DNA of 64,000 nucleotides, from positions 558,001 to 622,000 of the forward strand of contig NZ_CP156989.1 of the NCBI RefSeq assembly GCF_039880525.1. The letters are read 5' to 3'. Below, one piece after another: positions 1-64,000 of the stretch. The stretch comes from Agrococcus sp. ProA11 (GTDB lineage Bacteria; Actinomycetota; Actinomycetes; Actinomycetales; Microbacteriaceae). The notes under the pieces were generated by a model. The model did no database searches and was not told the DNA's origin. It was given only the letters and a program-made list of their open reading frames with translations. Each line of letters starts with the position of its first letter. Position 1 is the stretch's first letter. Made by a program: the position numbers and the translations under genes.

Positions 1-1062
<1,062 letters not shown>

Positions 1063-1069
1063 GCCTTCG

Positions 1070-1075
1070 AGCCTA
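1070..1075 (-). promoter_or_regulatory. -10 box for xth
   Basis: TAGGCT on the minus strand ends seven bases before the xth ATG, matching the actinobacterial TANNNT -10 pattern and leaderless spacing. No clear -35 is visible. Confidence 0.55.
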
Positions 1076-1122
1076 CCGATGGTGACCGGTGCCGCCGTGC
1101 GCTGGCATGCTCGGCGACCGGA

Positions 1123-2088
1123 TCAGCGGCTGCGCCTCGAGAGCCGCTTGTGTGCGCCGACCGCGTCGAGGCTCGGCTGCCTGCCGGCCTCCATCTGCTG
1201 CAGCAGCGCCTCCGCCTGCTCGGGGGTCAGCCTCGCGTCGATGCCGCCGGACTCGACGAGGCGGGTGTACGCCCGGCCGGTCGGGGTCACGGCTACGAAC
1301 GCGAGCGCGAGCAGCAGGATCTGCATGATGAAGCCGAACCAGATCAGGATGATCACGGGGGCCGCGACGCTGCCGAGCAGGGGGTTGTTCTCGACCGCGC
1401 GGAAGAGCAGCGATGCGATCGCCTTCAGCCCCGCGAACGCGACCGCGCACGCGATGGCGGCAGGCACGATGCGCTTGGCGGGGAGCCGCAGCCGGCCGCC
1501 GAAGCGGAACATCAGCAGCACGATCGACGTGTCGAGCACCAGCTGCGAGATGAAGCCGATGAGCTGCGTCGTCCAGCCCAGGCCGAGGAACTCCGCGAGG
1601 GCCTGCGTGAGCACGAGCAGGCCAGCGGAGACCACCACGAGCAGACCGATGCCGATCGCGACCGCCAGATCGCCGAGCTTCAGCAGCAGGAAGTTCGACG
1701 GCGGTGAGTCGAGCTCGAACATGGCGCGGAAGCCCTCACGGCTCACGGCGATCCATGCGATCGCAGTGAGCATGATCGCGATGGCACCGGCCGCGCCGGC
1801 CCAGCCGGAGATGCTGACCGAGAACAGCTCCTGCGCGTCGAGCGCACCGCCCTCACCCAGCAGGCCGGGGACGCTCGAGGAGATCGAGTCGATCACGGCG
1901 CGACGCAGCTCGAGGTTGCCGCCCAACACAGCGGTGAAGATCGCGAACGCCACGAATAGCGCGGCGAAGAGCGAGAGGAACGCCTGCAGCGTCATGCCCT
2001 GCGCCAGCACCGACCCTCGCTCGTCCGAGTAGCGCTGCCACGCTCGAGCGGGCCACGAGCGCTTCAGTCGCTCGATGAGCTGCTGCAT
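1123..2088 (-). CDS. YihY/virulence factor BrkB family membrane protein
   Basis: A 321-residue polytopic membrane protein of the YihY/BrkB family, whose molecular role is not established. After a short basic N-terminus (MQQLIERLKRSW) come about six hydrophobic segments, starting near residue 35 (FLSLFAALFVAFAIF) and ending near residue 265 (APVIILIWFGFIMQILLLA). The start at 2088 is favoured by GGGAGG six bases upstream; the frame stays open further upstream but there it encodes Arg/Pro-rich antisense sequence to ptsI. It is divergent from ptsI with 56 bp between the starts. Family call is good, function unknown. Confidence 0.85.
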   Translation of the reverse strand: MQQLIERLKRSWPARAWQRYSDERGSVLAQGMTLQAFLSLFAALFVAFAIFTAVLGGNLELRRAVIDSISSSVPGLLGEGGALDAQELFSVSISGWAGAAGAIAIMLTAIAWIAVSREGFRAMFELDSPPSNFLLLKLGDLAVAIGIGLLVVVSAGLLVLTQALAEFLGLGWTTQLIGFISQLVLDTSIVLLMFRFGGRLRLPAKRIVPAAIACAVAFAGLKAIASLLFRAVENNPLLGSVAAPVIILIWFGFIMQILLLALAFVAVTPTGRAYTRLVESGGIDARLTPEQAEALLQQMEAGRQPSLDAVGAHKRLSRRSR

Positions 2089-2132
2089 CCCGATCCTCCC
2101 GAGTCGCGTGGCGTCGGTTCGGCTCCCCAGCG

Positions 2133-2138
2133 TAGTGT
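2133..2138 (+). promoter_or_regulatory. -10 box for ptsI
   Basis: TAGTGT ends six bases before the ptsI ATG and there is no Shine-Dalgarno sequence between them, so initiation is probably leaderless. Confidence 0.55.
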
Positions 2139-2144
2139 GAACGC

Positions 2145-3791
2145 ATGAGCGACCTCTCTGGAGTCGGAGTCGGCCGAGGCATCTCGGTCGCGACCGTGCT
2201 GACCATGCCGGAGCCGCTGGCGCCGCCGAGCGACGAGCCGCTCGCCGCTGCCGCGGACAGCGAGCACCAGCGCGTGCAGACCGCGCTGCAGGAGGTGGCG
2301 GACGAGCTGCGCGCTCGCGCCGTCGCCGCTGGCGGTGAAGCGCAGGAGGTGCTGGAGGCATCCGCGCTCATGGCGCAGGATCCTGCGATCCTCGACGACG
2401 TGCGGTCGCGGCTGGACGCGGGCACCAACGCCGAGCGAGCCACCTGGGACGCGTACGCGGCGTTCCGCGACATGCTCACGGCGATGGGCGGCTACATGGC
2501 TGAGCGCGCCACCGACCTCGACGATGTCGCCCAGCGGGTCGTGGCCCGTCTGCGCGGCGTGCCGGCGCCGGGAGTGCCGCAGTCGGATGAGCCGTTCATC
2601 CTGGTGGCACGAGACCTCGCGCCCGCCGACACCGCCACGCTCGACCTCACGAAGACGGTCGCACTCGTCACGCAGGACGGCGGACCCACCTCGCACACCG
2701 CGATCCTCGCGCGCTCGAAGTCGCTGCCTGCGGTCGTCGGCGTCACCGGCCTGCTGGCGGCGGTCTCCGACGGTCAGCTGGCGATCGTCGACGCGCGCAC
2801 CGGCACCATCGTGCTCGATCCCGACGAGAGCGCCGTCGCTGCCGCCGTCGCCGAGCGCGAGTCGCGCCTGGCCGCGGTCTCGGCACCGGCGACGCCGGGC
2901 GCGCTGGCCGACGGCACGGCGGTCCCGCTGCTCGCCAATGTCGGCTCCGGCAAGGATGTGCCGAGCGCGGTCGAGCTCGGAGCGGAGGGCGTGGGGCTGT
3001 TCCGCACCGAGTTCCTCTTCCTCGGTGCGACCACCGCGCCCACCGTCGAGGAGCAGACAGCCGCCTACACCGAGGTGCTGCAGGGCTTCCCGGGGAAGAA
3101 GGTGGTCGTGCGCGTGCTCGATGCCGGTGCCGACAAGCCGCTGTCGTTCCTCAACGACGCGCACGAGGAGAACCCGGCGCTCGGCCTGCGCGGCATCCGC
3201 GCGCTGCGGGCGAGCGAGCAGATCCTGCGCGATCAGCTCACGGCGCTCGCGAACGCGCAGGCGGCGACCGAGGCCAGGCTGTACGTGATGGCGCCGATGA
3301 TCGCCGATCGTGAGGAGGCCGCGTACTTCGTCGCCCTCGGCAAGGAGCTCGGGCTCGAGCGTGTCGGCGCGATGGCCGAGGTGCCGTCGATCGCGGTGGT
3401 CGCCGACCAGGTGCTGGAGGTGGCCGACTTCGTGTCGATCGGCACGAACGACCTCACGCAGTACACGATGGCCGCCGACCGGCAGCTGGGCTCGGTCGCG
3501 GCCCTCCAGGATCCGTGGCATCCCGCCGTGCTGCGTTTGGTGAAGCTCATCGGTGAGGCAGGCGCTGCCGCGGGCAAGCCGGTGGGCGTCTGCGGTGAGG
3601 CCGCGGCGGATCCCGCGCTCGCAGTGGTGCTCGTTGGCCTCGGCGTGACGAGCCTGTCCATGAGCGCGACGGCGATCGCCGACGTGCGGGCCGAACTGCT
3701 CACCGTCACGCTCGACGAGGCGAAGGCCCGCGCGGCGCGTGCGCTGGCGGCCACGTCCGGCGCCGAGGCTCGCGAGGCTGCCTCCGCCTGA
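2145..3791 (+). CDS. ptsI: PTS enzyme I (phosphoenolpyruvate-protein phosphotransferase)
   Basis: Takes phosphate from phosphoenolpyruvate and passes it to HPr, the first step of all PTS transport. The 548-residue protein has the N-terminal HPr-binding/phosphohistidine part with His184 in GGPTSHTAILAR, and the C-terminal PEP-binding barrel with GVGLFRTEFLF (residues 283-293), an R-V-L-D-A-G-A-D-K-P segment and the catalytic-cysteine motif GVCGEAAADP. The common GGRTSH arginine is proline here (GGPTSH). No HPr, EIIB or EIIC gene is in the window; the only other PTS gene is the EIIA-like gene at 24949. Leaderless start supported by the -10 box at 2133. Confidence 0.94.
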   Translation: MSDLSGVGVGRGISVATVLTMPEPLAPPSDEPLAAAADSEHQRVQTALQEVADELRARAVAAGGEAQEVLEASALMAQDPAILDDVRSRLDAGTNAERATWDAYAAFRDMLTAMGGYMAERATDLDDVAQRVVARLRGVPAPGVPQSDEPFILVARDLAPADTATLDLTKTVALVTQDGGPTSHTAILARSKSLPAVVGVTGLLAAVSDGQLAIVDARTGTIVLDPDESAVAAAVAERESRLAAVSAPATPGALADGTAVPLLANVGSGKDVPSAVELGAEGVGLFRTEFLFLGATTAPTVEEQTAAYTEVLQGFPGKKVVVRVLDAGADKPLSFLNDAHEENPALGLRGIRALRASEQILRDQLTALANAQAATEARLYVMAPMIADREEAAYFVALGKELGLERVGAMAEVPSIAVVADQVLEVADFVSIGTNDLTQYTMAADRQLGSVAALQDPWHPAVLRLVKLIGEAGAAAGKPVGVCGEAAADPALAVVLVGLGVTSLSMSATAIADVRAELLTVTLDEAKARAARALAATSGAEAREAASA

Positions 3792-3793
3792 CC

Positions 3794-3818
3794 GGAGGTC
3801 GACGCCGGCCGACCCTCC
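3794..3818. terminator. Hairpin between convergent ptsI and GTPase gene
   Basis: GGAGGTCG pairs with CGACC(C)TCC across an eight-base loop, with one bulged C. It begins three bases after the ptsI stop and ends just before the stop of the convergent GTPase gene, so it could serve both strands. No U-tract. Confidence 0.4.
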
Positions 3819-3821
3819 CGC

Positions 3822-5453
3822 TCAGCGCCCGCCGGAGGCGCGGGCCAGCGCGACCGCGAACTCGCGGGCACGCTCGCGCTCGCCCTCGATCGGCAGCACC
3901 ACCGTCGCGCGCGCCACCGCGGTCACCTGCTTGCGCAGTCGATGGCGTGCTCGCGAGCGCCGTGCGGCGCCCACGCCGCCCGCGACGAGTGCGCCCACGA
4001 CACCCAGCACGATGCCGAGCAGCACGCCGCCGAGCAGGCCGACGAGCGGGATCGGCCAGCCGTCGAGCCACGTCTGAGTGCCCTCCACCTGCGGGATGAC
4101 CGGCGCGACCATGCCGCCGAGGGGCAGCAGGATCGGCAGCAGCAGCCACACCCCGCTGACGACGGCGACGATGAGCGCGAGCCATTGCAGTGCCGCGAGC
4201 GGCGGCCACCACCACGAGCCGCGGGCGCCCAGATCGGTCCTGGCGACAGCCCGGTCGAGCTCCGAGGGGAGCGTCTCGAGCGCATCCGCGGCATGCTCGT
4301 GGATCGCCGCCTGCCAGCCATCGCCGAGACCCGCGGCGGCCGCATCCGCGTACGCGCGCACGGCCATCCCTGCCTGCGCGCGCTGCGCTGCGTTCATCGG
4401 CGGCATGCCGGTGCGGTGCACCTCGGCGTCGCGGCCGCGATCGCGGCCGAACGACAGGTGCAGGCGGCGCAGCGGATCGGGGGCGAACCGCAGCAGCCAG
4501 GAGGTGACCGGCCAGCCGGTGACCTGCCCCGCGCGCTTGCGGTAGGAGCCCGCGACGGCCTGCGCCACCGCATCGACGTTGGCAGCGGTCGCGAGGCCGC
4601 GCTCGAGCGCCTGCACGTCGGCGCGCTGCACGGCGCCGGGCACACCGGCGGACTCGAGCCGGCCGGCGATGGCGCGCACGTCGGCCGCGAGGCGCTGCGA
4701 TGCGGCCTGCTGCTCGAGTGCGAAGCGCGCGATCAGCCGGCGCAGGTCGTCGATGCCGGTGCCGACGGTGGCGGAGACCGGCAGCACCTGCACCCGGTCG
4801 AGACCGTCGCCGCGGAGCAGCCCGCGCAGCGAATCGACCACCGACTCGACCTCCCCGGGAGCGAGACGATCCACCTGGTTGAGCACTGCGGCGGTGACCG
4901 CGGCGTGCGTGGCCAGCGGCGCGATGAAGTCACGATGGATGACGGCGTCGGCGTACTTCTGCGGGTCGACGACCCAGACGAGCACGTCCACCTGGCCCGC
5001 AAGTCGCTCGGCGATCGCGCGGTGCTCGAGCGCGACCGAGTCGAAGTCGGGCAGGTCGATGAGGATGAGCGAGAGCTCCTGTCCGCGTCCGTCGCGGTCG
5101 GTCGCGAACGGGCGATCCATGACGCGACGATCCGAGACCTGGAGCCAGTCGAGCAGCGCGGATGCCCCGCGTGGGTTCCAGATCGCGGCGAGCGGCTCAG
5201 CGGTCGTGGGCCTGCGCACGTGTGTGCGCGCGACCGATTCGCCCGCGAGCGCGTTCATGAGCGACGACTTCCCGGAGCCGGTCGCGCCGAAGAAGCCCAC
5301 CACCGTGTGCTCGGAGGAGAGAGCGCGGCGCTCGCTGGCGCGACCGGCGACGCGGCGGACGGCCTCGAGGTCGTCTTCGGGCACGCGCCCGGCGCCGAGC
5401 GCTGCGGCCTCGCCGAGCGCGCCGAGCAGCTGATCGACGGAGGTCGCGCTCAC
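3822..5453 (-). CDS. Dynamin-like GTPase, second of a pair, C-terminal membrane segments
   Basis: A 543-residue P-loop GTPase that probably acts at the cytoplasmic membrane. G1 is GATGSGKS (56-63), the switch I threonine lies in RPTTAEP (81-87), the G3 position reads DLPD (133-136) instead of DxPG, and G4 is NQVD (192-195). Two or three hydrophobic segments lie near residues 410-485 (ALQWLALIVAVVSGVWLLLP; VGLLGGVLLGIVLGVVGALV), followed by a basic tail. The GTG start overlaps the stop of the upstream GTPase gene by four bases (GTGA), so the two are translationally coupled. Actinobacterial dynamin-like proteins often occur as such pairs; membrane remodelling or septation is possible but inferred. 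Confidence 0.8.
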   Translation of the reverse strand: MSATSVDQLLGALGEAAALGAGRVPEDDLEAVRRVAGRASERRALSSEHTVVGFFGATGSGKSSLMNALAGESVARTHVRRPTTAEPLAAIWNPRGASALLDWLQVSDRRVMDRPFATDRDGRGQELSLILIDLPDFDSVALEHRAIAERLAGQVDVLVWVVDPQKYADAVIHRDFIAPLATHAAVTAAVLNQVDRLAPGEVESVVDSLRGLLRGDGLDRVQVLPVSATVGTGIDDLRRLIARFALEQQAASQRLAADVRAIAGRLESAGVPGAVQRADVQALERGLATAANVDAVAQAVAGSYRKRAGQVTGWPVTSWLLRFAPDPLRRLHLSFGRDRGRDAEVHRTGMPPMNAAQRAQAGMAVRAYADAAAAGLGDGWQAAIHEHAADALETLPSELDRAVARTDLGARGSWWWPPLAALQWLALIVAVVSGVWLLLPILLPLGGMVAPVIPQVEGTQTWLDGWPIPLVGLLGGVLLGIVLGVVGALVAGGVGAARRSRARHRLRKQVTAVARATVVLPIEGERERAREFAVALARASGGR

Positions 5454-7366
5454 CGTGCGTCCTCCTGCGAGCCGCGCTCGACGGCGGGCAGCGGCCCCGT
5501 GCCTGCCGGCAGCTCGCGCACCTCGGCGGCCTCTCCGGCGAGCGGCGCCTCGGCGGCATCGTCCATGGCTTCGCCCTCGACCACGTCGCTCGGCAGCAGC
5601 TCGCGGTGCGGCATACCCTCGACGCGCGAGTGCACGGCGACCATCGCGCGCTCGAGCGCGGCCGCCGCATCCCGCAGGCCATCGCCACCGGCGCCCGCGT
5701 CGACGGGGTCGAGCAGGGCGTTCCAGCGATCGGCCTCCGCAGCCATCAGGAGCCGCACGCGCGAGTCGAGATCCTGCCGCGCCTCGGCTGCCAGCCGACG
5801 CACCGCGTCCTCGCCGAAGATCGTCTCGAGCAGCTTCTGTCCCACCACGGCCGACCCGCCGGCGATGGCGATTTCGCCGCCCGTCAGGCCGCCGGTGGAG
5901 GCGAACACGACCACCATGAGCGCGACCGTGATGACGTTCAGGCCCAGCGACATGACCCGCGCCTTGGTGCGCTTGCCCGCCGCCTGCTCGGTGATGAGCT
6001 CGACGAGTCCCTGCTGCCAGTCGCGCACGAGCTTCGACGCGCGCTCCGGCAGATCGGGCGACGCGTGCGCGAGATCGGCGCCGCTGGTCAGCTGGCGCCC
6101 CACGGCGCTCTGTCGCACCCGTGCCCAGGAGTCCGAGGCCGCGCGGCCGGCGGCGTCGACCATCACCGCATGCAGGCCCGACTCGATCTCGTGCTCGACC
6201 TCGATGGCCGGCGCGGGCTTGCCCTGGAACCAGGCCGTGACCTGGTCGCGGGTACGGGAGAACCAGGATTCCAGCGTGCGGAAGACGTCGGAGGTGCCGA
6301 CGAAGTCCTGCCAGCGGGCGAGCACCTCCCCGCGCAGCAGCACGCCGTCGCGGGTGGCATCGTTCACGCGCTCGGCGGCGTCCTCGTGCACCGAGCGGAT
6401 GCTCTTGCGCAGATCGCCCGCCACCACCAGCTGCTCGTCGCGGGCGTCGGCGATGATGCGCGCGGTGACGCCGAGGCGCTCGACGGTGCCCGCCAGCGTG
6501 CGGCCGGAGACCCGGGCGCGCTCGGCGCGGTCGCCCGCGATCCCGACCAGCCAGCTGCGGATGCCGGCGACCGCGGCCGGCGGCAGCATGCCTCGCTCGT
6601 CGAGCACCGCCTCCGTCACCACGAAGACGGGCGCGCTGCCGAGGCCGCGCTCGCCCAGCATCTGACGGAGGTCGGCTTCGACCTCCGCCTCTGCCCCGGG
6701 CGGCACGCGGTTCAGCACGACGCCGACCGTGATGTCGCGCGCCGCGGCGTCATCGAGGAGCTTCCACGGCACGGCGTCGGCGTATCGGTTGGCCGTGGTC
6801 GAGAACAGCCACAGGTCGGCGGCGGCGAGCAGCTGCGCCGCGAGCTGGCGGTTGTCGTCGGCAATGGAATCGACGTCGGGCGCGTCGAGGATCGCGAGGT
6901 CGCGCGGCACCCGCTCGTCGGCGACGATCACGACCGAGCCGAGCTGAGAGGCGTCGGGCTCCTCGCCCGCCCGGTTGGCGGGAGCCTCGCGCACGACGCC
7001 CGTCACTCTCGCGAGACCCGGCAGGATGCGGGTCGACGCGAACCAGCCGGCGTCGATGGGGGAGTGCAGCAGGATGGGCTGCCGCGTGGTTGGGCGGATG
7101 ACGCCCGTGCGGGTCACCGGCAGGCCGATGAGGGCGTTCACCAGCGTCGACTTGCCGGCTCCGGTCGAGCCGCCGACCACCGCGAGCAGCGGTGCATCGA
7201 GGTTGCTGAGCCGCGGATGGATGTAGTCGTCGATCTGGCGCACCGCCGACCTGCGCGCATCCCGTGCGCTGTCGGCCCCGGCGATCGAGAGCGGCAGCGC
7301 GACATCCTCGAGCGCGTCGCGCAGGGCGTCGAGCCGGTCGAGGGCGGCAATGGTCGCTTCGGTCAC
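5450..7366 (-). CDS. Dynamin-like GTPase, first of a pair
   Basis: A 638-residue GTPase, first gene of a two-gene operon. G1 is GSTGAGKS (66-73), switch I RPTTRQP (91-97), G3 reads DAPDVDS from residue 161 (DxPD, not DxPG), and G4 is NRVP (219-222). A motif RYADAV at about 194-199 is matched by KYADAV in its partner. A hydrophobic region near residues 485-525 (SLGLNVITVALMVVVFAST) suggests membrane attachment. The GTG at 7366 starts VTEATIAALDRLD; the open frame upstream looks non-coding (Arg/Gly-rich), but no clear ribosome site decides the start. Function beyond GTP binding is inferred. Confidence 0.8.
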   Translation of the reverse strand: MTEATIAALDRLDALRDALEDVALPLSIAGADSARDARRSAVRQIDDYIHPRLSNLDAPLLAVVGGSTGAGKSTLVNALIGLPVTRTGVIRPTTRQPILLHSPIDAGWFASTRILPGLARVTGVVREAPANRAGEEPDASQLGSVVIVADERVPRDLAILDAPDVDSIADDNRQLAAQLLAAADLWLFSTTANRYADAVPWKLLDDAAARDITVGVVLNRVPPGAEAEVEADLRQMLGERGLGSAPVFVVTEAVLDERGMLPPAAVAGIRSWLVGIAGDRAERARVSGRTLAGTVERLGVTARIIADARDEQLVVAGDLRKSIRSVHEDAAERVNDATRDGVLLRGEVLARWQDFVGTSDVFRTLESWFSRTRDQVTAWFQGKPAPAIEVEHEIESGLHAVMVDAAGRAASDSWARVRQSAVGRQLTSGADLAHASPDLPERASKLVRDWQQGLVELITEQAAGKRTKARVMSLGLNVITVALMVVVFASTGGLTGGEIAIAGGSAVVGQKLLETIFGEDAVRRLAAEARQDLDSRVRLLMAAEADRWNALLDPVDAGAGGDGLRDAAAALERAMVAVHSRVEGMPHRELLPSDVVEGEAMDDAAEAPLAGEAAEVRELPAGTGPLPAVERGSQEDAR

Positions 7367-7516
7367 GCGGCTAGTCTGCCGCACTGCCCCGAGGGTGTCC
7401 TGCCCGGTCTCGATGCGGCCCGGCGCCGGTACGAAATGGTCGCCGGAGCGCCCTCGGCGCGACACATCGGTACCGGTCGGGCGCTGCGCGCGTTCGCGCA
7501 CACCGCGGCGCACGGC

Positions 7517-7549
7517 CGAGGGCCGGCCCCGTGCGGGTGCCGGCCCTCG
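7517..7549 (-). terminator. Strong hairpin behind sdhB
   Basis: A perfect 11-bp inverted repeat (CGAGGGCCGGC and its complement) with an 11-base loop, 16 bases after the sdhB stop. There is no U-run, as is usual for high-GC actinobacterial terminators. It separates the sdh operon from the GTPase pair. Confidence 0.7.
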
Positions 7550-7565
7550 AGTCGTGGTGATGCGG

Positions 7566-8486
7566 CTAGAGCTTGACGCCCGTCATCATGGCCTGCTTGA
7601 CCTCGGCGATGGCCTTGGTGACCTGGATGCCGCGCGGGCACGCATCCGTGCAGTTGAAGGTCGTGCGGCAGCGCCACACGCCCTCGCGGTCGTTGAGGAT
7701 GTCGAGGCGCACCTGGGCGGCCTCGTCGCGCGAGTCGAAGATGAAGCGGTGCGCGTTCACGATCGCGGCGGGGCCGAAGTACTGGCCGTCGGTCCAGAAC
7801 ACCGGGCACGAGGTGGTGCACGCGGCGCACAGGATGCACTTGGTCGTGTCGTCGAACCGCTCGCGCTGCGCGATCGTCTGGTGCCGCTCCTTCTCGGGCT
7901 TGCCGGTCGCCTGGAGGAACGGCTGGATCTCGCGGAAGGAGTCGAAGAACGGCTCCATGTCGACGATCAGATCCTTCTCCAGCGGCAGGCCCTTGATCGC
8001 CTCGACGTAGATCGGCTTCGACACGTCGAAGTCCTTCACGAGGGCCTTGCAGGCAAGGCGGTTCTTGCCGTTGATGCGCATGGCATCCGAGCCGCACACG
8101 CCGTGCGCGCACGAGCGACGGAAGGCCAGCGACGGGTCCTGCTCCCACTTGATGCGGTGCAGGGCGTCGAGGATGCGCTCGGTGGAGAACATCTGCACGT
8201 CGTAGTCGACCCAGCGCGGCTCGTCGTCGACCTCGGGGTCGTAGCGCCGGATGATCACCGTGACGGGGAAGCTCTGCGGCTCGTCGACCGGCACGGGCTC
8301 GACCTCGCGCTTCGTGCCCTCCGCGGCGGAGTCGGCAGGGGCAGGCGTCGTCTCGCCAGCGTCCACCGCCTGAGCGTCAGCGGTGGTCGCGTCGACGGCG
8401 GCCTTGGCCTGAGCGCTCGGGTCGCCGGCCTCGGAAGCGCCTTCGCTGCCGACGCTGTGCTCGTTCTTCTGCTCGCTCTCGGCCAT
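7566..8486 (-). CDS. sdhB: Succinate dehydrogenase iron-sulfur subunit, with acidic N-terminal extension
   Basis: Carries electrons from SdhA to quinone through three Fe-S clusters. The 2Fe-2S motif is C126-x4-C131-x2-D134-x11-C146: the third ligand is Asp, as also in E. coli SdhB. Cluster motifs CILCAACTTSCP and CTDACPRG follow. The protein is 306 residues, about 60-70 longer than usual, because residues 1-70 form an Ala/Glu/Asp/Thr-rich, probably disordered extension before the ferredoxin fold begins at about 72. The ATG overlaps the sdhA stop by one base (TGATG), which fixes the start and implies the extension is translated. Confidence 0.95.
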   Translation of the reverse strand: MAESEQKNEHSVGSEGASEAGDPSAQAKAAVDATTADAQAVDAGETTPAPADSAAEGTKREVEPVPVDEPQSFPVTVIIRRYDPEVDDEPRWVDYDVQMFSTERILDALHRIKWEQDPSLAFRRSCAHGVCGSDAMRINGKNRLACKALVKDFDVSKPIYVEAIKGLPLEKDLIVDMEPFFDSFREIQPFLQATGKPEKERHQTIAQRERFDDTTKCILCAACTTSCPVFWTDGQYFGPAAIVNAHRFIFDSRDEAAQVRLDILNDREGVWRCRTTFNCTDACPRGIQVTKAIAEVKQAMMTGVKL

Positions 8487-10273
8487 CAGTACTTCCTCTC
8501 CTGCGGCTGGTAGTGCGTCATGCGCACGGGCTTCCACTCCAGCCGGATCTCCTGCGGCACGCCTGTGTCGCCAGCCGTGCGGTACGCCATGGTGTGCTGC
8601 ATGTAGTTCTCGTCATCGCGGGTCGGGAAGTCGTCGCGCATGTGCGCGCCGCGCGACTCCTTGCGGTTGATCGCCGAGACGACCACGATCTCTGCCAGGT
8701 CGAGCAGGAAGCCCAGCTCGACCGCTTCGAGCAGGTCGGTGTTGAAGCGCCGACCGCGGTCGTGGATGCGCACGTTCGGGTAGCGCTGGCGCAGCCCCGC
8801 GATGTCGGCGAGGGCCGTCTGCAGCGTCTCGTCGGTGCGGAACACCTGCGCGTTGCGATCCATCGTCTCCTGCAGCGCCTTGCGGATCTCGGCCACGTTC
8901 TCGGTGCCGTTGCCCTCGCGCAGCTGCGCGAGCAGCTTCACGACGCCGTCGGCGGCATCCGCGGGCAGATCGACGAAGTCGGCCGTCTGCGCGTAGGCCA
9001 CGGCGTTGTTGCCGGCCCGCTTGCCGAAGACGTTGATGTCGAGCAGCGAGTTGGTGCCGAGGCGGTTGGCGCCGTGCACCGAGACGCATGCGCACTCGCC
9101 GGCGGCGTACAGGCCGGGCACCACGGTGTCGTTGTCGCTGAGCACCTGCGCGTCATTGTTCGTCGGGATGCCGCCCATCGCGTAGTGCGCCGTCGGATAG
9201 ACGGGGACGCGCTCGGTCACCGGGTCGACACCGAGGTAGGTGCGAGCGAACTCGGTGATGTCGGGCAGCTTGGTCTCGAGCACCTCGGCGCCCAGGTGGG
9301 TGCAGTCGAGGTAGACGTAGTCCTTGTTCGGGCCAGCGCCGCGGCCGTCGAGCACCTCCTGCACCATGGAGCGCGCCACGATGTCGCGCGGTGCGAGGTC
9401 CTTGATGGTGGGGGCGTAGCGCTCCATGAAGCGCTCGCCGGAGGCGTTGCGCAGGATCGCGCCCTCGCCGCGGGCGCCCTCGGTGAGCAGGATGCCGAGG
9501 CCCGCGAGGCCCGTCGGGTGGAACTGGTAGAACTCCATGTCCTCGAGCGGCAGGCCCTGGCGCCAGATGATGCCGACGCCGTCGCCCGTGAGGGTGTGCG
9601 CGTTCGAGGTGGTCTTGTAGATCTTGCCGAAGCCGCCGGTCGCGAACACGATCGACTTGCCCTGGAAGACGTGGATCTCACCGGTCGCGAGCTCGTAGGC
9701 GACGATGCCGGAGACGCGCTTGACGCCGTCCACCTCCGCCATGACGAGGTCGAGCGCGTAGAACTCGTTGAAGAAGTTCACGCCGTACTTGACGCAGTTC
9801 TGGTAGAGCGTCTGCAGGATCATGTGGCCGGTGCGGTCCGCGGCGTAGCAGGAGCGTCGCACGGGCGCCTTGCCGTGGTCGCGCGTGTGGCCGCCGAAGC
9901 GCCGCTGGTCGATCTTGCCGTCGGGCGTGCGGTTGAACGGCAGACCCATGTTCTCGAGGTCGTAGATCGCGTCGATCGCCTCGCGCGTGAGGATCTCTGC
10001 CGAGTCCTGGTCAGCGAGGTAGTCGCCACCCTTGATGGTGTCGTAGGTGTGCCATTCGTGGCTGTCCTCCTCCACGTTCGCCAGTGCCGCAGCCATGCCG
10101 CCCTGTGCCGCGCCCGTGTGGGAGCGGGTGGGGTAGAGCTTCGTGATGACCGCAGTCGACGCCTTCGGCGCGGCCTCGATCGCCGCGCGCATGCCGGCAC
10201 CACCGGCGCCCACGATGACGACGTCGAACTGGTGGTAGTGGATGCCGTCCGTGACGGAACTCTGGTCAGCCAT
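8486..10273 (-). CDS. sdhA: Succinate dehydrogenase flavoprotein subunit
   Basis: Oxidises succinate to fumarate in the TCA cycle using covalent FAD. At 595 residues it is full length. The dinucleotide-binding motif [14 protein letters not shown] lies at 18-31; His52 in [11 protein letters not shown] is the residue expected to bind FAD covalently. Other family landmarks are [17 protein letters not shown], and the C-terminal [20 protein letters not shown]. It starts 25 bp after sdhD and its stop overlaps the sdhB start. Fumarate reductase is the alternative, but the SdhC and SdhD type favours succinate dehydrogenase. Confidence 0.96.
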
Positions 10274-10298
10274 GAATCTGGGGGTCTCCGAATCGTGG

Positions 10299-10757
10299 TT
10301 AGAGCTCTGCGCAGAACGACGGCAGCAGCGATGCGTCTGCGGTCGACGGGCAGGGGTCGAACGTGAAGGTGATGAGCGTGCCGAGGATGATGAGGATCGC
10401 GGCGGCGACGCCGATCGCCCAGATCATGACCGAGCGCACGGCGGGCTTGTGCACGTAATCGTTGACGATCGTGCGCATGCCGTTCGAGCCGTGCAGGATC
10501 GCCAGCCACAGCATCAGCACGTCCCACCACTGCCAGAACGGGTCCGCGAGCTTGCCGCCCACGAAGCCGAAGTCGATGGCGTGGATGCCGCCCGGCGTCC
10601 AGATGAGGTTGTACGCGAGGTGGCCGAAGATCAGCACCACCAGCACGACGCCGGAGGCGCGCATGAAGATCCAGCCGGCCTTCTCGAAGTTGGGGCCGCG
10701 GCGGCCCCTCGAGCGTGCCGGATAGGCGTAGTTCGGGCTCTCGATCGTGGTGCTCAT
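10299..10757 (-). CDS. sdhD: Succinate dehydrogenase membrane anchor subunit
   Basis: A 152-residue membrane anchor that, with SdhC, holds the catalytic dimer and forms the heme and quinone sites. Three hydrophobic helices lie near 32-52, 78-96 and 108-132. His46 (FGHLAYN) and His89 (ILHGSNGMR) are candidate heme or quinone-site residues. The start is fixed by a one-base TGATG overlap with the sdhC stop and agrees with the first in-frame Met before the conserved part. The C-terminal tail after residue 133 ([19 protein letters not shown]) is short and contains two cysteines. Confidence 0.88.
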
Positions 10758-11194
10758 CAGTGGCCCCCCTCGATCGGCGCGAAGACGTTCATGAGGTGAT
10801 TCGGCACGAAGTAGGCCATCAGCACGGCCACGAATCCGAGCACGACCCAGAAGAGCAGGCGCTGGTGCCTGGTCGCCCACGGCCACGCGTCGACCAGGAT
10901 GATGCGCAGGCCGTTCATGGCGTGCAGCACGACCGCGCCGACCAGCACGACCTCGCCGAGGCCCATGATCGGGTTCTTGTACGTCGCCATGACGGCGTTG
11001 TACGCCTCAGGGCTCACCCGGATGAGCGCCGTGTCGAGCACGTGCACAAGCAGGAAGAAGTAGATCGCCACACCGGTGATCCGGTGCAGCACCCACGACC
11101 ACATGCCCTCGTTGCCGCGATACAGCGTGCCGCTGAACGTGGTCCTCCGAGGCGCGGGGTCGGGGAGGGTGAGGCTGCTCGATGTCTCAGACAC
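10757..11194 (-). CDS. sdhC: Succinate dehydrogenase cytochrome b556 subunit
   Basis: First gene of the sdhCDAB operon, 145 residues with three transmembrane helices. The signature HRITG is at 38-42 and the probable heme-ligand histidine is His91 in VLHAMNGLR. The GTG at 11194 is chosen because GGAGGGAA lies six to seven bases upstream; an ATG ten codons earlier lacks such a site. The operon has one likely promoter upstream (TAGGAT, 11234-11239) and four tightly linked genes. Confidence 0.9.
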   Translation of the reverse strand: MSETSSSLTLPDPAPRRTTFSGTLYRGNEGMWSWVLHRITGVAIYFFLLVHVLDTALIRVSPEAYNAVMATYKNPIMGLGEVVLVGAVVLHAMNGLRIILVDAWPWATRHQRLLFWVVLGFVAVLMAYFVPNHLMNVFAPIEGGH

Positions 11195-11233
11195 GCGCGT
11201 TCCCTCCGTCGTTCGTCCGGGCAAGGTCCTCTC

Positions 11234-11239
11234 ATCCTA
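11234..11239 (-). promoter_or_regulatory. Probable -10 box of the sdhCDAB operon
   Basis: TAGGAT on the minus strand lies 39 bases before the sdhC GTG, leaving a leader of about 30 bases that contains the ribosome site. No convincing -35 is visible at the right distance. Confidence 0.4.
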
Positions 11240-11272
11240 TGCCCGCACGGGGGGACAACCTGCACGCGTGCC

Positions 11273-12424
11273 TCACACTCCGATGCGGTCTTCCGATCGA
11301 CGTCGGAGGCGCAGCGCCGCCTGTTCGTAGTGCGCGATCAGCTCGTCGGCGACCACCGGCCACGAGCGTCCGAGCACGCGTCGACGGCCCGCCTCGCCCA
11401 TGCGCGAGCGCAGGCTCGCGTCGGCGGCGAGTGCCTCGACCGCGCCGCGCAGCTCGGCGGCGTCGTCGGGCGCGAAGAGGAATCCGGTGGTGTCGTGCTC
11501 CACCAGATCGATCGGGCCGCCGGCGCGCGGCGCGACCACGGGCAGGCCGGCGGCGGCCGCCTCCTGCAGCGTCTGACCGAAGGTCTCCTCCGCGCCGGTG
11601 TGCACGAAGACGTCGATCGCCGCGTAGGCGCTCTGCAGCGCGGCGCCGGCGAGCTGGCCGAGGAAGACCGGCCGGAGGCTCGCGAGCTGCCTGCGGGTCT
11701 GCTCCATGCCCGGCCCGTCGCCGACGACCACCAGTCGGATGCCACGGATGCCCTTGAGCGCCCGCAGCCGCTCGAGCCCCTTCTCGGGGGCGACACGACC
11801 GACGTATCCGACGATGGTCTCGCCGCGGGGAGCGATGCGTCGCCGCAGTGCCGCCGCCTCCGGGCTCATGCGCCGATCGGGGTGGAATCCGGTCAGGTCG
11901 ACGCCGCGTGCCCAGCGGTGCACGCGCTGCACGCCGGCCGCCGCGAGATCGTCGATGGCTGCTGACGACGGCGCCAGCGTGCGGTCGGCCGCGTTGTGGA
12001 TGCGGCGGAGCATCTGCCAGGCCACCGCTGATCCGGCGCCCAGCCGGTTGCTGCGGGCGAAGCCGGCCACGTCGGTCTGGTAGATCGCCACGCTGGGCAC
12101 GCCGAGCCGCGCCGCCTCGGCGATCGCCTGCCCGCCGAGCAGGAAGGGGCTCGCGGCATGCAGCACGTCGGGCCCGAATCGATCGAGCATGGCCGCCACC
12201 TGCGGAGTGGGCAGGCCGACGGGGAACCGGCGGTACGGGAAGGACGCCACCTCGTGCACGGGCACGCCGCGGTAGTGCTTCGGAGCGCCGCAGCGCGGGG
12301 TGATCACGATCGCCTCGCGCCCGGTGTCCACCAGATGATCCAGCACGCGACAGACGGAGGTCGTCACCCCGTTGACGGTCGGCAGGAAGCTCTCGGTCAC
12401 GATCGCGACTCGCTCGATGCTCAC
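11273..12424 (-). CDS. Family 4 glycosyltransferase, MgtA-like alpha-mannosyltransferase
   Basis: A 383-residue GT-B enzyme that probably moves mannose from GDP-mannose to a lipid acceptor. The N-terminus RVAIVTESFLPTVNGVTTS is the family acceptor-side start; the C-terminal half has VGYVGRVAPEKGLERL and the nucleotide-sugar motif ending in TGAEETFGQTLQEAAAAGLP. This layout matches mycobacterial and corynebacterial MgtA, hence the call. It is divergent from manC, which makes GDP-mannose, supporting mannose as donor. The start is GTG with a TACGGT -10 box six bases upstream, so probably leaderless. Acceptor unknown. Confidence 0.75.
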   Translation of the reverse strand: MSIERVAIVTESFLPTVNGVTTSVCRVLDHLVDTGREAIVITPRCGAPKHYRGVPVHEVASFPYRRFPVGLPTPQVAAMLDRFGPDVLHAASPFLLGGQAIAEAARLGVPSVAIYQTDVAGFARSNRLGAGSAVAWQMLRRIHNAADRTLAPSSAAIDDLAAAGVQRVHRWARGVDLTGFHPDRRMSPEAAALRRRIAPRGETIVGYVGRVAPEKGLERLRALKGIRGIRLVVVGDGPGMEQTRRQLASLRPVFLGQLAGAALQSAYAAIDVFVHTGAEETFGQTLQEAAAAGLPVVAPRAGGPIDLVEHDTTGFLFAPDDAAELRGAVEALAADASLRSRMGEAGRRRVLGRSWPVVADELIAHYEQAALRLRRRSEDRIGV

Positions 12425-12430
12425 GTAACC

Positions 12431-12523
12431 ACCGTAGGAGCGCGCGCCCGTGGGTTCGCCGGTCGGGCGGTGAACGCCGGGTGAACGTCCGCCGTCGGTC
12501 GCCCCCTAGCCGCTCACTAGGCT
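12431..12523. promoter_or_regulatory. Divergent promoters for mannosyltransferase and manC
   Basis: The 105-bp gap carries a minus-strand TACGGT (12431-12436) six bases from the GTG of the glycosyltransferase and a plus-strand TAGGCT (12518-12523) six bases from the GTG of manC. Both genes appear leaderless and could share regulation. Confidence 0.5.
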
Positions 12524-12529
12524 CGGGGC

Positions 12530-13642
12530 GTGGCCACCATCGACGACTTCTACAGCATCATCCCCGCTGGCGGCGCCGGCTCGCGGCTCTGGCCGCTCTC
12601 GCGAGCGGACGCGCCGAAGTTCCTGCACGACCTGACTGGCAGCGGCAAGACGCTGCTGCGCGCCACCTTCGATCGGCTCGCGCCGCTCACGGGGGAGGGG
12701 CGCACGCTCGTGGTCACCGGCCGCGCCCACCGCGCCGCGGTGGAGGCGCAGATCCCCGAGCTCGAGGACGCGAACATCGTGCTGGAGGCGGATCCGCGCG
12801 ATTCGACGGTCGCGATCGCACTTGCGGCCGCCGTGCTCCGTCGCCGCGAGCCCGACGTCATCATCGGCTCCTTCGCCGCCGACCACGTGATCGAGGACGA
12901 GCGGGCCTTCCGCCGGGCAGTGACGGAGGCCGCAGCGGCCGCGCGCGCCGGCTACATCGCCACCATCGGCATCACGCCGACGGAGCCGGCGATCGGCTTC
13001 GGCTACATCCGCGCCGGTGACGCGCTGGGCATCGAGGGCACCCCCCACGCCGCAGTGGTCGAGCAGTTCGTCGAGAAGCCGTCCGCGCAGGTCGCCCGCC
13101 GCTACCTCGAGGATGGCGACTACCTCTGGAACGCCGGCATGTTCATCGCGCGCGCCGACGTGCTGCTGGCAGAGCTCGCCAAGGAGGAGCCGGTGCTCGC
13201 CGCGCAGATCGAGGAGCTTGCGGCCGTCTGGGATGAGCCGGCCCAGCGCGGACCTGCGGTGGATCGCGTCTGGCCGCAGCTGAAGAAGATCGCGATCGAC
13301 TACGCGATCGCCGAGCCTGCCGCGGCGCGCGGTCGCATGGTCGTCGTGCCGGGGGACTTCGACTGGGACGATGTGGGCGACTTCTCCGCTGTCGCGAAGC
13401 TGCACAACCACGGCCGTCGGGGCCGCCTCGCGATCCTCGGCTCCGAGGGCACCGTGCTCGCCGACTCCGCGAGCGGCATCGTGGTCTCGCAGTCGCGGCG
13501 CATCATCTCGGTGGTCGGCATCCACGACGTCGTGATCGTCGACACCCCGGATGCGCTGCTCGTCACCACGACCGACAACGCGCAGCGCGTGAAGCAGGTC
13601 GTGGATGCGGTGCGCCGCTCCGGCAACACCGACGCGCTCTGA
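12530..13642 (+). CDS. manC: Mannose-1-phosphate guanylyltransferase
   Basis: Makes GDP-mannose from GTP and mannose-1-phosphate. The 370-residue protein has the nucleotidyltransferase signature PAGGAGSRLWPLSR (12-25) with a following lysine near residue 30, and FVEKPSAQVARRYLEDGDYLWNAG in its middle, including the WNAGMF motif of this family. It lacks the C-terminal phosphomannose isomerase domain of bifunctional enzymes. The GTG start follows a TAGGCT box by six bases with no ribosome site. It faces the mannosyltransferase-like gene across a 105-bp divergent region. Confidence 0.9.
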   Translation: MATIDDFYSIIPAGGAGSRLWPLSRADAPKFLHDLTGSGKTLLRATFDRLAPLTGEGRTLVVTGRAHRAAVEAQIPELEDANIVLEADPRDSTVAIALAAAVLRRREPDVIIGSFAADHVIEDERAFRRAVTEAAAAARAGYIATIGITPTEPAIGFGYIRAGDALGIEGTPHAAVVEQFVEKPSAQVARRYLEDGDYLWNAGMFIARADVLLAELAKEEPVLAAQIEELAAVWDEPAQRGPAVDRVWPQLKKIAIDYAIAEPAAARGRMVVVPGDFDWDDVGDFSAVAKLHNHGRRGRLAILGSEGTVLADSASGIVVSQSRRIISVVGIHDVVIVDTPDALLVTTTDNAQRVKQVVDAVRRSGNTDAL

Positions 13643-13697
13643 CCGCGGCCGGTCGGCCGTCGGTCCCTTCGCCAGGGCTGGGCGCGCGACGGCAGCG

Positions 13698-14657
13698 CTA
13701 TCCGGCGGCGACACCCGGCTCCGCCCCGTCCGCGGCGCGCGCGGCGGGACGCAGCCGCGGCGGCCAACGGTGGTCGCCGCGTCGCACGATGGCGAGGATG
13801 TCCTGCTCGATCTGAGGCCACTCGTCGTGGATCTGCTCCCAGGTCAGTCGCACCACCAGATAGCCCAGCGCCACGTGGATGCGGTCGGTGCGTCGATCGC
13901 GCTGGAACGCCTCCGCGTCGGTGTGCCACGCAGCCGAGTCGCACTCGATGATCAATCGATCGCCGATCAGCAGGTCGACGCGTCGACGCCCGATCCACTG
14001 CTGCACGCGCACGACGATGCCGAGGCGTCGCAGCCGCAGCCGCACCATCGACTCCGTGCCGGCCTCGCTCTTCGGCTCCACGAGCTCGAGCAGTGCCCGC
14101 ACGCGCAGCGGCGCATCCTCCGACCAGTGCCGCAGCTCGTCGAGCGTCGCCAGCTTGCGGTGCACGATCGAATCGGCGACGGTGATCAGCTGCTCGCGGT
14201 CCGCGCATCGGAGCGCGCACCGGAACGCCGTCTCCAGATCGTCGATCGCCGCCAGCACCGGCGGGTTGCTGCCGTACGGGCGGCAGCCCTTCGCGGCCCG
14301 ATCGCGCGCGGGACGCCGCGCGCCCTGCGCGGCCGCTCCGCTCGGCGGCCTGTGGGACTCCTTCGGCTGCCCCCGGCGATCGCGCTGCGCGTCGGCTCGG
14401 CGGACGTGCCCCAGCGTGCGCCTCGGCTGCCAGGCCCCGAGATGCTCCATCGCGCTCAAGCAGCTGACCGCGCCGCACGCCCGCACCGCGGCCACTGCTG
14501 CTGGATCGCCTCGGTAGGCCAACCAGCCGCGACGCACGCGGGTGAAGGTTCCCGCAGCGACCGCGTCACGGATCTGGCGCTTGGTCACGCCCGCCCGCCG
14601 CAGCTGCGCGGTGGTGAGCACGCCGAGCGAGGCGGAGAACAACTGCGGTGCATCCAT
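13698..14657 (-). CDS. DUF559-type endonuclease-like protein with winged-helix N-terminus (paralogue 1)
   Basis: A 319-residue protein. The N-terminus (GVLTTAQLRRAGVTKRQIRDAVAAGTFTRVRRGWLAY, split here as residues 12-48) resembles the AbiEi-like winged-helix antitoxin domain. The C-terminal part is DUF559, a Vsr-like PD-(D/E)xK nuclease fold: RRVDLLIGD (225-233), IIECDSAAWH (236-245) and a terminal GYLVVRLTWEQI. Residues 80-125 are unusually Arg-rich and may hide a sequence drift or local frameshift. The ATG at 14657 is the first start at the domain edge; further upstream the frame runs into repeats. Biological role unknown; a second family member is at 49601-50578. Confidence 0.7.
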   Translation of the reverse strand: MDAPQLFSASLGVLTTAQLRRAGVTKRQIRDAVAAGTFTRVRRGWLAYRGDPAAVAAVRACGAVSCLSAMEHLGAWQPRRTLGHVRRADAQRDRRGQPKESHRPPSGAAAQGARRPARDRAAKGCRPYGSNPPVLAAIDDLETAFRCALRCADREQLITVADSIVHRKLATLDELRHWSEDAPLRVRALLELVEPKSEAGTESMVRLRLRRLGIVVRVQQWIGRRRVDLLIGDRLIIECDSAAWHTDAEAFQRDRRTDRIHVALGYLVVRLTWEQIHDEWPQIEQDILAIVRRGDHRWPPRLRPAARAADGAEPGVAAG

Positions 14658-14753
14658 GCGCGGAGGATGGGGCACGCGGGCGGTCGTGCGCGGGGGCGAT
14701 CGCAGCCCCTGTGGACGGTGCCGCCCGCACCTGCGAGGGCGGTGCCGCCGGCT

Positions 14754-14809
14754 CGTGCTGTCGGCGCGGTGCTGACGGCACGGTGCTGACGGCACGGTGC
14801 TGACGGCAC
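14754..14809. repeat. 14-bp tandem repeat, three exact copies and one degenerate copy
   Basis: GGTGCTGACGGCAC is repeated exactly three times at 14768-14781, 14782-14795 and 14796-14809; the preceding 14 bases (14754-14767, CGTGCTGTCGGCGC) are a degenerate fourth copy. Each unit contains GTGC-TGACG-GCAC, a small inverted repeat, and junctions form GCACGGTGC. The array lies about 100-150 bp upstream of the two flanking starts. Confidence 0.85.
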
Positions 14810-14937
14810 CGTGCCGAAGGCGGGGCGCAGCGCGCTGCCAGCGCCCCGGGCGCGCTGGGGTGCGGGAGCGCCCGGTTGCAGGGACGAGCCGGCGGCCGCC
14901 GCAGGCGCCGCAGCGACCCGCGCACGAGGCCTCCGGC

Positions 14938-14943
14938 TACGAT
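14938..14943 (+). promoter_or_regulatory. -10 box for the first BMP lipoprotein gene
   Basis: TACGAT lies 26 bases before the TTG start, leaving a leader of about 20 bases that contains AAGGAG. Confidence 0.5.
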
Positions 14944-14969
14944 GGCGCCACCGCACGAAGGAGTCTGAC

Positions 14970-16046
14970 TTGTCCCGCACGCTCGCTGTCCCCGCGCTCG
15001 CCGCGCTCCTCCTGCTCGCCGGCTGCAGCGCGGCGCCGCCCGCAGCCACCGACGAGCCAGCCGACCCAGGGGCCGAGCAGACGCTCGAGTGCGCCCAGAT
15101 GGTGACGAACTCCGGCGGCCTCAACGATCGCTCGTTCAACGAGACCAGCTGGGCTGGCATGGAGCGCGCGGAGCAGGAGCTCGGCGTGACCGCGAACGTG
15201 CTCGTCTCGACCACCGAGAGCGACCTCGCCCCCAACGTGCAGGCGGCCGTCGACACAGGATGCGGCTTCGTGCTGACGGTCGGCTACGAGCTGTTCGCCG
15301 CGACCGAGGAGCAGGCCGCGGCCAACCCCGACGTGCAGTTCGCCATCGTCGACGAGATCGTCGAGGGCCCGAACGTGCGATCGATCGTCTTCGACACCGC
15401 GCAGGCGGCGTACCTCGCCGGCTACACCGCCGCATCCGTCTCCGAGACCGGCGTGGTCGCCACCTTCGGCGGGGGCAACCAGCCGCCCGTCACCCTCTTC
15501 ATGGACGGCTTCGCCGCCGGCATCGAGGCCTACAACGAGGCCAAGGGAGCCTCGGTGAGCCTGCTCGGCTGGGACCCGGCCACGCAGGACGGCACCTTCA
15601 CCGGCGACTTCGAGAATGTCAGCCTGGGGCAGTCGCAGACCCAGGCGTTCATCGCGCAGGGCGCCGACGTGATCCTGCCGGTCGCCGGCCAGGTGGGGGA
15701 GGGCGCATTCCGCGCCTCGCTCGACACCGGTGGCCGTGCACTCGTGATCTGGGTCGACAACGACGGCTACGACACCCTCCCGGCCGAGTTCCGGCCGCTG
15801 CTGCTCACGAGCATCCTGAAGAACACCGAGGATGCGGTGGTCGCCGCGGTCACGGATGCTGTCGACGGCACGATCTCGGCAGAGCCCATCATCGGCACGC
15901 TCGAGAACGGCGGCGTCGGCATCGCACCCTTCCACGACCTCGAGTCCCGCATCAGCGAGGAGACGATGGCGGAGCTCGATGCGCTGCGCCAGCAGATCAT
16001 CGCGGGCGAGATCACGATCGAATCGCCCTCCAGCCCCGGAAGCTGA
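14970..16046 (+). CDS. BMP-family nucleoside-binding lipoprotein (first copy)
   Basis: Solute-binding lipoprotein of a BmpA/PnrA-type nucleoside ABC importer, 358 residues, anchored outside the membrane. The signal peptide LSRTLAVPALAALLLLAGCS ends in the lipobox LLAGC, so lipidation is expected at the cysteine near residue 19. NSGGLNDRSFNE and later QAAYLAGYTAA, TFGG and VSLLGWDPATQDGTFTGDF are BMP-family motifs. The TTG start is preferred because AAGGAG stands seven bases before it and the signal peptide begins there; the longer upstream frame is not signal-like. It is followed by a second, diverged BMP gene. Confidence 0.9.
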   Translation: MSRTLAVPALAALLLLAGCSAAPPAATDEPADPGAEQTLECAQMVTNSGGLNDRSFNETSWAGMERAEQELGVTANVLVSTTESDLAPNVQAAVDTGCGFVLTVGYELFAATEEQAAANPDVQFAIVDEIVEGPNVRSIVFDTAQAAYLAGYTAASVSETGVVATFGGGNQPPVTLFMDGFAAGIEAYNEAKGASVSLLGWDPATQDGTFTGDFENVSLGQSQTQAFIAQGADVILPVAGQVGEGAFRASLDTGGRALVIWVDNDGYDTLPAEFRPLLLTSILKNTEDAVVAAVTDAVDGTISAEPIIGTLENGGVGIAPFHDLESRISEETMAELDALRQQIIAGEITIESPSSPGS

Positions 16047-16054
16047 GCGAGTTT

Positions 16055-16070
16055 GCAACGATTGCGTTGC
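16055..16070. promoter_or_regulatory. Inverted repeat upstream of the second BMP gene
   Basis: GCAACG-ATTG-CGTTGC is a perfect six-base inverted repeat with a four-base centre, nine bases after the first BMP stop and about 40 bases upstream of the TATGCT -10 box. It could be an operator or a short hairpin. Confidence 0.4.
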
Positions 16071-16109
16071 GGTGCTCGGGAAGCGACCCAAGGCTGCGGT
16101 GCGCCGCCG

Positions 16110-16115
16110 TATGCT
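16110..16115 (+). promoter_or_regulatory. -10 box for the second BMP lipoprotein gene
   Basis: TATGCT lies 57 bases upstream of the TTG start, implying that the second BMP gene has its own promoter and a leader of about 50 bases. Confidence 0.4.
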
Positions 16116-16172
16116 CAAGCCATCATGCGCTCTGCCGCGTCGCGGCGAGCATCCTGTGCACTGGAGGATCCC

Positions 16173-17270
16173 TTGAGGAAGTTCACTCGTTCCGCCGCCC
16201 GTGGCGGCGCTCTCGCGATCGGCGCAGCGCTGCTGCTCGTCGGCTGCTCCGCCGCTCCCGACGCACCGACCGGCTCCGAGCCCGGTGCCGAGGAGCCCAC
16301 CGTCGACGTCCAGCCCTGCATCGTCTCCGACGAGGGTGGCTTCGACGACCGCTCGTTCAACCAGCTCGGCGCTGAGGGCCTGCGCGCCGCTTCCGAGACG
16401 CTCGGTGTCGAGCCGATCGAGGTCGAGTCCTCGTCGCCGTCGGACTACGCGCCGAACCTCGACAGCGTCATCGCGCAGGGCTGCAACATGGTCGTCTCCG
16501 TGGGCTTCGCGCTCGCCGAGGCAACGGGTGCCGCCGCCGAGGCGAACCCCGACGTGAACTTCGCCATCATCGACAGCACGGTCGAGGGCGAGCTCGCGAA
16601 CGTGCAGCCGATCCTGTACGACACGGCACAGGCAGCGTTCCTCGCCGGCTACGCCGCCGCCTCGCACTCCGAGTCGGGCAAGATCGCGACCTGGGGCGGC
16701 ATCGCGATCCCTCCGGTCACGATCTTCATGGACGGCTTCGTCCAGGGCGCGGAGTACTACAACGAGCAGAACGGCACGGACGTGCAGGTGCTCGGCTGGG
16801 ACGTCGACACGCAGGAGGGCTCCTTCACGGGTGGCTTCGCCGCCGGCGTCGAGGCCAAGGCCATCGCCGAGACCTTCATCGGACAGGGCGCTGACGTGCT
16901 CCTGCCCGTCGGTGGTCCGATCTTCCTCTCGGCGATCGAGGCGATCCGCGACGCGGGCGACGACTCGGGCATCGTGATGATCGGTGTCGACGCCGACCTG
17001 TACGAGACGTCGGCCGACAACGGCGACCTCTTCCTCACGTCGATCCTCAAGGGCATGTCGACCGGTGTGGAGACCGTCGTCGAGCAGGCCGCCGCCGGCG
17101 AGTTCACGAACGAGCCGTACGTCGGCACGCTCGAGAACGACGGCGTGGGCATCGCTCCCTTCCACGACTTCGAGGATGAGGTCGATGGCGAGCTGCAGGC
17201 GCAGCTCGACGAGATCCGTGCCGCCATCATCGCCGGCGACATCATGGTCGAGTCGCCCGCCAGCCCGTAG
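16173..17270 (+). CDS. BMP-family nucleoside-binding lipoprotein (second copy)
   Basis: A second 365-residue substrate-binding lipoprotein next to the nucleoside ABC transporter. The signal peptide ends LLLVGCS (lipobox near residues 22-26), followed by an Ala/Pro/Glu linker. DEGGFDDRSFNQLG, QAAFLAGYAAA, TWGG and VQVLGWDVDTQEGSF match the first copy closely, but the proteins differ over much of their length. The TTG start is supported by GGAGG five bases upstream. A strong hairpin follows its stop, so it is probably made in excess over the ATPase and permeases. Confidence 0.9.
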   Translation: MRKFTRSAARGGALAIGAALLLVGCSAAPDAPTGSEPGAEEPTVDVQPCIVSDEGGFDDRSFNQLGAEGLRAASETLGVEPIEVESSSPSDYAPNLDSVIAQGCNMVVSVGFALAEATGAAAEANPDVNFAIIDSTVEGELANVQPILYDTAQAAFLAGYAAASHSESGKIATWGGIAIPPVTIFMDGFVQGAEYYNEQNGTDVQVLGWDVDTQEGSFTGGFAAGVEAKAIAETFIGQGADVLLPVGGPIFLSAIEAIRDAGDDSGIVMIGVDADLYETSADNGDLFLTSILKGMSTGVETVVEQAAAGEFTNEPYVGTLENDGVGIAPFHDFEDEVDGELQAQLDEIRAAIIAGDIMVESPASP

Positions 17271-17286
17271 GGTCAGGCAGCATCCA

Positions 17287-17320
17287 CGAGTGGGGGTCGG
17301 CTGCAGCCGGCCCCCACTCG
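17287..17320 (+). terminator. Long hairpin between BMP lipoprotein and ABC ATPase genes
   Basis: A 16-base arm (17287-17302) pairs with 17305-17320 with a single G-T wobble; a practical loop is CTGCAG. It lies 16 bases after the second lipoprotein stop and 86 bases before the ATPase start, and could act as a partial terminator or 3' stabilising hairpin. Confidence 0.65.
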
Positions 17321-17405
17321 CGTGCGCGGCACCCGGCGCGCGAGCGAGCAGGCTGCAGAACCGGTTAGATTCACGTACGTCGTCGGCGACGTCGGAGGAG
17401 GACAC

Positions 17406-18931
17406 ATGACTCTCGAGCACTCGACTCTCGAGCTTCGTGGCATCACGAAGCGCTTCGGAGCGCTCACCGCGAACGACCACATCGACCTCGTGGTCAATGC
17501 GGGCGAGATCCACTGCCTCCTGGGCGAGAACGGTGCCGGCAAGTCCACGCTCATGAACGTGCTCTACGGCCTGTATCGGGCCGAGGAGGGCGAGATCCTG
17601 CTCGAGGGCGAGGTGCAGCACTTCGCCGGACCCGGTGACGCGATGCGCGCCGGCATCGGCATGGTGCATCAGCACTTCATGCTCATCCCCGTCTTCACGG
17701 TGGCCGAGAACGTGCTGCTCGGGCACGAGAAGGCGCTCGGCGGCCTGAGCGGAGCCAAGGAGAAGGTGCGGGAGATCTCGGAGCGCTTCGGCTTCCACGT
17801 CGATCCCGACGCGAAGATCGAAGACCTGCCGGTGGGCGTGCAGCAGCGCGTCGAGATCATCAAGGCCCTCTCGCAGGACGCGAAGGTGCTGGTCTTCGAC
17901 GAGCCCACCGCCGTGCTCACGCCGCAGGAGACCGACGAGCTCATGGCGATCATGCAGCAGCTGCGCGACGAGGGCACCGCCATCGTGTTCATCACCCACA
18001 AGCTGCGCGAGGTGCGCGCGATCGCCGACCGCATCACCGTCATCCGGCTCGGCAAGGTCGTCGGTGAGGCCAGCCCCGAGTCGTCCAGCACCGAGCTCGC
18101 GTCGATGATGGTCGGCCGCCCGGTCGAGCTCACCGTGCAGAAGCAGCCCCCGGTGCACACCGACAACCAGCTGGAGGTCACGGGCCTCACCGTGCTCGAC
18201 TCGATCGGTCAGAAGGTCGTCAACAACGTGTCGTTCACCGTCCGCGGCGGCGAGGTGCTCTGCATCGCCGGGGTGCAGGGCAACGGCCAGACCGAGCTCA
18301 CCGAAGCGATCCTCGGTCTGCAGCCCAAGGCAGCGGGCTCGATCAGCCTCAACGGCACCGAGCTGCTCGGCAAGTCGGTGCGCCAGGTGCTCGACTCCGG
18401 CGTCGGCTTCGTGCCGGAGGATCGCAAGGTCGACGGGCTGGTGGGCGAGTTCTCGATCGCCGAGAACCTGATGCTCGACCGCTACCGGGGCGCACCGTTC
18501 GTCTCCGGGGGCACCGTGAACCGCGGTGAGCGCGACGAGTTCGCGACCGAGAACCTGGACGCCTTCGACATCCGCGCACAGGGCATCCACTCGCACGTCG
18601 GCACGCTCTCGGGCGGCAACCAGCAGAAGGTGGTGCTCGCGCGAGAACTCGGCCGATCCCTGGCGCTGTTCGTCGCGTCGCAGCCCACGCGCGGTCTCGA
18701 TGTCGGCTCGATCGAGTTCGTGCACAGCCAGATCATCGCCACCCGCGACGCCGGCATCCCCGTGATCGTCGTCTCCACCGAGCTCGACGAGGTCGTCGGG
18801 CTCGCCGATCGCATCGCGGTGATGTACCGCGGCGGCATCGTCGGCATCGTCCCGGCAGACACCAGCCGCGACACGCTCGGCCTCATGATGGCCGGCGAAC
18901 GCCACCCCCAGCCTGCAGAAGGAGCCGCAGC

Positions 18932-18935
<4 letters not shown>
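17406..18935 (+). CDS. Nucleoside ABC transporter ATPase, two fused nucleotide-binding domains
   Basis: Energises nucleoside import. The 509-residue protein has two ABC domains. The first is intact: LLGENGAGKSTLMNVLYGLY (Walker A near 37-44), MVHQHFMLIP, LPVGVQQRVEIIKAL and LVFDEPTAVLTPQE. The second has a degenerate Walker A (GVQGNGQTE), LSGGNQQKVVLAREL and VASQPTRGLDVGS, the pattern normal for YufO/BmpB-type and sugar ABC ATPases. ATG is preceded by GGAGGAG. Its last four bases overlap the GTG of the first permease. A TTAGAT-like box near 17385 may be a local promoter. Confidence 0.93.
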
Positions 18936-20334
<1,399 letters not shown>

Positions 20335-20338
<4 letters not shown>

Positions 20339-21630
20339 GCACGCAGCAGCCGGTCGACGCGCAGCCGACCTCGCCCGCCGAGACGATCGAGCTCGAGCGC
20401 GCGGTCGTCAAGCACTGGAAGGCCCCGATCTCCTACGCGGTGGTGACCCTCGTGGCGCTGCTGCTGATGGTGATCATCGGCCGGGACGGCGATGCGACGC
20501 TGCGGCTCGCCTCGCGCGGCGACCTGTTCGCGCTGCCGGACGCCGTGATGCCCGCCCGGCCCACCGGCATCGTGGTCGTCATCCTGCTCGCGGGTCTCAC
20601 GGCGCTCTCGTTCTGGGCCACCGCGACGGTGCGCAGACTCGGCATCTGGCTGCCGATCGCCTTCGGCCTGCTGTTCATCATCGGCTTCCTCAGCTGGGCC
20701 GGCGCCGGGGCCATGATCCCGATCCCCGGTCTGCTGTTCGCCACCATCGGGCTCTCCGTGCCGCTGATCTTCGGCGCCATGGGAGGCGTGATCTCGGAGC
20801 GCGCGGGTGTCGTCAACATCGCCATCGAGGCGCAGCTGCTCGGCGGCGCGTTCACCGGTGCGGTGGTCGCCTCGGCGACCGGCGTCACGATGCTCGGCGT
20901 CGTCGCCGCGATGCTCGCCGCCGTGCTGGTCTCGATGGTGCTCGCGGTCTTCGCGATCCGCTACTACGTCGAACAGGTGATCGTGGGCGTGGTGCTGAAC
21001 GTGCTCGTCGCCGGCCTGACGAACTTCTTCTACTCCTCCGTGCTCACCGACAACCAGGCGCTCAACAACCCCGCGCGCCTGCCGAAGATCCCCATCCCGC
21101 TGCTGGAGAGCATCCCGCTCATCGGACCGGCGATGTTCAAGCAGTCGATCATCGTCTACGCGATGTACATCGTCGTGCCGCTCATCGCCTGGGGCCTGTT
21201 CCGGACCACCTGGGGACTGCGCCTGCGTGCCATCGGCGAGCACCCGCTGGCCGCGGACACGGTCGGCATCAGGGTCACCCGGCTCCGCTTCTGGAACGTG
21301 TCGCTCGCCGGTGCGGTCGCAGGCCTCGGCGGCGCCTACTTCACGCTTGACTCGAACGGCTCCTTCACTCGGGAGATGACGGCGGGGCTGGGCTACATCG
21401 CCCTGGCCGCGGTCATCTTCGGCCAGTGGCACCCGATCAAGGCGACGCTCGCGGCGCTGCTGTTCGGCTTCGCCTCTGCGCTGCAGCAGACGCTCGGCGC
21501 GATCGGCTCGCCGGTGCCGAGCGAGTTCATGCTCATGCTCCCGTACGTCATCACCATCCTCGCCGTCGCCGGCTTCATCGGTCGCTCGCGGGCGCCTGCG
21601 GCGAGCGGCAAGCCGTACATCAAGCAATGA
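20335..21630 (+). CDS. Nucleoside ABC transporter permease 2
   Basis: Second membrane subunit, 431 residues with about ten helices. Landmarks: ISERAGVVNIAIEAQLLGGA, the VIVGVVLNVLVAGLTNFFYS segment, GLRLRAIGEHPLAADTVGI and GLGYIALAAVIFGQWHP, all found in BmpD/YufQ-type permeases. The ATG overlaps the previous stop (ATGA), and the stop overlaps cdd in the same manner, so importer and deaminase are made together. Confidence 0.92.
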
Positions 21631-22058
21631 GCACGCCCATGGACGACATCGACTGGGACGGCCTGCACGCGCATGCCGTCGCAGCCGCGGCCAAGGCCTA
21701 CGCGCCCTACTCGGGGTTCCCGGTCGGGGCTGCCGCCCTCGTCGACGACGGCCGCATCGTCTCCGGTGCCAACATCGAGAACGCCGCGTACGGCGTCACG
21801 CTGTGCGCCGAGTGCTCGCTCGTGAGCGAGATGGTGATGGGCGGCGGCGGCAAGCTCGTGGCCTTCGCGTGCGTCAACGGTGCGGGCGAGCGGCTCATGC
21901 CCTGCGGCCGCTGCCGGCAGCTCTTGTCGGAGCACGCGGCTCCCGGCATGCTGCTCGACACCGTGCGCGGCATCCGCACCATGGCCGAGGTGCTGCCCGA
22001 CGCGTTCGGGCCGGCGGAGCTGGTGGAGTACGCAGAGCAGAAGGAGCGAGAAGCGTGA
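21627..22058 (+). CDS. cdd: Cytidine deaminase
   Basis: Converts cytidine and deoxycytidine to uridine and deoxyuridine. The 143-residue protein has YAPYSGFPVGAA (25-36), the catalytic zinc motif C60-A-E62 and the second zinc motif PCGRCRQ with Cys93 and Cys96. This is the small homotetrameric type. ATG overlaps the permease stop by four bases and the gene stop overlaps deoA (GTGA). Its place inside the importer operon supports use of imported pyrimidine nucleosides. Confidence 0.95.
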   Translation: MSTPMDDIDWDGLHAHAVAAAAKAYAPYSGFPVGAAALVDDGRIVSGANIENAAYGVTLCAECSLVSEMVMGGGGKLVAFACVNGAGERLMPCGRCRQLLSEHAAPGMLLDTVRGIRTMAEVLPDAFGPAELVEYAEQKEREA

Positions 22059-23344
22059 CAGAAGCATTCGACGCCGTCGACATCATCCGAGCGAAGCGCG
22101 ACAAGCAGCCGCTCTCGACCGAGCAGATCGACTGGCTCATCGACGCGTACACGCGCGGCTACGTCGACGACCCGCAGATGGCGGCGCTCGCGATGGCGAT
22201 CCTGCTCAACGGCATGGAGCGGCGCGAGATCCACGACCTCACCATGGCGATGATCGCGTCGGGTGAGCGGATGGACTTCTCGTCGCTCGACGCGCCGACG
22301 GTCGACAAGCACTCCACCGGCGGCGTCGGCGACAAGATCACGTTGCCGCTCATGCCGCTCGTCGCCGCCTTCGGCGCCGCGGTGCCGCAGCTCTCCGGTC
22401 GCGGTCTCGGCCACACCGGCGGCACCCTCGACAAGCTCGAGTCGATCCCCGGCTGGCGCGCCGCCCTGTCGAACGACGAGATGCTCGAGCAGCTGCGCAC
22501 GGTCGGGGGCGTCGTCTGCGCGGCCGGTGCCGGTCTCGCGCCGGCAGACAAGCGGCTCTACGCGCTGCGCGACATCACCGGCACCGTGGAGGCGATCCCG
22601 CTCATCGCGTCGTCGATCATGTCGAAGAAGATCGCCGAGGGCACGGGCGCGCTCGTGCTGGACGTGAAGTTCGGCTCCGGCGCCTTCATGCGGGAGTTCG
22701 AGAAGGCGCGCGAGCTCGCGCACACGATGGTCGAGCTCGGGCGCGACGCCGGCGTCGAGACCCGCGCGCTGCTGACCACGATGGACACGCCGCTCGGCCG
22801 CGCGATCGGCAACGCGAACGAGGTGCGCGAGTCGGTCGAGGTGCTGGCCGGCGGCGGACCGGCCGACGTCGTCGAGCTCACGGTCGCGCTGGCGCGAGAG
22901 ATGCTGGATGCGGTGGGCAAGGGCGATGCCGACGTCGAGGCCGCGCTCGCCGACGGCCGCGCGATGGACGTCTGGCGCAGGTTCGTGCTCGCGCAGGACG
23001 GCGATCCCGATGCGGCACTGCCGACCCCGAACGAGACGCACACCGTGGTCGCCGAGACCGACGGCGTGCTCGCACGCCAGGAGGCGCTGCCCTTCGGCAT
23101 CGCCGCGTGGCGTCTGGGCGCCGGCCGCGCACGGGCGAGCGATCCCGTCGTGCACGCCGCGGGCATCGACCTGCACGTGAAGCCGGGCGACGCGGTGCGC
23201 AAGGGCGACCCGCTCTGGACGATCTCGGCCGACGACGCCGCCCGCATCCCGCGCGCACTCGAGGCGCTCGAGGGCGCGTGGGAGCTCGCCGCTCCCGGCA
23301 CGGTCGTCGACGCGCCGCCGATCGTGCGCGAGCGCATCGCCTGA
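22055..23344 (+). CDS. deoA: Thymidine (pyrimidine-nucleoside) phosphorylase
   Basis: Phosphorolyses thymidine or uridine to the base and (deoxy)ribose-1-phosphate. The 429-residue protein carries KHSTGGVGDK (85-94), the family signature SGRGLGHTGGTLDKLE (114-129), and a MSKKIAEG segment, with the C-terminal beta domain rich in LGAGR and DLHVKPGD. GTG start is fixed by GTGA overlap with cdd. Whether it is thymidine-specific or a broad pyrimidine phosphorylase cannot be settled from sequence. Confidence 0.94.
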   Translation: MTEAFDAVDIIRAKRDKQPLSTEQIDWLIDAYTRGYVDDPQMAALAMAILLNGMERREIHDLTMAMIASGERMDFSSLDAPTVDKHSTGGVGDKITLPLMPLVAAFGAAVPQLSGRGLGHTGGTLDKLESIPGWRAALSNDEMLEQLRTVGGVVCAAGAGLAPADKRLYALRDITGTVEAIPLIASSIMSKKIAEGTGALVLDVKFGSGAFMREFEKARELAHTMVELGRDAGVETRALLTTMDTPLGRAIGNANEVRESVEVLAGGGPADVVELTVALAREMLDAVGKGDADVEAALADGRAMDVWRRFVLAQDGDPDAALPTPNETHTVVAETDGVLARQEALPFGIAAWRLGAGRARASDPVVHAAGIDLHVKPGDAVRKGDPLWTISADDAARIPRALEALEGAWELAAPGTVVDAPPIVRERIA

Positions 23345-23445
23345 GACGACCCCTGGCGGGCCGTGCCGCGCGGCCGTCACGCGAGCAGGGTGCGCTCGGC
23401 GCCGCGGTGTGGTTCGCTAGCGGCATCGAACCGAAGGAGCTCGTC

Positions 23446-23766
23446 GTGACCAACAGCCCGAACCCGGCCTCGTCGTCGCAGTCCTCTCCCGCCGGCCAGG
23501 GATTCTCCGGTGATCCCGCACCCCGGATGCTGAGCATCGCGAGCCTCGTCCTCGGCATCGCCTCGGTGTTCCTCGGCCTCACGTTCCTCGTGCCGATCGC
23601 CGGCATCATCACCGGCGTCATGGCGCGCAAGCGCGAGCCCGAGGGTCGCACGATGGCGCTCTGGGGCATCTGGCTCTCGGTCGTGATGCTCGTGCTCGGC
23701 ATCCTGCTGTGGGTGACGGTGGGCGGCATCATCCTCGCGACCTTCGGGCTGGCGGCGAGCGTCTAG
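23446..23766 (+). CDS. Small DUF4190-like membrane protein
   Basis: A 106-residue protein with a Ser/Pro/Gln-rich N-terminus (1-28) and two membrane segments, about 32-55 (LSIASLVLGIASVFLGLTFL) and 75-100 (ALWGIWLSVVMLVLGILLWV), separated by a basic loop ARKREPEGR. The DUF4190 pattern fits; its function is unknown. GTG at 23446 is chosen for AAGGAG seven bases upstream; the frame upstream overlaps deoA. It sits between deoA and add but is likely an independent unit. Confidence 0.7.
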   Translation: MTNSPNPASSSQSSPAGQGFSGDPAPRMLSIASLVLGIASVFLGLTFLVPIAGIITGVMARKREPEGRTMALWGIWLSVVMLVLGILLWVTVGGIILATFGLAASV

Positions 23767-23807
23767 GCCCGAGGTCACGCGGGTAGTAGGCGGACGCCCT
23801 GGCCGGA

Positions 23808-23813
23808 TACGAT
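23808..23813 (+). promoter_or_regulatory. -10 box for add
   Basis: TACGAT lies 32 bases before the add ATG, leaving a leader with GGAGG near the start. Confidence 0.45.
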
Positions 23814-23845
23814 CGAGGCTCCAGGCACCCGATGACGGAGGCACG

Positions 23846-24952
23846 ATGAGCCGGTACGAGGTCGACGGCGTCGACATCCAGACCTTGCCGAAGGTCAGCC
23901 TCCACGACCACCTCGACGGTGGCCTGCGCCCGCAGACGATCATCGAGCTCGCCGACGAGATCGGCTTCGAGCTGCCCGCGACCGATGCCACGGCGCTGGG
24001 TGACTGGTTCGCAGCGCAGTCGAACTCCGGCTCGCTGCCCGAGTATCTCAAGACCTTCGACATCACGACCGCGGTCATGCAGACCGAGCACGGCCTGCAT
24101 CGCGTCGCGAAGGAGTTCGTGCTCGACCTGGCAGAAGATGGCGTGATCTACGGCGAGATCCGCTGGGCGCCCGAGCAGCACCTCCAGCGCGGCCTCTCGC
24201 TCGACCAGGCGGTCGACGCCGTGCAGGCCGGCATCGAGGAGGCGATCGGCCTCGTCGCCACCCACGGCGGCCGCATCCGCGTCGGGCAGCTCGTGAGCGC
24301 CATGCGGCACCTCGACCGAGCGGATGAGATCGCCGAGCTGGCGCTGCGGCACCGCGACACCGGCGCGGTCGGCTTCGACATCGCGGGCCCGGAGGACGGC
24401 TTCCCCGCCTCGCGCCTGCAGTCCGCCTTCGACAGGCTCGCGCGCGCGCACTTCCCGGCGACCGTGCACGCGGGCGAGGGTGCCGGCCTCGACTCCATCG
24501 CCGATGCCCTCTTCGCCGGTCGGGCGCTGCGGCTCGGCCACGGCACGCGCATCGCCGAGGACATCGTGGTCGAGGAGGAGACCGACGAGGCGATCGTCGT
24601 GCGCCTCGGCGAGATCGCCGAGTGGGTGAAGGATCGCCAGATCGCGCTCGAGGTGAGCCCCTCCTCCAACCTGCAGACCGGCACCATCGCGCAGTGGGGC
24701 GATGCGCTCGCCGACCACCCGATCGACCTGCTGCACCAGCTGGGCTTCTGCGTCACCGTCAACCCCGACAACCGCCTGCAGTCGGGCACCACGCTCACGC
24801 GCGAGCTCGGCCGGCTGGTCGACGCGTTCGACTGGGATCTCGACGACCTCGAGCAGGTCACGCAGAACGCGGCAGCGAGCGCGTTCTGCACCTTCGAGGA
24901 GCGCGAGCAGCTCGCCGACGAGATCGCCGACGGCTACGACGACCTGCGATGA
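23846..24952 (+). CDS. add: Adenosine deaminase
   Basis: Converts adenosine to inosine in purine salvage. The 368-residue metal-dependent hydrolase has the zinc motif H20-x-H22 in LHDHLDGG, His209 and Glu212 in HAGEG, His233 in LGHGTRI and the late aspartates in TVNPDNRLQS. GGAGG precedes the ATG. Its stop overlaps the start of an EIIA-like gene by four bases (ATGA). Purine-nucleoside phosphorylase on the opposite strand nearby would act on the inosine formed. Confidence 0.94.
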   Translation: MSRYEVDGVDIQTLPKVSLHDHLDGGLRPQTIIELADEIGFELPATDATALGDWFAAQSNSGSLPEYLKTFDITTAVMQTEHGLHRVAKEFVLDLAEDGVIYGEIRWAPEQHLQRGLSLDQAVDAVQAGIEEAIGLVATHGGRIRVGQLVSAMRHLDRADEIAELALRHRDTGAVGFDIAGPEDGFPASRLQSAFDRLARAHFPATVHAGEGAGLDSIADALFAGRALRLGHGTRIAEDIVVEEETDEAIVVRLGEIAEWVKDRQIALEVSPSSNLQTGTIAQWGDALADHPIDLLHQLGFCVTVNPDNRLQSGTTLTRELGRLVDAFDWDLDDLEQVTQNAAASAFCTFEEREQLADEIADGYDDLR

Positions 24953-25386
24953 CGCTGCCGCTTGATCGGGCGACGTTCGCGCCCGGAGTCCACGCCGCCG
25001 ACTGGCGGGCCGCCGTGCGCGCCGCAGGGGTCGACCTGGTGACCGCGGGCGCGGTGGGGCGGGCGTACGTCGAAGAGCTCGTGCAGCAGATCGAGCAGTC
25101 GGGCCCCTACTGCGTCGTCGCGCCAGGCGTCGCCGTGCCGCACGCGAAGGCCAGCGCCGTCGTGCGTCGCGACGCGCTCTCGATCGTCGTGCTCGACGAG
25201 CCGGTCGCCTTCGGGCACCCGCACCACGACCCCGTGCGCGTCGTCATCGGGCTCGCCGCGACTGGGCCACGCGAGCACCTGCGCATGCTGGCAGAGCTCG
25301 CCAACGCCCTGGATGCATCCGGCGTCACCGATGCGCTGGCGTCGGCAGCCACGCGGGACGAGGCGATCGCGGCCCTCCGCGGCTGA
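24949..25386 (+). CDS. PTS EIIA-like protein (mannitol/fructose type)
   Basis: A 145-residue EIIA-fold protein with the phosphorylatable His65 in VAPGVAVPHAKAS, followed by a DALSIVVLDEPVAFG segment typical of EIIA of the fructose-mannitol family. No EIIB, EIIC or HPr lies nearby. The ATG overlaps the add stop, so it is coupled to adenosine deaminase. It could be a soluble EIIA for a distant transporter, or an EIINtr-like regulator signalling PTS state to nucleoside use; both are inference. Confidence 0.83.
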   Translation: MTLPLDRATFAPGVHAADWRAAVRAAGVDLVTAGAVGRAYVEELVQQIEQSGPYCVVAPGVAVPHAKASAVVRRDALSIVVLDEPVAFGHPHHDPVRVVIGLAATGPREHLRMLAELANALDASGVTDALASAATRDEAIAALRG

Positions 25387-25389
25387 GCT

Positions 25390-25417
25390 GCGCGGGCCCG
25401 GCTCGACGCGCCCGCGC
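25390..25417. terminator. Hairpin between convergent EIIA and phosphosugar mutase genes
   Basis: GCGCGGGC (25390-25397) pairs with GCCCGCGC (25410-25417) across a 12-base loop, three bases past the EIIA stop and 15 bases before the convergent gene's stop. Bidirectional use is plausible. Confidence 0.5.
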
Positions 25418-25432
25418 CGAAGCCGGCGCCGC

Positions 25433-27100
25433 TCAGGCCTCCAGCAGCGGTGCGACCGCCTCGGCGAGCGCCGCGACGCGCGCTCGCGCTGCCCGGATGC
25501 GCTGCGCGGGGGCCCCGTCGGTCGAGGTCGCGTCGATGTAGACCTTCACCTTCGGCTCGGTGCCGCTCGGGCGCACCATCACGCGCGAGCCGTCGTCGAG
25601 CGTGAAGCGCAGGATGTCGCCGATCGACCCGTGCTCGGCCAGCGCCAGGTCGTCGGCGGCGAGCACGCTCGATCCGGCCAGCGCGATCGGCGGGTGAGCT
25701 CGCAGCGTCGCCATGATGGCGGGGATGCGCGTCAGATCGGTGACCCGCACGCTCACCTGGCCCGACTCGAAGGCGCCGAACTCGCCGGCCATCGCCAGCA
25801 GCTCCTCCGACAGCGATGAGCCGCGCTCGTGCAGCTCGCTCGCGATCGTCAGCAGCCGGACCAGCGCCGAGATGCCGTCCTTGTCGCGCACCGTGCCGGG
25901 GTTTACGAGGTAGCCGAGAGCCTCCTCGTAGCCGTAGGTGAGATCGGGCACGCGCGAGACCCACTTGAAGCCCGTGAGCGTCTGCACGAAGTCGAGCCCG
26001 TGCGCCTCGGCGATGACGCCGAGGCCGGGGGAGGAGACGATGGAGGCGGCGAGCACGCCATGGCCCCGCGCCGATCGTGCGGCATCCCAGCCGAGCAGCA
26101 GGCCGACCTCGTTGCCGGTGAGCATGCGCCAGCCGGTCTCGCCGTCGTCGGGCACGGCGACCGCCAGCCGGTCGGCGTCCGGGTCGTTGGCGACGATGAG
26201 CTCTGCGCCCTCGGCGGTGGCGAGCGCCATGGCGAGGTCGAGCGCGCCGGGCTCCTCCGGGTTCGGGAAGTCGACGGTGGGGAAGGTGCCGTCGGGCTGC
26301 GACTGCTCGGGCACCGCGATGACCGCGGGGAATCCCGCCTGCGCGAGCACTGCCGCCACCGTCTCGAGCCCCACGCCGTGCAGGGGCGTGTAGACCACCT
26401 TCGGGCCGGAAGCGCCGGGCATGCCCTGGTCGGGCTGGCCGATCGCGGCAGTGGCGTCGACGTAGGCGCGCCAGACGCCCTCGCCCGCCACCTCGACGTC
26501 GCCGCGGGGGTAGTCGGCCACCGGGGTCGCGGCAGCCTCCAAGATGCGTCCGGCGATCTCGGCGTCGACGGGCGGCACGATCTGGCTGCCCTCGTCGTCG
26601 CCGCCCAGGTAGACCTTGTAGCCGTTGTCGGCGGGCGGGTTGTGGCTTGCCGTCACCATGACGCCCGCGCTCACGCCCAGGTGCCGCACGGCGAACGCCG
26701 TGACGGGGGTCGGCAGCAGTCTCGGCAGCAGGATCGCGCGGACACCCCTGCCGGCGAAGACCTCGGCGGCATCGCGCGCGAACCGCTCGGAGCCGCGCCG
26801 GCCGTCCCAGCCGATGACGACCGAGGGATGCGGCTCGCGCTGCACGAGGAAGTCGGCCAGACCCGCGGAGGCCTGCTGCACGACGACGCGGTTCATGCGG
26901 TTCGGGCCTGGCGCGATGCGACCCCGCAGCCCGGCCGTGCCGAACTGCAGTCGGCCGGTGAACGCATCCGTCACCTCGACGAGGGCAGCCTGGTCGCCAG
27001 CCTCGGCGGCGGCGATCGAGGCCTCGAGCTCCGCGCGGGTCTCGGGATCGGGATCGTCGGCGGCCCAGGCCCGCGCGGCGGCGAGCGCGTCGGCGCTCAT
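25433..27100 (-). CDS. Phosphosugar mutase (phosphoglucomutase/phosphomannomutase, PGM2-like; possible phosphopentomutase)
   Basis: A 555-residue alpha-D-phosphohexomutase. The N-terminal FGTAGLRGRI (53-62), the active phosphoserine Ser152 in VTASHNPPADNGYK, the metal loop NDPDADRLAV near 300, and the phosphate-binding MVRPSGTEPKVKVY near the C-terminus are all present. The FGTAGLRG start and length near 555 resemble PGM2/phosphopentomutase-like members. It overlaps the purine-nucleoside phosphorylase gene by four bases, suggesting that it isomerises the ribose-1-phosphate released there. Exact substrate unproven. Confidence 0.88.
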   Translation of the reverse strand: MSADALAAARAWAADDPDPETRAELEASIAAAEAGDQAALVEVTDAFTGRLQFGTAGLRGRIAPGPNRMNRVVVQQASAGLADFLVQREPHPSVVIGWDGRRGSERFARDAAEVFAGRGVRAILLPRLLPTPVTAFAVRHLGVSAGVMVTASHNPPADNGYKVYLGGDDEGSQIVPPVDAEIAGRILEAAATPVADYPRGDVEVAGEGVWRAYVDATAAIGQPDQGMPGASGPKVVYTPLHGVGLETVAAVLAQAGFPAVIAVPEQSQPDGTFPTVDFPNPEEPGALDLAMALATAEGAELIVANDPDADRLAVAVPDDGETGWRMLTGNEVGLLLGWDAARSARGHGVLAASIVSSPGLGVIAEAHGLDFVQTLTGFKWVSRVPDLTYGYEEALGYLVNPGTVRDKDGISALVRLLTIASELHERGSSLSEELLAMAGEFGAFESGQVSVRVTDLTRIPAIMATLRAHPPIALAGSSVLAADDLALAEHGSIGDILRFTLDDGSRVMVRPSGTEPKVKVYIDATSTDGAPAQRIRAARARVAALAEAVAPLLEA

Positions 27101-27927
27101 GCCTCGTTGCCGATCGCGGCGACCACGTCGGCGAGCAGGCGCCCCAGGCGGCCCTCTGCCTCGCGGCCGGCCTCGATGACCTCCTCGTGCGACAGCGGCG
27201 TGGTCTGGATGCCGGCGGCGAGGTTGGTGATGAGGCTGAGCCCCAGCACCTCCATGCCGGCCTCGCGCGCTGCGATCGCCTCGAGCGCGGTCGACATGCC
27301 GCAGATGTGACCGCCCATCGCCTTCGCCATCTGCACCTCCGCGGGGGTCTCGTAGTGCGGGCCGCGGAACTGCACGTAGACGCCCTCGTCGAGACTGCCG
27401 TCGACCGTGCGCGCGACGTCGCGCAGGCGGGGCGAGTAGAGGTCGGTGAGGTCGACGAACGTGGCGCCCTCGAGCGGCGAGTCAGCCGTCAGGTTGAGGT
27501 GGTCGCTGATCAGCACGGGCTGGCCGGGCTTCCAGTGCGGCTTGATGCCGCCCGCGCCGTTGGTGAGCACCATGACCGAGGCGCCGGCCGCCGCAGCCGT
27601 GCGCACGGAGTGCACGACCCGACGCACGCCGTGTCCCTCGTAGTAGTGGGTGCGCGCGCCGATCACGAGCGCACGCCGACCGTCGTCGGTGAGCACGGAT
27701 CGGATCGTGCCCACGTGGCCCTCCAGCGCGGGCTTCGAGAACCCGGTGACATCGGTGGCCGGGATCGTGTGCGTGGTCTCGCCGAGCAGATCGGCTGCCT
27801 TCGCCCATCCGGAGCCCAGGGTGAGGGCGATGTCATGGCGATCGACGCCGGTGATGCGGCGGATGTCGTCGGCGGCCTGCTGGGCGACGGCGCGGGGGTC
27901 TGCTGGCGGGTCGAGCGGGTGCGTCAT
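27097..27927 (-). CDS. punA: Purine-nucleoside phosphorylase
   Basis: Splits inosine and guanosine with phosphate. The 276-residue protein is of the trimeric PNP-I type: ALTLGSGWAKAA, RTHYYEGHGVRR, VLTNGAGGIKPHWKPGQ, FRGPHYETPAEVQMAKAMGG and SLITNLAAGI (the Asn that contacts the purine). ATG at 27927 follows a minus-strand TAGAGT box by seven bases, so it is probably leaderless. Its stop overlaps the mutase start (ATGA). Confidence 0.93.
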   Translation of the reverse strand: MTHPLDPPADPRAVAQQAADDIRRITGVDRHDIALTLGSGWAKAADLLGETTHTIPATDVTGFSKPALEGHVGTIRSVLTDDGRRALVIGARTHYYEGHGVRRVVHSVRTAAAAGASVMVLTNGAGGIKPHWKPGQPVLISDHLNLTADSPLEGATFVDLTDLYSPRLRDVARTVDGSLDEGVYVQFRGPHYETPAEVQMAKAMGGHICGMSTALEAIAAREAGMEVLGLSLITNLAAGIQTTPLSHEEVIEAGREAEGRLGRLLADVVAAIGNEA

Positions 27928-27934
27928 GGCGCCC

Positions 27935-27940
27935 ACTCTA
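27935..27940 (-). promoter_or_regulatory. -10 box for purine-nucleoside phosphorylase operon
   Basis: TAGAGT on the minus strand, seven bases before the ATG, consistent with leaderless expression. Confidence 0.5.
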
Positions 27941-28004
27941 GGGGTGGCGGCGCCCGCTCCTCTGGAGGGCGCGCGCCCGCGACCGTCGGAGGGCGGCGCT
28001 CGCC

Positions 28005-28010
28005 TAGGCT
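28005..28010 (+). promoter_or_regulatory. -10 box for yaeQ
   Basis: TAGGCT ends eight bases before the ATG and no ribosome site intervenes. Confidence 0.5.
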
Positions 28011-28018
28011 TGGCCACC

Positions 28019-28558
28019 ATGGCTATCGGCGCGACCATGCACACCTTCGACATCCAGCTCTCGGACGTCGATCGCGGTGTCTACGAGGAGCTGGCGCTGC
28101 GAGTCGCTCGCCACCCCTCGGAGACCGAGGAGTTCATGGCGACGCGGGTGCTCGCGCTCTGCCTGGAGCACGAGGAGGGCATCGTCTTCGGCGACGGGAT
28201 CTCCGGCGGCGACGAGCCGGCGGTGCTGGTGCGCGACCTGACCGGCGCGCTCGTCGCGTGGATCGAGGTCGGGGCGCCCGACGCGGAGCGCGTGCATCGC
28301 GGCAGCATGGCGGCCGACCGCACCGCCGTCTACACGCACCGCGACCCGGAGCGCGTGGCGGCGCGATGGGCGGGCAAGCGCATCCACCGACCCGAGGACG
28401 TGCGGCTGGTGTGGTTCGACCCCGGATTCGTCGAGGCGGTCGCCGAGGCCATCGCGAGGCGGACGACCATGGTGCTGTCGGTGTCGGAGGGCGTGATCTA
28501 CCTCGACGTGAACGGCCAGGCCCTCTCGACCACCATCCACGAGCGCCGAGCGGGCTGA
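28019..28558 (+). CDS. yaeQ: YaeQ family protein
   Basis: A 179-residue protein of the YaeQ family, which has a PD-(D/E)xK nuclease-like fold of unknown activity. Visible landmarks: a start on HTFDIQLSDVDRGVYEEL, ARHPSETEEFMATRVLALCL, GDEPAVL and WIEVGAPDAERVH, where the Asp, Glu and following residues correspond to the nuclease core. The ATG is preceded by TAGGCT at leaderless distance. It is divergent from the purine-nucleoside phosphorylase gene. A role in transcript elongation has been proposed for relatives but is not supported by anything seen here. Confidence 0.85.
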   Translation: MAIGATMHTFDIQLSDVDRGVYEELALRVARHPSETEEFMATRVLALCLEHEEGIVFGDGISGGDEPAVLVRDLTGALVAWIEVGAPDAERVHRGSMAADRTAVYTHRDPERVAARWAGKRIHRPEDVRLVWFDPGFVEAVAEAIARRTTMVLSVSEGVIYLDVNGQALSTTIHERRAG

Positions 28559-28662
28559 CCCTCCCGCCGCGGCGGCCGCGCGACTCGCCGCTGCGGCCGG
28601 CCATCCTGTCGCATGGAACGCACGCCGGAGGGCTGTGGGTGTCGAGGGCCGGGGGATGCGGG

Positions 28663-30105
28663 ATGATGGAGCGCGTGAGTGCATTCGAGCGCAAGCAGCG
28701 CGTGGTGATCATCGGTGGCGGACCGGGCGGCTATGAGGCTGCCCTGGCGGGGGCGCAGCTCGGGGCGGAGGTGACGCTCATCGAGCGCACCGGCGTCGGC
28801 GGCAGCGCGATCCTCACGGACGTCGTGCCCTCCAAGTCGCTGATCGCGACCGCGGAGTCGGCAGCGGCGATCCGCGACGCGAACCAGCTGGGCGTGCAGT
28901 TCTCCGTGCGCGGCGACGCCGGTCGGGCGCAGAAGCCCGACGTGGCCGTCAACCTGCGCGCGGTCAACCGCCGCCTGCTCTCGCTGGCCGCGAAGCAGTC
29001 GCTCGACATGAAGGCCGACCTGGAGAAGGTCGGCGTGACCATCGTGCAGGGCGAGGGACGCCTCGACGGCCCCGGCCGCGTCGTCGTCTCGACCGGCAAG
29101 CAGGGCGCCGACTTCGACGAGTTCGAGGCCGACACGATCGTGGTCTCGGTGGGTGCCACGCCCAGGCAGCTGCCCTCGGCGATGCCGGATGGCGAGCGCA
29201 TCCTGGAGTGGACGCAGCTGTACACGCTCGACGAGGTCCCCGAGCACCTCATCGTGGTGGGATCGGGCGTCACCGGCGCCGAGTTCGCGAGCGCCTACAG
29301 CAACATCGGTTCGAAGGTCACCCTCGTCTCCAGCCGCGAGCAGGTGCTGCCCGGCGAGGACACCGACGCCGCCGCGGTGATCGAGGACGTCTTCCGCCGG
29401 CAGGGCATGCAGGTGCTGTCGAAGTCTCGCGCCGAGAAGGTCGAGCGCACCGACTCCGGCGTCGTCGTGACGCTGACGGATAGTCGCACGGTCGAGGGAT
29501 CGCACTGCCTGATGGCGGTCGGCTCGGTGCCGAACACCGCCGGCATCGGTCTCGAGGAGTCGGAGATCGAGTTGGCCGAATCCGGCCACATCCTCGTGAA
29601 CCGGGTCGCGCGCACGAACCTGCCGAACGTCTACGCGGTCGGCGACTGCGCGGACGCGCTGCCGCTCGCATCCGTCGCGTCGATGCAGGGCCGCACCGCC
29701 ATGTTCCATGCGCTCGGCGACGCGGTGCACCCGATCTCGATGCGCACCGTCGCGTCGAACATCTTCACGCAGCCAGAGATCGCCACCGTCGGCTGGTCGC
29801 AGAAGCAGATCGAGGAGGGCGTCGCGCAGGGCGAGATCTACCGGATCGACCTCTCGACCAACGCGCGCGCGAAGATGATGGGCGTCGAGGACGGCTTCGT
29901 GAAGCTCTTCGCGCGCACGGGCTCCGGCACCGTCATCGGCGGCGTGATCGTGGCGCCGAAGGCCTCAGAGCTCATCTTCCCCGTGACGATGGCGATGGAG
30001 CACCGCCTGACGGTCGACCAGATCGCGCGTGTCTTCCCGGTCTTCCCGTCGCTCACCGGGTCGATCTCCGATGCTGCACGGGCGATGCACCGCTTCGAGG
30101 ACTGA
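28663..30105 (+). CDS. lpdA: NAD(P)H-quinone dehydrogenase, LpdA type
   Basis: A 480-residue flavoprotein of the pyridine nucleotide-disulfide family. FAD and NAD motifs are VVIIGGGPGGYEAALAG and LIVVGSGVTGAEFAS. The region that normally holds the redox-active CxxxxC reads GGSAILTDVVPSKS, so both cysteines are missing, as in Mycobacterium tuberculosis LpdA (Rv3303c), a quinone reductase and not a lipoamide dehydrogenase. NVYAVGDCADALPLASVAS and the dimerisation domain follow. Start uncertain among ATG 28663, ATG 28666 and GTG 28675 (GGAG just upstream). Confidence 0.88.
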   Translation: MMERVSAFERKQRVVIIGGGPGGYEAALAGAQLGAEVTLIERTGVGGSAILTDVVPSKSLIATAESAAAIRDANQLGVQFSVRGDAGRAQKPDVAVNLRAVNRRLLSLAAKQSLDMKADLEKVGVTIVQGEGRLDGPGRVVVSTGKQGADFDEFEADTIVVSVGATPRQLPSAMPDGERILEWTQLYTLDEVPEHLIVVGSGVTGAEFASAYSNIGSKVTLVSSREQVLPGEDTDAAAVIEDVFRRQGMQVLSKSRAEKVERTDSGVVVTLTDSRTVEGSHCLMAVGSVPNTAGIGLEESEIELAESGHILVNRVARTNLPNVYAVGDCADALPLASVASMQGRTAMFHALGDAVHPISMRTVASNIFTQPEIATVGWSQKQIEEGVAQGEIYRIDLSTNARAKMMGVEDGFVKLFARTGSGTVIGGVIVAPKASELIFPVTMAMEHRLTVDQIARVFPVFPSLTGSISDAARAMHRFED

Positions 30106-30128
30106 CGCGCCCAGCACGGCGCCGCGCG

Positions 30129-31895
30129 TCAGTCCGCGTCGGGCGTGATCGTGACGAGCGCGTGGCCCGAGGGCACGGTCTTGCCGACCGGTGCGTCGAT
30201 CGCGGCGATCGTGCCGTCGATGGGCGCCGAGATCGGCTGCTCCATCTTCATCGCCTCGAGCACCAGCAGCAGATCGCCGGCGACCACGCGGTCGCCCACC
30301 TCCACCGCCGCCTTCACGACCGTCGCCTGCATGGGCGAGACGATCGAGCCGGAGCCGGCGCCGCCCTCGAGCGCGCGGCGCGTACGGCGGGGAGCGGGGC
30401 CCTTGGCGTCCTTCGTGTCGGAGAAGAGCCGCTGCGGCATCGACACCGAGATGCGCTTGCCGTTGCTCTCGACGACGACCGTGCGGCGCGCCTCCGGTCC
30501 GCCCAGCTCACCGGGCTCGCCATCCCACGCGGGGATGTCGTTCTCGAACTCGGTCTCGATCCACGACGTGTAGATGCTGAACGGCGCGTCGCCGGCGGGC
30601 GCGAACGCCGGGTCGTCGACGATCCGGCGGTGGAACGGTAGCACCGTCGGGAGCCCGTCGACCTCGAACTCGGCGAGGGCACGGCGCGAGCGCTCCAGCG
30701 CCTCCGCGCGGTCGCGTCCCGTGACGATGAGCTTCGCGAGCATCGAGTCGAAGTTGCCGCCGATGACGTCGCCGGCCACCACGCCGGAGTCGACGCGCAC
30801 GCCTGGGCCGGACGGGGTGCGGTAGCTGCGCACCGGACCCGGCTGGGGCATGAACCCGCGGCCGGCATCCTCGCCGTTGATGCGGAACTCGATGGAGTGG
30901 CCGCGCACCTCTGGGTCGTCGTAGCCGAGCGCCTCGCCCTCCGCGATGCGGAACTGCTCGCGCACCAGGTCGATGCCCGTCACCTCCTCGGAGACCGGAT
31001 GCTCGACCTGCAGGCGGGTGTTGACCTCGAGGAACGAGATGGTGCCGTCGGCGCCGATGAGGAACTCGCAGGTGCCGGCGCCGACGTACTTCGCGGCGCG
31101 CAGGATCTCCTTCGACGCGCGGCGCAGCTCCGCATCCTGCGCGTCGGTGACGAAGGGCGCGGGCGCCTCCTCGACGAGCTTCTGATGGCGGCGCTGCAGC
31201 GAGCAGTCGCGCGTCGAGACGACGACGACGTTGCCGTGCGCATCGGCGAGGCACTGCGTCTCCACGTGCCGAGGCTTGTCGAGGTACTTCTCGACGAAGC
31301 ACTCGCCGCGGCCGAACGCCGCGACGGCCTCGCGGGTGGCGGAGTCGAACTGCTGCTCGACCTCCTCCCGCGTGAAGGCGACCTTCAGGCCGCGTCCGCC
31401 GCCGCCGAAGGCGGCCTTGATCGCGACCGGCAGCCCGAACTCGTCGACGAACTCCAGCACCTCGGCCGCGCCCGAGACCGGCTCGATGGTGCCGGGTGCC
31501 AGCGGCGCGCCGACCGACTCGGCGATGTGCCGAGCGGAGACCTTGTCGCCCAGCTGCTCGATGGCCTCGGGGCTCGGCCCGATCCAGGTGATGCCGGCGT
31601 CGATCACGGCGCGCGCGAAGTCGGCGTTCTCCGCCAGGAAGCCGTAGCCCGGGTGCACGGCATCGGCGCCGGAGCGGCGCGCGACCGAGAGGATCTTGTC
31701 GATCACCAGGTAGGAGTCGGCGCTCGTGGAGCCGTGCAGCGAGTAGGCCTCGTCGGCCAGCTGCGCGTGCTGCGCGTCGCGGTCGGGCTCGGCATACACG
31801 GCGACCGAGGTCATCCCCGCGTCGCGCGCCGCGCGGATGATGCGGACAGCGATCTCACCGCGGTTGGCGATCAGGACCTTCGTGATGCGGGGCAT
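30129..31895 (-). CDS. accA: Acyl-CoA carboxylase alpha subunit (biotin carboxylase plus biotin carrier)
   Basis: Carboxylates its own biotin with bicarbonate and ATP to supply malonyl- or methylmalonyl-CoA synthesis. The 588-residue protein begins [19 protein letters not shown], has the ATP-grasp part ([36 protein letters not shown], split across residues 260-300), and ends with a biotin domain whose Lys550 lies in EAMKMEQ. This is the actinobacterial AccA3/PccA form. The ATG is eight bases after a minus-strand TAGGCT box. Its beta and epsilon partners are 12 kb away at 43563-45408. Confidence 0.93.
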
Positions 31896-32008
31896 GGTTC
31901 CCCAGCCTAGGCGTCGGCGCATGACGGATGCGTGCACTCCGCACACAGAAGTGGGGGATGTCGTTGCGGATTCCCACAGCGATGCCGTCTGCGATGTCCG
32001 ACACGCGC

Positions 32009-32038
32009 TTGGTGAGTGAGTGCTCACTCACTTATGAT
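32009..32038 (+). promoter_or_regulatory. TetR promoter with operator in the -35/-10 spacer
   Basis: TTGGTG (32009-32014) and TATGAT (32033-32038) are separated by 18 bases. The spacer contains GTGAGTGAG-TG-CTCACTCAC (32012-32031), a perfect nine-base inverted repeat, positioned to block RNA polymerase when the repressor is bound. The GTG start is six bases after the -10 box. Confidence 0.8.
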
Positions 32039-32044
32039 CGCCTG

Positions 32045-32671
32045 GTGACCCCCATCCCACGGCTCAGCACCGACGACCGGCGAGCGCAGATCATCGAGGC
32101 GGTGACGCCCGCAGTGCTCGCGAACGGCAGCGCCGTGACGACCAGGCAGCTGGCAGAGGCCGCCGGGGTCGCGGAGGGGACGCTCTTCAAGGCGTTCGGC
32201 GACAAGGAGTCGCTGCTGCTGGCGCTCGCCGAGTACCACCTCACGATGGAGCACGTCGGCGAGAGCGCCGCGATGCCGCTCGACACGCTCGAGGACGTCG
32301 TGACCCGCACGTTGTACGAGCTGGTCGAGCGCACCCGCTTCGTGTTCCGGCTCATCATGGCGCTCGGGCCGATCGGGCAGCGTGCGGCCGAGTCCGCGCG
32401 CGCCGACTTCGAGGCCTCCAAGCATCGGCTCGCCGAGCGGTTCGAGCCATTCCGCGGCGAGCTGCGCGTGGAGCCCGTGGTCGCTGCCGATGTGGTGCGC
32501 ACGCTCGCCTGGGCGGCCGCCTCCAGCTGGGGCGAGCACGGCTCCGTCTCATCGGTCGACGACATCCTCGCAGTGCTGCTGCACGGCATCGTCCGCGACG
32601 ATGCGACGCTCGTGCCGGCAGCCTCGCTCCCTACCGGTGCCGCGGCATCCGACGAGACCCGGAAGGCCTGA
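32045..32671 (+). CDS. TetR-family repressor of the adjacent ABC exporter
   Basis: A 208-residue regulator. The DNA-binding helix-turn-helix is at about 14-60 (DDRRAQIIEAVTPAVLANG, then TTRQLAEAAGVAEGTLFKAF, GDKESLLLA). The C-terminal ligand part is not assignable to a known inducer. GTG at 32045 is chosen because it lies six bases after TATGAT and no ribosome site is present, so the message is probably leaderless. It is two bases from the first exporter gene, and the operator in its promoter would give autoregulation and control of both ABC genes. Confidence 0.87.
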   Translation: MTPIPRLSTDDRRAQIIEAVTPAVLANGSAVTTRQLAEAAGVAEGTLFKAFGDKESLLLALAEYHLTMEHVGESAAMPLDTLEDVVTRTLYELVERTRFVFRLIMALGPIGQRAAESARADFEASKHRLAERFEPFRGELRVEPVVAADVVRTLAWAAASSWGEHGSVSSVDDILAVLLHGIVRDDATLVPAASLPTGAAASDETRKA

Positions 32672-32673
32672 GC

Positions 32674-34398
32674 ATGCTCTGGAAGCTCATCGTCCGCTAC
32701 GTGAAGCCCTCCTGGCTTCCCCTCCTGCTCGTCGTCGCGTTCCAGTTCACGCAGTCGGTGCTGTCGCTGATGCTGCCGACGATCAACGCCGAGATCATCA
32801 ACGACGGTGTCCTCACGGGCGACACCGAGCTGATCTGGCGGCTGGGCTTCCTGATGCTCGGCCTCAGCCTCGGGCAGGTGACCGCCAACATCCTCGCGAT
32901 CCTCTTCGGCGCCCGTCTCGCGATGCGCGCGGGCCGCGACCTGCGGGCGGACATCTTCCGCACCGTCGGCGACTACAGCGAGCAGGACGTGCAGCGCTTC
33001 GGCGCCGCGAGCCTCATCACCCGCAACACCAATGACGTGCAGCAGGTGCAGATGCTCATCCTGATGAGCTGCACGATGCTGCTGTCGGCGCCGATGCTCG
33101 CGATCGGCGGTGTGATCATGGCCATCAGGGCCGACGCGACGCTGGCCTGGCTGATCGCGGTCGCCGTGCCGCTGATGCTGATCGTGCTGGTCTTCCTCGT
33201 CACCCGCCTGGTGCCGATCTTCCGTCAGCTGCAGGAGCGCATCGACGCCATCAACAAGGTGCTGCGGGAGCAGCTGACGGGCATCCGCGTGATCAGGGCG
33301 TTCGTGCAGGAGCGGCGCGAGAAGCGGCGCTTCGCGGTCGCGAACGACCTCGTGACCGACGCGATGCTGCGCACGGGCAACATCTTCGTGCTGATGTTCC
33401 CGATCATCATGCTGATCGTCGAGCTCTCCTCGGTCTCGGTGCTCTGGTTCGGGGCCGGGCTGGTCGACGCGGGCGAGCTCGAGATCGGCACGATGATGGC
33501 GTTCCTGCAGTACCTCATGCAGATCCTGATGGGCGTCATGATGGCGACCTTCATGACGATCATGATCCCGAGGGCGGCCGTCTCGGCAAAGCGCATCGGC
33601 GATGTGCTCGAGACGGAGCCGACCATCGAGCGGGTCGCGAACGGCGTGCCCATGCCGACGCCCGGCACCGTGGAGCTGCGGGACGTGGTCTTCCAGTACC
33701 CGGGCGCCGACACACCCGTGCTCGACGGGGTGTCGCTGCGCGCGGAGCCCGGCGAGACGGTCGCGATCATCGGTTCGACCGGTGCCGGCAAGTCGACGCT
33801 CGTCAACCTCATCCCGCGCCTGTTCGATGCCACCGGGGGCACGGTGCTGGTCGGCGGCGCCGACGTCAGGGCGCTCGATGCCGAGACGCTGTGGCGCGGC
33901 ATCGCGATCGTGCCGCAGCGGCCCTACCTGTTCGGGGGCACGGTGGCGTCGAACCTGCGCTACGGCAACGAGCAGGCGAGCGACGAGCAGCTGTGGCGCG
34001 CGCTCGAGATCGCGCAGGCGGCGGGCTTCGTGCAGCAGCTCGACGGCCAGCTCGACGCCCGCATCGCGCAGGGCGGCACCAACGTCTCCGGCGGGCAGCG
34101 CCAGCGCCTGTCGATCGCCAGGGCGCTCGTCGCCGAGCCTGACGTGCTCGTCTTCGACGACTCGTTCTCGGCGCTCGACCTGACGACGGATGCGCGGCTG
34201 CGCGCGGCGCTCGCGGAGGCCGTCGGGCACATCACCCGGGTCGTGGTCGCACAGCGCGTCTCGACGATCGTCGACGCGGACCGCATCGTGGTGCTCGAGG
34301 CCGGCCGGGTGGTCGGCACGGGCACGCACGCCGAGCTGCTGGAGCGCAGCGAGACGTATCGCGAGATCGTCGACTCGCAGATGGCAGTGGAGGCCTGA
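32674..34398 (+). CDS. Heterodimeric ABC exporter subunit, degenerate-site half
   Basis: A 574-residue half-transporter with six membrane helices (1-310) and an ABC domain. Walker A GSTGAGKST is near 365-373, signature VSGGQRQRLSIARAL at about 471-485, and Walker B VLVFDDS has Asp496 where the catalytic Glu normally stands. In known heterodimers such as BmrCD and TM287/288, this replacement marks the subunit whose Walker site is degenerate. Two bases separate it from the TetR stop and one base from the partner gene. Substrate is unknown; multidrug or lipid export is possible. Confidence 0.87.
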   Translation: MLWKLIVRYVKPSWLPLLLVVAFQFTQSVLSLMLPTINAEIINDGVLTGDTELIWRLGFLMLGLSLGQVTANILAILFGARLAMRAGRDLRADIFRTVGDYSEQDVQRFGAASLITRNTNDVQQVQMLILMSCTMLLSAPMLAIGGVIMAIRADATLAWLIAVAVPLMLIVLVFLVTRLVPIFRQLQERIDAINKVLREQLTGIRVIRAFVQERREKRRFAVANDLVTDAMLRTGNIFVLMFPIIMLIVELSSVSVLWFGAGLVDAGELEIGTMMAFLQYLMQILMGVMMATFMTIMIPRAAVSAKRIGDVLETEPTIERVANGVPMPTPGTVELRDVVFQYPGADTPVLDGVSLRAEPGETVAIIGSTGAGKSTLVNLIPRLFDATGGTVLVGGADVRALDAETLWRGIAIVPQRPYLFGGTVASNLRYGNEQASDEQLWRALEIAQAAGFVQQLDGQLDARIAQGGTNVSGGQRQRLSIARALVAEPDVLVFDDSFSALDLTTDARLRAALAEAVGHITRVVVAQRVSTIVDADRIVVLEAGRVVGTGTHAELLERSETYREIVDSQMAVEA

Positions 34399-34399
34399 G

Positions 34400-36487
34400 A
34401 TGTCACAGCGGCAGAAGCAGACGCGTCAGGAGCGGCTCGCGGCACGCAGGGCGCGATCCGCGAATCCGGAGCCCGAGCTCACCGAGGAGGAGCGCCTCGC
34501 GGAGGAGCTCGCCGAGGCCGCGCGGCAGGGCGCCGGCGACTGGGGTCCGCCGCCTGGCAAGGCGAAGTCGTTCTGGTCATCCGGCAGGCGGCTGCTCTCG
34601 CTGCTGCACCCGTATCGCTGGTGGCTGGCGCTCGTGGTGCTGGTCGGCACGATCGGCGTCGTGCTGGTGGTGCTGGGGCCGAGGATCCTCGGCGAGGCCA
34701 CGAACGTCATCGTGCAGGGCTTCATCCAGCAGCAGCTGCCGGCCGGCTCCACGCAGGCACAGGTCGTCGAGGGGCTGCGGCAGGCGGGGCAGGACGAGTT
34801 CGCCAACATGATCGAGCGGATGCCCGACCTGCAGCCCGGTCAGGGCATCGACTTCGACGCGCTCGGCGGCATCCTGCTGCTGGTGCTCGGCGTCTACCTG
34901 GTCGGCAGCGTCTTCCAGTGGCTGCAGGGCTACGTCGTGAACCGCATCGTGCAGCGCACCGTCCAGGGGCTGCGGAAGGACGTGGAGCACAAGATCCACC
35001 GGCTGCCGCTGTCGTACTACGACCGCACGCAGCGCGGCGATCTGCTCTCTCGGGTGACGAACGACCTCGACAACGTCTCCCAGTCGATGTCCCAGTCGAT
35101 GTCGCAGATCGTCACGGGGCTCCTCACCGTCATCGGCGTGCTGGTCATGATGCTCTCGATCAACGTCTGGCTGGCGCTCATCGCGCTCATCGCGGTGCCG
35201 CTCACCGGCATCATCCTCGGCGCCGTGATGGGCCCGGCCCAGGGGCGGTTCAAGGAGCAGTGGAAGCGCACCGGCGCGCTGAACGCGATCGTCGAGGAGG
35301 CCTTCGCCGGCCACGCGCTCGTGAAGGTCTTCGGTCGCGAGGAGGCCGTGCGCGCCCGCTTCGCCGAGCAGAACGAGGCGGTGTTCGACGCGTCGTTCAA
35401 GGCGCAGTTCCTCTCGGGCCTGGTGTTCCCGCTCATGACCTTCGTCGGCAACATCGGCTACGTGCTGGTCGCCGTCGCCGGTGGTCTGTTCGTCGCGGCC
35501 GGCCAGATCCTGGTGGGCGACGTGCAGGCCTTCATCCAGTACTCGCAGCAGTTCTCGCAGAACCTCGGTCAGATCGGCCAGACGATCACGATGGTGCAAT
35601 CGGGTGTCGCGAGCGCCGAGCGCGTCTTCGAGCTGCTCGACGCCGAGGACGAGCCGTCGGATGCTGGCGGGCTCGTGCCGGAGGAGGGCTCCGGTCGGGT
35701 CACGTTCGAGCGGGTGCGATTCTCGTACTCGCCCGACAAGCCGCTCATCGAGGATCTGTCGCTCGAGGTGGAGCCGGGGCAGACGATCGCGATCGTGGGG
35801 CCGACGGGCGCAGGGAAGACGACGCTCGTCAACCTGCTCATGCGCTTCTACGAGCTCGATGCGGGCCGCATCACGCTCGACGGGGTCGACACCGCCTCGA
35901 TGACGCGGGATGCGCTGCGCGCCCAGACGGGCATGGTGCTGCAGGACACGTGGCTCTTCGGAGGCTCGATCCGAGACAACATCGCGTTCGGCAGGCCCGA
36001 CGCCAGCGAGGAGGAGATCCGCGCGGCCGCCGAGGCCACCTACGTCGACCGCTTCGTGCATGCGCTGCCGGACGGCTACGACACCGTGATCGACGAGGAG
36101 GCCTCCAACCTCTCGGCCGGGGAGAAGCAGCTGGTGACGATCGCGCGCGCCTTCCTGGCGCAGCCGAGCGTGCTCATCCTGGACGAGGCGACGTCGTCGG
36201 TCGACACGCGCACCGAGCTGCTGCTGCAGCACGCGATGGCCGCGCTGCGCACCGATCGCACCTCGTTCGTGATCGCGCACCGGCTCTCGACGATCCGCGA
36301 CGCCGACCTGATCCTGGTGATGGAGGCCGGGCGCATCGTCGAGCAGGGCTCGCACGATCAGCTGGTCGCGCAGCGAGGGGCGTACTGGCGGCTGCTCAAC
36401 GCGCAGTTCCAGGAGGCGGCGACTGATCTCGACCTGGAGGACGAGCTGGCGCAGCCGGGCGCTGGCGCCGCGCAGCAGACAACCTAG
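34400..36487 (+). CDS. Heterodimeric ABC exporter subunit, canonical Walker-site half
   Basis: A 695-residue half-transporter. A charged N-terminus (1-60) precedes six membrane helices; between helices 1 and 2 there is an additional external segment of roughly 50-60 residues (about 100-155). The ABC domain has an intact Walker B with Asp595-Glu596 (LILDEATSSVDTR), but the signature is LSAGEKQ (571-577) instead of LSGGQ. In the heterodimer, this altered signature would face the degenerate Walker site of the partner. ATG follows the partner stop after one base. Confidence 0.88.
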   Translation: MSQRQKQTRQERLAARRARSANPEPELTEEERLAEELAEAARQGAGDWGPPPGKAKSFWSSGRRLLSLLHPYRWWLALVVLVGTIGVVLVVLGPRILGEATNVIVQGFIQQQLPAGSTQAQVVEGLRQAGQDEFANMIERMPDLQPGQGIDFDALGGILLLVLGVYLVGSVFQWLQGYVVNRIVQRTVQGLRKDVEHKIHRLPLSYYDRTQRGDLLSRVTNDLDNVSQSMSQSMSQIVTGLLTVIGVLVMMLSINVWLALIALIAVPLTGIILGAVMGPAQGRFKEQWKRTGALNAIVEEAFAGHALVKVFGREEAVRARFAEQNEAVFDASFKAQFLSGLVFPLMTFVGNIGYVLVAVAGGLFVAAGQILVGDVQAFIQYSQQFSQNLGQIGQTITMVQSGVASAERVFELLDAEDEPSDAGGLVPEEGSGRVTFERVRFSYSPDKPLIEDLSLEVEPGQTIAIVGPTGAGKTTLVNLLMRFYELDAGRITLDGVDTASMTRDALRAQTGMVLQDTWLFGGSIRDNIAFGRPDASEEEIRAAAEATYVDRFVHALPDGYDTVIDEEASNLSAGEKQLVTIARAFLAQPSVLILDEATSSVDTRTELLLQHAMAALRTDRTSFVIAHRLSTIRDADLILVMEAGRIVEQGSHDQLVAQRGAYWRLLNAQFQEAATDLDLEDELAQPGAGAAQQTT

Positions 36488-36513
36488 CGGGCGGCGCGGC
36501 GCCAGCGGCTCGC

Positions 36514-37275
36514 TCACGCGCCGAGCGACACCCAGCCGGCGACGTCGTGCACCGCGAGACCCGCGAAGCGGTCGCGCGGATCGATGCGGGTGGCGACGCC
36601 GACGAGGGCGGCCTCCATCGCAGCCCGGCCCTCGTCGGCGAACGTCTCACCGGCGGTCGGCGCGGGGTGCCGCACCGGGCGCGTCTCGACGCCGATCCGG
36701 TACGGCACACGTGCCCGGCGCAGCAGCCCGCGTGCCGCGGCGCTGATCGCGAGGATGGCATCGGCGCGGTCGCGATAGGCCAGGAGGGTCAGGGCGTCCG
36801 CGGCACTCGCGATGCGCGTGAAGGCGGGCGGATGCGTCGTGGCCAACCAGGGCGCGAGGTCGACCTCGACCGGCAGTCCGGTGTGCGCGGCGACGTCGCG
36901 CACGGCGCGCTCGAGGCCCGCGAGCCGCCGATCCTCGTTGCCCGCCCAGTCCGGCGTGCTCCACGGCTCGATGTCGAGGTGCACGCCGTCGAAGACGAGG
37001 CCGCCGGTGGCGCGCTCCATCCACCGCAGCGCGCCCCGCCCCTCGACCCACGACGGGTCGCCGCCGAGTGCGCTCACACGGATGCCGCGGTCGCGCAGCG
37101 CGCTCACGCACGCCCGGGTGTGCTCGCTCGGGCCCGCGCCCGGCACGCTCACGAACGCCTCGTGCACGCGCTGCCCGGCGAGGAACGCGGCCACGGCGGC
37201 GGCGTCGGGCGGGGCGGCCTCGTGCACCCACAGCCAGGCCGCGCGCGGGGCGGGGGTCACGACCGCCGGTGGCAT
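36514..37275 (-). CDS. GH18-like (beta/alpha)-barrel protein of unknown function
   Basis: A 253-residue cytosolic protein without signal peptide. The segment LVFDGVHLDIEPWSTPDW (93-110) resembles the strand 4 catalytic motif of family 18 glycosidases (Asp96, Asp101, Glu103), followed by PVEVDLAPWLATTHPP and LTLLAYRDRADAI, consistent with later barrel strands. The ATG overlaps the maf stop by one base (TGATG), so it is coupled to maf. I do not recognise a named family; the barrel assignment is inference from motif pattern. Confidence 0.6.
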   Translation of the reverse strand: MPPAVVTPAPRAAWLWVHEAAPPDAAAVAAFLAGQRVHEAFVSVPGAGPSEHTRACVSALRDRGIRVSALGGDPSWVEGRGALRWMERATGGLVFDGVHLDIEPWSTPDWAGNEDRRLAGLERAVRDVAAHTGLPVEVDLAPWLATTHPPAFTRIASAADALTLLAYRDRADAILAISAAARGLLRRARVPYRIGVETRPVRHPAPTAGETFADEGRAAMEAALVGVATRIDPRDRFAGLAVHDVAGWVSLGA

Positions 37276-37907
37276 CAGCTCGTCAGCGCCGGCCAGGCGA
37301 CGCCCAGCTCGCGCGCGAGGCGTCGCACCGCGGGGATGCTCATGCCGACGACCGTCGACGGGTCGCCGTCGATGCGATCGATGAACGCGGCGCCGCGGCC
37401 GTCGATCGTGAAGGCGCCCGCCACCTCCAGCGGCTCGCCGGTGGCCACGTACGCGTCGATCTCGGCCTCATCGATGTCGGGGGAGAAGTCGAGGTGCGTC
37501 GCGGTGGTGGTGCCCGCCGAATTTTGGATGCGGCCATCGCGCACCCGCAGCATCCAGTGCCCGGAGTGCAGCGTCGCCGACCTGCCGCGCTGCGCCAGCC
37601 AGCGCTCGCGAGCGCGCTCGGGCGTGTGCGGCTTGCCGAGCATCTCGCCGTCGAGCTCGAGCGACGAGTCGCCGCCCAGCACGAGCCCGTCGAAGCCCGT
37701 CAGCGGGTCCTGATCGAGCAGTGCCTCGGCCTTCGCCCGCGCGAGCAGCAGCACGTAGTCGGCGGGGGCGAGCGGGCCGTGCTGCGCCTCGTGCGCGACG
37801 ATCAGGAACTCCTCGTCGAGGTCGGTCGGCGTCACGATCGGCTCGATGCCCGCCTGCCGCAGCAGCGCGAGGCGGGCGGGCGAGGCGGAGGCGAGGATGA
37901 GCTGCAC
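37275..37907 (-). CDS. maf: Maf-like nucleotide pyrophosphatase
   Basis: Hydrolyses non-canonical or pyrimidine nucleoside triphosphates. The 210-residue protein begins VQLILASASPARLALLRQAG, the Maf hallmark (SASPRR/SPAR), with later DLDEEF, VLGGDSSLELDG and GRSATLHSGH matching the family. GTG at 37907 is required to include the conserved start, with a weak GAGGAT site upstream. It is divergent from ldh with 72 bp between starts. In related actinobacteria maf usually lies next to the acyl-CoA carboxylase epsilon gene; here it is 5.7 kb away. Confidence 0.9.
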   Translation of the reverse strand: MQLILASASPARLALLRQAGIEPIVTPTDLDEEFLIVAHEAQHGPLAPADYVLLLARAKAEALLDQDPLTGFDGLVLGGDSSLELDGEMLGKPHTPERARERWLAQRGRSATLHSGHWMLRVRDGRIQNSAGTTTATHLDFSPDIDEAEIDAYVATGEPLEVAGAFTIDGRGAAFIDRIDGDPSTVVGMSIPAVRRLARELGVAWPALTS

Positions 37908-37967
37908 GCGTCGATCCTCGCACCCGCAGCCGGCGGAGTGCTCTGGCGCGGCCCCGTTCGTCGCGCC

Positions 37968-37973
37968 TACTGT
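37968..37973 (+). promoter_or_regulatory. -10 box for ldh
   Basis: TACTGT ends six bases before the ldh ATG with no ribosome site between, so leaderless initiation is likely. Confidence 0.5.
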
Positions 37974-37979
37974 GGCGTC

Positions 37980-38939
37980 ATGGATGCTCAGGTTGCCGCC
38001 CGTCCGACGAAGCTCGCGGTCATCGGGGCCGGATCGGTCGGCGTCGCCATCGCCTACGCCGCCCTCATCCGCGGCTCTGCCGACTCTGTCGCGCTGCATG
38101 ACCTGGATCGCGCGAGAGTCGAGGCGGAGGTGCTCGATCTCGCGCACGGCCTGCCGTTCCTGGCCGGCACGCGCGTCCACGGGGGCGACGACATCCGGGT
38201 GATCGCCCAGAGCGACATCGTGGTCGTGACCGCCGGCGCGAAGCAGCGCCCCGGCGAGACACGGCTCGCGCTCGCCGGCCGGAACGCCGAGATCCTGCGG
38301 CAGGTGATGCCCGGCATCCGTGAGCATGCGCCGGATGCGATCGTGCTGCTGGTGACGAACCCCTGCGACGTGCTGACCGTGATCGCGCAGCGCGAGGGCG
38401 GGATGGCACCCGGCCGGGTGCTGTCGTCTGGCACCGTGCTCGACTCGTCACGACTGCGGTGGCGGCTCTCGGAGCTCGTCGGCGTGCACCCGCGCAGCGT
38501 GCACGCGCACATGATCGGCGAGCATGGCGACAGCGAGTTCCCGCTCTGGTCGCGGGCGCGGATCGGCCCGGTGCTGGTGAGCGAGTGGCGCGAGGGAGGG
38601 CAGCTGCGCTTCGACCGCACCGCGCTCGATGGCATCGCTGACGACGTCGTGCACGCCGCGTACCGGATCATCGAGGGCAAGGGCGCCACCTCGAGCGCCA
38701 TCGGAGTCGCCACTGCCCGCATCGTCGAGTCGATCCTGGGCGACGAGCACGCCGTGCTGCCGGTGTCGAGCGTGCTCTCCGGGCAGCACGGCATCGACGG
38801 GATCGCGCTGTCGCTGCCGACGGTGGTCGGCCGCGCCGGCATCGAGCGGGTGCTGGAGGTGCCGATGGACGACGATGAGCTCGGGGCGCTGCACCGCAGC
38901 GCGGAGGCCATCGCCGCCTCCCTCGCCAGCACCGCATGA
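37980..38939 (+). CDS. ldh: L-lactate dehydrogenase
   Basis: Interconverts pyruvate and L-lactate with NAD. The 319-residue protein has the NAD motif VIGAGSVGVAIAYA (14-27), TAGAKQRPGETR with Gln89 at the position that favours lactate over malate, LLVTNPCDVLT, and the proton-relay His182 in IGEHGDSE. Leaderless ATG. The rRNA-methylase gene behind it starts 29 bases later and has its own ribosome site. Confidence 0.92.
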   Translation: MDAQVAARPTKLAVIGAGSVGVAIAYAALIRGSADSVALHDLDRARVEAEVLDLAHGLPFLAGTRVHGGDDIRVIAQSDIVVVTAGAKQRPGETRLALAGRNAEILRQVMPGIREHAPDAIVLLVTNPCDVLTVIAQREGGMAPGRVLSSGTVLDSSRLRWRLSELVGVHPRSVHAHMIGEHGDSEFPLWSRARIGPVLVSEWREGGQLRFDRTALDGIADDVVHAAYRIIEGKGATSSAIGVATARIVESILGDEHAVLPVSSVLSGQHGIDGIALSLPTVVGRAGIERVLEVPMDDDELGALHRSAEAIAASLASTA

Positions 38940-38968
38940 CCCGGTCGCGCGGATGGGAGGATGTCCCC

Positions 38969-40240
38969 ATGCCTGCAGCAGAGATCCGTCCCGGTCAGAT
39001 CGTCGAGCTCACGATCGACAACGTCGCGCACGGCGGCCGCTTCGTCGGCCGCTACGGGGCGTCGGAGCACGAGCGGGGCCGCGTGGTCTTCGTGCCCGAC
39101 ACCATGCCCGGCGAGACGGTCAAGGCGCAGATCGTGGAGGTCAAGAAGTCGTTCGCCGTCGCCGTGGCGCTCGAGGTCGTCGTCGCATCGACCGACCGCG
39201 TCGAGCACGTCTGGCCGGAGGCCTCGATCGACCGATCCCCGGCCGAGCGCGCGGGCGGCGCGGAGTTCGGCCACATCGCGCTGCCTCGCCAGCGCGAGCT
39301 GAAGCAGCGGGTCCTCGAGGACGCGCTCGAGCGCACCGGCGGCATCACGCGCGCGGTGCCCGTGCAGGCCGCGCCCGGCGACGACCGGCGCGGCGGGCTC
39401 GGGTGGCGCACCCGCGTGCGCCTGCACGTCGACGACCGCGGCCGCCAGGGACCCTTCGCGCCGCGCAGCCACGACGTCGTGCCGGTGACGAGCCTGCCGC
39501 TGGCCACCAAGGGCATCCAGCTCTCCGCGCAGCTCGACCAGCGGCTCGGCGGCGTCACCGCGGTCGACTACGTCGAGTGGGGCGTCGACGGCGAGGTCGA
39601 CGTGATCGCGATGGAGGGCGCGCCCGAGCGCGGCCGCACCGACACGATCGTCGAGAAGGTCGGCGGGCGCGAGTTCCAGCTCGACCGCTCGGGCTTCTGG
39701 CAGGTGCATCGCGAGGCCGCGGGGGTGCTGACGTCTGCGCTGCGTCGCGTCATCGATCTCGACCGCGTCGATCCGGCCGGCTGGTCGCTCGACCTCTACG
39801 GCGGCGTCGGGCTGTTCGCGGCCACGATCGCCGAGCAGCTGGGGGAGCGCACCCGCGTGACGAGCGTGGAGGCCGACGAGGTCGCCACCGACCACGCGAG
39901 CGAGAACCTCGCCGAGTGGTTGGGCGCGAATGCCGAGACGGGCCGCGTCGACCGCTGGCTGCGAGAGCTCAGCACGCGAGCCAGCCGGCAGGATCGGGAG
40001 CGCCTGTCGAAGGGGCTCGTCGTGCTCGACCCGCCGCGCGCCGGCGCCGGCCGCGACGTGATCGAGCAGATCGTCGCGCTTGAGCCCGCGCAGATCGTCT
40101 ACGTCGCCTGCGACCCCGTGGCGCTCGCGCGCGACGCGAAGCTGCTGGGCGAGCGCGGCTGGAACATCGACTCGCTCGAGGCCTTCGACCTCTTCCCGCA
40201 CACCCACCACATCGAGGCGGTCGCGGCCTTCCGTCGCTGA
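38969..40240 (+). CDS. TrmA/RumA-type RNA 5-methyluridine methyltransferase
   Basis: SAM-dependent methylase for uridines of tRNA or rRNA. An N-terminal TRAM-like segment (VELTIDNVAHGGRFVGRYG, then VVFVPDTMPGETVKAQIVE) is followed by the Rossmann domain with LDLYGGVGLFAATIAE, LVVLDPPRAG and the nucleophile Cys381 in VACDPVALARD; HHIEAVA near the end supplies the general base. ATG at 38969 is chosen for GGGAGG eight bases upstream; an earlier ATG overlapping the ldh stop is possible. The usual 4Fe-4S cysteines of RumA are not seen. 423 residues. Confidence 0.9.
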   Translation: MPAAEIRPGQIVELTIDNVAHGGRFVGRYGASEHERGRVVFVPDTMPGETVKAQIVEVKKSFAVAVALEVVVASTDRVEHVWPEASIDRSPAERAGGAEFGHIALPRQRELKQRVLEDALERTGGITRAVPVQAAPGDDRRGGLGWRTRVRLHVDDRGRQGPFAPRSHDVVPVTSLPLATKGIQLSAQLDQRLGGVTAVDYVEWGVDGEVDVIAMEGAPERGRTDTIVEKVGGREFQLDRSGFWQVHREAAGVLTSALRRVIDLDRVDPAGWSLDLYGGVGLFAATIAEQLGERTRVTSVEADEVATDHASENLAEWLGANAETGRVDRWLRELSTRASRQDRERLSKGLVVLDPPRAGAGRDVIEQIVALEPAQIVYVACDPVALARDAKLLGERGWNIDSLEAFDLFPHTHHIEAVAAFRR

Positions 40241-40258
40241 CGGGGTCGAGGGAGCGGC

Positions 40259-41242
40259 ATGCGGGCGGCGGTGAGCGCGCGCTACGGCGCACCGGATGTG
40301 GTGGTGGTGCGCGACATCCCCGCGCCCGTGCCCGCGGACGACGAGATCCTGATCCGCGTCAGCGCGACCACCGTCAACCGCACCGACTGCGCGTACCGCG
40401 CCGCCAGACCGTTCTTCATGCGCGCCTTCACGGGACTGCGCCGTCCCCGTCGCACCGTGCTCGGCACGGAGTTCGTCGGCGAGGTCGTCCAGGCCGGCGG
40501 CGCGGTGGACCGCTTCGCGGTCGGCGACCGGGTCTTCGGCTACTGCGAGGGCCGATTCGGAGCGCACGCGGAGCTGCTCGTGGTGCGGCAGGGCTCGGCG
40601 GTCGCGACCGTGCCAGAAGGCATCGACCAGGTCACCGCAGCCGCCGCGACAGAGGGCAGCCACTACGCGGCGTCCGCGATCCGGCGGGCGGGCGTGCGCG
40701 CCGGTGATCGGGTGCTGGTCAACGGCGCCACCGGCGGCATCGGCTCAGCGGCGGTGCAGCTGCTCGCGGCCATGGGCGCGCGCGTGACCGCCGTCTGCCA
40801 TGCCGAGCACGCCGACCTGGTGCGCGGTCTCGGCGCCGAGCGTGTGCTCGCGCTCGAGGACGGCGACTTCACCCGCGGCCCCGACCGGTTCGCCCTCGTG
40901 CTCGACGCCGTCGGCAAGAGCACCTTCAGCCGCTGCCGACGCATCCTGGAGCCCGACGGCGTCTACGTCTCCTCCGAGCTCGGCCCCGGCTGGCAGAACA
41001 TCCCGCTCTCGCTCGTCGGCCTCGTGCTCCGCAGGGGCCAGCGCGTGGTCTTCCCGCTGCCGGACGAGGGGCTGCCGATGCTCGAGCGCATCCGCGAGCA
41101 TCTCGCCGCCGGTACCTTCCGCCCGGTGATCGACCGCAGCTATCCGCTCGACGACATCGCCGACGCCTACCGCTATGTCGAGTCCGGCCAGAAGGTCGGC
41201 AACGTCGTCATCACCGTCCGCGACGATCCGCAGCGCGACTGA
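40259..41242 (+). CDS. Medium-chain (quinone oxidoreductase-like) dehydrogenase/reductase
   Basis: A 327-residue NADPH-dependent zinc-free MDR enzyme. VLGTEFVGEVVQAGGAV and FAVGDRVFGY mark the substrate domain, and VLVNGATGGIGSAAVQLLAAMGA the nucleotide-binding fold. The catalytic zinc cysteines of alcohol dehydrogenases are absent. ATG follows GAGGGAG. It starts 18 bases after the TrmA-like gene and ends at a hairpin. Substrate unknown; reticulon-4-interacting/quinone reductase relatives are plausible. Confidence 0.82.
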   Translation: MRAAVSARYGAPDVVVVRDIPAPVPADDEILIRVSATTVNRTDCAYRAARPFFMRAFTGLRRPRRTVLGTEFVGEVVQAGGAVDRFAVGDRVFGYCEGRFGAHAELLVVRQGSAVATVPEGIDQVTAAAATEGSHYAASAIRRAGVRAGDRVLVNGATGGIGSAAVQLLAAMGARVTAVCHAEHADLVRGLGAERVLALEDGDFTRGPDRFALVLDAVGKSTFSRCRRILEPDGVYVSSELGPGWQNIPLSLVGLVLRRGQRVVFPLPDEGLPMLERIREHLAAGTFRPVIDRSYPLDDIADAYRYVESGQKVGNVVITVRDDPQRD

Positions 41243-41255
41243 GCCGAGCCGCCGC

Positions 41256-41273
41256 CCCTCCGGTCACGGAGGG
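41256..41273. terminator. Hairpin behind the MDR dehydrogenase gene
   Basis: CCCTCCG-GTCA-CGGAGGG, a seven-base stem with four-base loop, begins 13 bases after the stop. It lies in a convergent gap and may act in both directions. Confidence 0.55.
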
Positions 41274-41301
41274 AGGACGGATTCGGCGATGTGCACCAGC
41301 A

Positions 41302-41318
41302 GAGGACGAATCGTCCTC
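41302..41318. repeat. 17-bp palindrome in a convergent intergenic gap
   Basis: GAGGACGAATCGTCCTC is perfectly symmetrical about the central A. As RNA it gives a six-pair stem with a GAATC loop. Further copies of GAGGACG or CGTCCTC occur at 41272 and 41329, suggesting a small family of related half-sites. Confidence 0.55.
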
Positions 41319-41383
41319 GTCTCGCGGAACGTCCTCGCCTGGGGACGCGCGCGACCACCCAGGTGCGCTGCCGGATGGTCGCG

Positions 41384-42523
41384 TCAGTGCGCCTTCGAGA
41401 CGCCGCCCGCCGCCCTGGCGACCAGTCGCGCGACGCCCGGCAGCGCCGCCGCCTTCCAGATGGCGCGCTGCGCCTCGAGCTCCAGCCGCGTGTGCGGCGC
41501 GAAGGTCGCCTGCGCCCGACGCCCGCGCGCCTGCTCTCGCTCGACGGTCGGTCGCCAGTCGCGTTCGTAGGCGGCGAGCCCCGAGCGCAGCTCGCTGGGA
41601 TGCTTGGCGAAGGCGAGCTCCTCCGCCAGCCGCTCGGCGCCGGCGATCGCGAGCGACGCTCCCTGCCCTGCCAGCAGCGAGACCGCCGCGCAGGCGTCGC
41701 CGAGCAGCGCCACGCGTCCGCGCACCCAGGGGTCGACCACTGTCTGCGCGACCTCGTCGATGTAGGGGTCGTGGATCCCGCGCACCGCCCGACGGCCCAG
41801 CACGCCGAGCTCGCCGATCGCCGCTCGCGCAGCCGCCGCCGTGACACCGCGCAGCACCGCGAATCCCGTCACGCCGGTCTCGCCCAGCGGCGCGACGACC
41901 AGCTGTCGATCCTGCTCGAGCTGCATGGCGACCCGGCCGTCGAGATCCGTATGCAGCGCGGCGTCATCCCCGATCCAGGCGAGCGCCAGCAGGTCACCGA
42001 CGGGGCGCACGTAGTCGCGATGCGGACCCCACACCAGCTGCCGCACACGCGAGCCGACACCATCGGCGCCGATCAGCAGGTCGGCCTGCACGCGATCGCC
42101 GTCCGAGAGCAGCATCCGCACCGACGTTCCGTCGTCATGCACCGTCTCGAGCTGCGTGCCCCAGCGGATGCGCACGGACTCCGGCAGCGCCTCCGCGAGC
42201 GCCTCGATGATGCGAGGCCGCATGATCGTGAGGTATCGACCCGCGGTCGCCTGCTCGACCAGCGAGATCGGCAGCTTCGCGCGCACCCGGCCCTCGCCGT
42301 CGACGCTGCGCAGCTCGTCGAACGACTCGGCGCGGGCGCGGAGCGCCGGCAGCAGCCCGAGTCGCTCGGCGGCATCGAAGCCGGCGCCGAAGAAGTCGAT
42401 CAGGTATCCGGATGCGCGTGGTGCCGGAGCCCGCTCGACGATCTCGACTGTCCAGCCGTCGAGCGCGAGCCGGCCAGCCAGCGCCAAGCCGGCGACACCG
42501 GCTCCGGAGATGATCGCCTGCAT
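41384..42523 (-). CDS. FAD-dependent monooxygenase (group A flavoprotein)
   Basis: A 379-residue flavin monooxygenase of the UbiH/PHBH class. The FAD motif is IISGAGVAGLALAGRLALDG (4-23), the second dinucleotide motif DLLIGADGVGSRVRQ is in the middle, and the third GRVALLGDACAAVSLLAGQGASLAI completes the FAD site. A TAGCGT box lies seven bases before the ATG, so it may be leaderless. It is convergent with the MDR gene and 42 bp downstream of the topoisomerase IB gene. Substrate unknown; such enzymes often hydroxylate aromatics or tetracycline-like compounds. Confidence 0.85.
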   Translation of the reverse strand: MQAIISGAGVAGLALAGRLALDGWTVEIVERAPAPRASGYLIDFFGAGFDAAERLGLLPALRARAESFDELRSVDGEGRVRAKLPISLVEQATAGRYLTIMRPRIIEALAEALPESVRIRWGTQLETVHDDGTSVRMLLSDGDRVQADLLIGADGVGSRVRQLVWGPHRDYVRPVGDLLALAWIGDDAALHTDLDGRVAMQLEQDRQLVVAPLGETGVTGFAVLRGVTAAAARAAIGELGVLGRRAVRGIHDPYIDEVAQTVVDPWVRGRVALLGDACAAVSLLAGQGASLAIAGAERLAEELAFAKHPSELRSGLAAYERDWRPTVEREQARGRRAQATFAPHTRLELEAQRAIWKAAALPGVARLVARAAGGVSKAH

Positions 42524-42565
42524 GGCTGCGACGCTACCCGCCGCGCCCGCCGGCTTGTAGCGCGC

Positions 42566-43528
42566 TCATCGCAGCAGTGCCAGCAGCGCGCGCTCGCGCG
42601 AGCCGCGCGTGCCGATCGTCGCGCCCGCTTCGAAGCGCTCGAAGACCTCCGGGTCGATGTAGCTGGCCTTGGCGACCGTCGGCGTGTTGCCGAGCGCTTC
42701 GGAGACCTCGACGATCGCCTCCCGGATCGCTCGCTTGCGCTCGGTCGCGGACGCCACGTCGCGGGCTCGGGCGAGCGAGTCGGCCGCGACGATCGTGCCG
42801 TGCAGGGTGCGGAAGTCCTTCGCCGTGAACTCGCCGCCGGTCGCCTCGCGCACGGCGCGGTTCAGGTCGGCATCGCGCAGCGCGTGCGCGCCCTGCTCGT
42901 CCCGCCACGCGAGCAGGCGCGAGCGCGCAGAGCGGCCGGCCCGCAGCTCCGCGATGCAGGCGGCGAGATCGGCATCGTCGATGGTGATGTCGAAGCGCTG
43001 CCCGGACTTGGCGGGGAAGCGCAGCCGCACGGTGTCGCCGTCGACGCTCGCGTGCCGCACGAGCAGCGTCATGAGCCCGTGGGAGCCGTGCTCCTCGGCG
43101 TACGCATCGCCGCCGGCGCGGATCGCCACCGCGTCGAGCACGCGCAGGGCGGCAGCGAGCACGCGCTCGCGGCCGAGGCCCTCGCGCGCCAGGTCGAGCG
43201 TGACGCGGCGCCGCATCGCGGGCAGCGCCTCGGCGAGATCCAGCGCGCGCTCGTGCTTCACGCGGTCGCGTCGCTCGCGCCACTGCGGATGGTAGATGTA
43301 CTGCGTGCGGCCGGCATCGTCGACCCCGATCGCCTGGATGTGCGCGAGCGGGTCGGCCGCGATCCACACGTCCGTCCACGCCGGGGGCACCGCGAGCGAA
43401 CGCGCGCGCTCGCGGTCGGCGGCCGAGACGGCGCGCCCGCTGTCGTGCCGGAACGACCAGCCGCTGCCGGCTCGCCGACGCCGGATGCCGGGGTCCTTCG
43501 ATGGTTGCGCTCTGCGCAGTCTCGCCAT
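42566..43528 (-). CDS. DNA topoisomerase IB (poxvirus-like)
   Basis: Relaxes supercoils through a 3'-phosphotyrosine. The 320-residue protein has the N-terminal IB domain (IQAIGVDDAGRTQYIYHPQW) and the catalytic domain with LVRHASVDGDTVRLRFPAKSG (split positions about 155-175), EFTAKDFRTLHGT and the active Tyr290 in AKASYIDPEVFERF. This is the compact bacterial/poxviral type without linker domain. ATG follows a TAGCAT box by six bases. It separates the carboxylase genes from maf. Confidence 0.92.
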   Translation of the reverse strand: MARLRRAQPSKDPGIRRRRAGSGWSFRHDSGRAVSAADRERARSLAVPPAWTDVWIAADPLAHIQAIGVDDAGRTQYIYHPQWRERRDRVKHERALDLAEALPAMRRRVTLDLAREGLGRERVLAAALRVLDAVAIRAGGDAYAEEHGSHGLMTLLVRHASVDGDTVRLRFPAKSGQRFDITIDDADLAACIAELRAGRSARSRLLAWRDEQGAHALRDADLNRAVREATGGEFTAKDFRTLHGTIVAADSLARARDVASATERKRAIREAIVEVSEALGNTPTVAKASYIDPEVFERFEAGATIGTRGSRERALLALLR

Positions 43529-43562
43529 GCCGCGATGCTAGCGACGGCAACCTGGGTGCCGG

Positions 43563-43796
43563 TCAGTCGCTCTTCCAGCGGCGTCCGGTCGGGGTGCGCG
43601 ACTTCGCCTGCCACTCGCTCTCGCTGTCGAGCACGCGACGATGCTTGGTCTCGGCCCACTCCTCGGCGAGCCCGAGGAGCGCGGCCTCGACGGCCGCCTG
43701 CTCCTCGTCGGTCGGGGCACCCGAGACGACCTGCATGATCGGCTCCACGGCGGTGCCGGCGGTGCCGTCGTGACGCTCTGGGGAAAGTGCAGTCAT
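43563..43796 (-). CDS. accE: Acyl-CoA carboxylase epsilon subunit
   Basis: A 77-residue small subunit that stabilises the actinobacterial alpha-beta carboxylase. The motif VVSGAPTDEEQAAVEAALLGL (residues 23-43, first half shown) and the basic Trp-rich end (ESEWQAKSRTPTGRRWKSD) match AccE of Corynebacterium and Streptomyces. It starts ten bases after the accD stop and has no strong ribosome site, so coupling is likely. Confidence 0.82.
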   Translation of the reverse strand: MTALSPERHDGTAGTAVEPIMQVVSGAPTDEEQAAVEAALLGLAEEWAETKHRRVLDSESEWQAKSRTPTGRRWKSD

Positions 43797-43806
43797 CGTC
43801 TGGCCG

Positions 43807-45408
43807 TCACATCGGGATGTTGCCGTGCTTGCGCTCCGGCCGCTGCACGCGCTTCGTCCGCAGCGATCGGAAGGCCCGCGTGATCATGACGCGCGTCTGC
43901 GCGGGCTCGATGATGCCGTCGAGCTCGCCTCGCTCCGCAGCCAGGAACGGCGAGGCGACGTTGTACGTGTACTCGCTCGCGAGCCGCTGGCGCACGGCCG
44001 CGACATCCTCGCCATCCGCCTCCGCGCGCTTGATCTCGTTGCGGTAGAGGATGTTGACCGCGCCCTGACCGCCCATCACGGCGATCTCGGCCGACGGCCA
44101 CGCGACGTTGATGTCGGCGCCGAGCTGCTTCGACCCCATCACGATGTAGGCGCCGCCGTATGCCTTGCGGGTGATGACGGTCACCATCGGCACCGTCGCC
44201 TCCGCGTAGGCGTACAGCAGCTTCGCGCCGCGGCGGATGACGCCCGACCACTCCTGGTCGGTGCCGGGCAGGTAGCCGGGCACGTCGACGACCGTCAGGA
44301 TGGGGATCGAGAACGCGTCGCAGAATCGCACGAAGCGCGCGGCCTTCTCGCCGGCCTCGATGTTGAGCGTGCCGGCCATCGCGTTCGGCTGGTTGGCGAT
44401 GACGCCCACCGTGCGACCCTCGAGCCGGCCGAAGCCGATCACGATGTTCGGCGCGTACAGCGGCTGCACCTCGAGGAACTCGCGGTCGTCCATGAGCGTC
44501 TCGATGATCGCGAGCACGTCGTAGGGCTGGTTGGGCGAATCGGGGATGATCGTGTTCAGTCGCCGGTCGGCGTCGTTGACGACCCGCTCGGCGGTGTGGT
44601 CGTAGGCCGGCACCTCCGACTGGTTGTTGTCGGGCAGGTAGGCCAGCAGCGCCCGCACGTAGTCGAGCGCGTCATCCTCGTCGGCGGCCAGGTAGTGGCT
44701 GACGCCCGAGACGGTGTTGTGGGCGCGACCGCCTCCGAGCTCCTCGAAGCCCACCTCTTCACCGGTGACCGTCTTGATGACGTCGGGTCCGGTGACGAAC
44801 ATGTGGCTCGACTTGTCGACCATGATCACGAAGTCGGTGAGCGCGGGGGAGTAGACCGCGCCACCGGCAGCGGGCCCCATGATGATCGAGATCTGCGGGA
44901 TGACGCCGGATGCGGCGGTGTTGTTGCGGAAGATCTCGCCGTACTTGCCGAGCGCCACAACACCTTCCTGGATGCGCGCGCCCCCGGAGTCGAGCATGCC
45001 GACGATGGGCACGCCCACCTTCATCGCGTACTCCTGGATCTTCGTGATCTTCTCGCCCGCGACCTCGCCGAGCGAGCCGCCGAAGGTCGTGAAGTCCTGC
45101 GAGTAGACGGCCACGCGGCGCCCATGCACCGTGCCGATGCCGGTCACGACGGAGTCGCCGTAGGGGCGGTTGGTCTCCATGCCGAAGGCGGTCGTGCGGT
45201 GGCGCACGTAGGCGTCGAACTCGACGAAGGAGCCCTGGTCGACGAACTGCTCGATGCGCTCGCGGGCGGTCTTCTTGCCCTTGGCGCCCTGGCGCTCCTT
45301 CGCGCGCGCCTCCTTGTCGGTCACCGCCTCGCGGTGGCGCTCACGCAGATCCGCGATGCGGTCGGCAGTGCTGGAGAGGGGAACTGCGGCCTCGGTGTCG
45401 TCGGTCAC
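43807..45408 (-). CDS. accD: Acyl-CoA carboxylase beta subunit (carboxyltransferase)
   Basis: Transfers carboxyl from biotin to acetyl- or propionyl-CoA. The 533-residue protein is of the PccB/AccD5 type: the oxyanion-hole regions [13 protein letters not shown] and [17 protein letters not shown], later [28 protein letters not shown] and [12 protein letters not shown] at 45408 is favoured because a minus-strand TAGAGT box ends seven bases upstream; GTG 45417 would place the -10 box inside the gene. The longer open frame upstream is antisense to birA. Divergent from birA. Confidence 0.93.
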
Positions 45409-45415
45409 GGATGCC

Positions 45416-45421
45416 ACTCTA
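45416..45421 (-). promoter_or_regulatory. -10 box for accD-accE
   Basis: TAGAGT on the minus strand lies seven bases before the GTG at 45408, which supports that start and leaderless expression. Confidence 0.5.
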
Positions 45422-45522
45422 GACGGCGCCGCATGCGCACCATTTGTCGACTCCCACAGCATCCGGGCCGGTTTCGGTGGTGATCGTCTCCATCTGGTGC
45501 TTGCTGAGGCGTGGCCGCGGCC

Positions 45523-45528
45523 TAGCCT
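45523..45528 (+). promoter_or_regulatory. -10 box for birA
   Basis: TAGCCT ends six bases before the birA ATG. GGAGG lies in the gap but too close to the likely transcript start to be used as a normal leader. Confidence 0.45.
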
Positions 45529-45534
45529 GGAGGC

Positions 45535-46260
45535 ATGCTGTTCCCGGGTGCTGCGCGCATTGCCACGGTCTTCGAGCTCGACCGCATCGACTCGACCTTC
45601 GACGCCGTCGACGAGCGCGCGCACCACTTGACCACCTGGGCGACGCTCGATCAGCGTGCCGGTCGCGGCCGACTCGGCCGGGAGTGGGTCAGCCCTCCCG
45701 GGAAGTGCCTCGCGGCCACGGTGCTGGTGCACACGCGGAGGATGAGCGAGGACGCGGTGGGTTGGATGCCGCTCGCCGCAGGTCTCGCGCTCACGGACGC
45801 CCTCGCCACGCTGGTCGGCGATCGCGCCGGGCTGAAGTGGCCGAACGACGTGCTCATCGACGGCAAGAAGATCGCCGGCGTGCTGTGCGAGCGCCGCAAG
45901 CACGCGGTCGCGGTCGGCTTCGGCGTGAACCTGACCCTCGAGCGCGACGAGCTGCCGACCCCCCAGGCGACCTCGCTGACGCTGGAGGGCGCCGAGGGCA
46001 CGGCCCCGGTGCTCGCCGACGCCGTGCTGTGGCACATGCTGCGCTCGCTCGATGCGCTCCTGCCCGCGCTCGGCAGCGAGGGCCTGCGCACCGCGGTGGA
46101 GGCGTCCCTCACCACGATCGGCCGCGATGTGCGCGTCGAGCTGCCCGACGGGCTGCTGCTCGGGCGGGCCGTCGGGCTGGGCGCCGGCGGCGAGCTGCGC
46201 GTCGACAGCGGCGACGAAATCATCGACGTGCGGGCCGGTGACGTGGTGCACGTGCGCTGA
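45535..46260 (+). CDS. birA: Biotin--[biotin carboxyl-carrier protein] ligase
   Basis: Attaches biotin to AccA. The 241-residue protein is the monofunctional form without N-terminal winged helix: it starts directly on the catalytic domain. Biotin loop [10 protein letters not shown] at 42-51, [17 protein letters not shown] at 101-117 with the catalytic Lys, and a short C-terminal SH3-like part. Divergent from the carboxylase beta gene, so enzyme and modifier are neighbours. Its stop overlaps the next ATG by one base. Confidence 0.94.
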
Positions 46261-46757
46261 TGGGGGAGAATCGTCGGGTGCCAGCCGGCGAGGAGCGAGT
46301 CATCGCGCGCATGCGACCGCATGGGCGGGTCCTCGTCGTGCCCGTCCTCGTGCTCTGGCTCGGGGTGGGGCTCGCGACGCTGCTGCTTGACCGCGTCGAC
46401 TGGGCATTCTGGAACATCGCGGTGCTGACCGTCATGGCGATCGTGATCCTGCTGCTGACGGTCGTGCCGACGCTCGCCTGGCTCTCGCGCGGCTTCACCT
46501 TCACGACCGAGCGCGTCATCATCCGCACCGGCTTCGGCGGCACGCGCCGCGAGACGATGCTCTCGCGCGTGCACGACGTGACCGTGCGGCGGCGCGGGCT
46601 GCAGGCGCTGTTCGGCGCCGGAGACGTGCTGCTGTCGACCGGCGGGGACCGCGCCGTCATCCTGTCTGACGTGCCCCTCGCCTCACTCGTGCAGCGGATG
46701 CTGTCCGAGCAGCTGGGCGCGCGCGGGGTCGCAACTCCCAGCGGCGAGTCCGCATGA
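46260..46757 (+). CDS. PH (bPH2/DUF304) domain membrane protein
   Basis: A 165-residue protein with two adjacent membrane helices, about 24-42 ([19 protein letters not shown]) and 49-75, followed by a bacterial PH-like domain ([32 protein letters not shown]). The short TERVIIR segment is the bPH2 hallmark. ATG overlaps the birA stop (TGATG). The molecular role of the family is not known. Confidence 0.85.
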
Positions 46758-46794
46758 CCAACGACTGCGCCCGCGGGCGCGAACAGGAGCGCAC

Positions 46795-48111
46795 ATGAAG
46801 ATCGCTGTCATCGGATGCGGCTATCTGGGTGCCGTGCACGCCGCCGCCATGGCGTCGCTCGGCTACGACACCGTCGGTGTCGACGTGGATGCGGCGAAGA
46901 TCGAGCAGCTGCGTCGTGGCGAGCCCCCCTTCTACGAGCCAGGGCTGCCCGAGCTGCTGACCGCCGGCATCGACTCGGGCGCCCTGCGGTTCACGACCGA
47001 CGTCGCAGAGGTCGCCGGCAGCGACGTGATCTTCCTCGCGGTCGGCACGCCGCAGCGCGCCGGCTCCGACGCGGCCGACCTCACCTTCGTGGACGCCGCG
47101 ATCGACTCGCTCCTGCCGCACATCGGCGCGGGCACGCTCGTGGCGGGCAAGTCGACCGTGCCGGTCGGCACCGCGCAGCGGCTCGCCGACCTTGTGACCC
47201 CGACCGGCGCCGCGCTCGCGTGGAACCCGGAGTTCCTGCGCGAGGGCTTCGCCGTCGAGGACACGGTCGCGCCCGACCGCCTGGTCTACGGCGTGGCCGA
47301 CGGCGACGACGCATCCGTCGCCCGGCTCGACGAGGTGTACGCCTCGATCATCGCCCGCGGCACCGAGCGACTGGTGATGAACTTCGCGACCGCAGAGCTC
47401 GTGAAGGTGAGCGCCAACGCGTTCCTCGCCACGAAGATCTCCTTCATCAACGCGATGGCGGAGCTCTCGGAGACCGTGGGCGCCGACGTGACGCAGCTCG
47501 CCGACGCGATCGGGCTCGATGCGCGCATCGGCCGTCGCTTCCTGAACGCCGGGCTCGGCTTCGGCGGCGGCTGCCTGCCGAAGGACATCCGTGCCTTCCG
47601 GGCCAGGGCGACCGAGCTGGGGCACGCGCAGACGCTCGGCTTCCTGGGCGAGGTCGACCAGATCAACCTGCGCCGCCGCGACCACATGGTGGCGCTCATC
47701 GAGCGCGAGCTCGCGGCCCTCGGCGGCGACCGCGTCGCCGTGCTCGGCCTGGCGTTCAAGCCCAATAGCGACGACGTGCGCGACTCGCCGGCGCTGGATG
47801 TCGCACGGCGGCTGCAGGATCAGGGCCGCACGGTGACGGCGTTCGATCCCGAGGCGGCCGCGACCGCTCGACGCTCGGTGCCGACGCTCGACATCGTCGC
47901 CTCGATCGATGAGGCCATCCGCGACGCCGATGTGTTGGCGCTCGGCACCGAGTGGCAGCACTTCCGCGACCTCGATCCGGCGGTCGTCGCGTCCCAGACG
48001 CGGGCGCGCACCGTCGTCGACGGCCGCAACACGCTCGACGCGCAGCGCTGGGCCGCGGCCGGCTTCAAGGTCATCGGCCTCGGTCGCCCCGACACGGTGC
48101 CCGCAGCATGA
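46795..48111 (+). CDS. ugd: UDP-glucose 6-dehydrogenase family protein
   Basis: Probably oxidises UDP-glucose to UDP-glucuronate for surface glycans. The 438-residue protein has NAD motif KIAVIGCGYLGAVHAAAM, FYEPGLPELL, GTLVAGKSTVPVG, EFLREG and the catalytic Cys260 in GLGFGGGCLPKDIRAF. AGGAG precedes the ATG. A GDP-mannose dehydrogenase is the alternative; the FYEPGL motif favours UDP-glucose. Its stop overlaps purK by four bases (ATGA). Confidence 0.88.
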   Translation: MKIAVIGCGYLGAVHAAAMASLGYDTVGVDVDAAKIEQLRRGEPPFYEPGLPELLTAGIDSGALRFTTDVAEVAGSDVIFLAVGTPQRAGSDAADLTFVDAAIDSLLPHIGAGTLVAGKSTVPVGTAQRLADLVTPTGAALAWNPEFLREGFAVEDTVAPDRLVYGVADGDDASVARLDEVYASIIARGTERLVMNFATAELVKVSANAFLATKISFINAMAELSETVGADVTQLADAIGLDARIGRRFLNAGLGFGGGCLPKDIRAFRARATELGHAQTLGFLGEVDQINLRRRDHMVALIERELAALGGDRVAVLGLAFKPNSDDVRDSPALDVARRLQDQGRTVTAFDPEAAATARRSVPTLDIVASIDEAIRDADVLALGTEWQHFRDLDPAVVASQTRARTVVDGRNTLDAQRWAAAGFKVIGLGRPDTVPAA

Positions 48112-49229
48112 TCGTCGGCGTCGTCGGCGGTGGGCAGCTGGCCCGCATGATGATCCCTGCCGCGGTCGCGCTCGGTGTCGAGCTGCGCGTGCTCGCCGAG
48201 AGCGAGGGCATGTCGGCGTCGCTCGCCGCCACCGCCGTCGGCGACTACCGTGACGCCTCCGTCGTGCTCGACTTCGCCGAGGGCGTCGACGTCATCACCT
48301 TCGACCACGAGCACGTGCCGCAGGATGTGCTGCGCGCCCTGATCGATGCGGGCGTCGCCGTGCACCCGGGGCCGGACGCGCTGCGCTTCGCGCAGGACAA
48401 GCGCGAGATGCGCGCGAAGATGGCCGAGCTCGGCGCCCCGCAGCCCGATTGGGCGCCGGTGGATGCGCCGGAGGATCTCGTGCGATTCCTGGCCGATCAC
48501 GGCGGCGTCGCGGTGCTGAAGACGGCGACGGGCGGCTACGACGGCAAGGGCGTGCGGGTCGTGCGCTCGGTCGACGATGCCGCGGACTGGCTGGAGGGCG
48601 CAGCCGCCGGCGGCCCGCGGCTGCTGGTGGAGGAGCTCGTGCCCTTCCGCCGCGAGCTCGCGCAGCTGATCGCGCGGCGGCCGTCGGGTGAGGCGGTCGT
48701 GTGGCCGCTCGTGCAGACGGTGCAGCGCGACGGCATCTGCGTCGAGGTGCTGGCGCCGGCGCCGCACGCGGCGAACATCCGGCCGGTCGTCGACGACGTG
48801 GCGCGCATGGTCGCCGCCGGGATCGGGGTCACGGGCGTGCTCGCGATCGAGATGTTCGAGACCAGCGACGGTCGGGTGCTCGTCAACGAACTGGCGATGC
48901 GGCCGCACAACTCCGGGCACTGGACGATCGACGGCTCGGTGACGAGCCAGTTCGAGCAGCATCTGCGGGCGGTGCTCGACCTGCCGCTGGGATCGACCGC
49001 GATCGTGGCCCCCGCGAGCGTGATGGTGAACGTGATCGGCGGCCCCGCCTCCGGTGCGATGACCGATCGCTACGCGTCGGCGCTCGCGGCGCACCCCGAC
49101 GTGAAGATGCACTCCTACGCGAAGGCCGCCCGGCCAGGCCGCAAGGTCGGCCATGTCACCGCCACGGGCGATGACATGGACGAGGTCGCCTACCGCGCCC
49201 GCGCCGCAGCCGCCTGCTTCGACGCCTGA
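48108..49229 (+). CDS. purK: N5-carboxyaminoimidazole ribonucleotide synthase
   Basis: First half of AIR carboxylation in purine synthesis. The 373-residue ATP-grasp enzyme begins IVGVVGGGQLARMMIPAA, with VLKTATGGYDGKGVRVV, the ATP-grasp RELAQLIARR and NELAMRPHNSGHWTIDG metal-binding motif. ATG overlaps the ugd stop by four bases. The partner gene purE, usually adjacent, is 1.67 kb downstream behind a DUF559 gene and repeats. Confidence 0.94.
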   Translation: MIVGVVGGGQLARMMIPAAVALGVELRVLAESEGMSASLAATAVGDYRDASVVLDFAEGVDVITFDHEHVPQDVLRALIDAGVAVHPGPDALRFAQDKREMRAKMAELGAPQPDWAPVDAPEDLVRFLADHGGVAVLKTATGGYDGKGVRVVRSVDDAADWLEGAAAGGPRLLVEELVPFRRELAQLIARRPSGEAVVWPLVQTVQRDGICVEVLAPAPHAANIRPVVDDVARMVAAGIGVTGVLAIEMFETSDGRVLVNELAMRPHNSGHWTIDGSVTSQFEQHLRAVLDLPLGSTAIVAPASVMVNVIGGPASGAMTDRYASALAAHPDVKMHSYAKAARPGRKVGHVTATGDDMDEVAYRARAAAACFDA

Positions 49230-49263
49230 CCGCATCCGCCACCCCGCCGGCGGGTGGAGAGGT

Positions 49264-49319
49264 CGAGCTTCCCCGAACCGCGCGCCTTCGCCGCGATCCG
49301 CGCCCGTTCGGGAAGCTCG
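49264..49319. repeat. 56-bp inverted-repeat element, copy A
   Basis: Ends CGAGCTTCCCCGAAC ... GTTCGGGAAGCTCG pair over 14 bases with one bulged C; the 27-base centre is GC-rich. Its centre resembles that of copy C near the other side of the DUF559 gene. Confidence 0.85.
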
Positions 49320-49384
49320 CCCCGCGCGCGGCCGCGCGCCCGAGCGCCCACGCCCGCGCATCCCGCGCACGCCGCACACCCGGT

Positions 49385-49440
49385 CGAGCTTCCCCGGATC
49401 GTGCGTGAGGAGCCGGAAACGCGCCTGTTGGGGACGCTCG
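49385..49440. repeat. 56-bp inverted-repeat element, copy B1
   Basis: Ends CGAGCTTCCCC and GGGGACGCTCG pair except for one mismatch. With six flanking bases it is 57 of 62 identical to copy B2, which starts 81 bp further on. Confidence 0.85.
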
Positions 49441-49465
49441 CGCTCGCCCGCGCGGCGCGCTCGGT

Positions 49466-49521
49466 CGAGCTTTCGCGGATCGTGCGTGAGGAGCCCGAAA
49501 CGCGGCTGTTGGGGAAGCTCG
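49466..49521. repeat. 56-bp inverted-repeat element, copy B2
   Basis: Ends CGAGCTTTCGC and GGGGAAGCTCG. The centre is nearly the same as in B1 while the outer left arm has drifted by two bases. Confidence 0.85.
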
Positions 49522-49600
49522 CGAGGGGGAGCCGCGAGGAGGGGGTTGCGAGGCGGGATTGCGTGGAGGCCGGATGTGCTGGATGTGTGACGCGGGTGGT

Positions 49601-50578
49601 CTACGCGCGAAACAGCCACCCCTCGCCGGCGATGGCGGAGCCCTCGAACCACGACGTGATCGGCGGAGGTTGCCGGCCGCTGTCCCAGCGCTCGCGAACG
49701 CGGTCCAGGATCGGGCGGAGTCGCTCCCGCGTCTCCGCCGGCGTCGTCACGATCAGCCGGTAGGGCTCGATCCCCAGGCGCTGGAAGAAGTTGTAGCGAT
49801 CGATGTCGCGCAGCCACTGCGAGCGATCCACCCGGTGCTGGTCGCCCTCGACCTCGATCAGCACTCTCGCGGGCCAGATCGCCGCATCCGGAGCGAGCTC
49901 CACGCCGTCCAGCACGACCGGCACGTTCCACCACACCGGCGGCGCACCGAGCACGTCCAGCTCCAGTCTCGCCAGCGTCTCGGAGCGAGACCGCGACCGC
50001 GGGCTGACGAGCTGCGCCGACGCCAGCAGGCGACGATGGCCGCGCCGTCGCCCGTGCGCGGCGATCGCCTGCTGCAGCTCGACGCGCGTCGCGAGCGGTC
50101 GGCGCTCGTTCACGACGGCGTCGCCGAGGGCGACGAGGTCGGCAGGAGCGAGGTAATCGACCCCGTCGACGAAGGTCTGCGCGGGGGTGGTGACGCGGAT
50201 GCCCTCGAGCAGCGTCACGGCGGTCGTGGCGAGCGATCGCTGGCGGCCGCGGAGGCGACGCCCGCGGGGTGCGTGCACCGGCGCCGGCGTGGTCGTATCG
50301 ATGCGATCGAGGGTCTGCAGTCGCGGGGGCAGCCAGAGCCCGTGCAGGTGGGCTGCGGTCGCGTGGCTGGCCCACGCCTCCGCACTCACCGAGGCGAGCG
50401 CGGCACGCGTCCGGTCGAAGAGGTCGAGTTCGGCCGACGCATCCGCCCAGACGCCGTGGTGCAGCTGCTGCACGCGCTTGCTGCGCAGCCGTCGCGCGCC
50501 GACCCCTGCTGCGGCTGCCTGCTGCGCCGTGAAGCACCGCTGCTGCAGCGATGCCGGGAGTGCCCATCCGTCCGTCAT
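49601..50578 (-). CDS. DUF559-type endonuclease-like protein (paralogue 2), inserted between purK and purE
   Basis: A 325-residue relative of the protein at 13698-14657 by domain order, not by close sequence. N-terminus: [20 protein letters not shown] and [10 protein letters not shown] (15-46) resemble an AbiEi-like winged helix. C-terminus: DUF559 nuclease-like core with [20 protein letters not shown] and [22 protein letters not shown] at 50578 begins the domain. It lies against the direction of purK and purE and is flanked by five 56-bp elements (three downstream, two upstream), so it looks like an inserted unit. Function unknown; nuclease activity and a defence role are inference only. Confidence 0.72.
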
Positions 50579-50654
50579 GGCGCGACGATCGCACGCGGGC
50601 CGGCGCCGCCGCGCGCGTGCGGGACGCGGTGTGGAGAACCCGCTCGCGTGCGCG

Positions 50655-50710
50655 CGAGCTTCCCCGAATCGCCCGTTCGGCACGGCATCCGCGCCGTTTC
50701 GGGAAGCTCG
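50655..50710. repeat. 56-bp inverted-repeat element, copy C
   Basis: Ends CGAGCTTCCCCGAA and TTCGGGAAGCTCG pair with one bulged base. The second half of the centre (ATCCGCGCC, then GTTTCGGG) matches copy A. Confidence 0.85.
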
Positions 50711-50726
50711 ACGCCGGCCGGCCGGG

Positions 50727-50782
50727 CGATCTTCCCCGGCGGGCGCGGTTGCGGGGGAAAAGGACCGATTCGGGGAAGCTCG
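50727..50782. repeat. 56-bp inverted-repeat element, copy D
   Basis: Ends CGATCTTCCCCG and TTCGGGGAAGCTCG pair apart from one mismatch; the centre is unlike the other copies although total length is again exactly 56. Confidence 0.8.
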
Positions 50783-50793
50783 ACGGGACCGGC

Positions 50794-50814
50794 GGGCGGG
50801 TGGGCGGGGCGGGG
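50794..50814 (+). other. G-quadruplex-type tract upstream of purE
   Basis: Five runs of three or four G separated by single bases, 73 bp before the purE -10 box. A second, weaker G-rich run follows at 50837-50850. Confidence 0.6.
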
Positions 50815-50886
50815 CGGCGCGGCTCGACGGACCGGCGGGTGGGGGCGGGGCGGCGAGGCGCGGTCGGCGCGCATAGGCGGCGGGCC

Positions 50887-50892
50887 TACCCT
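50887..50892 (+). promoter_or_regulatory. -10 box for purE
   Basis: TACCCT ends seven bases before the purE ATG without a ribosome site, showing that purE has its own promoter here and does not rely on purK transcription. Confidence 0.5.
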
Positions 50893-50899
50893 GGACGGC

Positions 50900-51403
50900 A
50901 TGGCAGCGCAGGTCAGCATCATCATGGGATCCGACTCCGACTGGCGGGTGATGGAGGCGGCGAAGGCCGTGCTCGACGAGCTCGGCGTGGCGTCGGAGGT
51001 CGATGTGGTCTCGGCGCACCGCACCCCGCAGAAGATGGTCGACTTCGCCCGCGGCGCGGCCGACCGGGGCGTGAAGGTCATCATCGCCGGCGCCGGCGGA
51101 GCGGCGCACCTGCCGGGCATGGTCGCGTCGATGACGCGACTGCCGGTGATCGGCGTGCCCGTGCCGCTCGCGACCCTCGACGGTCTCGACAGCCTGCTGT
51201 CGATCGTGCAGATGCCGGCCGGCATCCCGGTCGCGACCGTCTCGATCGGCGGCGCGAAGAATGCCGGCATCCTGGCAGCACGGATACTCGGCGCGTTCGA
51301 CGCCGGGCTGGCGACACGCCTCGACGACTACGCCGCCGAGCTCGAGCGGCAGGTGGGCGAGAAGGCTCAGACCCTGCGCGACCGCGTGGCGTCGGGCGCA
51401 TGA
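50900..51403 (+). CDS. purE: N5-carboxyaminoimidazole ribonucleotide mutase
   Basis: Converts N5-CAIR to CAIR after PurK. The 167-residue class I PurE has [15 protein letters not shown] (7-21), the catalytic SAHRTPQKM (His near residue 41), [16 protein letters not shown] and [25 protein letters not shown] start follows a leaderless -10 box. Stop overlaps the LytR-CpsA-Psr gene (ATGA). Confidence 0.95.
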
Positions 51404-52770
51404 CGCTGCTGACGGCCGGAACTCCGCTCCGCACGCCCGACGACCGCAACCCCGACGTCATGCGTCGCCGCGGGTGGTGGCTCGTGCTCGTCGGCTTCCT
51501 GCTCCCGGGCAGCGCGCAGGTGCTCGCGGGCAATCGGCGCCTGGGCCGCATCGGGATCGTGGCGACCATCGTGCTGCTGGCACTGCTGGCGCTCGCTGCC
51601 ATCCTGTGGTTCGCCGCGCGCGCCGCCCTGCTCACGGTGGTCGGCAACTCGATCGGCCTGCTGGTGCTCGAAGTGCTGCTCGTCGCCTACGCGGTGCTGT
51701 GGCTCGTGCTCGGCCTCGACACGCTGCGGCTCGCGCGGCTCACCCGCGTGCCGGGCAGGGCGCGTGCCGCGATCGCGATGGTGGCGATCCTGGCGACGGT
51801 CGCTCCGGCGGCGCTCGCGGGCTACGGCGCGACGCTCGTCGATGCCACGCGCGGGCTGGTCGCCAGCGTCTTCGACTTCGCGCGTCCGCCGGTGGAGCCG
51901 ATCGACGGCCGCTACACCTTCCTGCTGCTCGGCGGTGACGCGGGGGAGGACCGCGTCGGCCTGCGCTTCGACTCGATGACCGTCGTGACCGTCAACGCCG
52001 AGACGGGCGCGGCGACCATGATCGGGGTGCCGCGCAACCTGCGCAACGCGCCGTTCTCGGAGGGGTCGCCCATGTGGGGCCCCTGGCCCGAGGGCTTCAA
52101 CTGCGAGTCGAGCGACTGCCTCCTGAACGGCACCTACACCTACGGCGAGGCGAACCCGGAGCTCTACCCGGATGCCTCCGCCAACGGCTCGAGCCCGGGC
52201 ATCGAGGCGACCCGCGACGCCGTGGAGGGCGTCACCGGCATCGAGCTGCAGTCGTTCGTGCTCGTCGACATGCACGCCTTCGAGAGCCTGGTGACGGCGC
52301 TCGGCGGCGTCGAGATCGACGTGCCGACCCGGGTCGCGCTCGGCGTGGAGGGCGCGGAGCCCTTCGGCTACATCGAGCCGGGCGTGCAGCGCATGGACGG
52401 CCCGACCGCGCTCTGGTACGCCCGCAGCCGCACCGGCACCTCGGACTACGACCGGATGCTGCGGCAGCGCCAGGTGCAGGAGGCGGTCATCGCGCAGTTC
52501 ACGCCCGACGTGCTGCTGACCAAGTACCAGCAGCTGGCCGCCGCCGGCCAGGAGCTGGTGCAGACGGACGTGCCGCAGTCGATGCTCGGCTCGCTGTCAG
52601 AGCTCGCGCTGCGCACCCGGCAGCTGCCGATCACGAACCTGGAGCTCATTCCCGATGAGGGCGTGACGACGGGCGATCCCGACTACGAGCAGATCCACGC
52701 CATGGTGCAGCAGGCGCTCGCCGAGGCCGATGCGATCGTGCCGGCCGAGAGCCCGACACCAGCGCCGTAG
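51400..52770 (+). CDS. LytR-CpsA-Psr family cell-wall glycopolymer ligase
   Basis: Likely attaches polysaccharide or teichoic-acid-like polymer to peptidoglycan from undecaprenyl carrier. The 456-residue protein has four predicted N-terminal helices (about 25-143) where most family members have one, then the external LCP domain: [19 protein letters not shown] (176-193) with Arg189 and Asp191, GVPRNLR (209-215), and [19 protein letters not shown] (about 350). Ends in a Pro/Thr tail. The ATG overlaps the purE stop. Adjacent glycan-synthesis genes support the role. Confidence 0.9.
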
Positions 52771-52785
52771 GCCGCCGCGCCGGGT

Positions 52786-53916
52786 CTACAGCTCGGCGTG
52801 CAGCTGCCACACCTGACGCGCGGCGCCCTCCCACGTGAAGGCCTGCGCTCGGTCCTGCGCATGCAGGCCGAGGCTCGTGCGCGCATCAGCATCCTCGAGG
52901 AGGCCGCCGAGGGCTGCCGCGAGCTCGTGCGGGCCGCCCTGCACCGCCACGCTGGCATCGCCGGCGATCTCGTCGAGCGACCGGGTGGAGGGATGCACGG
53001 TGACGGTGCCCATCGCGGCCGCGTCCAGCAGCGACAGCCCCAGGGCGTCCTGCTCCCAGACGTGCAGATGGGCCAGGGCGCGGCGATGCGCGAGCGCGAG
53101 GTCGCCGTCGCCCAGCTCGCCCAGCATGACCAGCCGCCCCGCGGGGATGCCCGCCTGGACCGCGAGGCCCGCGAGCCGCGTCTCGCCCCACTCGACCGGT
53201 CCCGCGACCACCACCCGGACATCCGGCATCTGCGAGCTCGCGATGGTCTCGATGAGGCGCTCGGCCTGGCCGAGCGCGCTCGGGTGCGTCGTCGCGAGCA
53301 CGAACTCGTCGGGCAGCTGCAGCTCGCGCGCGGGCGGCAAGGTGGAGGCGGCGAGCAGCGAGGCCGACGGCGCGGGAGGCACCACGCGGATGCGCCCCTC
53401 GACGTCGTCGAGCAGCGCGAGATCCTCGGCGACGGCGCTCGACGGCACCACGATGCCGTCGGCGCGCGCGAGTGCGCGCTTGAGCGCGCGGTCGAACCAG
53501 CGCTGCTTCCGCTCGGTGCGGTCGGAGAACGACTGCAGGCCGTGGACCGTGACGGTGACCTGGTCGGCCGGGTCGGGCTCGCGCACCAGCGGCGCCATCA
53601 GGCTGGTGGCGTGCACGAGCCCGCGCACCGGGATCGTCGTCATCGTGTGCAGCCACGCCTCGCGCAGCTCGCGGGCGGGCACGGCGGTCTGCTTGAGCTC
53701 TGCGAGGCCAGGGACCTGCTCGCGCAGCCGCGCCTCGCGCGAGTCGGAGATCCTGGCCGACAGCGCGCCGACGCCGAAGCCGTCGGGCGCCGTCGCGATC
53801 AGCCCGCGCGTGATCTCGGCCGAGTACCGGCCGACCACCGTCCTGGAGCGCTCCGCCACCTCATCCAGCACGACCGTGAAGCGTCGCTCGTCGTCCATCG
53901 CGTCGGTGTCGGTCAC
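52786..53916 (-). CDS. GT-B glycosyltransferase (family 1/4-like)
   Basis: A 376-residue enzyme that probably extends a surface glycan. VHATSLMAPLVR, VVVPSSAVAEDLALLDDV and the late HVWEQDALGLSLLDAAAMGTVTVHP (EX7E-like) fit GT4. GTG at 53916 overlaps the rmlB stop (GTGA), so it is coupled to dTDP-sugar synthesis; an internal ATG at 53898 is an alternative. Donor sugar unknown; rhamnose from dTDP-rhamnose is a reasonable guess because of rmlB. Confidence 0.8.
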   Translation of the reverse strand: MTDTDAMDDERRFTVVLDEVAERSRTVVGRYSAEITRGLIATAPDGFGVGALSARISDSREARLREQVPGLAELKQTAVPARELREAWLHTMTTIPVRGLVHATSLMAPLVREPDPADQVTVTVHGLQSFSDRTERKQRWFDRALKRALARADGIVVPSSAVAEDLALLDDVEGRIRVVPPAPSASLLAASTLPPARELQLPDEFVLATTHPSALGQAERLIETIASSQMPDVRVVVAGPVEWGETRLAGLAVQAGIPAGRLVMLGELGDGDLALAHRRALAHLHVWEQDALGLSLLDAAAMGTVTVHPSTRSLDEIAGDASVAVQGGPHELAAALGGLLEDADARTSLGLHAQDRAQAFTWEGAARQVWQLHAEL

Positions 53917-54896
53917 AGCGCAGCACGCTCCTTCAGCGGTTCCCACCAGGAGCGATTGTCGCGATACCACTGCACGGTGTCGGCGAGCCCCTGCTCGAAC
54001 GGCACCTGCGGCGCGAAGCCGAGCTCGGTGGAGATCTTGGAGATGTCGACCGAGTAGCGCTGGTCGTGGCCCTTGCGGTCGGCGACCTGCCGAACGGCCG
54101 ACGCGTCGCGCCCCGTCGCCTCGAGCAGCCGCTCGGTGAGCTCGACGTTCGTCAGCTCGGTGCCGCCGCCGATGTTGTAGACCTCGCCTGCACGGCCGTC
54201 GGTGAGCACCAGCGCGATCCCGCGGCAGTGGTCGTCGACGTGCAGCCAGTCGCGCACGTGCTGCCCGTCGCCGTACAGCGGCACCTCCAGCCCGTCGATG
54301 AGGTTCGTGACGAACAGCGGGATGAGCTTCTCGGGGAAGTGGAAGGGGCCGTAGTTGTTGGAGCAGCGGGTGATGCGTACATCGAGGCCGTGCGTGCGGT
54401 GGTAGCTGCGGGCGAGCAGGTCGCTGCCGGCCTTCGACGCCGAGTAGGGGCTGTTCGGCTCGAGCGGGCGATCCTCGCTCCACGAGCCGGTCTCGATCGA
54501 CCCGTAGACCTCGTCGGTCGACACATGGACCACGCGCGCCACCCCGTGCCGCAGCGCGGCGTCGAGCAGCCGCTGCGTGCCGACCACGTTGGTCTCGACG
54601 AAGACCGAGGCGTCCCGCACGGATCGGTCGACATGGCTCTCGGCAGCCAGGTGCACGATCGCGTCGACGCCCGGCAGGATGCGGTCGAGCAGGCCGGTGT
54701 CGCGGATGTCGCCCTGCACGAACTCGAAGTGCGGGTGGTCGGCCACGGGTGCCAGGTTCGCCAGGTTGCCGGAGTAGGTGAGCGCGTCGAGCACGGTGAC
54801 GGATGCGCCCTCGAGCCCGGGCAGCCGGTCCTCGAGGAGCATCCGCACGAGGTTGGAGCCGATGAACCCGGCTCCTCCGGTCACAAGTAGTTGCAC
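53913..54896 (-). CDS. rmlB: dTDP-glucose 4,6-dehydratase
   Basis: Second step of dTDP-rhamnose synthesis. The 327-residue SDR has VTGGAGFIGSNLVRMLL (5-21), the substrate region HLAAESHVDRS, STDEVYGS, and the catalytic Tyr151 and Lys155 in SPYSASKAGSD. NYGPFHFPEKLIPLFVTN follows. GTG start has AAGGGA upstream. rmlA lies 8.4 kb away at the window end; rmlC and rmlD are not visible in the window. Confidence 0.94.
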   Translation of the reverse strand: MQLLVTGGAGFIGSNLVRMLLEDRLPGLEGASVTVLDALTYSGNLANLAPVADHPHFEFVQGDIRDTGLLDRILPGVDAIVHLAAESHVDRSVRDASVFVETNVVGTQRLLDAALRHGVARVVHVSTDEVYGSIETGSWSEDRPLEPNSPYSASKAGSDLLARSYHRTHGLDVRITRCSNNYGPFHFPEKLIPLFVTNLIDGLEVPLYGDGQHVRDWLHVDDHCRGIALVLTDGRAGEVYNIGGGTELTNVELTERLLEATGRDASAVRQVADRKGHDQRYSVDISKISTELGFAPQVPFEQGLADTVQWYRDNRSWWEPLKERAAL

Positions 54897-54960
54897 GCGT
54901 CATCCCTTTCGCGGGCGCACGATGTCGCGCCGCCGTCGACTGCTCAGTCTAGGAGCCGGT

Positions 54961-55899
54961 TCACCAGGCGCCGAGCAGCAGGGCCGCGCGGAGCAGGCGG
55001 CGCTCGCTGGGTGCCCGGCGCAGCTGCGGGACGAGGCGACGCAGCGCGGCTCGGGTGCCGAGGGTGCTCCGCTCGAACAGCGGCACGATGCGCTCCAGCC
55101 GAGCGCGCAGCGGCGGCTCGGCGACCGCGGCGGCGAGCCGCGCGACCGCGAGCGCCTGCAGCCGGTACTCGCCGGAGGCCACCCGTCGTGCCCGCACGAC
55201 CGCCGCGCCGAGGCCGGAGTTCGCGCCCGTGGCGTTGCGATCATGCTGCCGATAGTCCATCGTCGGGGTGCGGTCGATGCGCCAGCGCAGGCCGAGCGCT
55301 CGCGTCACGGCGTAGACGAGCCAGTCGTGGGGCACTGAGGGGTCCACGAGCGGATGCTGCGTCAGCACCTGCCGCACCGCCAGGAACGCCGCGCTGCGCA
55401 GCACGAAGGTGCAGCCGGGCCCGGCGGATTCGAGCAGGAAGTCGAGCTCGCGCTGCGGCTGCGCCTTGTCGATGAGCTCCTGCCTGCGACTGCCGTCCGC
55501 GCGCTCCCAGAAGGCGACCACGTTGGAGGAGGTGGCGTGCACGTCGTGCCGGTCGAGCAGGGCGAGCTGCCTGGACAGCTTGTCGGCGTGCCAGATGTCG
55601 TCCTGATCGGCGAACGCGACCGCGTCGGCGCTGTCGAGCTGCGCGTCGCGGATCAGCCGCAGGAAGTTGCCCTGCGGGGTGCCGAAGCGGTCGGCGGGCA
55701 GCACGCTCACGCGGGGATCCTTCGCGGCGGCGGCGAGCAGCGCCGGGGTGGCATCCGTCGACGCGTCGTCCGACGCGAGGACTCGGACGGCGACGCCCTG
55801 CTGGTCGAGGATGCTGGCGAGCTGCTGCTGCAGGTAGCGGGCACCGTTGTGGGTCGCGAGCAGCACGAGCACGCGAGGCTCGCCCGAGATGGTCGACAT
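54961..55899 (-). CDS. Family 2 glycosyltransferase (RfbF-like)
   Basis: A 312-residue GT-A enzyme. RVLVLLATHNGARYLQQQL (9-27), SDDASTDATP and the DxD-type AFADQDDIWHADKL (about 85-98) are typical of rhamnosyl- and related transferases that start from a sugar nucleotide. CTFVLRS and PHDWLVYAV follow. ATG at 55899 is preferred because GGAGGGAG stands a few bases upstream; the 14-codon upstream extension is disfavoured. Sixteen bases from the next gene, same direction. Confidence 0.85.
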   Translation of the reverse strand: MSTISGEPRVLVLLATHNGARYLQQQLASILDQQGVAVRVLASDDASTDATPALLAAAAKDPRVSVLPADRFGTPQGNFLRLIRDAQLDSADAVAFADQDDIWHADKLSRQLALLDRHDVHATSSNVVAFWERADGSRRQELIDKAQPQRELDFLLESAGPGCTFVLRSAAFLAVRQVLTQHPLVDPSVPHDWLVYAVTRALGLRWRIDRTPTMDYRQHDRNATGANSGLGAAVVRARRVASGEYRLQALAVARLAAAVAEPPLRARLERIVPLFERSTLGTRAALRRLVPQLRRAPSERRLLRAALLLGAW

Positions 55900-55915
55900 G
55901 GCCGCTCCCTCCTGC

Positions 55916-57121
55916 TCAGGACCGATGGGTCGGGGCGGCATCGAGCACGCGCCGGATGCGCTCGCGGTACCGGCTGCCGACGGCGGGCATGGCGTACTCC
56001 TGCGCCCGCTCCGCTGCGCGTGCGCCGAGCTCCCGGATGCGGTCGGGCTCGACCATGAGCGCCGTGAGCGCCATCGTGAGGTCGTGCTCGTCGCCCGATC
56101 GGATCAGCACGCCGGCACCGTCGGCGGCGACGTCGGCCAGCCCGGGCAGGTCGCTCACGATCACGGCGCATCCGGCGGACATCGCCTCGATCAGCGCCAC
56201 CGGGAGACCGTCCTGGTCGCCGTTCGCGGCGATGACCGACGGCGCCACCACGATGTCGGCGCTCGCGTACTGCTTCGCGAGCTCGGTCCTGCCCTGCTGC
56301 CCGAGGAAGCGCACGGGCAGGTCGCCAGCCTGCTGCTCGAGCGCGGCTCGCAGCGGGCCGTCGCCGACGACCGTGAGCTCCCAATCGCGATGGGGCACGG
56401 CGCGCAGCGCGGCCAGGAGCACCGAGACGCCCTTCTTCTCCACCAGTCGCCCCACCAGCAGCAGGCGCACCGATCGCCCGGCCTCGGCGGTGGTGCGCTC
56501 GAGCTGCATGGCGGCGGCATCCGCACCCATCGGCTCCACGCTGACGCTCGCGGGTGCGGCGCCGAGCGCGATGACCCGTTCCGCCATGTCCTGGTTCATG
56601 ACCGTCACGGCGGCCGCGGCGCGGAGCACCCAGCGCTTCACGCGGCGCATGACGCCGCCATCGAGCGCATACAGGTCGCCGCCGAGCGTCGTGACCAGCA
56701 TCGGGATGCCGCGAGCGAGCGAGCGGGCGACGATGCCCTGCGGCACGATCCAGTGCACGTGCATGGCATCCGGCCGGAACTCGCGGATGGCGCGCCGAGT
56801 GGCGAGCCACTGCGCGGCGAACAGCGGCGGCACCTGCAGCCAGAGGGAGCGGCGCGCGCGCAGGTTCTCGAGGATCGCCCCGTGCGCCACTGCCTCCCAG
56901 CGGCGGGGGAAGTACGCGTAGCGCCGCACGCGGATGGGCCCGTCGGTCTCCTCGGCGGCACCGCCCGGCACCCTGGGCACGAGCACGAGCACCTCGAACT
57001 CCGCCGCCTCCTCGATCGCCAGATCCCGCACGAAGGCGGGAGTGCCGTCGGCGTCGTTCGCGGGGAACGTCGACGCCAGGACGAGCAGGCGGGGGCGGTG
57101 AGAGCGATCCATCGCCACCAT
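55916..57121 (-). CDS. Family 4 glycosyltransferase
   Basis: A 401-residue GT-B enzyme. LLVLASTFPANDADGTPAFV (11-30) marks the acceptor domain; LLLVGRLVEKKGVSVLLAAL and APSVIAANGDQDGLPVALIEAMSAG (EX7E motif) mark the donor domain. Start uncertain: ATG 57121 or ATG 57112, with no strong ribosome site; the longer open frame upstream runs antisense to the neighbouring flippase-like gene. First gene of the minus-strand group that ends with the glycosyltransferase at 52786. Confidence 0.83.
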   Translation of the reverse strand: MVAMDRSHRPRLLVLASTFPANDADGTPAFVRDLAIEEAAEFEVLVLVPRVPGGAAEETDGPIRVRRYAYFPRRWEAVAHGAILENLRARRSLWLQVPPLFAAQWLATRRAIREFRPDAMHVHWIVPQGIVARSLARGIPMLVTTLGGDLYALDGGVMRRVKRWVLRAAAAVTVMNQDMAERVIALGAAPASVSVEPMGADAAAMQLERTTAEAGRSVRLLLVGRLVEKKGVSVLLAALRAVPHRDWELTVVGDGPLRAALEQQAGDLPVRFLGQQGRTELAKQYASADIVVAPSVIAANGDQDGLPVALIEAMSAGCAVIVSDLPGLADVAADGAGVLIRSGDEHDLTMALTALMVEPDRIRELGARAAERAQEYAMPAVGSRYRERIRRVLDAAPTHRS

Positions 57122-57142
57122 CGTCCCACGATGGGCCACGGC

Positions 57143-57148
57143 TAGGCT
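57143..57148 (+). promoter_or_regulatory. -10 box for the flippase-like gene
   Basis: TAGGCT ends seven bases before the GTG start at 57156 and no ribosome site intervenes. Confidence 0.5.
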
Positions 57149-57155
57149 GGCAGCC

Positions 57156-58169
57156 GTGCCGACCGAGTCCAGCGCGCCCATCGACGGCGCACCCGCTGCG
57201 CCGCGCAGTCGACGCGCCCGGGTGATGCGCGGCATCAGGATCGCCTTCGCGATCGCCGTGGTGCTCTCGATCGCGTGGTTCGTGATCGTCTCCTGGCCGG
57301 ATGTCGCGGCGGCGCTCGTGCGGCTGCACCCGGGGCTGCTGGCAGGCGCCGTGGCGAGCTCGGTGCTCGGCGTGACCGCCGGCATGCTGTCGTGGCGCGC
57401 GTGCATGCGGGCGCTGGGCGCCCACCTGCCGCTCGGCGCGAGCTCCAGCACCTACTTCGTCGGCCAGCTCGCCAAGTACGTGCCCGGCAGTGTCTGGGCG
57501 GTGCTCGCGCAGGCCGACCTGGCCTCGCGGCACGGCATCGGCCGCACCGTCACGGCAGCGGCGTCGCTCGCGCAGATGCTGGTGAGCGTGCTCTCGGGCA
57601 TGCTGGTCGGCGGCATCGGCCTGCTGCTCGCGGGCACGGACGTGCTGCTGGCCTACTGGTGGATCGTGCCCGCAAGCCTCCTGTGCGGCGTGGCGCTCTG
57701 GCCTCCGCTGCTGCAGCGGCTCCTGCGGCTCGCCGGCCGGGTGCTGCGCCGCGATGCGCTCCGCGATGTCGAGGTGCGGGCGCTGCCCATGCTCGCCGCC
57801 AGCGCCTGGTGCGCGCTCATGTGGGTGTGCTTCGGCGCCCAGTTCGCGCTGCTGGTGGTGCCCTTCGCGACGGAGCCGGGCACGCTCGTGCTCGCGGCAG
57901 CCGCCTACGCCTTCGCATGGGTGACCGGCTTCGTCATCATCTTCCTGCCGGCGGGAGCGGGCGCGCGCGAGGGCGTGCTCGTGCTGGCGCTCGGGGGCGC
58001 GATCGGTCTGCCCACGGCGCTGTCGCTCGCGCTCGTGAGCCGCTTCGCGATGCTGCTCGGCGACGTGATCGTCGCCGCCGGCGGCTGGATCGCGCTGCGG
58101 CGCAGCGGCGTCAGGCCGCCGTCGCCTCTCCCTGGTGCTGGCCGTGGCGAGGATCAGGCGGCAGCGTGA
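57156..58169 (+). CDS. UPF0104/lysylphosphatidylglycerol synthase-like membrane protein
   Basis: A 337-residue integral membrane protein with about eight helices from residue 26 (GIRIAFAIAVVLSIAWFVIV) to 320. Motifs YFVGQLAKYVPGSVW and FLPAGAGAREG are the signature of the AglD/MprF-transmembrane family, thought to act in lipid or lipid-linked glycan handling. Leaderless GTG start. Its last 59 bases overlap the 3' end of the convergent glycosyltransferase gene. Position in a polysaccharide region suggests a role in export or flipping, by inference. Confidence 0.8.
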   Translation: MPTESSAPIDGAPAAPRSRRARVMRGIRIAFAIAVVLSIAWFVIVSWPDVAAALVRLHPGLLAGAVASSVLGVTAGMLSWRACMRALGAHLPLGASSSTYFVGQLAKYVPGSVWAVLAQADLASRHGIGRTVTAAASLAQMLVSVLSGMLVGGIGLLLAGTDVLLAYWWIVPASLLCGVALWPPLLQRLLRLAGRVLRRDALRDVEVRALPMLAASAWCALMWVCFGAQFALLVVPFATEPGTLVLAAAAYAFAWVTGFVIIFLPAGAGAREGVLVLALGGAIGLPTALSLALVSRFAMLLGDVIVAAGGWIALRRSGVRPPSPLPGAGRGEDQAAA

Positions 58170-59121
58170 CCCAGCTCCGCGTCGCGCCGTAGCGATCGAG
58201 CTTGTCGAGCTCGAGCGAATCCTCCTGCAGCGATCTGGTGATGCGCGTCAGATCGGCGATCGCGCCCATCGCGAACGACAGGAGCGCTCCGACGAACAGC
58301 AGCACGCCGAGCAGCAGCGACTGCACGTGGCTGCCGGGCGTCTCGATCCAGATGAGCACCAGGTAGCGCACGAACGGCACGGCGCCCGCGATCGTGAAGA
58401 GCAATCCCAGCGTCGCGAAGAACACGTAGGGCTTGTACATGAAGTAGGCCCGCAGGATCGCCAGGCCCGACTCGCGCATGTGCTGCCAGATGTTCTTGAA
58501 GAGCCGGGACTCGCGCGTCTTCGGGTTGGTGCTCACCGGGATCGAGGTGATCGCCAGCCGCTTGTTGCCGGCCTGGATGATCGTCTCCATGCAGTAGCTG
58601 AAGCGCGTCACGATGTTCAGTCGGATGAGCGCGTACTTCGAGTAGGCCCGGAATCCGCTCGCGGCATCCGGCAGGTCGGTGCCGGCCGCCTGGTTCACGA
58701 CCCAGCTGCCGAAGCGCTGCATGAGCTTCTTGAACGGCGAGAAGTGCTCGATCTTCGCGGTCTGCCGGTCAGCCACCACGATCTCTGCCTCGCCGCGCAG
58801 CACGGGCTGCACGAGCTCGCCGATCATCTCCTGCGGGTACTGGTTGTCGCCGTCGGTGTTCACCACGATGTCCGCGCCGTGCGAGAGCGCGTACTCGATC
58901 CCGTCGTGGAACGAGCGGGCGAGGCCCATGTTGCGGGTGTGCCGCACGAAGTGGCGCACGCCCAGCTCCCGAGCCACCTCCACCGTGCGGTCGCTCGAGC
59001 CGTCGTCGATGATGAGGACGTGGATCTCGTCGACGCCGGGGATGGACTTCGGGATGGATGCGAGCACCAGCGGGAGCGTCTGCTCCTCGTTCAAGCACGG
59101 GATCTGGATGAACAGCTTCAC
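58111..59121 (-). CDS. Family 2 polyprenyl-phosphate-sugar synthase-like glycosyltransferase
   Basis: A 336-residue GT-A enzyme with two C-terminal membrane helices, the DPM1/GtrB layout. CLNEEQTLPLVLASIPKS (10-27), IDDGSSDRTVEVA (about 37-49) and NTDGDNQYP (about 94-102) are the donor motifs. Helices lie near 245-265 and 280-303. GTG at 59121 is preferred because GAGAGGG precedes it. It would load a sugar on a lipid phosphate for membrane glycosyltransferases such as the next gene. The last ~20 residues overlap the convergent gene. Confidence 0.87.
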   Translation of the reverse strand: MKLFIQIPCLNEEQTLPLVLASIPKSIPGVDEIHVLIIDDGSSDRTVEVARELGVRHFVRHTRNMGLARSFHDGIEYALSHGADIVVNTDGDNQYPQEMIGELVQPVLRGEAEIVVADRQTAKIEHFSPFKKLMQRFGSWVVNQAAGTDLPDAASGFRAYSKYALIRLNIVTRFSYCMETIIQAGNKRLAITSIPVSTNPKTRESRLFKNIWQHMRESGLAILRAYFMYKPYVFFATLGLLFTIAGAVPFVRYLVLIWIETPGSHVQSLLLGVLLFVGALLSFAMGAIADLTRITRSLQEDSLELDKLDRYGATRSWVTLPPDPRHGQHQGEATAA

Positions 59122-59172
59122 GGGGCCCTCTCTACCGACACGATCGTACCGTCGGGGGTCATTGCCACTGGC

Positions 59173-59178
59173 TAGACT
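59173..59178 (+). promoter_or_regulatory. -10 box for the DUF2142-like gene
   Basis: TAGACT lies 37 bases before the GTG start; a minus-strand TACGAT at 59143-59148 could serve the divergent glycosyltransferase. Confidence 0.4.
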
Positions 59179-59215
59179 ACGCGGGCCACGTCGCCGAGCT
59201 GAGAGGTCGTGATCT

Positions 59216-60727
59216 GTGCTCCGCACACGCACGGTGGATGACCGTCTCCGCGCCGCGGGGTCGCGCGTGCAACAGGCGGCAGAGCTCACGCTTCGCGCCG
59301 TGGGCAGCCGGTGGACGACGGCGCTGGTGATGCTCTGGTTCGGGCTCGGCGCGGCCTGGATCGCACTGACCGCCAGGGTGCCCATGGTGTTCGACGAGGA
59401 GTGGCACCTCGCCTCGATCGCGGTGCACGCGCAGCACGGCCTGCCCTGGTTCTCGACCGAGGCGCCGCAGCAGGGCGTGGGTGCGATCAGCCGCAGCTCC
59501 TCCTACCTCTACCACTACCTGCTCTCGTTCCCGGAGCGGTGGATGGCCGACGCCGGCGCCGCGGAGTTCGATCGCGTGATCGTGCTGCGGCTGCTGACGG
59601 TGGCGATGCACGTGGGCGCGCTGCTGTGCATGATCGGTGCCGTGCGTGCGGCGGGCGTCTCGAGCACGGTGGCGAACCTCGCCGCCGTCGCCTATGCGGC
59701 GCTGCCGGTCACGCCCTTCCTGGCCGCACAGGTGAACTACGACTCGGCGATGCTGCTGCTGGTCGCCGCGTGCGGCTGGGTCGCGGTGCGCCAGTTCACG
59801 GGGCCGACGACCTGGTTCGGCGTGCTCGGCGCGATCGCGCTCGGCCTGGCTGCCGTGCTGACGAAGTTCCACGCCGCGCCGATCGTGCTGGTGCTGCTCG
59901 CGTTCGTGCTGCTCGCCGTGCTGCGCGACCGGACGTTGCCGGCACTGCCGACCGGCCGCGCCAGCAGGGTGGCGCTCGGCGCGGCGGCGGTCGTGGCGCT
60001 CGCGTTCGTGGCGCTCTCTGCCGAGCGCTACATCGGCAACATCGTCGCGTACGGCTCGCCGTCCCCCGACTGCGCCGCGGTGCTGAACGAGCTGCGCTGC
60101 GCGAGTTATGACATCTGGGATCGCAACCGCGAGGCCGATGCGGCCTTCGCCGACACGCCGCTGTCGTTCAGCGCCATGGCGCAGTTCCTGTTCGACGAGT
60201 GGGTGCCGCGGCTGATGGTCTACCTGCAGGCCGTCTGGTACTGGTTCGCGGGACCGGACGTCTCCACCCTGGTCTCCGTCGCGATCCCGATCGCGGTGAT
60301 CTCGGTCGTCGCGATCGCGGCCGTGGTCGGGCCGACCGCCCCGCGCCTGCGTGCGCTGCTGCCGCTGGTGCTCTCGAGCGTGCTGTACCTGGCGATCCTC
60401 TTCTGGCACAACTTCGGCGACTGGCGGGCCTTCGGCACGCCGCTCGGGGTGCAGGGCCGCTACCTGCTCCCGGCCGTCGTGCCCATCACGGCGCTCGCCA
60501 TGCACGGGGCAGCCGACTCGCTGCGCCGCGCCCGCATGGGCCCGACGCTGCTCGCCTGCACGGCGATCGCGATGCTGCTGGTGGCCACGCAGGGCGGGGC
60601 GGCGGCATTCGTCATGTCGGCGGAGGAGGGCTGGTATCAGCCCGGCGGTCGGTTCGAGCACCTCACCGACAACGTGTACCGGATCGTCGACGTCTTCGTG
60701 GGCACCGTGCCGGTGCCCTCCATCTGA
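59216..60727 (+). CDS. DUF2142/GT-C-like polytopic membrane protein
   Basis: A 503-residue protein with about eleven helices. An early DEEWHLA at about 62-68 after the first helix has the acidic pair often seen in the first external loop of GT-C transferases, and GVQGRYLLPAVVPITALA near 415 is typical of DUF2142. It likely uses lipid-phosphate sugars made by the divergent DPM1-like neighbour; that is inference. GTG start with weak AGAGG site. The gene ends five bases before the convergent CAP-domain gene. Confidence 0.72.
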   Translation: MLRTRTVDDRLRAAGSRVQQAAELTLRAVGSRWTTALVMLWFGLGAAWIALTARVPMVFDEEWHLASIAVHAQHGLPWFSTEAPQQGVGAISRSSSYLYHYLLSFPERWMADAGAAEFDRVIVLRLLTVAMHVGALLCMIGAVRAAGVSSTVANLAAVAYAALPVTPFLAAQVNYDSAMLLLVAACGWVAVRQFTGPTTWFGVLGAIALGLAAVLTKFHAAPIVLVLLAFVLLAVLRDRTLPALPTGRASRVALGAAAVVALAFVALSAERYIGNIVAYGSPSPDCAAVLNELRCASYDIWDRNREADAAFADTPLSFSAMAQFLFDEWVPRLMVYLQAVWYWFAGPDVSTLVSVAIPIAVISVVAIAAVVGPTAPRLRALLPLVLSSVLYLAILFWHNFGDWRAFGTPLGVQGRYLLPAVVPITALAMHGAADSLRRARMGPTLLACTAIAMLLVATQGGAAAFVMSAEEGWYQPGGRFEHLTDNVYRIVDVFVGTVPVPSI

Positions 60728-60732
60728 GCCGC

Positions 60733-62151
60733 TCAGGCGGTGCCGAAGGTGAGCACGTAGTACCAGTAGCCGTTGGCGCCGCGAGCGACACCGACGCCCA
60801 CGAGGGTGCTCGATCCGCGTTGGATGTTCGCGGTGTGACCGGATGAGGCGAGCCACCGCTCCATGATCTCCTCGGGGTTCGGCTGCGCCCCCCACGTGCG
60901 GCCGACGTTCTCGCCCCACGAGCGCATCCCGCAGCCGCGCGCCTGCGCCGTCAGGTTCGGGTTGTGGACGCTGCCGCTCAGCCCGCGCACCGCCATCTGC
61001 GTGGCCCAGCCCTGCGCCATCGCGTCGAGGCACCCGTGTCGAGCGAGCGCGCCGACGGACGGCGACTGCTCGGCACGGTTGGCGTTGACGGCGGACGCGA
61101 TCGCGGTGGCCGCCGGGATGGAGTCGCACGTGCGCAGCTGCGCAGCCGCGCTGCTGACCGACGGCGGACCGCCGAGGGCCACCGTCTCGGTCGCGCCCAC
61201 CCGGTGCGCGTCCACGGCCACGGCCGTCGTCGAGGCGCACGGCGGGTTGGTGAGGTACAGCGGGCTGCCGGTCGCGCCGGAGAGCACCGCACCGCCGAGC
61301 GCATCGGGGAAGTTCGCGCCGCTCGCGAGCAGGAGCTGGCCCGTGGGGGCGGTGGACGTGAAGGCGGCGTTGACCGCGACCGCGGTGGAGTAGCGGTCGG
61401 GGCCGGCGATGCGCTCGACGGTGCGTCCCGTGCGCTGCAGCATCGACGCGACATCGTCGCCGACCGAGACCGACGAGCCGACCATGAGGAAGCGGCTCGT
61501 CCCGCCGAGGCGGGCCGAGACCTGCTGCTCGAAGTACGCGTCGGCGCCGGTGGTGAGCACCAGTCCGTGCCCCTCCCTGGCAGCCACCGCTCCGGCCGCG
61601 AGCGCGTCGGGGAAGTTGCGGCCGCTGGCGACCCAGACGTCGGCTGCCGGCACGCTGCGGCGGAGCCGGTCGAGCAGCAGCATCGAGGTCTCCACCCGGT
61701 TGGCGCCGGCGATGCGCTCCACGCGCGCGCCGGGCGCGATCGCCGCGGCCTGCCGCTGCACATCCGCAGAGATCGTGGGCTCGCCGCCGACGATGACGAT
61801 GCGCGTGGGGGCGAGCCGGCGGATCTCGCGCTCGATCGTCCAGGGGATGATGTGCTGCGCTGTCAGCAGCATGTGCGCGTCCTCCGCGACGACCACCGGC
61901 GCTGCGGCGAGCGCATCCGGGTACGACTGGCCGGAGGCGAGGAACACCGTGGAGGTCGTCCCCAGCTCCTCGGAGATCGCGGCGCTCGCGGCGTAGCGGT
62001 CGGATCCGTCGATGCGGTCGACGAGCCGGGCCGCCTGCGCTGGGGCGGCGGGCAGGAGCGTGAGCGAGAGCGAGAGTGCGACGGCTGCGACCGCGAGGCC
62101 CGCGATGGCGCGGTCCGCAATGGCGCGCGCGGACGAGCGTGTGAAGGGCAT
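60733..62151 (-). CDS. Secreted protein with three CW_binding_2 repeats and a C-terminal CAP domain
   Basis: A 472-residue exported protein. Signal peptide 1-40 ends in PAQA. Three CW_binding_2 modules follow, starting at RIDGSDRYAASAAI (47-60), ERIAGANRVETSML (about 140) and ERIAGPDRYSTAVA (about 235), each with a FPDALAA-like or YPDALAA-like loop; they are expected to bind wall polymers. Residues ~345-472 form a CAP/SCP (YkwD-like) domain with the His-Glu-His set in SVHNPN, GENVG and SSGHTANI. ATG at 62151 has GGAG eight bases upstream. A wall-bound CAP protein is inferred; enzymatic activity is unknown. Confidence 0.88.
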   Translation of the reverse strand: MPFTRSSARAIADRAIAGLAVAAVALSLSLTLLPAAPAQAARLVDRIDGSDRYAASAAISEELGTTSTVFLASGQSYPDALAAAPVVVAEDAHMLLTAQHIIPWTIEREIRRLAPTRIVIVGGEPTISADVQRQAAAIAPGARVERIAGANRVETSMLLLDRLRRSVPAADVWVASGRNFPDALAAGAVAAREGHGLVLTTGADAYFEQQVSARLGGTSRFLMVGSSVSVGDDVASMLQRTGRTVERIAGPDRYSTAVAVNAAFTSTAPTGQLLLASGANFPDALGGAVLSGATGSPLYLTNPPCASTTAVAVDAHRVGATETVALGGPPSVSSAAAQLRTCDSIPAATAIASAVNANRAEQSPSVGALARHGCLDAMAQGWATQMAVRGLSGSVHNPNLTAQARGCGMRSWGENVGRTWGAQPNPEEIMERWLASSGHTANIQRGSSTLVGVGVARGANGYWYYVLTFGTA

Positions 62152-62184
62152 GGCAGGACTCCGGTGCAGTTGGGGGACAAGTGC

Positions 62185-62214
62185 ATCCTGACGTCTGCGC
62201 GAAGGCCCTGTCAA
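62185..62214 (-). promoter_or_regulatory. Promoter of the CAP-domain gene
   Basis: TTGACA (62209-62214, minus strand) and CAGGAT (62185-62190) separated by 18 bases, giving a leader of about 27 bases to the ATG. The -35 is an exact consensus, the best in the window. Confidence 0.55.
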
Positions 62215-62224
62215 GGGCGGGCGG

Positions 62225-62230
62225 TAGAGT
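62225..62230 (+). promoter_or_regulatory. -10 box for the glycosyltransferase-like gene at 62237
   Basis: TAGAGT ends six bases before the ATG and no ribosome site is present; probably leaderless and back to back with the CAP-gene promoter. Confidence 0.5.
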
Positions 62231-62236
62231 AGCGAC

Positions 62237-63232
62237 ATGCGCGGGCTTCCAACGGTACGGCGCGCCGCAGCGCGTGCGCATCGTGCCGTCGGCGCACTCG
62301 CACGCAGCGGCAGGGCGCGCCTGGCGCCGCGAGCGCTGCGCGCACTCGGGGTCGGCGTGGGCCGCGGTGTCTACGACGATCGACCCGACACGGCCACCAT
62401 GCGCTGGCTCGTGCGTCTGCGGCTGCGCAACCTGACATCGCGCGACGCGGTGGTCGGCGACGCGCCCGTCGTCGTGGTGATGACGACGGTCGCCGCCCGG
62501 ATCGCCTTCGTCTGGGCAGCGCTCGAGTCGATCGGCGCCGGCAGCGTGCGGCCCGCGCGACTGATCCTGTGGCTCGACGATCCCGCGCTCACCGCGCTGC
62601 CTCGCTCGCTCGAGCGCCTCCAGGCGCGCGGACTCGAGGTGCGTCGGGTGGCGCCGGGCCTCGGGGTGCACACCAAGTGGCGGCCGCACGTGCTCAGCGA
62701 GTCGGCGCACCGACTGCCGATGGCGACGAGCGACGACGACCAGCTCTATCCGGCCGACTGGCTCGAGCGGCTGCTGCATGCCGCCGAGCAGCACCCTGGC
62801 GCCGTCATCGCGCATCGCGCGCACGAGATCCGCTGCGTCGGCGACGCCGTCGGGCCCTATCTGAGCTGGCAGCCCGCCTCCAGCACGCTCCCGAGCTTCG
62901 CGCACTTCGGCACGTCCGTGTCGGGGCAGCTGCTGCCGGCCGCGCTGCTCGACGCGCTGCGCGACGGCGGCGAGGGCTTCCTCGAGCAGACGCCGCATCA
63001 GGATGACGTGTGGCTGCACGCGAGCGCCGTCGCCCACGGCTTCCGCACCGCGCAGACCGGGACGGTCTCCGAGAACTTCTCGTTCGTGCCCGGCACGCAG
63101 ACCGGCGGTCTCTACGTCGGCAACGTGTTCGGCGACGGCAACGACCGCGCGGTCGCCGCAGCACTCGGCGCGCAGCAGCTCGAGCGGATCCGGGGCGACG
63201 CGCGCCCATTCGGCGAGGACGGCTCGCACTAG
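62237..63232 (+). CDS. GT-A-like putative glycosyltransferase
   Basis: A 331-residue protein without signal peptide. After a basic N-terminus, VVVVMTTVAARIAFVWAALES (77-97) and LILWLDD look like the first strands of a GT-A fold, and MATSDDDQLYPADWLERLL (about 162-180) offers the DxD metal motif. QTPHQDDVWLHASAVAHG near 255 resembles the later acceptor acidic region. I do not recognise the exact family. Leaderless ATG; its TAG stop forms part of the -10 box of rmlA. Confidence 0.68.
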   Translation: MRGLPTVRRAAARAHRAVGALARSGRARLAPRALRALGVGVGRGVYDDRPDTATMRWLVRLRLRNLTSRDAVVGDAPVVVVMTTVAARIAFVWAALESIGAGSVRPARLILWLDDPALTALPRSLERLQARGLEVRRVAPGLGVHTKWRPHVLSESAHRLPMATSDDDQLYPADWLERLLHAAEQHPGAVIAHRAHEIRCVGDAVGPYLSWQPASSTLPSFAHFGTSVSGQLLPAALLDALRDGGEGFLEQTPHQDDVWLHASAVAHGFRTAQTGTVSENFSFVPGTQTGGLYVGNVFGDGNDRAVAAALGAQQLERIRGDARPFGEDGSH

Positions 63233-63235
63233 ACT
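63230..63235 (+). promoter_or_regulatory. -10 box for rmlA overlapping the upstream stop codon
   Basis: TAGACT begins on the TAG stop of the preceding gene and gives a leader of about 40 bases with CGGAGAG before the rmlA ATG. Confidence 0.4.
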
Positions 63236-63280
63236 GGCGCCGCTGCGCGGGGCGTGGCGAAGACGACGAACGGAGAGTCG

Positions 63281-64000
63281 ATGCGCGGCATCATCCTGGC
63301 CGGTGGATCAGGCACGCGCCTGTGGCCGATCACGAAGGGCATCTCGAAGCAGCTGATGCCCATCTATGACAAGCCGATGGTCTACTACCCGCTCTCCACG
63401 CTCATGATGGCGGATATCCGCGAGGTGCTCGTCATCACGACGCCGGAGTACAACGAGCAGTTCCAGGCGCTGCTCGGCGACGGATCCGCGCTCGGCATGG
63501 ACATCCAGTACGCCGTGCAGGCGAGCCCGGACGGACTCGCGCAGGCGTTCATCATCGCCGAGGAGTTCCTCGACGGCGAGCCCGCGGCGCTCGTGCTGGG
63601 CGACAACATCTTCCACGGCACGGGGCTCGGCTCCAGCCTGCGCCAGCACACGGAGGTCGACGGCGGCCTCGTGTTCGCGTACCAGGTCGCCAACCCCCGC
63701 TCCTACGGCGTGGTCGAGTTCGACGAGCAGATGCGTGCGGTGTCGATCGAGGAGAAGCCCGAGCACCCCAAGAGCAGCTACGCCGTCCCGGGACTGTACT
63801 TCTACGACAACGACGTCGTCGAGATCGCCAAGTCGATCACCCCGAGCGCCAGGGGCGAGCTCGAGATCTCGAGCATCAACGAGCGCTACCTGGATGCGGG
63901 CAGGCTGCAGGTGCAGGTGCTCGATCGCGGCGTCGCATGGCTCGACACGGGCACCTTCGAGTCGATGATGCAGGCCAGCGAGTACGTGCGGGTGATCGAG
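63281..64000 (+). CDS. rmlA: Glucose-1-phosphate thymidylyltransferase, N-terminal part (cut by window end)
   Basis: First enzyme of dTDP-rhamnose synthesis, making dTDP-glucose. 240 codons are present and the frame is still open at the end; the family is about 290 long. [19 protein letters not shown] (2-20) is the nucleotidyl-transfer signature, followed by [41 protein letters not shown] and [27 protein letters not shown] precedes the ATG. Supplies the substrate of RmlB encoded at 53913. Confidence 0.95.

What the first reader, a model, noticed from the sequence alone, without database searches (positions are those of the whole stretch)
49264..50782. Five copies of an exactly 56-bp inverted-repeat element flanking a DUF559 gene
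Copies at 49264, 49385, 49466, 50655 and 50727 are all 56 bp with ends close to CGAGCTTCCCCGA and TTCGGGGAAGCTCG. Ends are conserved while centres vary; B1 and B2 share one centre, A and C another, D has a third. Constant length with varied centre suggests a folded unit (hairpin of 11-14 pairs) under size constraint. Elements lie only around the DUF559 nuclease-like gene, three on its downstream side and two upstream. I do not recognise this family. It could be a REPIN-like mobile element, with the nuclease-like protein in the role that RAYT transposases play for REPs, or a structured RNA or recognition site tied to that protein.
Basis: partly seen in the sequence, partly recalled or inferred. 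Interest (0 to 1): 0.78.

Follow-up and report, generated by a model that had tools for sequence, protein, structure and literature searches.

The report
Dispersed palindromes partnered with nuclease genes
A 56-letter mirror-image DNA repeat is scattered through the gaps between genes of an Agrococcus bacterium and appears to be paired with one DNA-cutting enzyme whose gene it brackets; many other actinobacteria carry relatives of this enzyme bracketed by mirror-image repeats of their own, which suggests an undescribed kind of two-part genetic element.

Summary
The five 56-bp elements are real, but not confined to the DUF559 gene: this Agrococcus genome holds 29, all 56 bp, at 13 intergenic places, neighbours mostly 16 bp apart. 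No RAYT transposase was found. The link to the nuclease gene still holds. Among 24 Agrococcus genomes six carry this ortholog, and they have the most elements (10-30, against 0-6 in the other 18). Elements bracket the gene in 6 of 6, at two unrelated loci, but none of 27 paralog loci fetched. Many paralogs have palindromes of their own: matching ones on both flanks at 12 of 27 Agrococcus paralog loci and 18 of 32 loci outside the genus, above controls; five of six such families tested are visibly dispersed; palindrome arms co-diverge with protein sequence. I infer that the protein, AbiEi-like DNA-binding region plus PD-(D/E)XK nuclease, recognises the palindrome and helps spread or maintain it. 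Whether as duplex half-sites or folded strand is open. It works like REPIN/RAYT but is not a member; binding and mobilisation are untested.

The parts
49264..49319 (.). 56-bp dyad element A, downstream of purK
   Evidence: R1 66.4 bits
49385..49440 (.). 56-bp element B1
   Evidence: 62.3 bits
49466..49521 (.). 56-bp element B2, left end diverged (CGAGCTTTCGCGG)
   Evidence: 52.6 bits
49601..50578 (-). gene of the partner protein, 325 aa: AbiEi-like N-terminal part and PD-(D/E)XK (DUF559 / MTES_1575) nuclease part; stop codon 49601-49603
   Evidence: ORF; weak Pfam matches; PADLOC AbiEi models down to 5.2e-10; conserved nuclease residues
50444..50554 (-). AbiEi_4 match, residues 9-45
   Evidence: E 0.00051, 20.5 bits, below the Pfam cut-off of 25
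49796..49888 (-). nuclease core, residues 231-261: D231, E242, E244, H248, Q254, D258, R261
   Evidence: these residues are invariant in 6 of 6 orthologs; D231, H248, Q254 and D258 invariant and E242 and R261 nearly so in 17 rows
50655..50710 (.). 56-bp element C, upstream of the DUF559 gene
   Evidence: 59.7 bits
50711..50726 (.). 16-bp spacer between elements C and D, the usual spacing in the genus
50727..50782 (.). 56-bp element D, between the DUF559 gene and purE
   Evidence: 51.8 bits

Best explanation
This is one instance of a two-part element: a solitary gene for an AbiEi-like DNA-binding / PD-(D/E)XK nuclease protein, bracketed by copies of its cognate palindrome, plus further copies dispersed in intergenic DNA. 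Shown by comparison: the gene and its element family occur together, bracket each other and co-diverge, and different DUF559 clades have different palindromes. Inferred: each 56-bp element is a recognition site made of two inverted half-sites of about 24 bp around a variable centre of about 8 bp, bound through the AbiEi-like region, much as AbiEi antitoxins bind pairs of 23-bp inverted repeats; duplex binding is my preference for this genome, but a folded strand is not excluded for relatives. Inferred, less certain: nicking or cutting by the C-terminal domain at or near elements drives their copying, insertion and homogenisation in trans and moves the bracketed gene as an autonomous form; after loss of the gene the elements decay.
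For: Dispersal and fixed geometry: 29 of 29 elements are 56 bp; of 15 neighbour gaps under 100 bp, 11 are exactly 16 bp; in A. baldri 10 of 11. Co-occurrence: the ortholog (55-100% identity) is in 6 of 24 Agrococcus genomes; these have about 30, 29, 20, 19, 11 and 10 elements, the other 18 have 0-6; perfect separation has probability 1/134,596 if genomes were independent, which they are not; on a crude two-protein tree the carriers fall in about five separate places, each beside gene-less relatives with 0-6 copies. Bracketing: 6 of 6 orthologs, 0 of 27 paralog loci fetched, at purK-purE (2 genomes) and acs-ridA (4 genomes); in the 1.5-kb flanks of 23 purE and 24 ridA loci no genome lacking the gene has an R1 element at E below 0.01. 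Generality. Half-sites: no pairing advantage of real over shuffled or swapped arms in G000 and G019; AbiEi binds two 23-bp inverted repeats 3 bp apart, and Rv2827c two such pairs with a 4-bp and a 13-bp gap (PMC7319586, passages). Turnover: element-free sites in relatives.
Against: No movement has been seen, and no target-site duplication or insertion rule was noticed. Flanks of 7 of the 13 A. baldri stretches match those of 6 of the 13 own-genome places, so much of the distribution is inherited. A. baldri, a gene carrier, is itself empty at two of the own-genome places, so an empty site does not mean the gene is absent. Domain matches for the window's protein are weak: AbiEi_4 and MTES_1575 both below Pfam cut-offs, no NCBIfam match; no structure could be predicted. 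Eight of the 27 paralog loci, apparently one clade, have no flanking palindromes. G013 has 6 elements without the ortholog. Against duplex-only reading: in G001 and G007 real arms fold better than swapped ones (7 and 4 of 1000 swaps as good), though both mix subfamilies. Model R1 was trained on elements of seven genomes, five of them gene carriers, and only 150 candidates per genome were scored, so counts elsewhere may be low; carrier G016 was not in the training set and still gave 11.
Confidence: 0.56

Rival explanations
1. The palindromes are operator or chromosome-organising sites of an AbiEi-type regulator: the protein regulates its own gene and other genes through fixed sites, and mobility plays little part.
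For: AbiEi-like N-terminus; geometry close to AbiEi operators; several places shared between species; elements C and D lie between the starts of the DUF559 gene and purE.
Against: Only 2 of 50 clusters were called between divergent genes, 20 convergent and 21 tandem (crude caller; window C-D and its A. baldri counterpart are divergent too but were called 'in gene'), so most sites are not in shared promoters. Copy number is 0-6 in relatives without the gene. Tandem clusters and species-wide sequence turnover are not regulon-like.
Confidence: 0.23
2. REPIN/RAYT-type single-strand mechanism: the element is excised and inserted as a folded hairpin, with the DUF559 nuclease in place of the tyrosine transposase.
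For: Outer 10-bp inverted ends can pair; four of five window copies fold better than most shuffles, z -4.7 to -1.8, the fifth z -0.1; across species both arms change together; in G001 and G007 real arm pairs fold better than half-swapped ones (7 and 4 of 1000 swaps as good).
Against: In G000 arm columns 11-27 pair less than in shuffles (288 of 493 cells against 311.8, 1000 of 1000 shuffles as high) and real elements fold worse than swapped ones (999 of 1000 as good); in G019 there is no difference (276 of 408 against 279.5; 364 of 1000). G001 and G007 mix subfamilies, and their non-redundant sets are small (n 8 and 4; 16 and 85 of 1000). No Y1 transposase in the genome.
Confidence: 0.18
3. They are bidirectional transcription terminators or 3' mRNA hairpins that spread by chance next to the nuclease genes.
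For: Many lie close after called gene ends, often between convergent genes; at acs-ridA they stand where G011 and G017 have another hairpin.
Against: No T tract found over 49000-51000; exact length; sequence tied to the clade of the adjacent nuclease; gene-dependent copy number.
Confidence: 0.06
4. Free-standing homing endonuclease with its target sites.
For: VSR-like folds are used by some homing endonucleases (recalled).
Against: The bracketing elements are intact rather than one split site, and gene-less genomes have no R1 element at either locus.
Confidence: 0.07

Closest known systems
REPINs and their RAYT (TnpA-REP) transposases (PMC3116915, passages read)
   Same: Short inverted doublets, extragenic, dispersed and in tandem clusters; length conserved while the middle varies; an enzyme gene with cognate repeats in its flanks.
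   Different: No Y1 tyrosine transposase; the enzyme is a PD-(D/E)XK-type protein with an AbiEi-like region; hairpin covariation absent in G000 and G019; no GTAG or CGTC tag seen at the ends (by eye).
AbiEi antitoxins and their operators (PMC7319586, passages read)
   Same: Related N-terminal region (PADLOC AbiEi models); inverted repeats of about 23-24 bp in pairs; two pairs 13 bp apart there, elements 16 bp apart here.
   Different: No AbiEii toxin gene beside it; a nuclease C-terminus; the repeats are dispersed over the genome, mostly not between divergent genes.
MITEs (definition recalled)
   Same: Short, non-coding, inverted ends, multicopy, intergenic, absent at corresponding sites of some relatives.
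   Different: The whole element is a dyad of two half-sites; no target-site duplication noticed; the partner is a DUF559-type nuclease, not an IS transposase.

Membership tests
REPIN | two inverted repeat units, conserved total length, extragenic, multicopy | tested here: met
REPIN | compensatory changes that keep a hairpin | tested here: inconclusive
   not in G000 and G019; present in G001 and G007, where subfamilies confound; between species both arms change
REPIN | partner gene is a RAYT (Y1 tyrosine transposase) | tested here: not met
   PF01797 absent from the genome; found in 5 of 14 control genomes
REP (GTAG/CGTC type) | tetranucleotide tag at the foot of the palindrome (recalled; title of PMC3733652) | tested here: not met
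   element ends and flanks printed, by eye
AbiE type IV toxin-antitoxin | antitoxin gene followed by an AbiEii nucleotidyltransferase gene | tested here: not met
   gene stands alone between purK and purE and between acs and ridA
AbiEi-like DNA-binding proteins | N-terminal region related to AbiEi | tested here: met
   PADLOC AbiEi model E 5.2e-10 over residues 9-190; Pfam AbiEi_4 below cut-off
DUF559 / MTES_1575 PD-(D/E)XK nucleases | profile match over the cut-off and catalytic residues | tested here: inconclusive
   window protein below the MTES_1575 cut-off and without a DUF559 match; 4 of the 10 other proteins scanned pass the DUF559 cut-off (L107, L110, L127, L112), of which the first three are aligned with it and share core residues
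MITE | target-site duplication | tested here: inconclusive
   none noticed by eye in flanks or alignments of empty sites; no systematic test
homing endonuclease | insertion interrupts its own recognition site | tested here: not met
   intact elements on both sides, none in gene-less genomes at those loci

The most novel reading that the evidence does not exclude
A whole class of bacterial mobile element: the very common actinobacterial AbiEi-like/DUF559 nucleases each mobilise and maintain their own family of dispersed palindromes of about 50-65 bp, a RAYT/REPIN-like arrangement invented independently with an unrelated enzyme. It would give a function to many of the numerous DUF559 genes and an origin to many unexplained intergenic palindromes in Actinomycetes.
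Probability: 0.55. Interest if true: 0.92.

Novelty: categorically new. Interest (0 to 1): 0.85.

Why it matters
A profile of this protein family matched 148 of 197 sampled Actinomycetes genomes, often several times per genome, with no established role known to me. If each clade has a cognate dispersed palindrome, both the genes and many unexplained repeats get one explanation, and it becomes testable whether a restriction-type nuclease with an antitoxin-like DNA-binding region can move or maintain short DNA. Natural pairs of protein and palindrome that co-diverge would also show how such a region reads DNA.

Tried and rejected
Rejected: a RAYT in the genome; an Rfam RNA; each half-site as its own hairpin (no better than shuffles); a link of this element to every DUF559 gene (0 of 27 paralog loci); carriage of the protein on plasmids or phages (no match) or of the 56/57-bp element on viral contigs (none for exact ends); elements outside the genus (7 of 60 genomes have exact-end copies, all in the genus, 0 of 36 outside it); the GTCTCGATAC...CTACTCGACC palindrome as another DUF559 partner (seven loci with it, none with a DUF559 motif).

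Limits and dropped rows. The 27 paralog loci are those fetched, of 78 paralog matches. L068 (53-bp weak hit; E 0.021, 0.002) was left out of the 29. L223 was dropped (contig end, the two flank windows overlapped, so 19 of 33 becomes 18 of 32; the cross-locus control of 68 in 1056 still includes it). L237 was dropped (no protein recovered, 34 to 33). Nine purE/ridA loci next to a DUF559 gene were left out of the controls (47 to 38). Criteria differ (span, flank width, match threshold), so their rates are not directly comparable. L107 and L116 pass only at 10 of 12 and may be chance. L101-L106 are in the 18 of 33; without them it is 12 of 27. Loci L220-L228 include related genomes with one palindrome family, which also raises the cross-locus control. 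The stretches were chosen mostly because their gaps looked short, so one search is not an unbiased sample; one of 20 (L261) was not aligned. One search compares flanks up to 1.8 kb and does not prove that both elements sit in the same gap. Two of the five clusters called 'in gene' were checked and lie downstream of stop codons; two more (window C-D, L076 3248) lie between the DUF559 gene and purE.

Not obtained: a structure model.

Full report
What is there. They lie in the purK-purE gap around a solitary minus-strand gene, 49601-50578. The window is part of a 2.67-Mb genome.

A dispersed family. An exact 12-mer from the end occurs 17 times in the genome, against 2 for the reversed control pattern; two of the 17 (L010, L013) are not in elements. 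A covariance model (R1, from 40 elements of seven genomes) finds 29 elements, all 56 bp (one weak 53-bp hit left out), at 13 places; 24 of 29 are not at the DUF559 gene. Of 15 neighbour gaps under 100 bp, 11 are exactly 16 bp; in A. baldri (G019) 10 of 11, in G001 2 of 2. Elements lie between genes, often close after a called gene end: of 50 clusters in five genomes 20 convergent, 21 tandem, 2 divergent, 5 called inside ORFs and 2 undetermined (crude caller). Of the five, two checked lie downstream of stops and two are the clusters between the DUF559 gene and purE, which are divergent. Copies with exact ends were found in 7 of 24 genomes of the genus and 0 of 36 outside it.

Sequence of the element. 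The ends CGA(G/A)CTTCCC are nearly invariant; columns 11-24 and 33-46 follow a symmetric consensus, and about eight central bases vary. The inner consensus and length differ by species: 56 bp in 29 of 29 G000 and 24 of 25 held G019 copies, 57 bp in 11 of 15 held G001 copies. Across species both arms change together (covariation score 0.176 against 0.127, 0 of 500 shuffles as high). Within genomes the picture is mixed. In G000 real arms pair less than shuffled ones (288 of 493 cells against 311.8) and in G019 no more (276 of 408 against 279.5). A register-free test, folding real elements against elements with swapped halves, agrees: as good or better in 999 of 1000 swaps for G000 and 364 for G019. 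But only 7 of 1000 swaps match the real set in G001 and 4 in G007 (16 and 85 in small non-redundant sets); these genomes mix subfamilies. So the window's genome looks like two half-sites read independently, while a fold is not excluded in relatives.

The partner. No Y1 transposase is present. The 325-residue protein matches AbiEi models over residues 9-190 and, weakly, the MTES_1575 nuclease profile. Orthologs at 55-71% identity occur in five other Agrococcus genomes (G019, G001, G007, G009, G016); the other 78 DUF559 matches are at 37% identity or less. These six genomes have the six highest element counts of 24 (matches at E up to 0.01 halved for the two strands, 150 candidates scored per genome): G019 30, G000 29, G009 20, G001 19, G016 11, G007 10; then G013 6, G003 2, G011 2, G020 one or two, G014, G022, G006 and G017 one each, and ten with none. 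Elements bracket the gene in 6 of 6 and are absent, at E below 0.01, from the 27 paralog loci fetched. The gene sits at purK-purE in G000 and G019 and at acs-ridA in G001, G007, G009 and G016. Of 23 purE and 24 ridA loci searched, R1 elements at E below 0.01 are found only at the loci that hold the gene. On a RidA plus PurE tree (FastTree, no supports shown) carriers fall in about five places, each beside gene-less relatives with few elements, for instance G016 (11) beside G014 and G022 (1 each).

Gain and loss. At six own-genome element places the corresponding stretch in two to four relatives, mostly picked for a short gap, was aligned. Most are empty. At one place three gene-less relatives are empty while A. 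baldri, which has the gene, is filled; at two others A. baldri itself is empty; at another, G004 is empty and gene-less G003 holds a 55-bp copy. Flanks of 7 of 13 A. baldri stretches match those of 6 of 13 own-genome places. So both turnover and vertical inheritance are at work.

A general rule. Searching the flanks of the 33 DUF559 loci then held showed other palindromes beside other clades. Palindromes on both flanks with matching arms occur at 18 of 33 loci (12 of 27 without the orthologs), against 1 of 38 purE/ridA loci and 12 of 300 random placements. Eight paralog loci, apparently one clade, have none. In the listed rows five of the six families lie at many places away from their gene: F1 (GAGGTTTTCGGCCC) in G008, G021 and G023, each with an F1-flanked gene; F2 in G012; F3 in G015 and also G002; F4 in G002 and once in G015; F7 in G008 and also G021. 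For F3 in G002, F4 in G015 and F7 in G021 I did not identify the matching gene; F5 was listed only beside its gene. A profile of the protein family matches 148 of 197 Actinomycetes genomes. At 18 of 32 loci outside the genus, fetched there and, both flanks share a palindrome, against 68 of 1056 cross-locus pairs (one locus dropped). In 400 kb sampled from G115, two copies of the palindrome found at one of its genes (L221) were found, none for the reversed or 20 shuffled motifs, and no DUF559 motif lies within 2.5 kb of them. Over 33 loci palindrome-arm similarity correlates with protein identity (Mantel r 0.69, 0 of 5000 permutations); this is partly shared ancestry, and for pairs under 50% identity r is 0.26.

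How it probably works. AbiEi binds two 23-bp inverted repeats 3 bp apart, and Rv2827c two such pairs with a 4-bp and a 13-bp gap (PMC7319586, passages). Here half-sites of about 24 bp stand about 8 bp apart and elements 16 bp apart. I infer that the N-terminal region binds the half-sites and fixes the length, and that the nuclease domain acts at or near the bound DNA. That this spreads elements is inferred from dispersal, gene-dependent copy number and species-specific consensus; no movement has been observed and no target duplication was noticed.

Against what is known. The arrangement resembles REPINs with RAYTs (PMC3116915, passages) but lacks their enzyme, and hairpin covariation is absent in the window's genome. 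It is not an AbiE toxin-antitoxin pair or a homing endonuclease with a split site, and no MITE-type duplication was noticed. Full-text searches pairing DUF559 with palindromes (2 papers), REPIN and RAYT with endonuclease (5 papers), DUF559, REP, MITE and AbiEi terms (25 of 6,730 listed), DUF559 or Actinobacteria (5 of 49,843 listed) and Vsr-like, REPIN and DUF559 terms (10 of 155 listed) showed, judging by listings, no paper that links these genes to palindromes; short passages of PMC3733652 and PMC12306157 were also seen. That library lacks most subscription journals and all bioRxiv preprints.

Verdict. The association of gene and palindrome is strong and appears general; binding, its mode and mobilisation are untested.

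Noticed in passing
L179 (G007), L169 (G005), L178 (G017), purK-purE gap; corresponds to window 49230-50899: In three other Agrococcus genomes a different DUF559 paralog lies next to purE, and the DNA between them carries another palindrome with GTGGTC ends. The site seems to be re-used by this gene family.
   Followed up: partly
L141, L139 (acs-ridA gap of G014, G022); L092 3708-3998 (G001): Tandem palindromes of the type GTCTCGATAC...CTACTCGACC, unlike the window's family and with no DUF559 motif in the loci held. I recall similar repeats in other actinobacteria.
   Followed up: partly
L112, L115, L117, L122, L123, L124, L129, L130: Eight DUF559 paralogs, apparently one clade judging by similar N-termini, have no flanking palindromes; possibly a domesticated branch.
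   Followed up: no
L105 1499-1555 and L106 1496-1552: In G009 and G016 the element downstream of the nuclease gene lies inside the 3' end of its reading frame, so element sequence encodes the last residues.
   Followed up: no
G019:C4 25.6-37.5 kb (L072, L073): A site that spans about 0.6 kb in the window's genome (L015) is about 11.5 kb wide in A. baldri, with an element pair at each side; G010 and G018 are also widened there, to about 9 and 12 kb, and have no R1 match at all.
   Followed up: no
L015 near 1910-1998; L016 from 2044; L066 from 2166: Short tandem repeats directly beside some element clusters in the window's genome.
   Followed up: no
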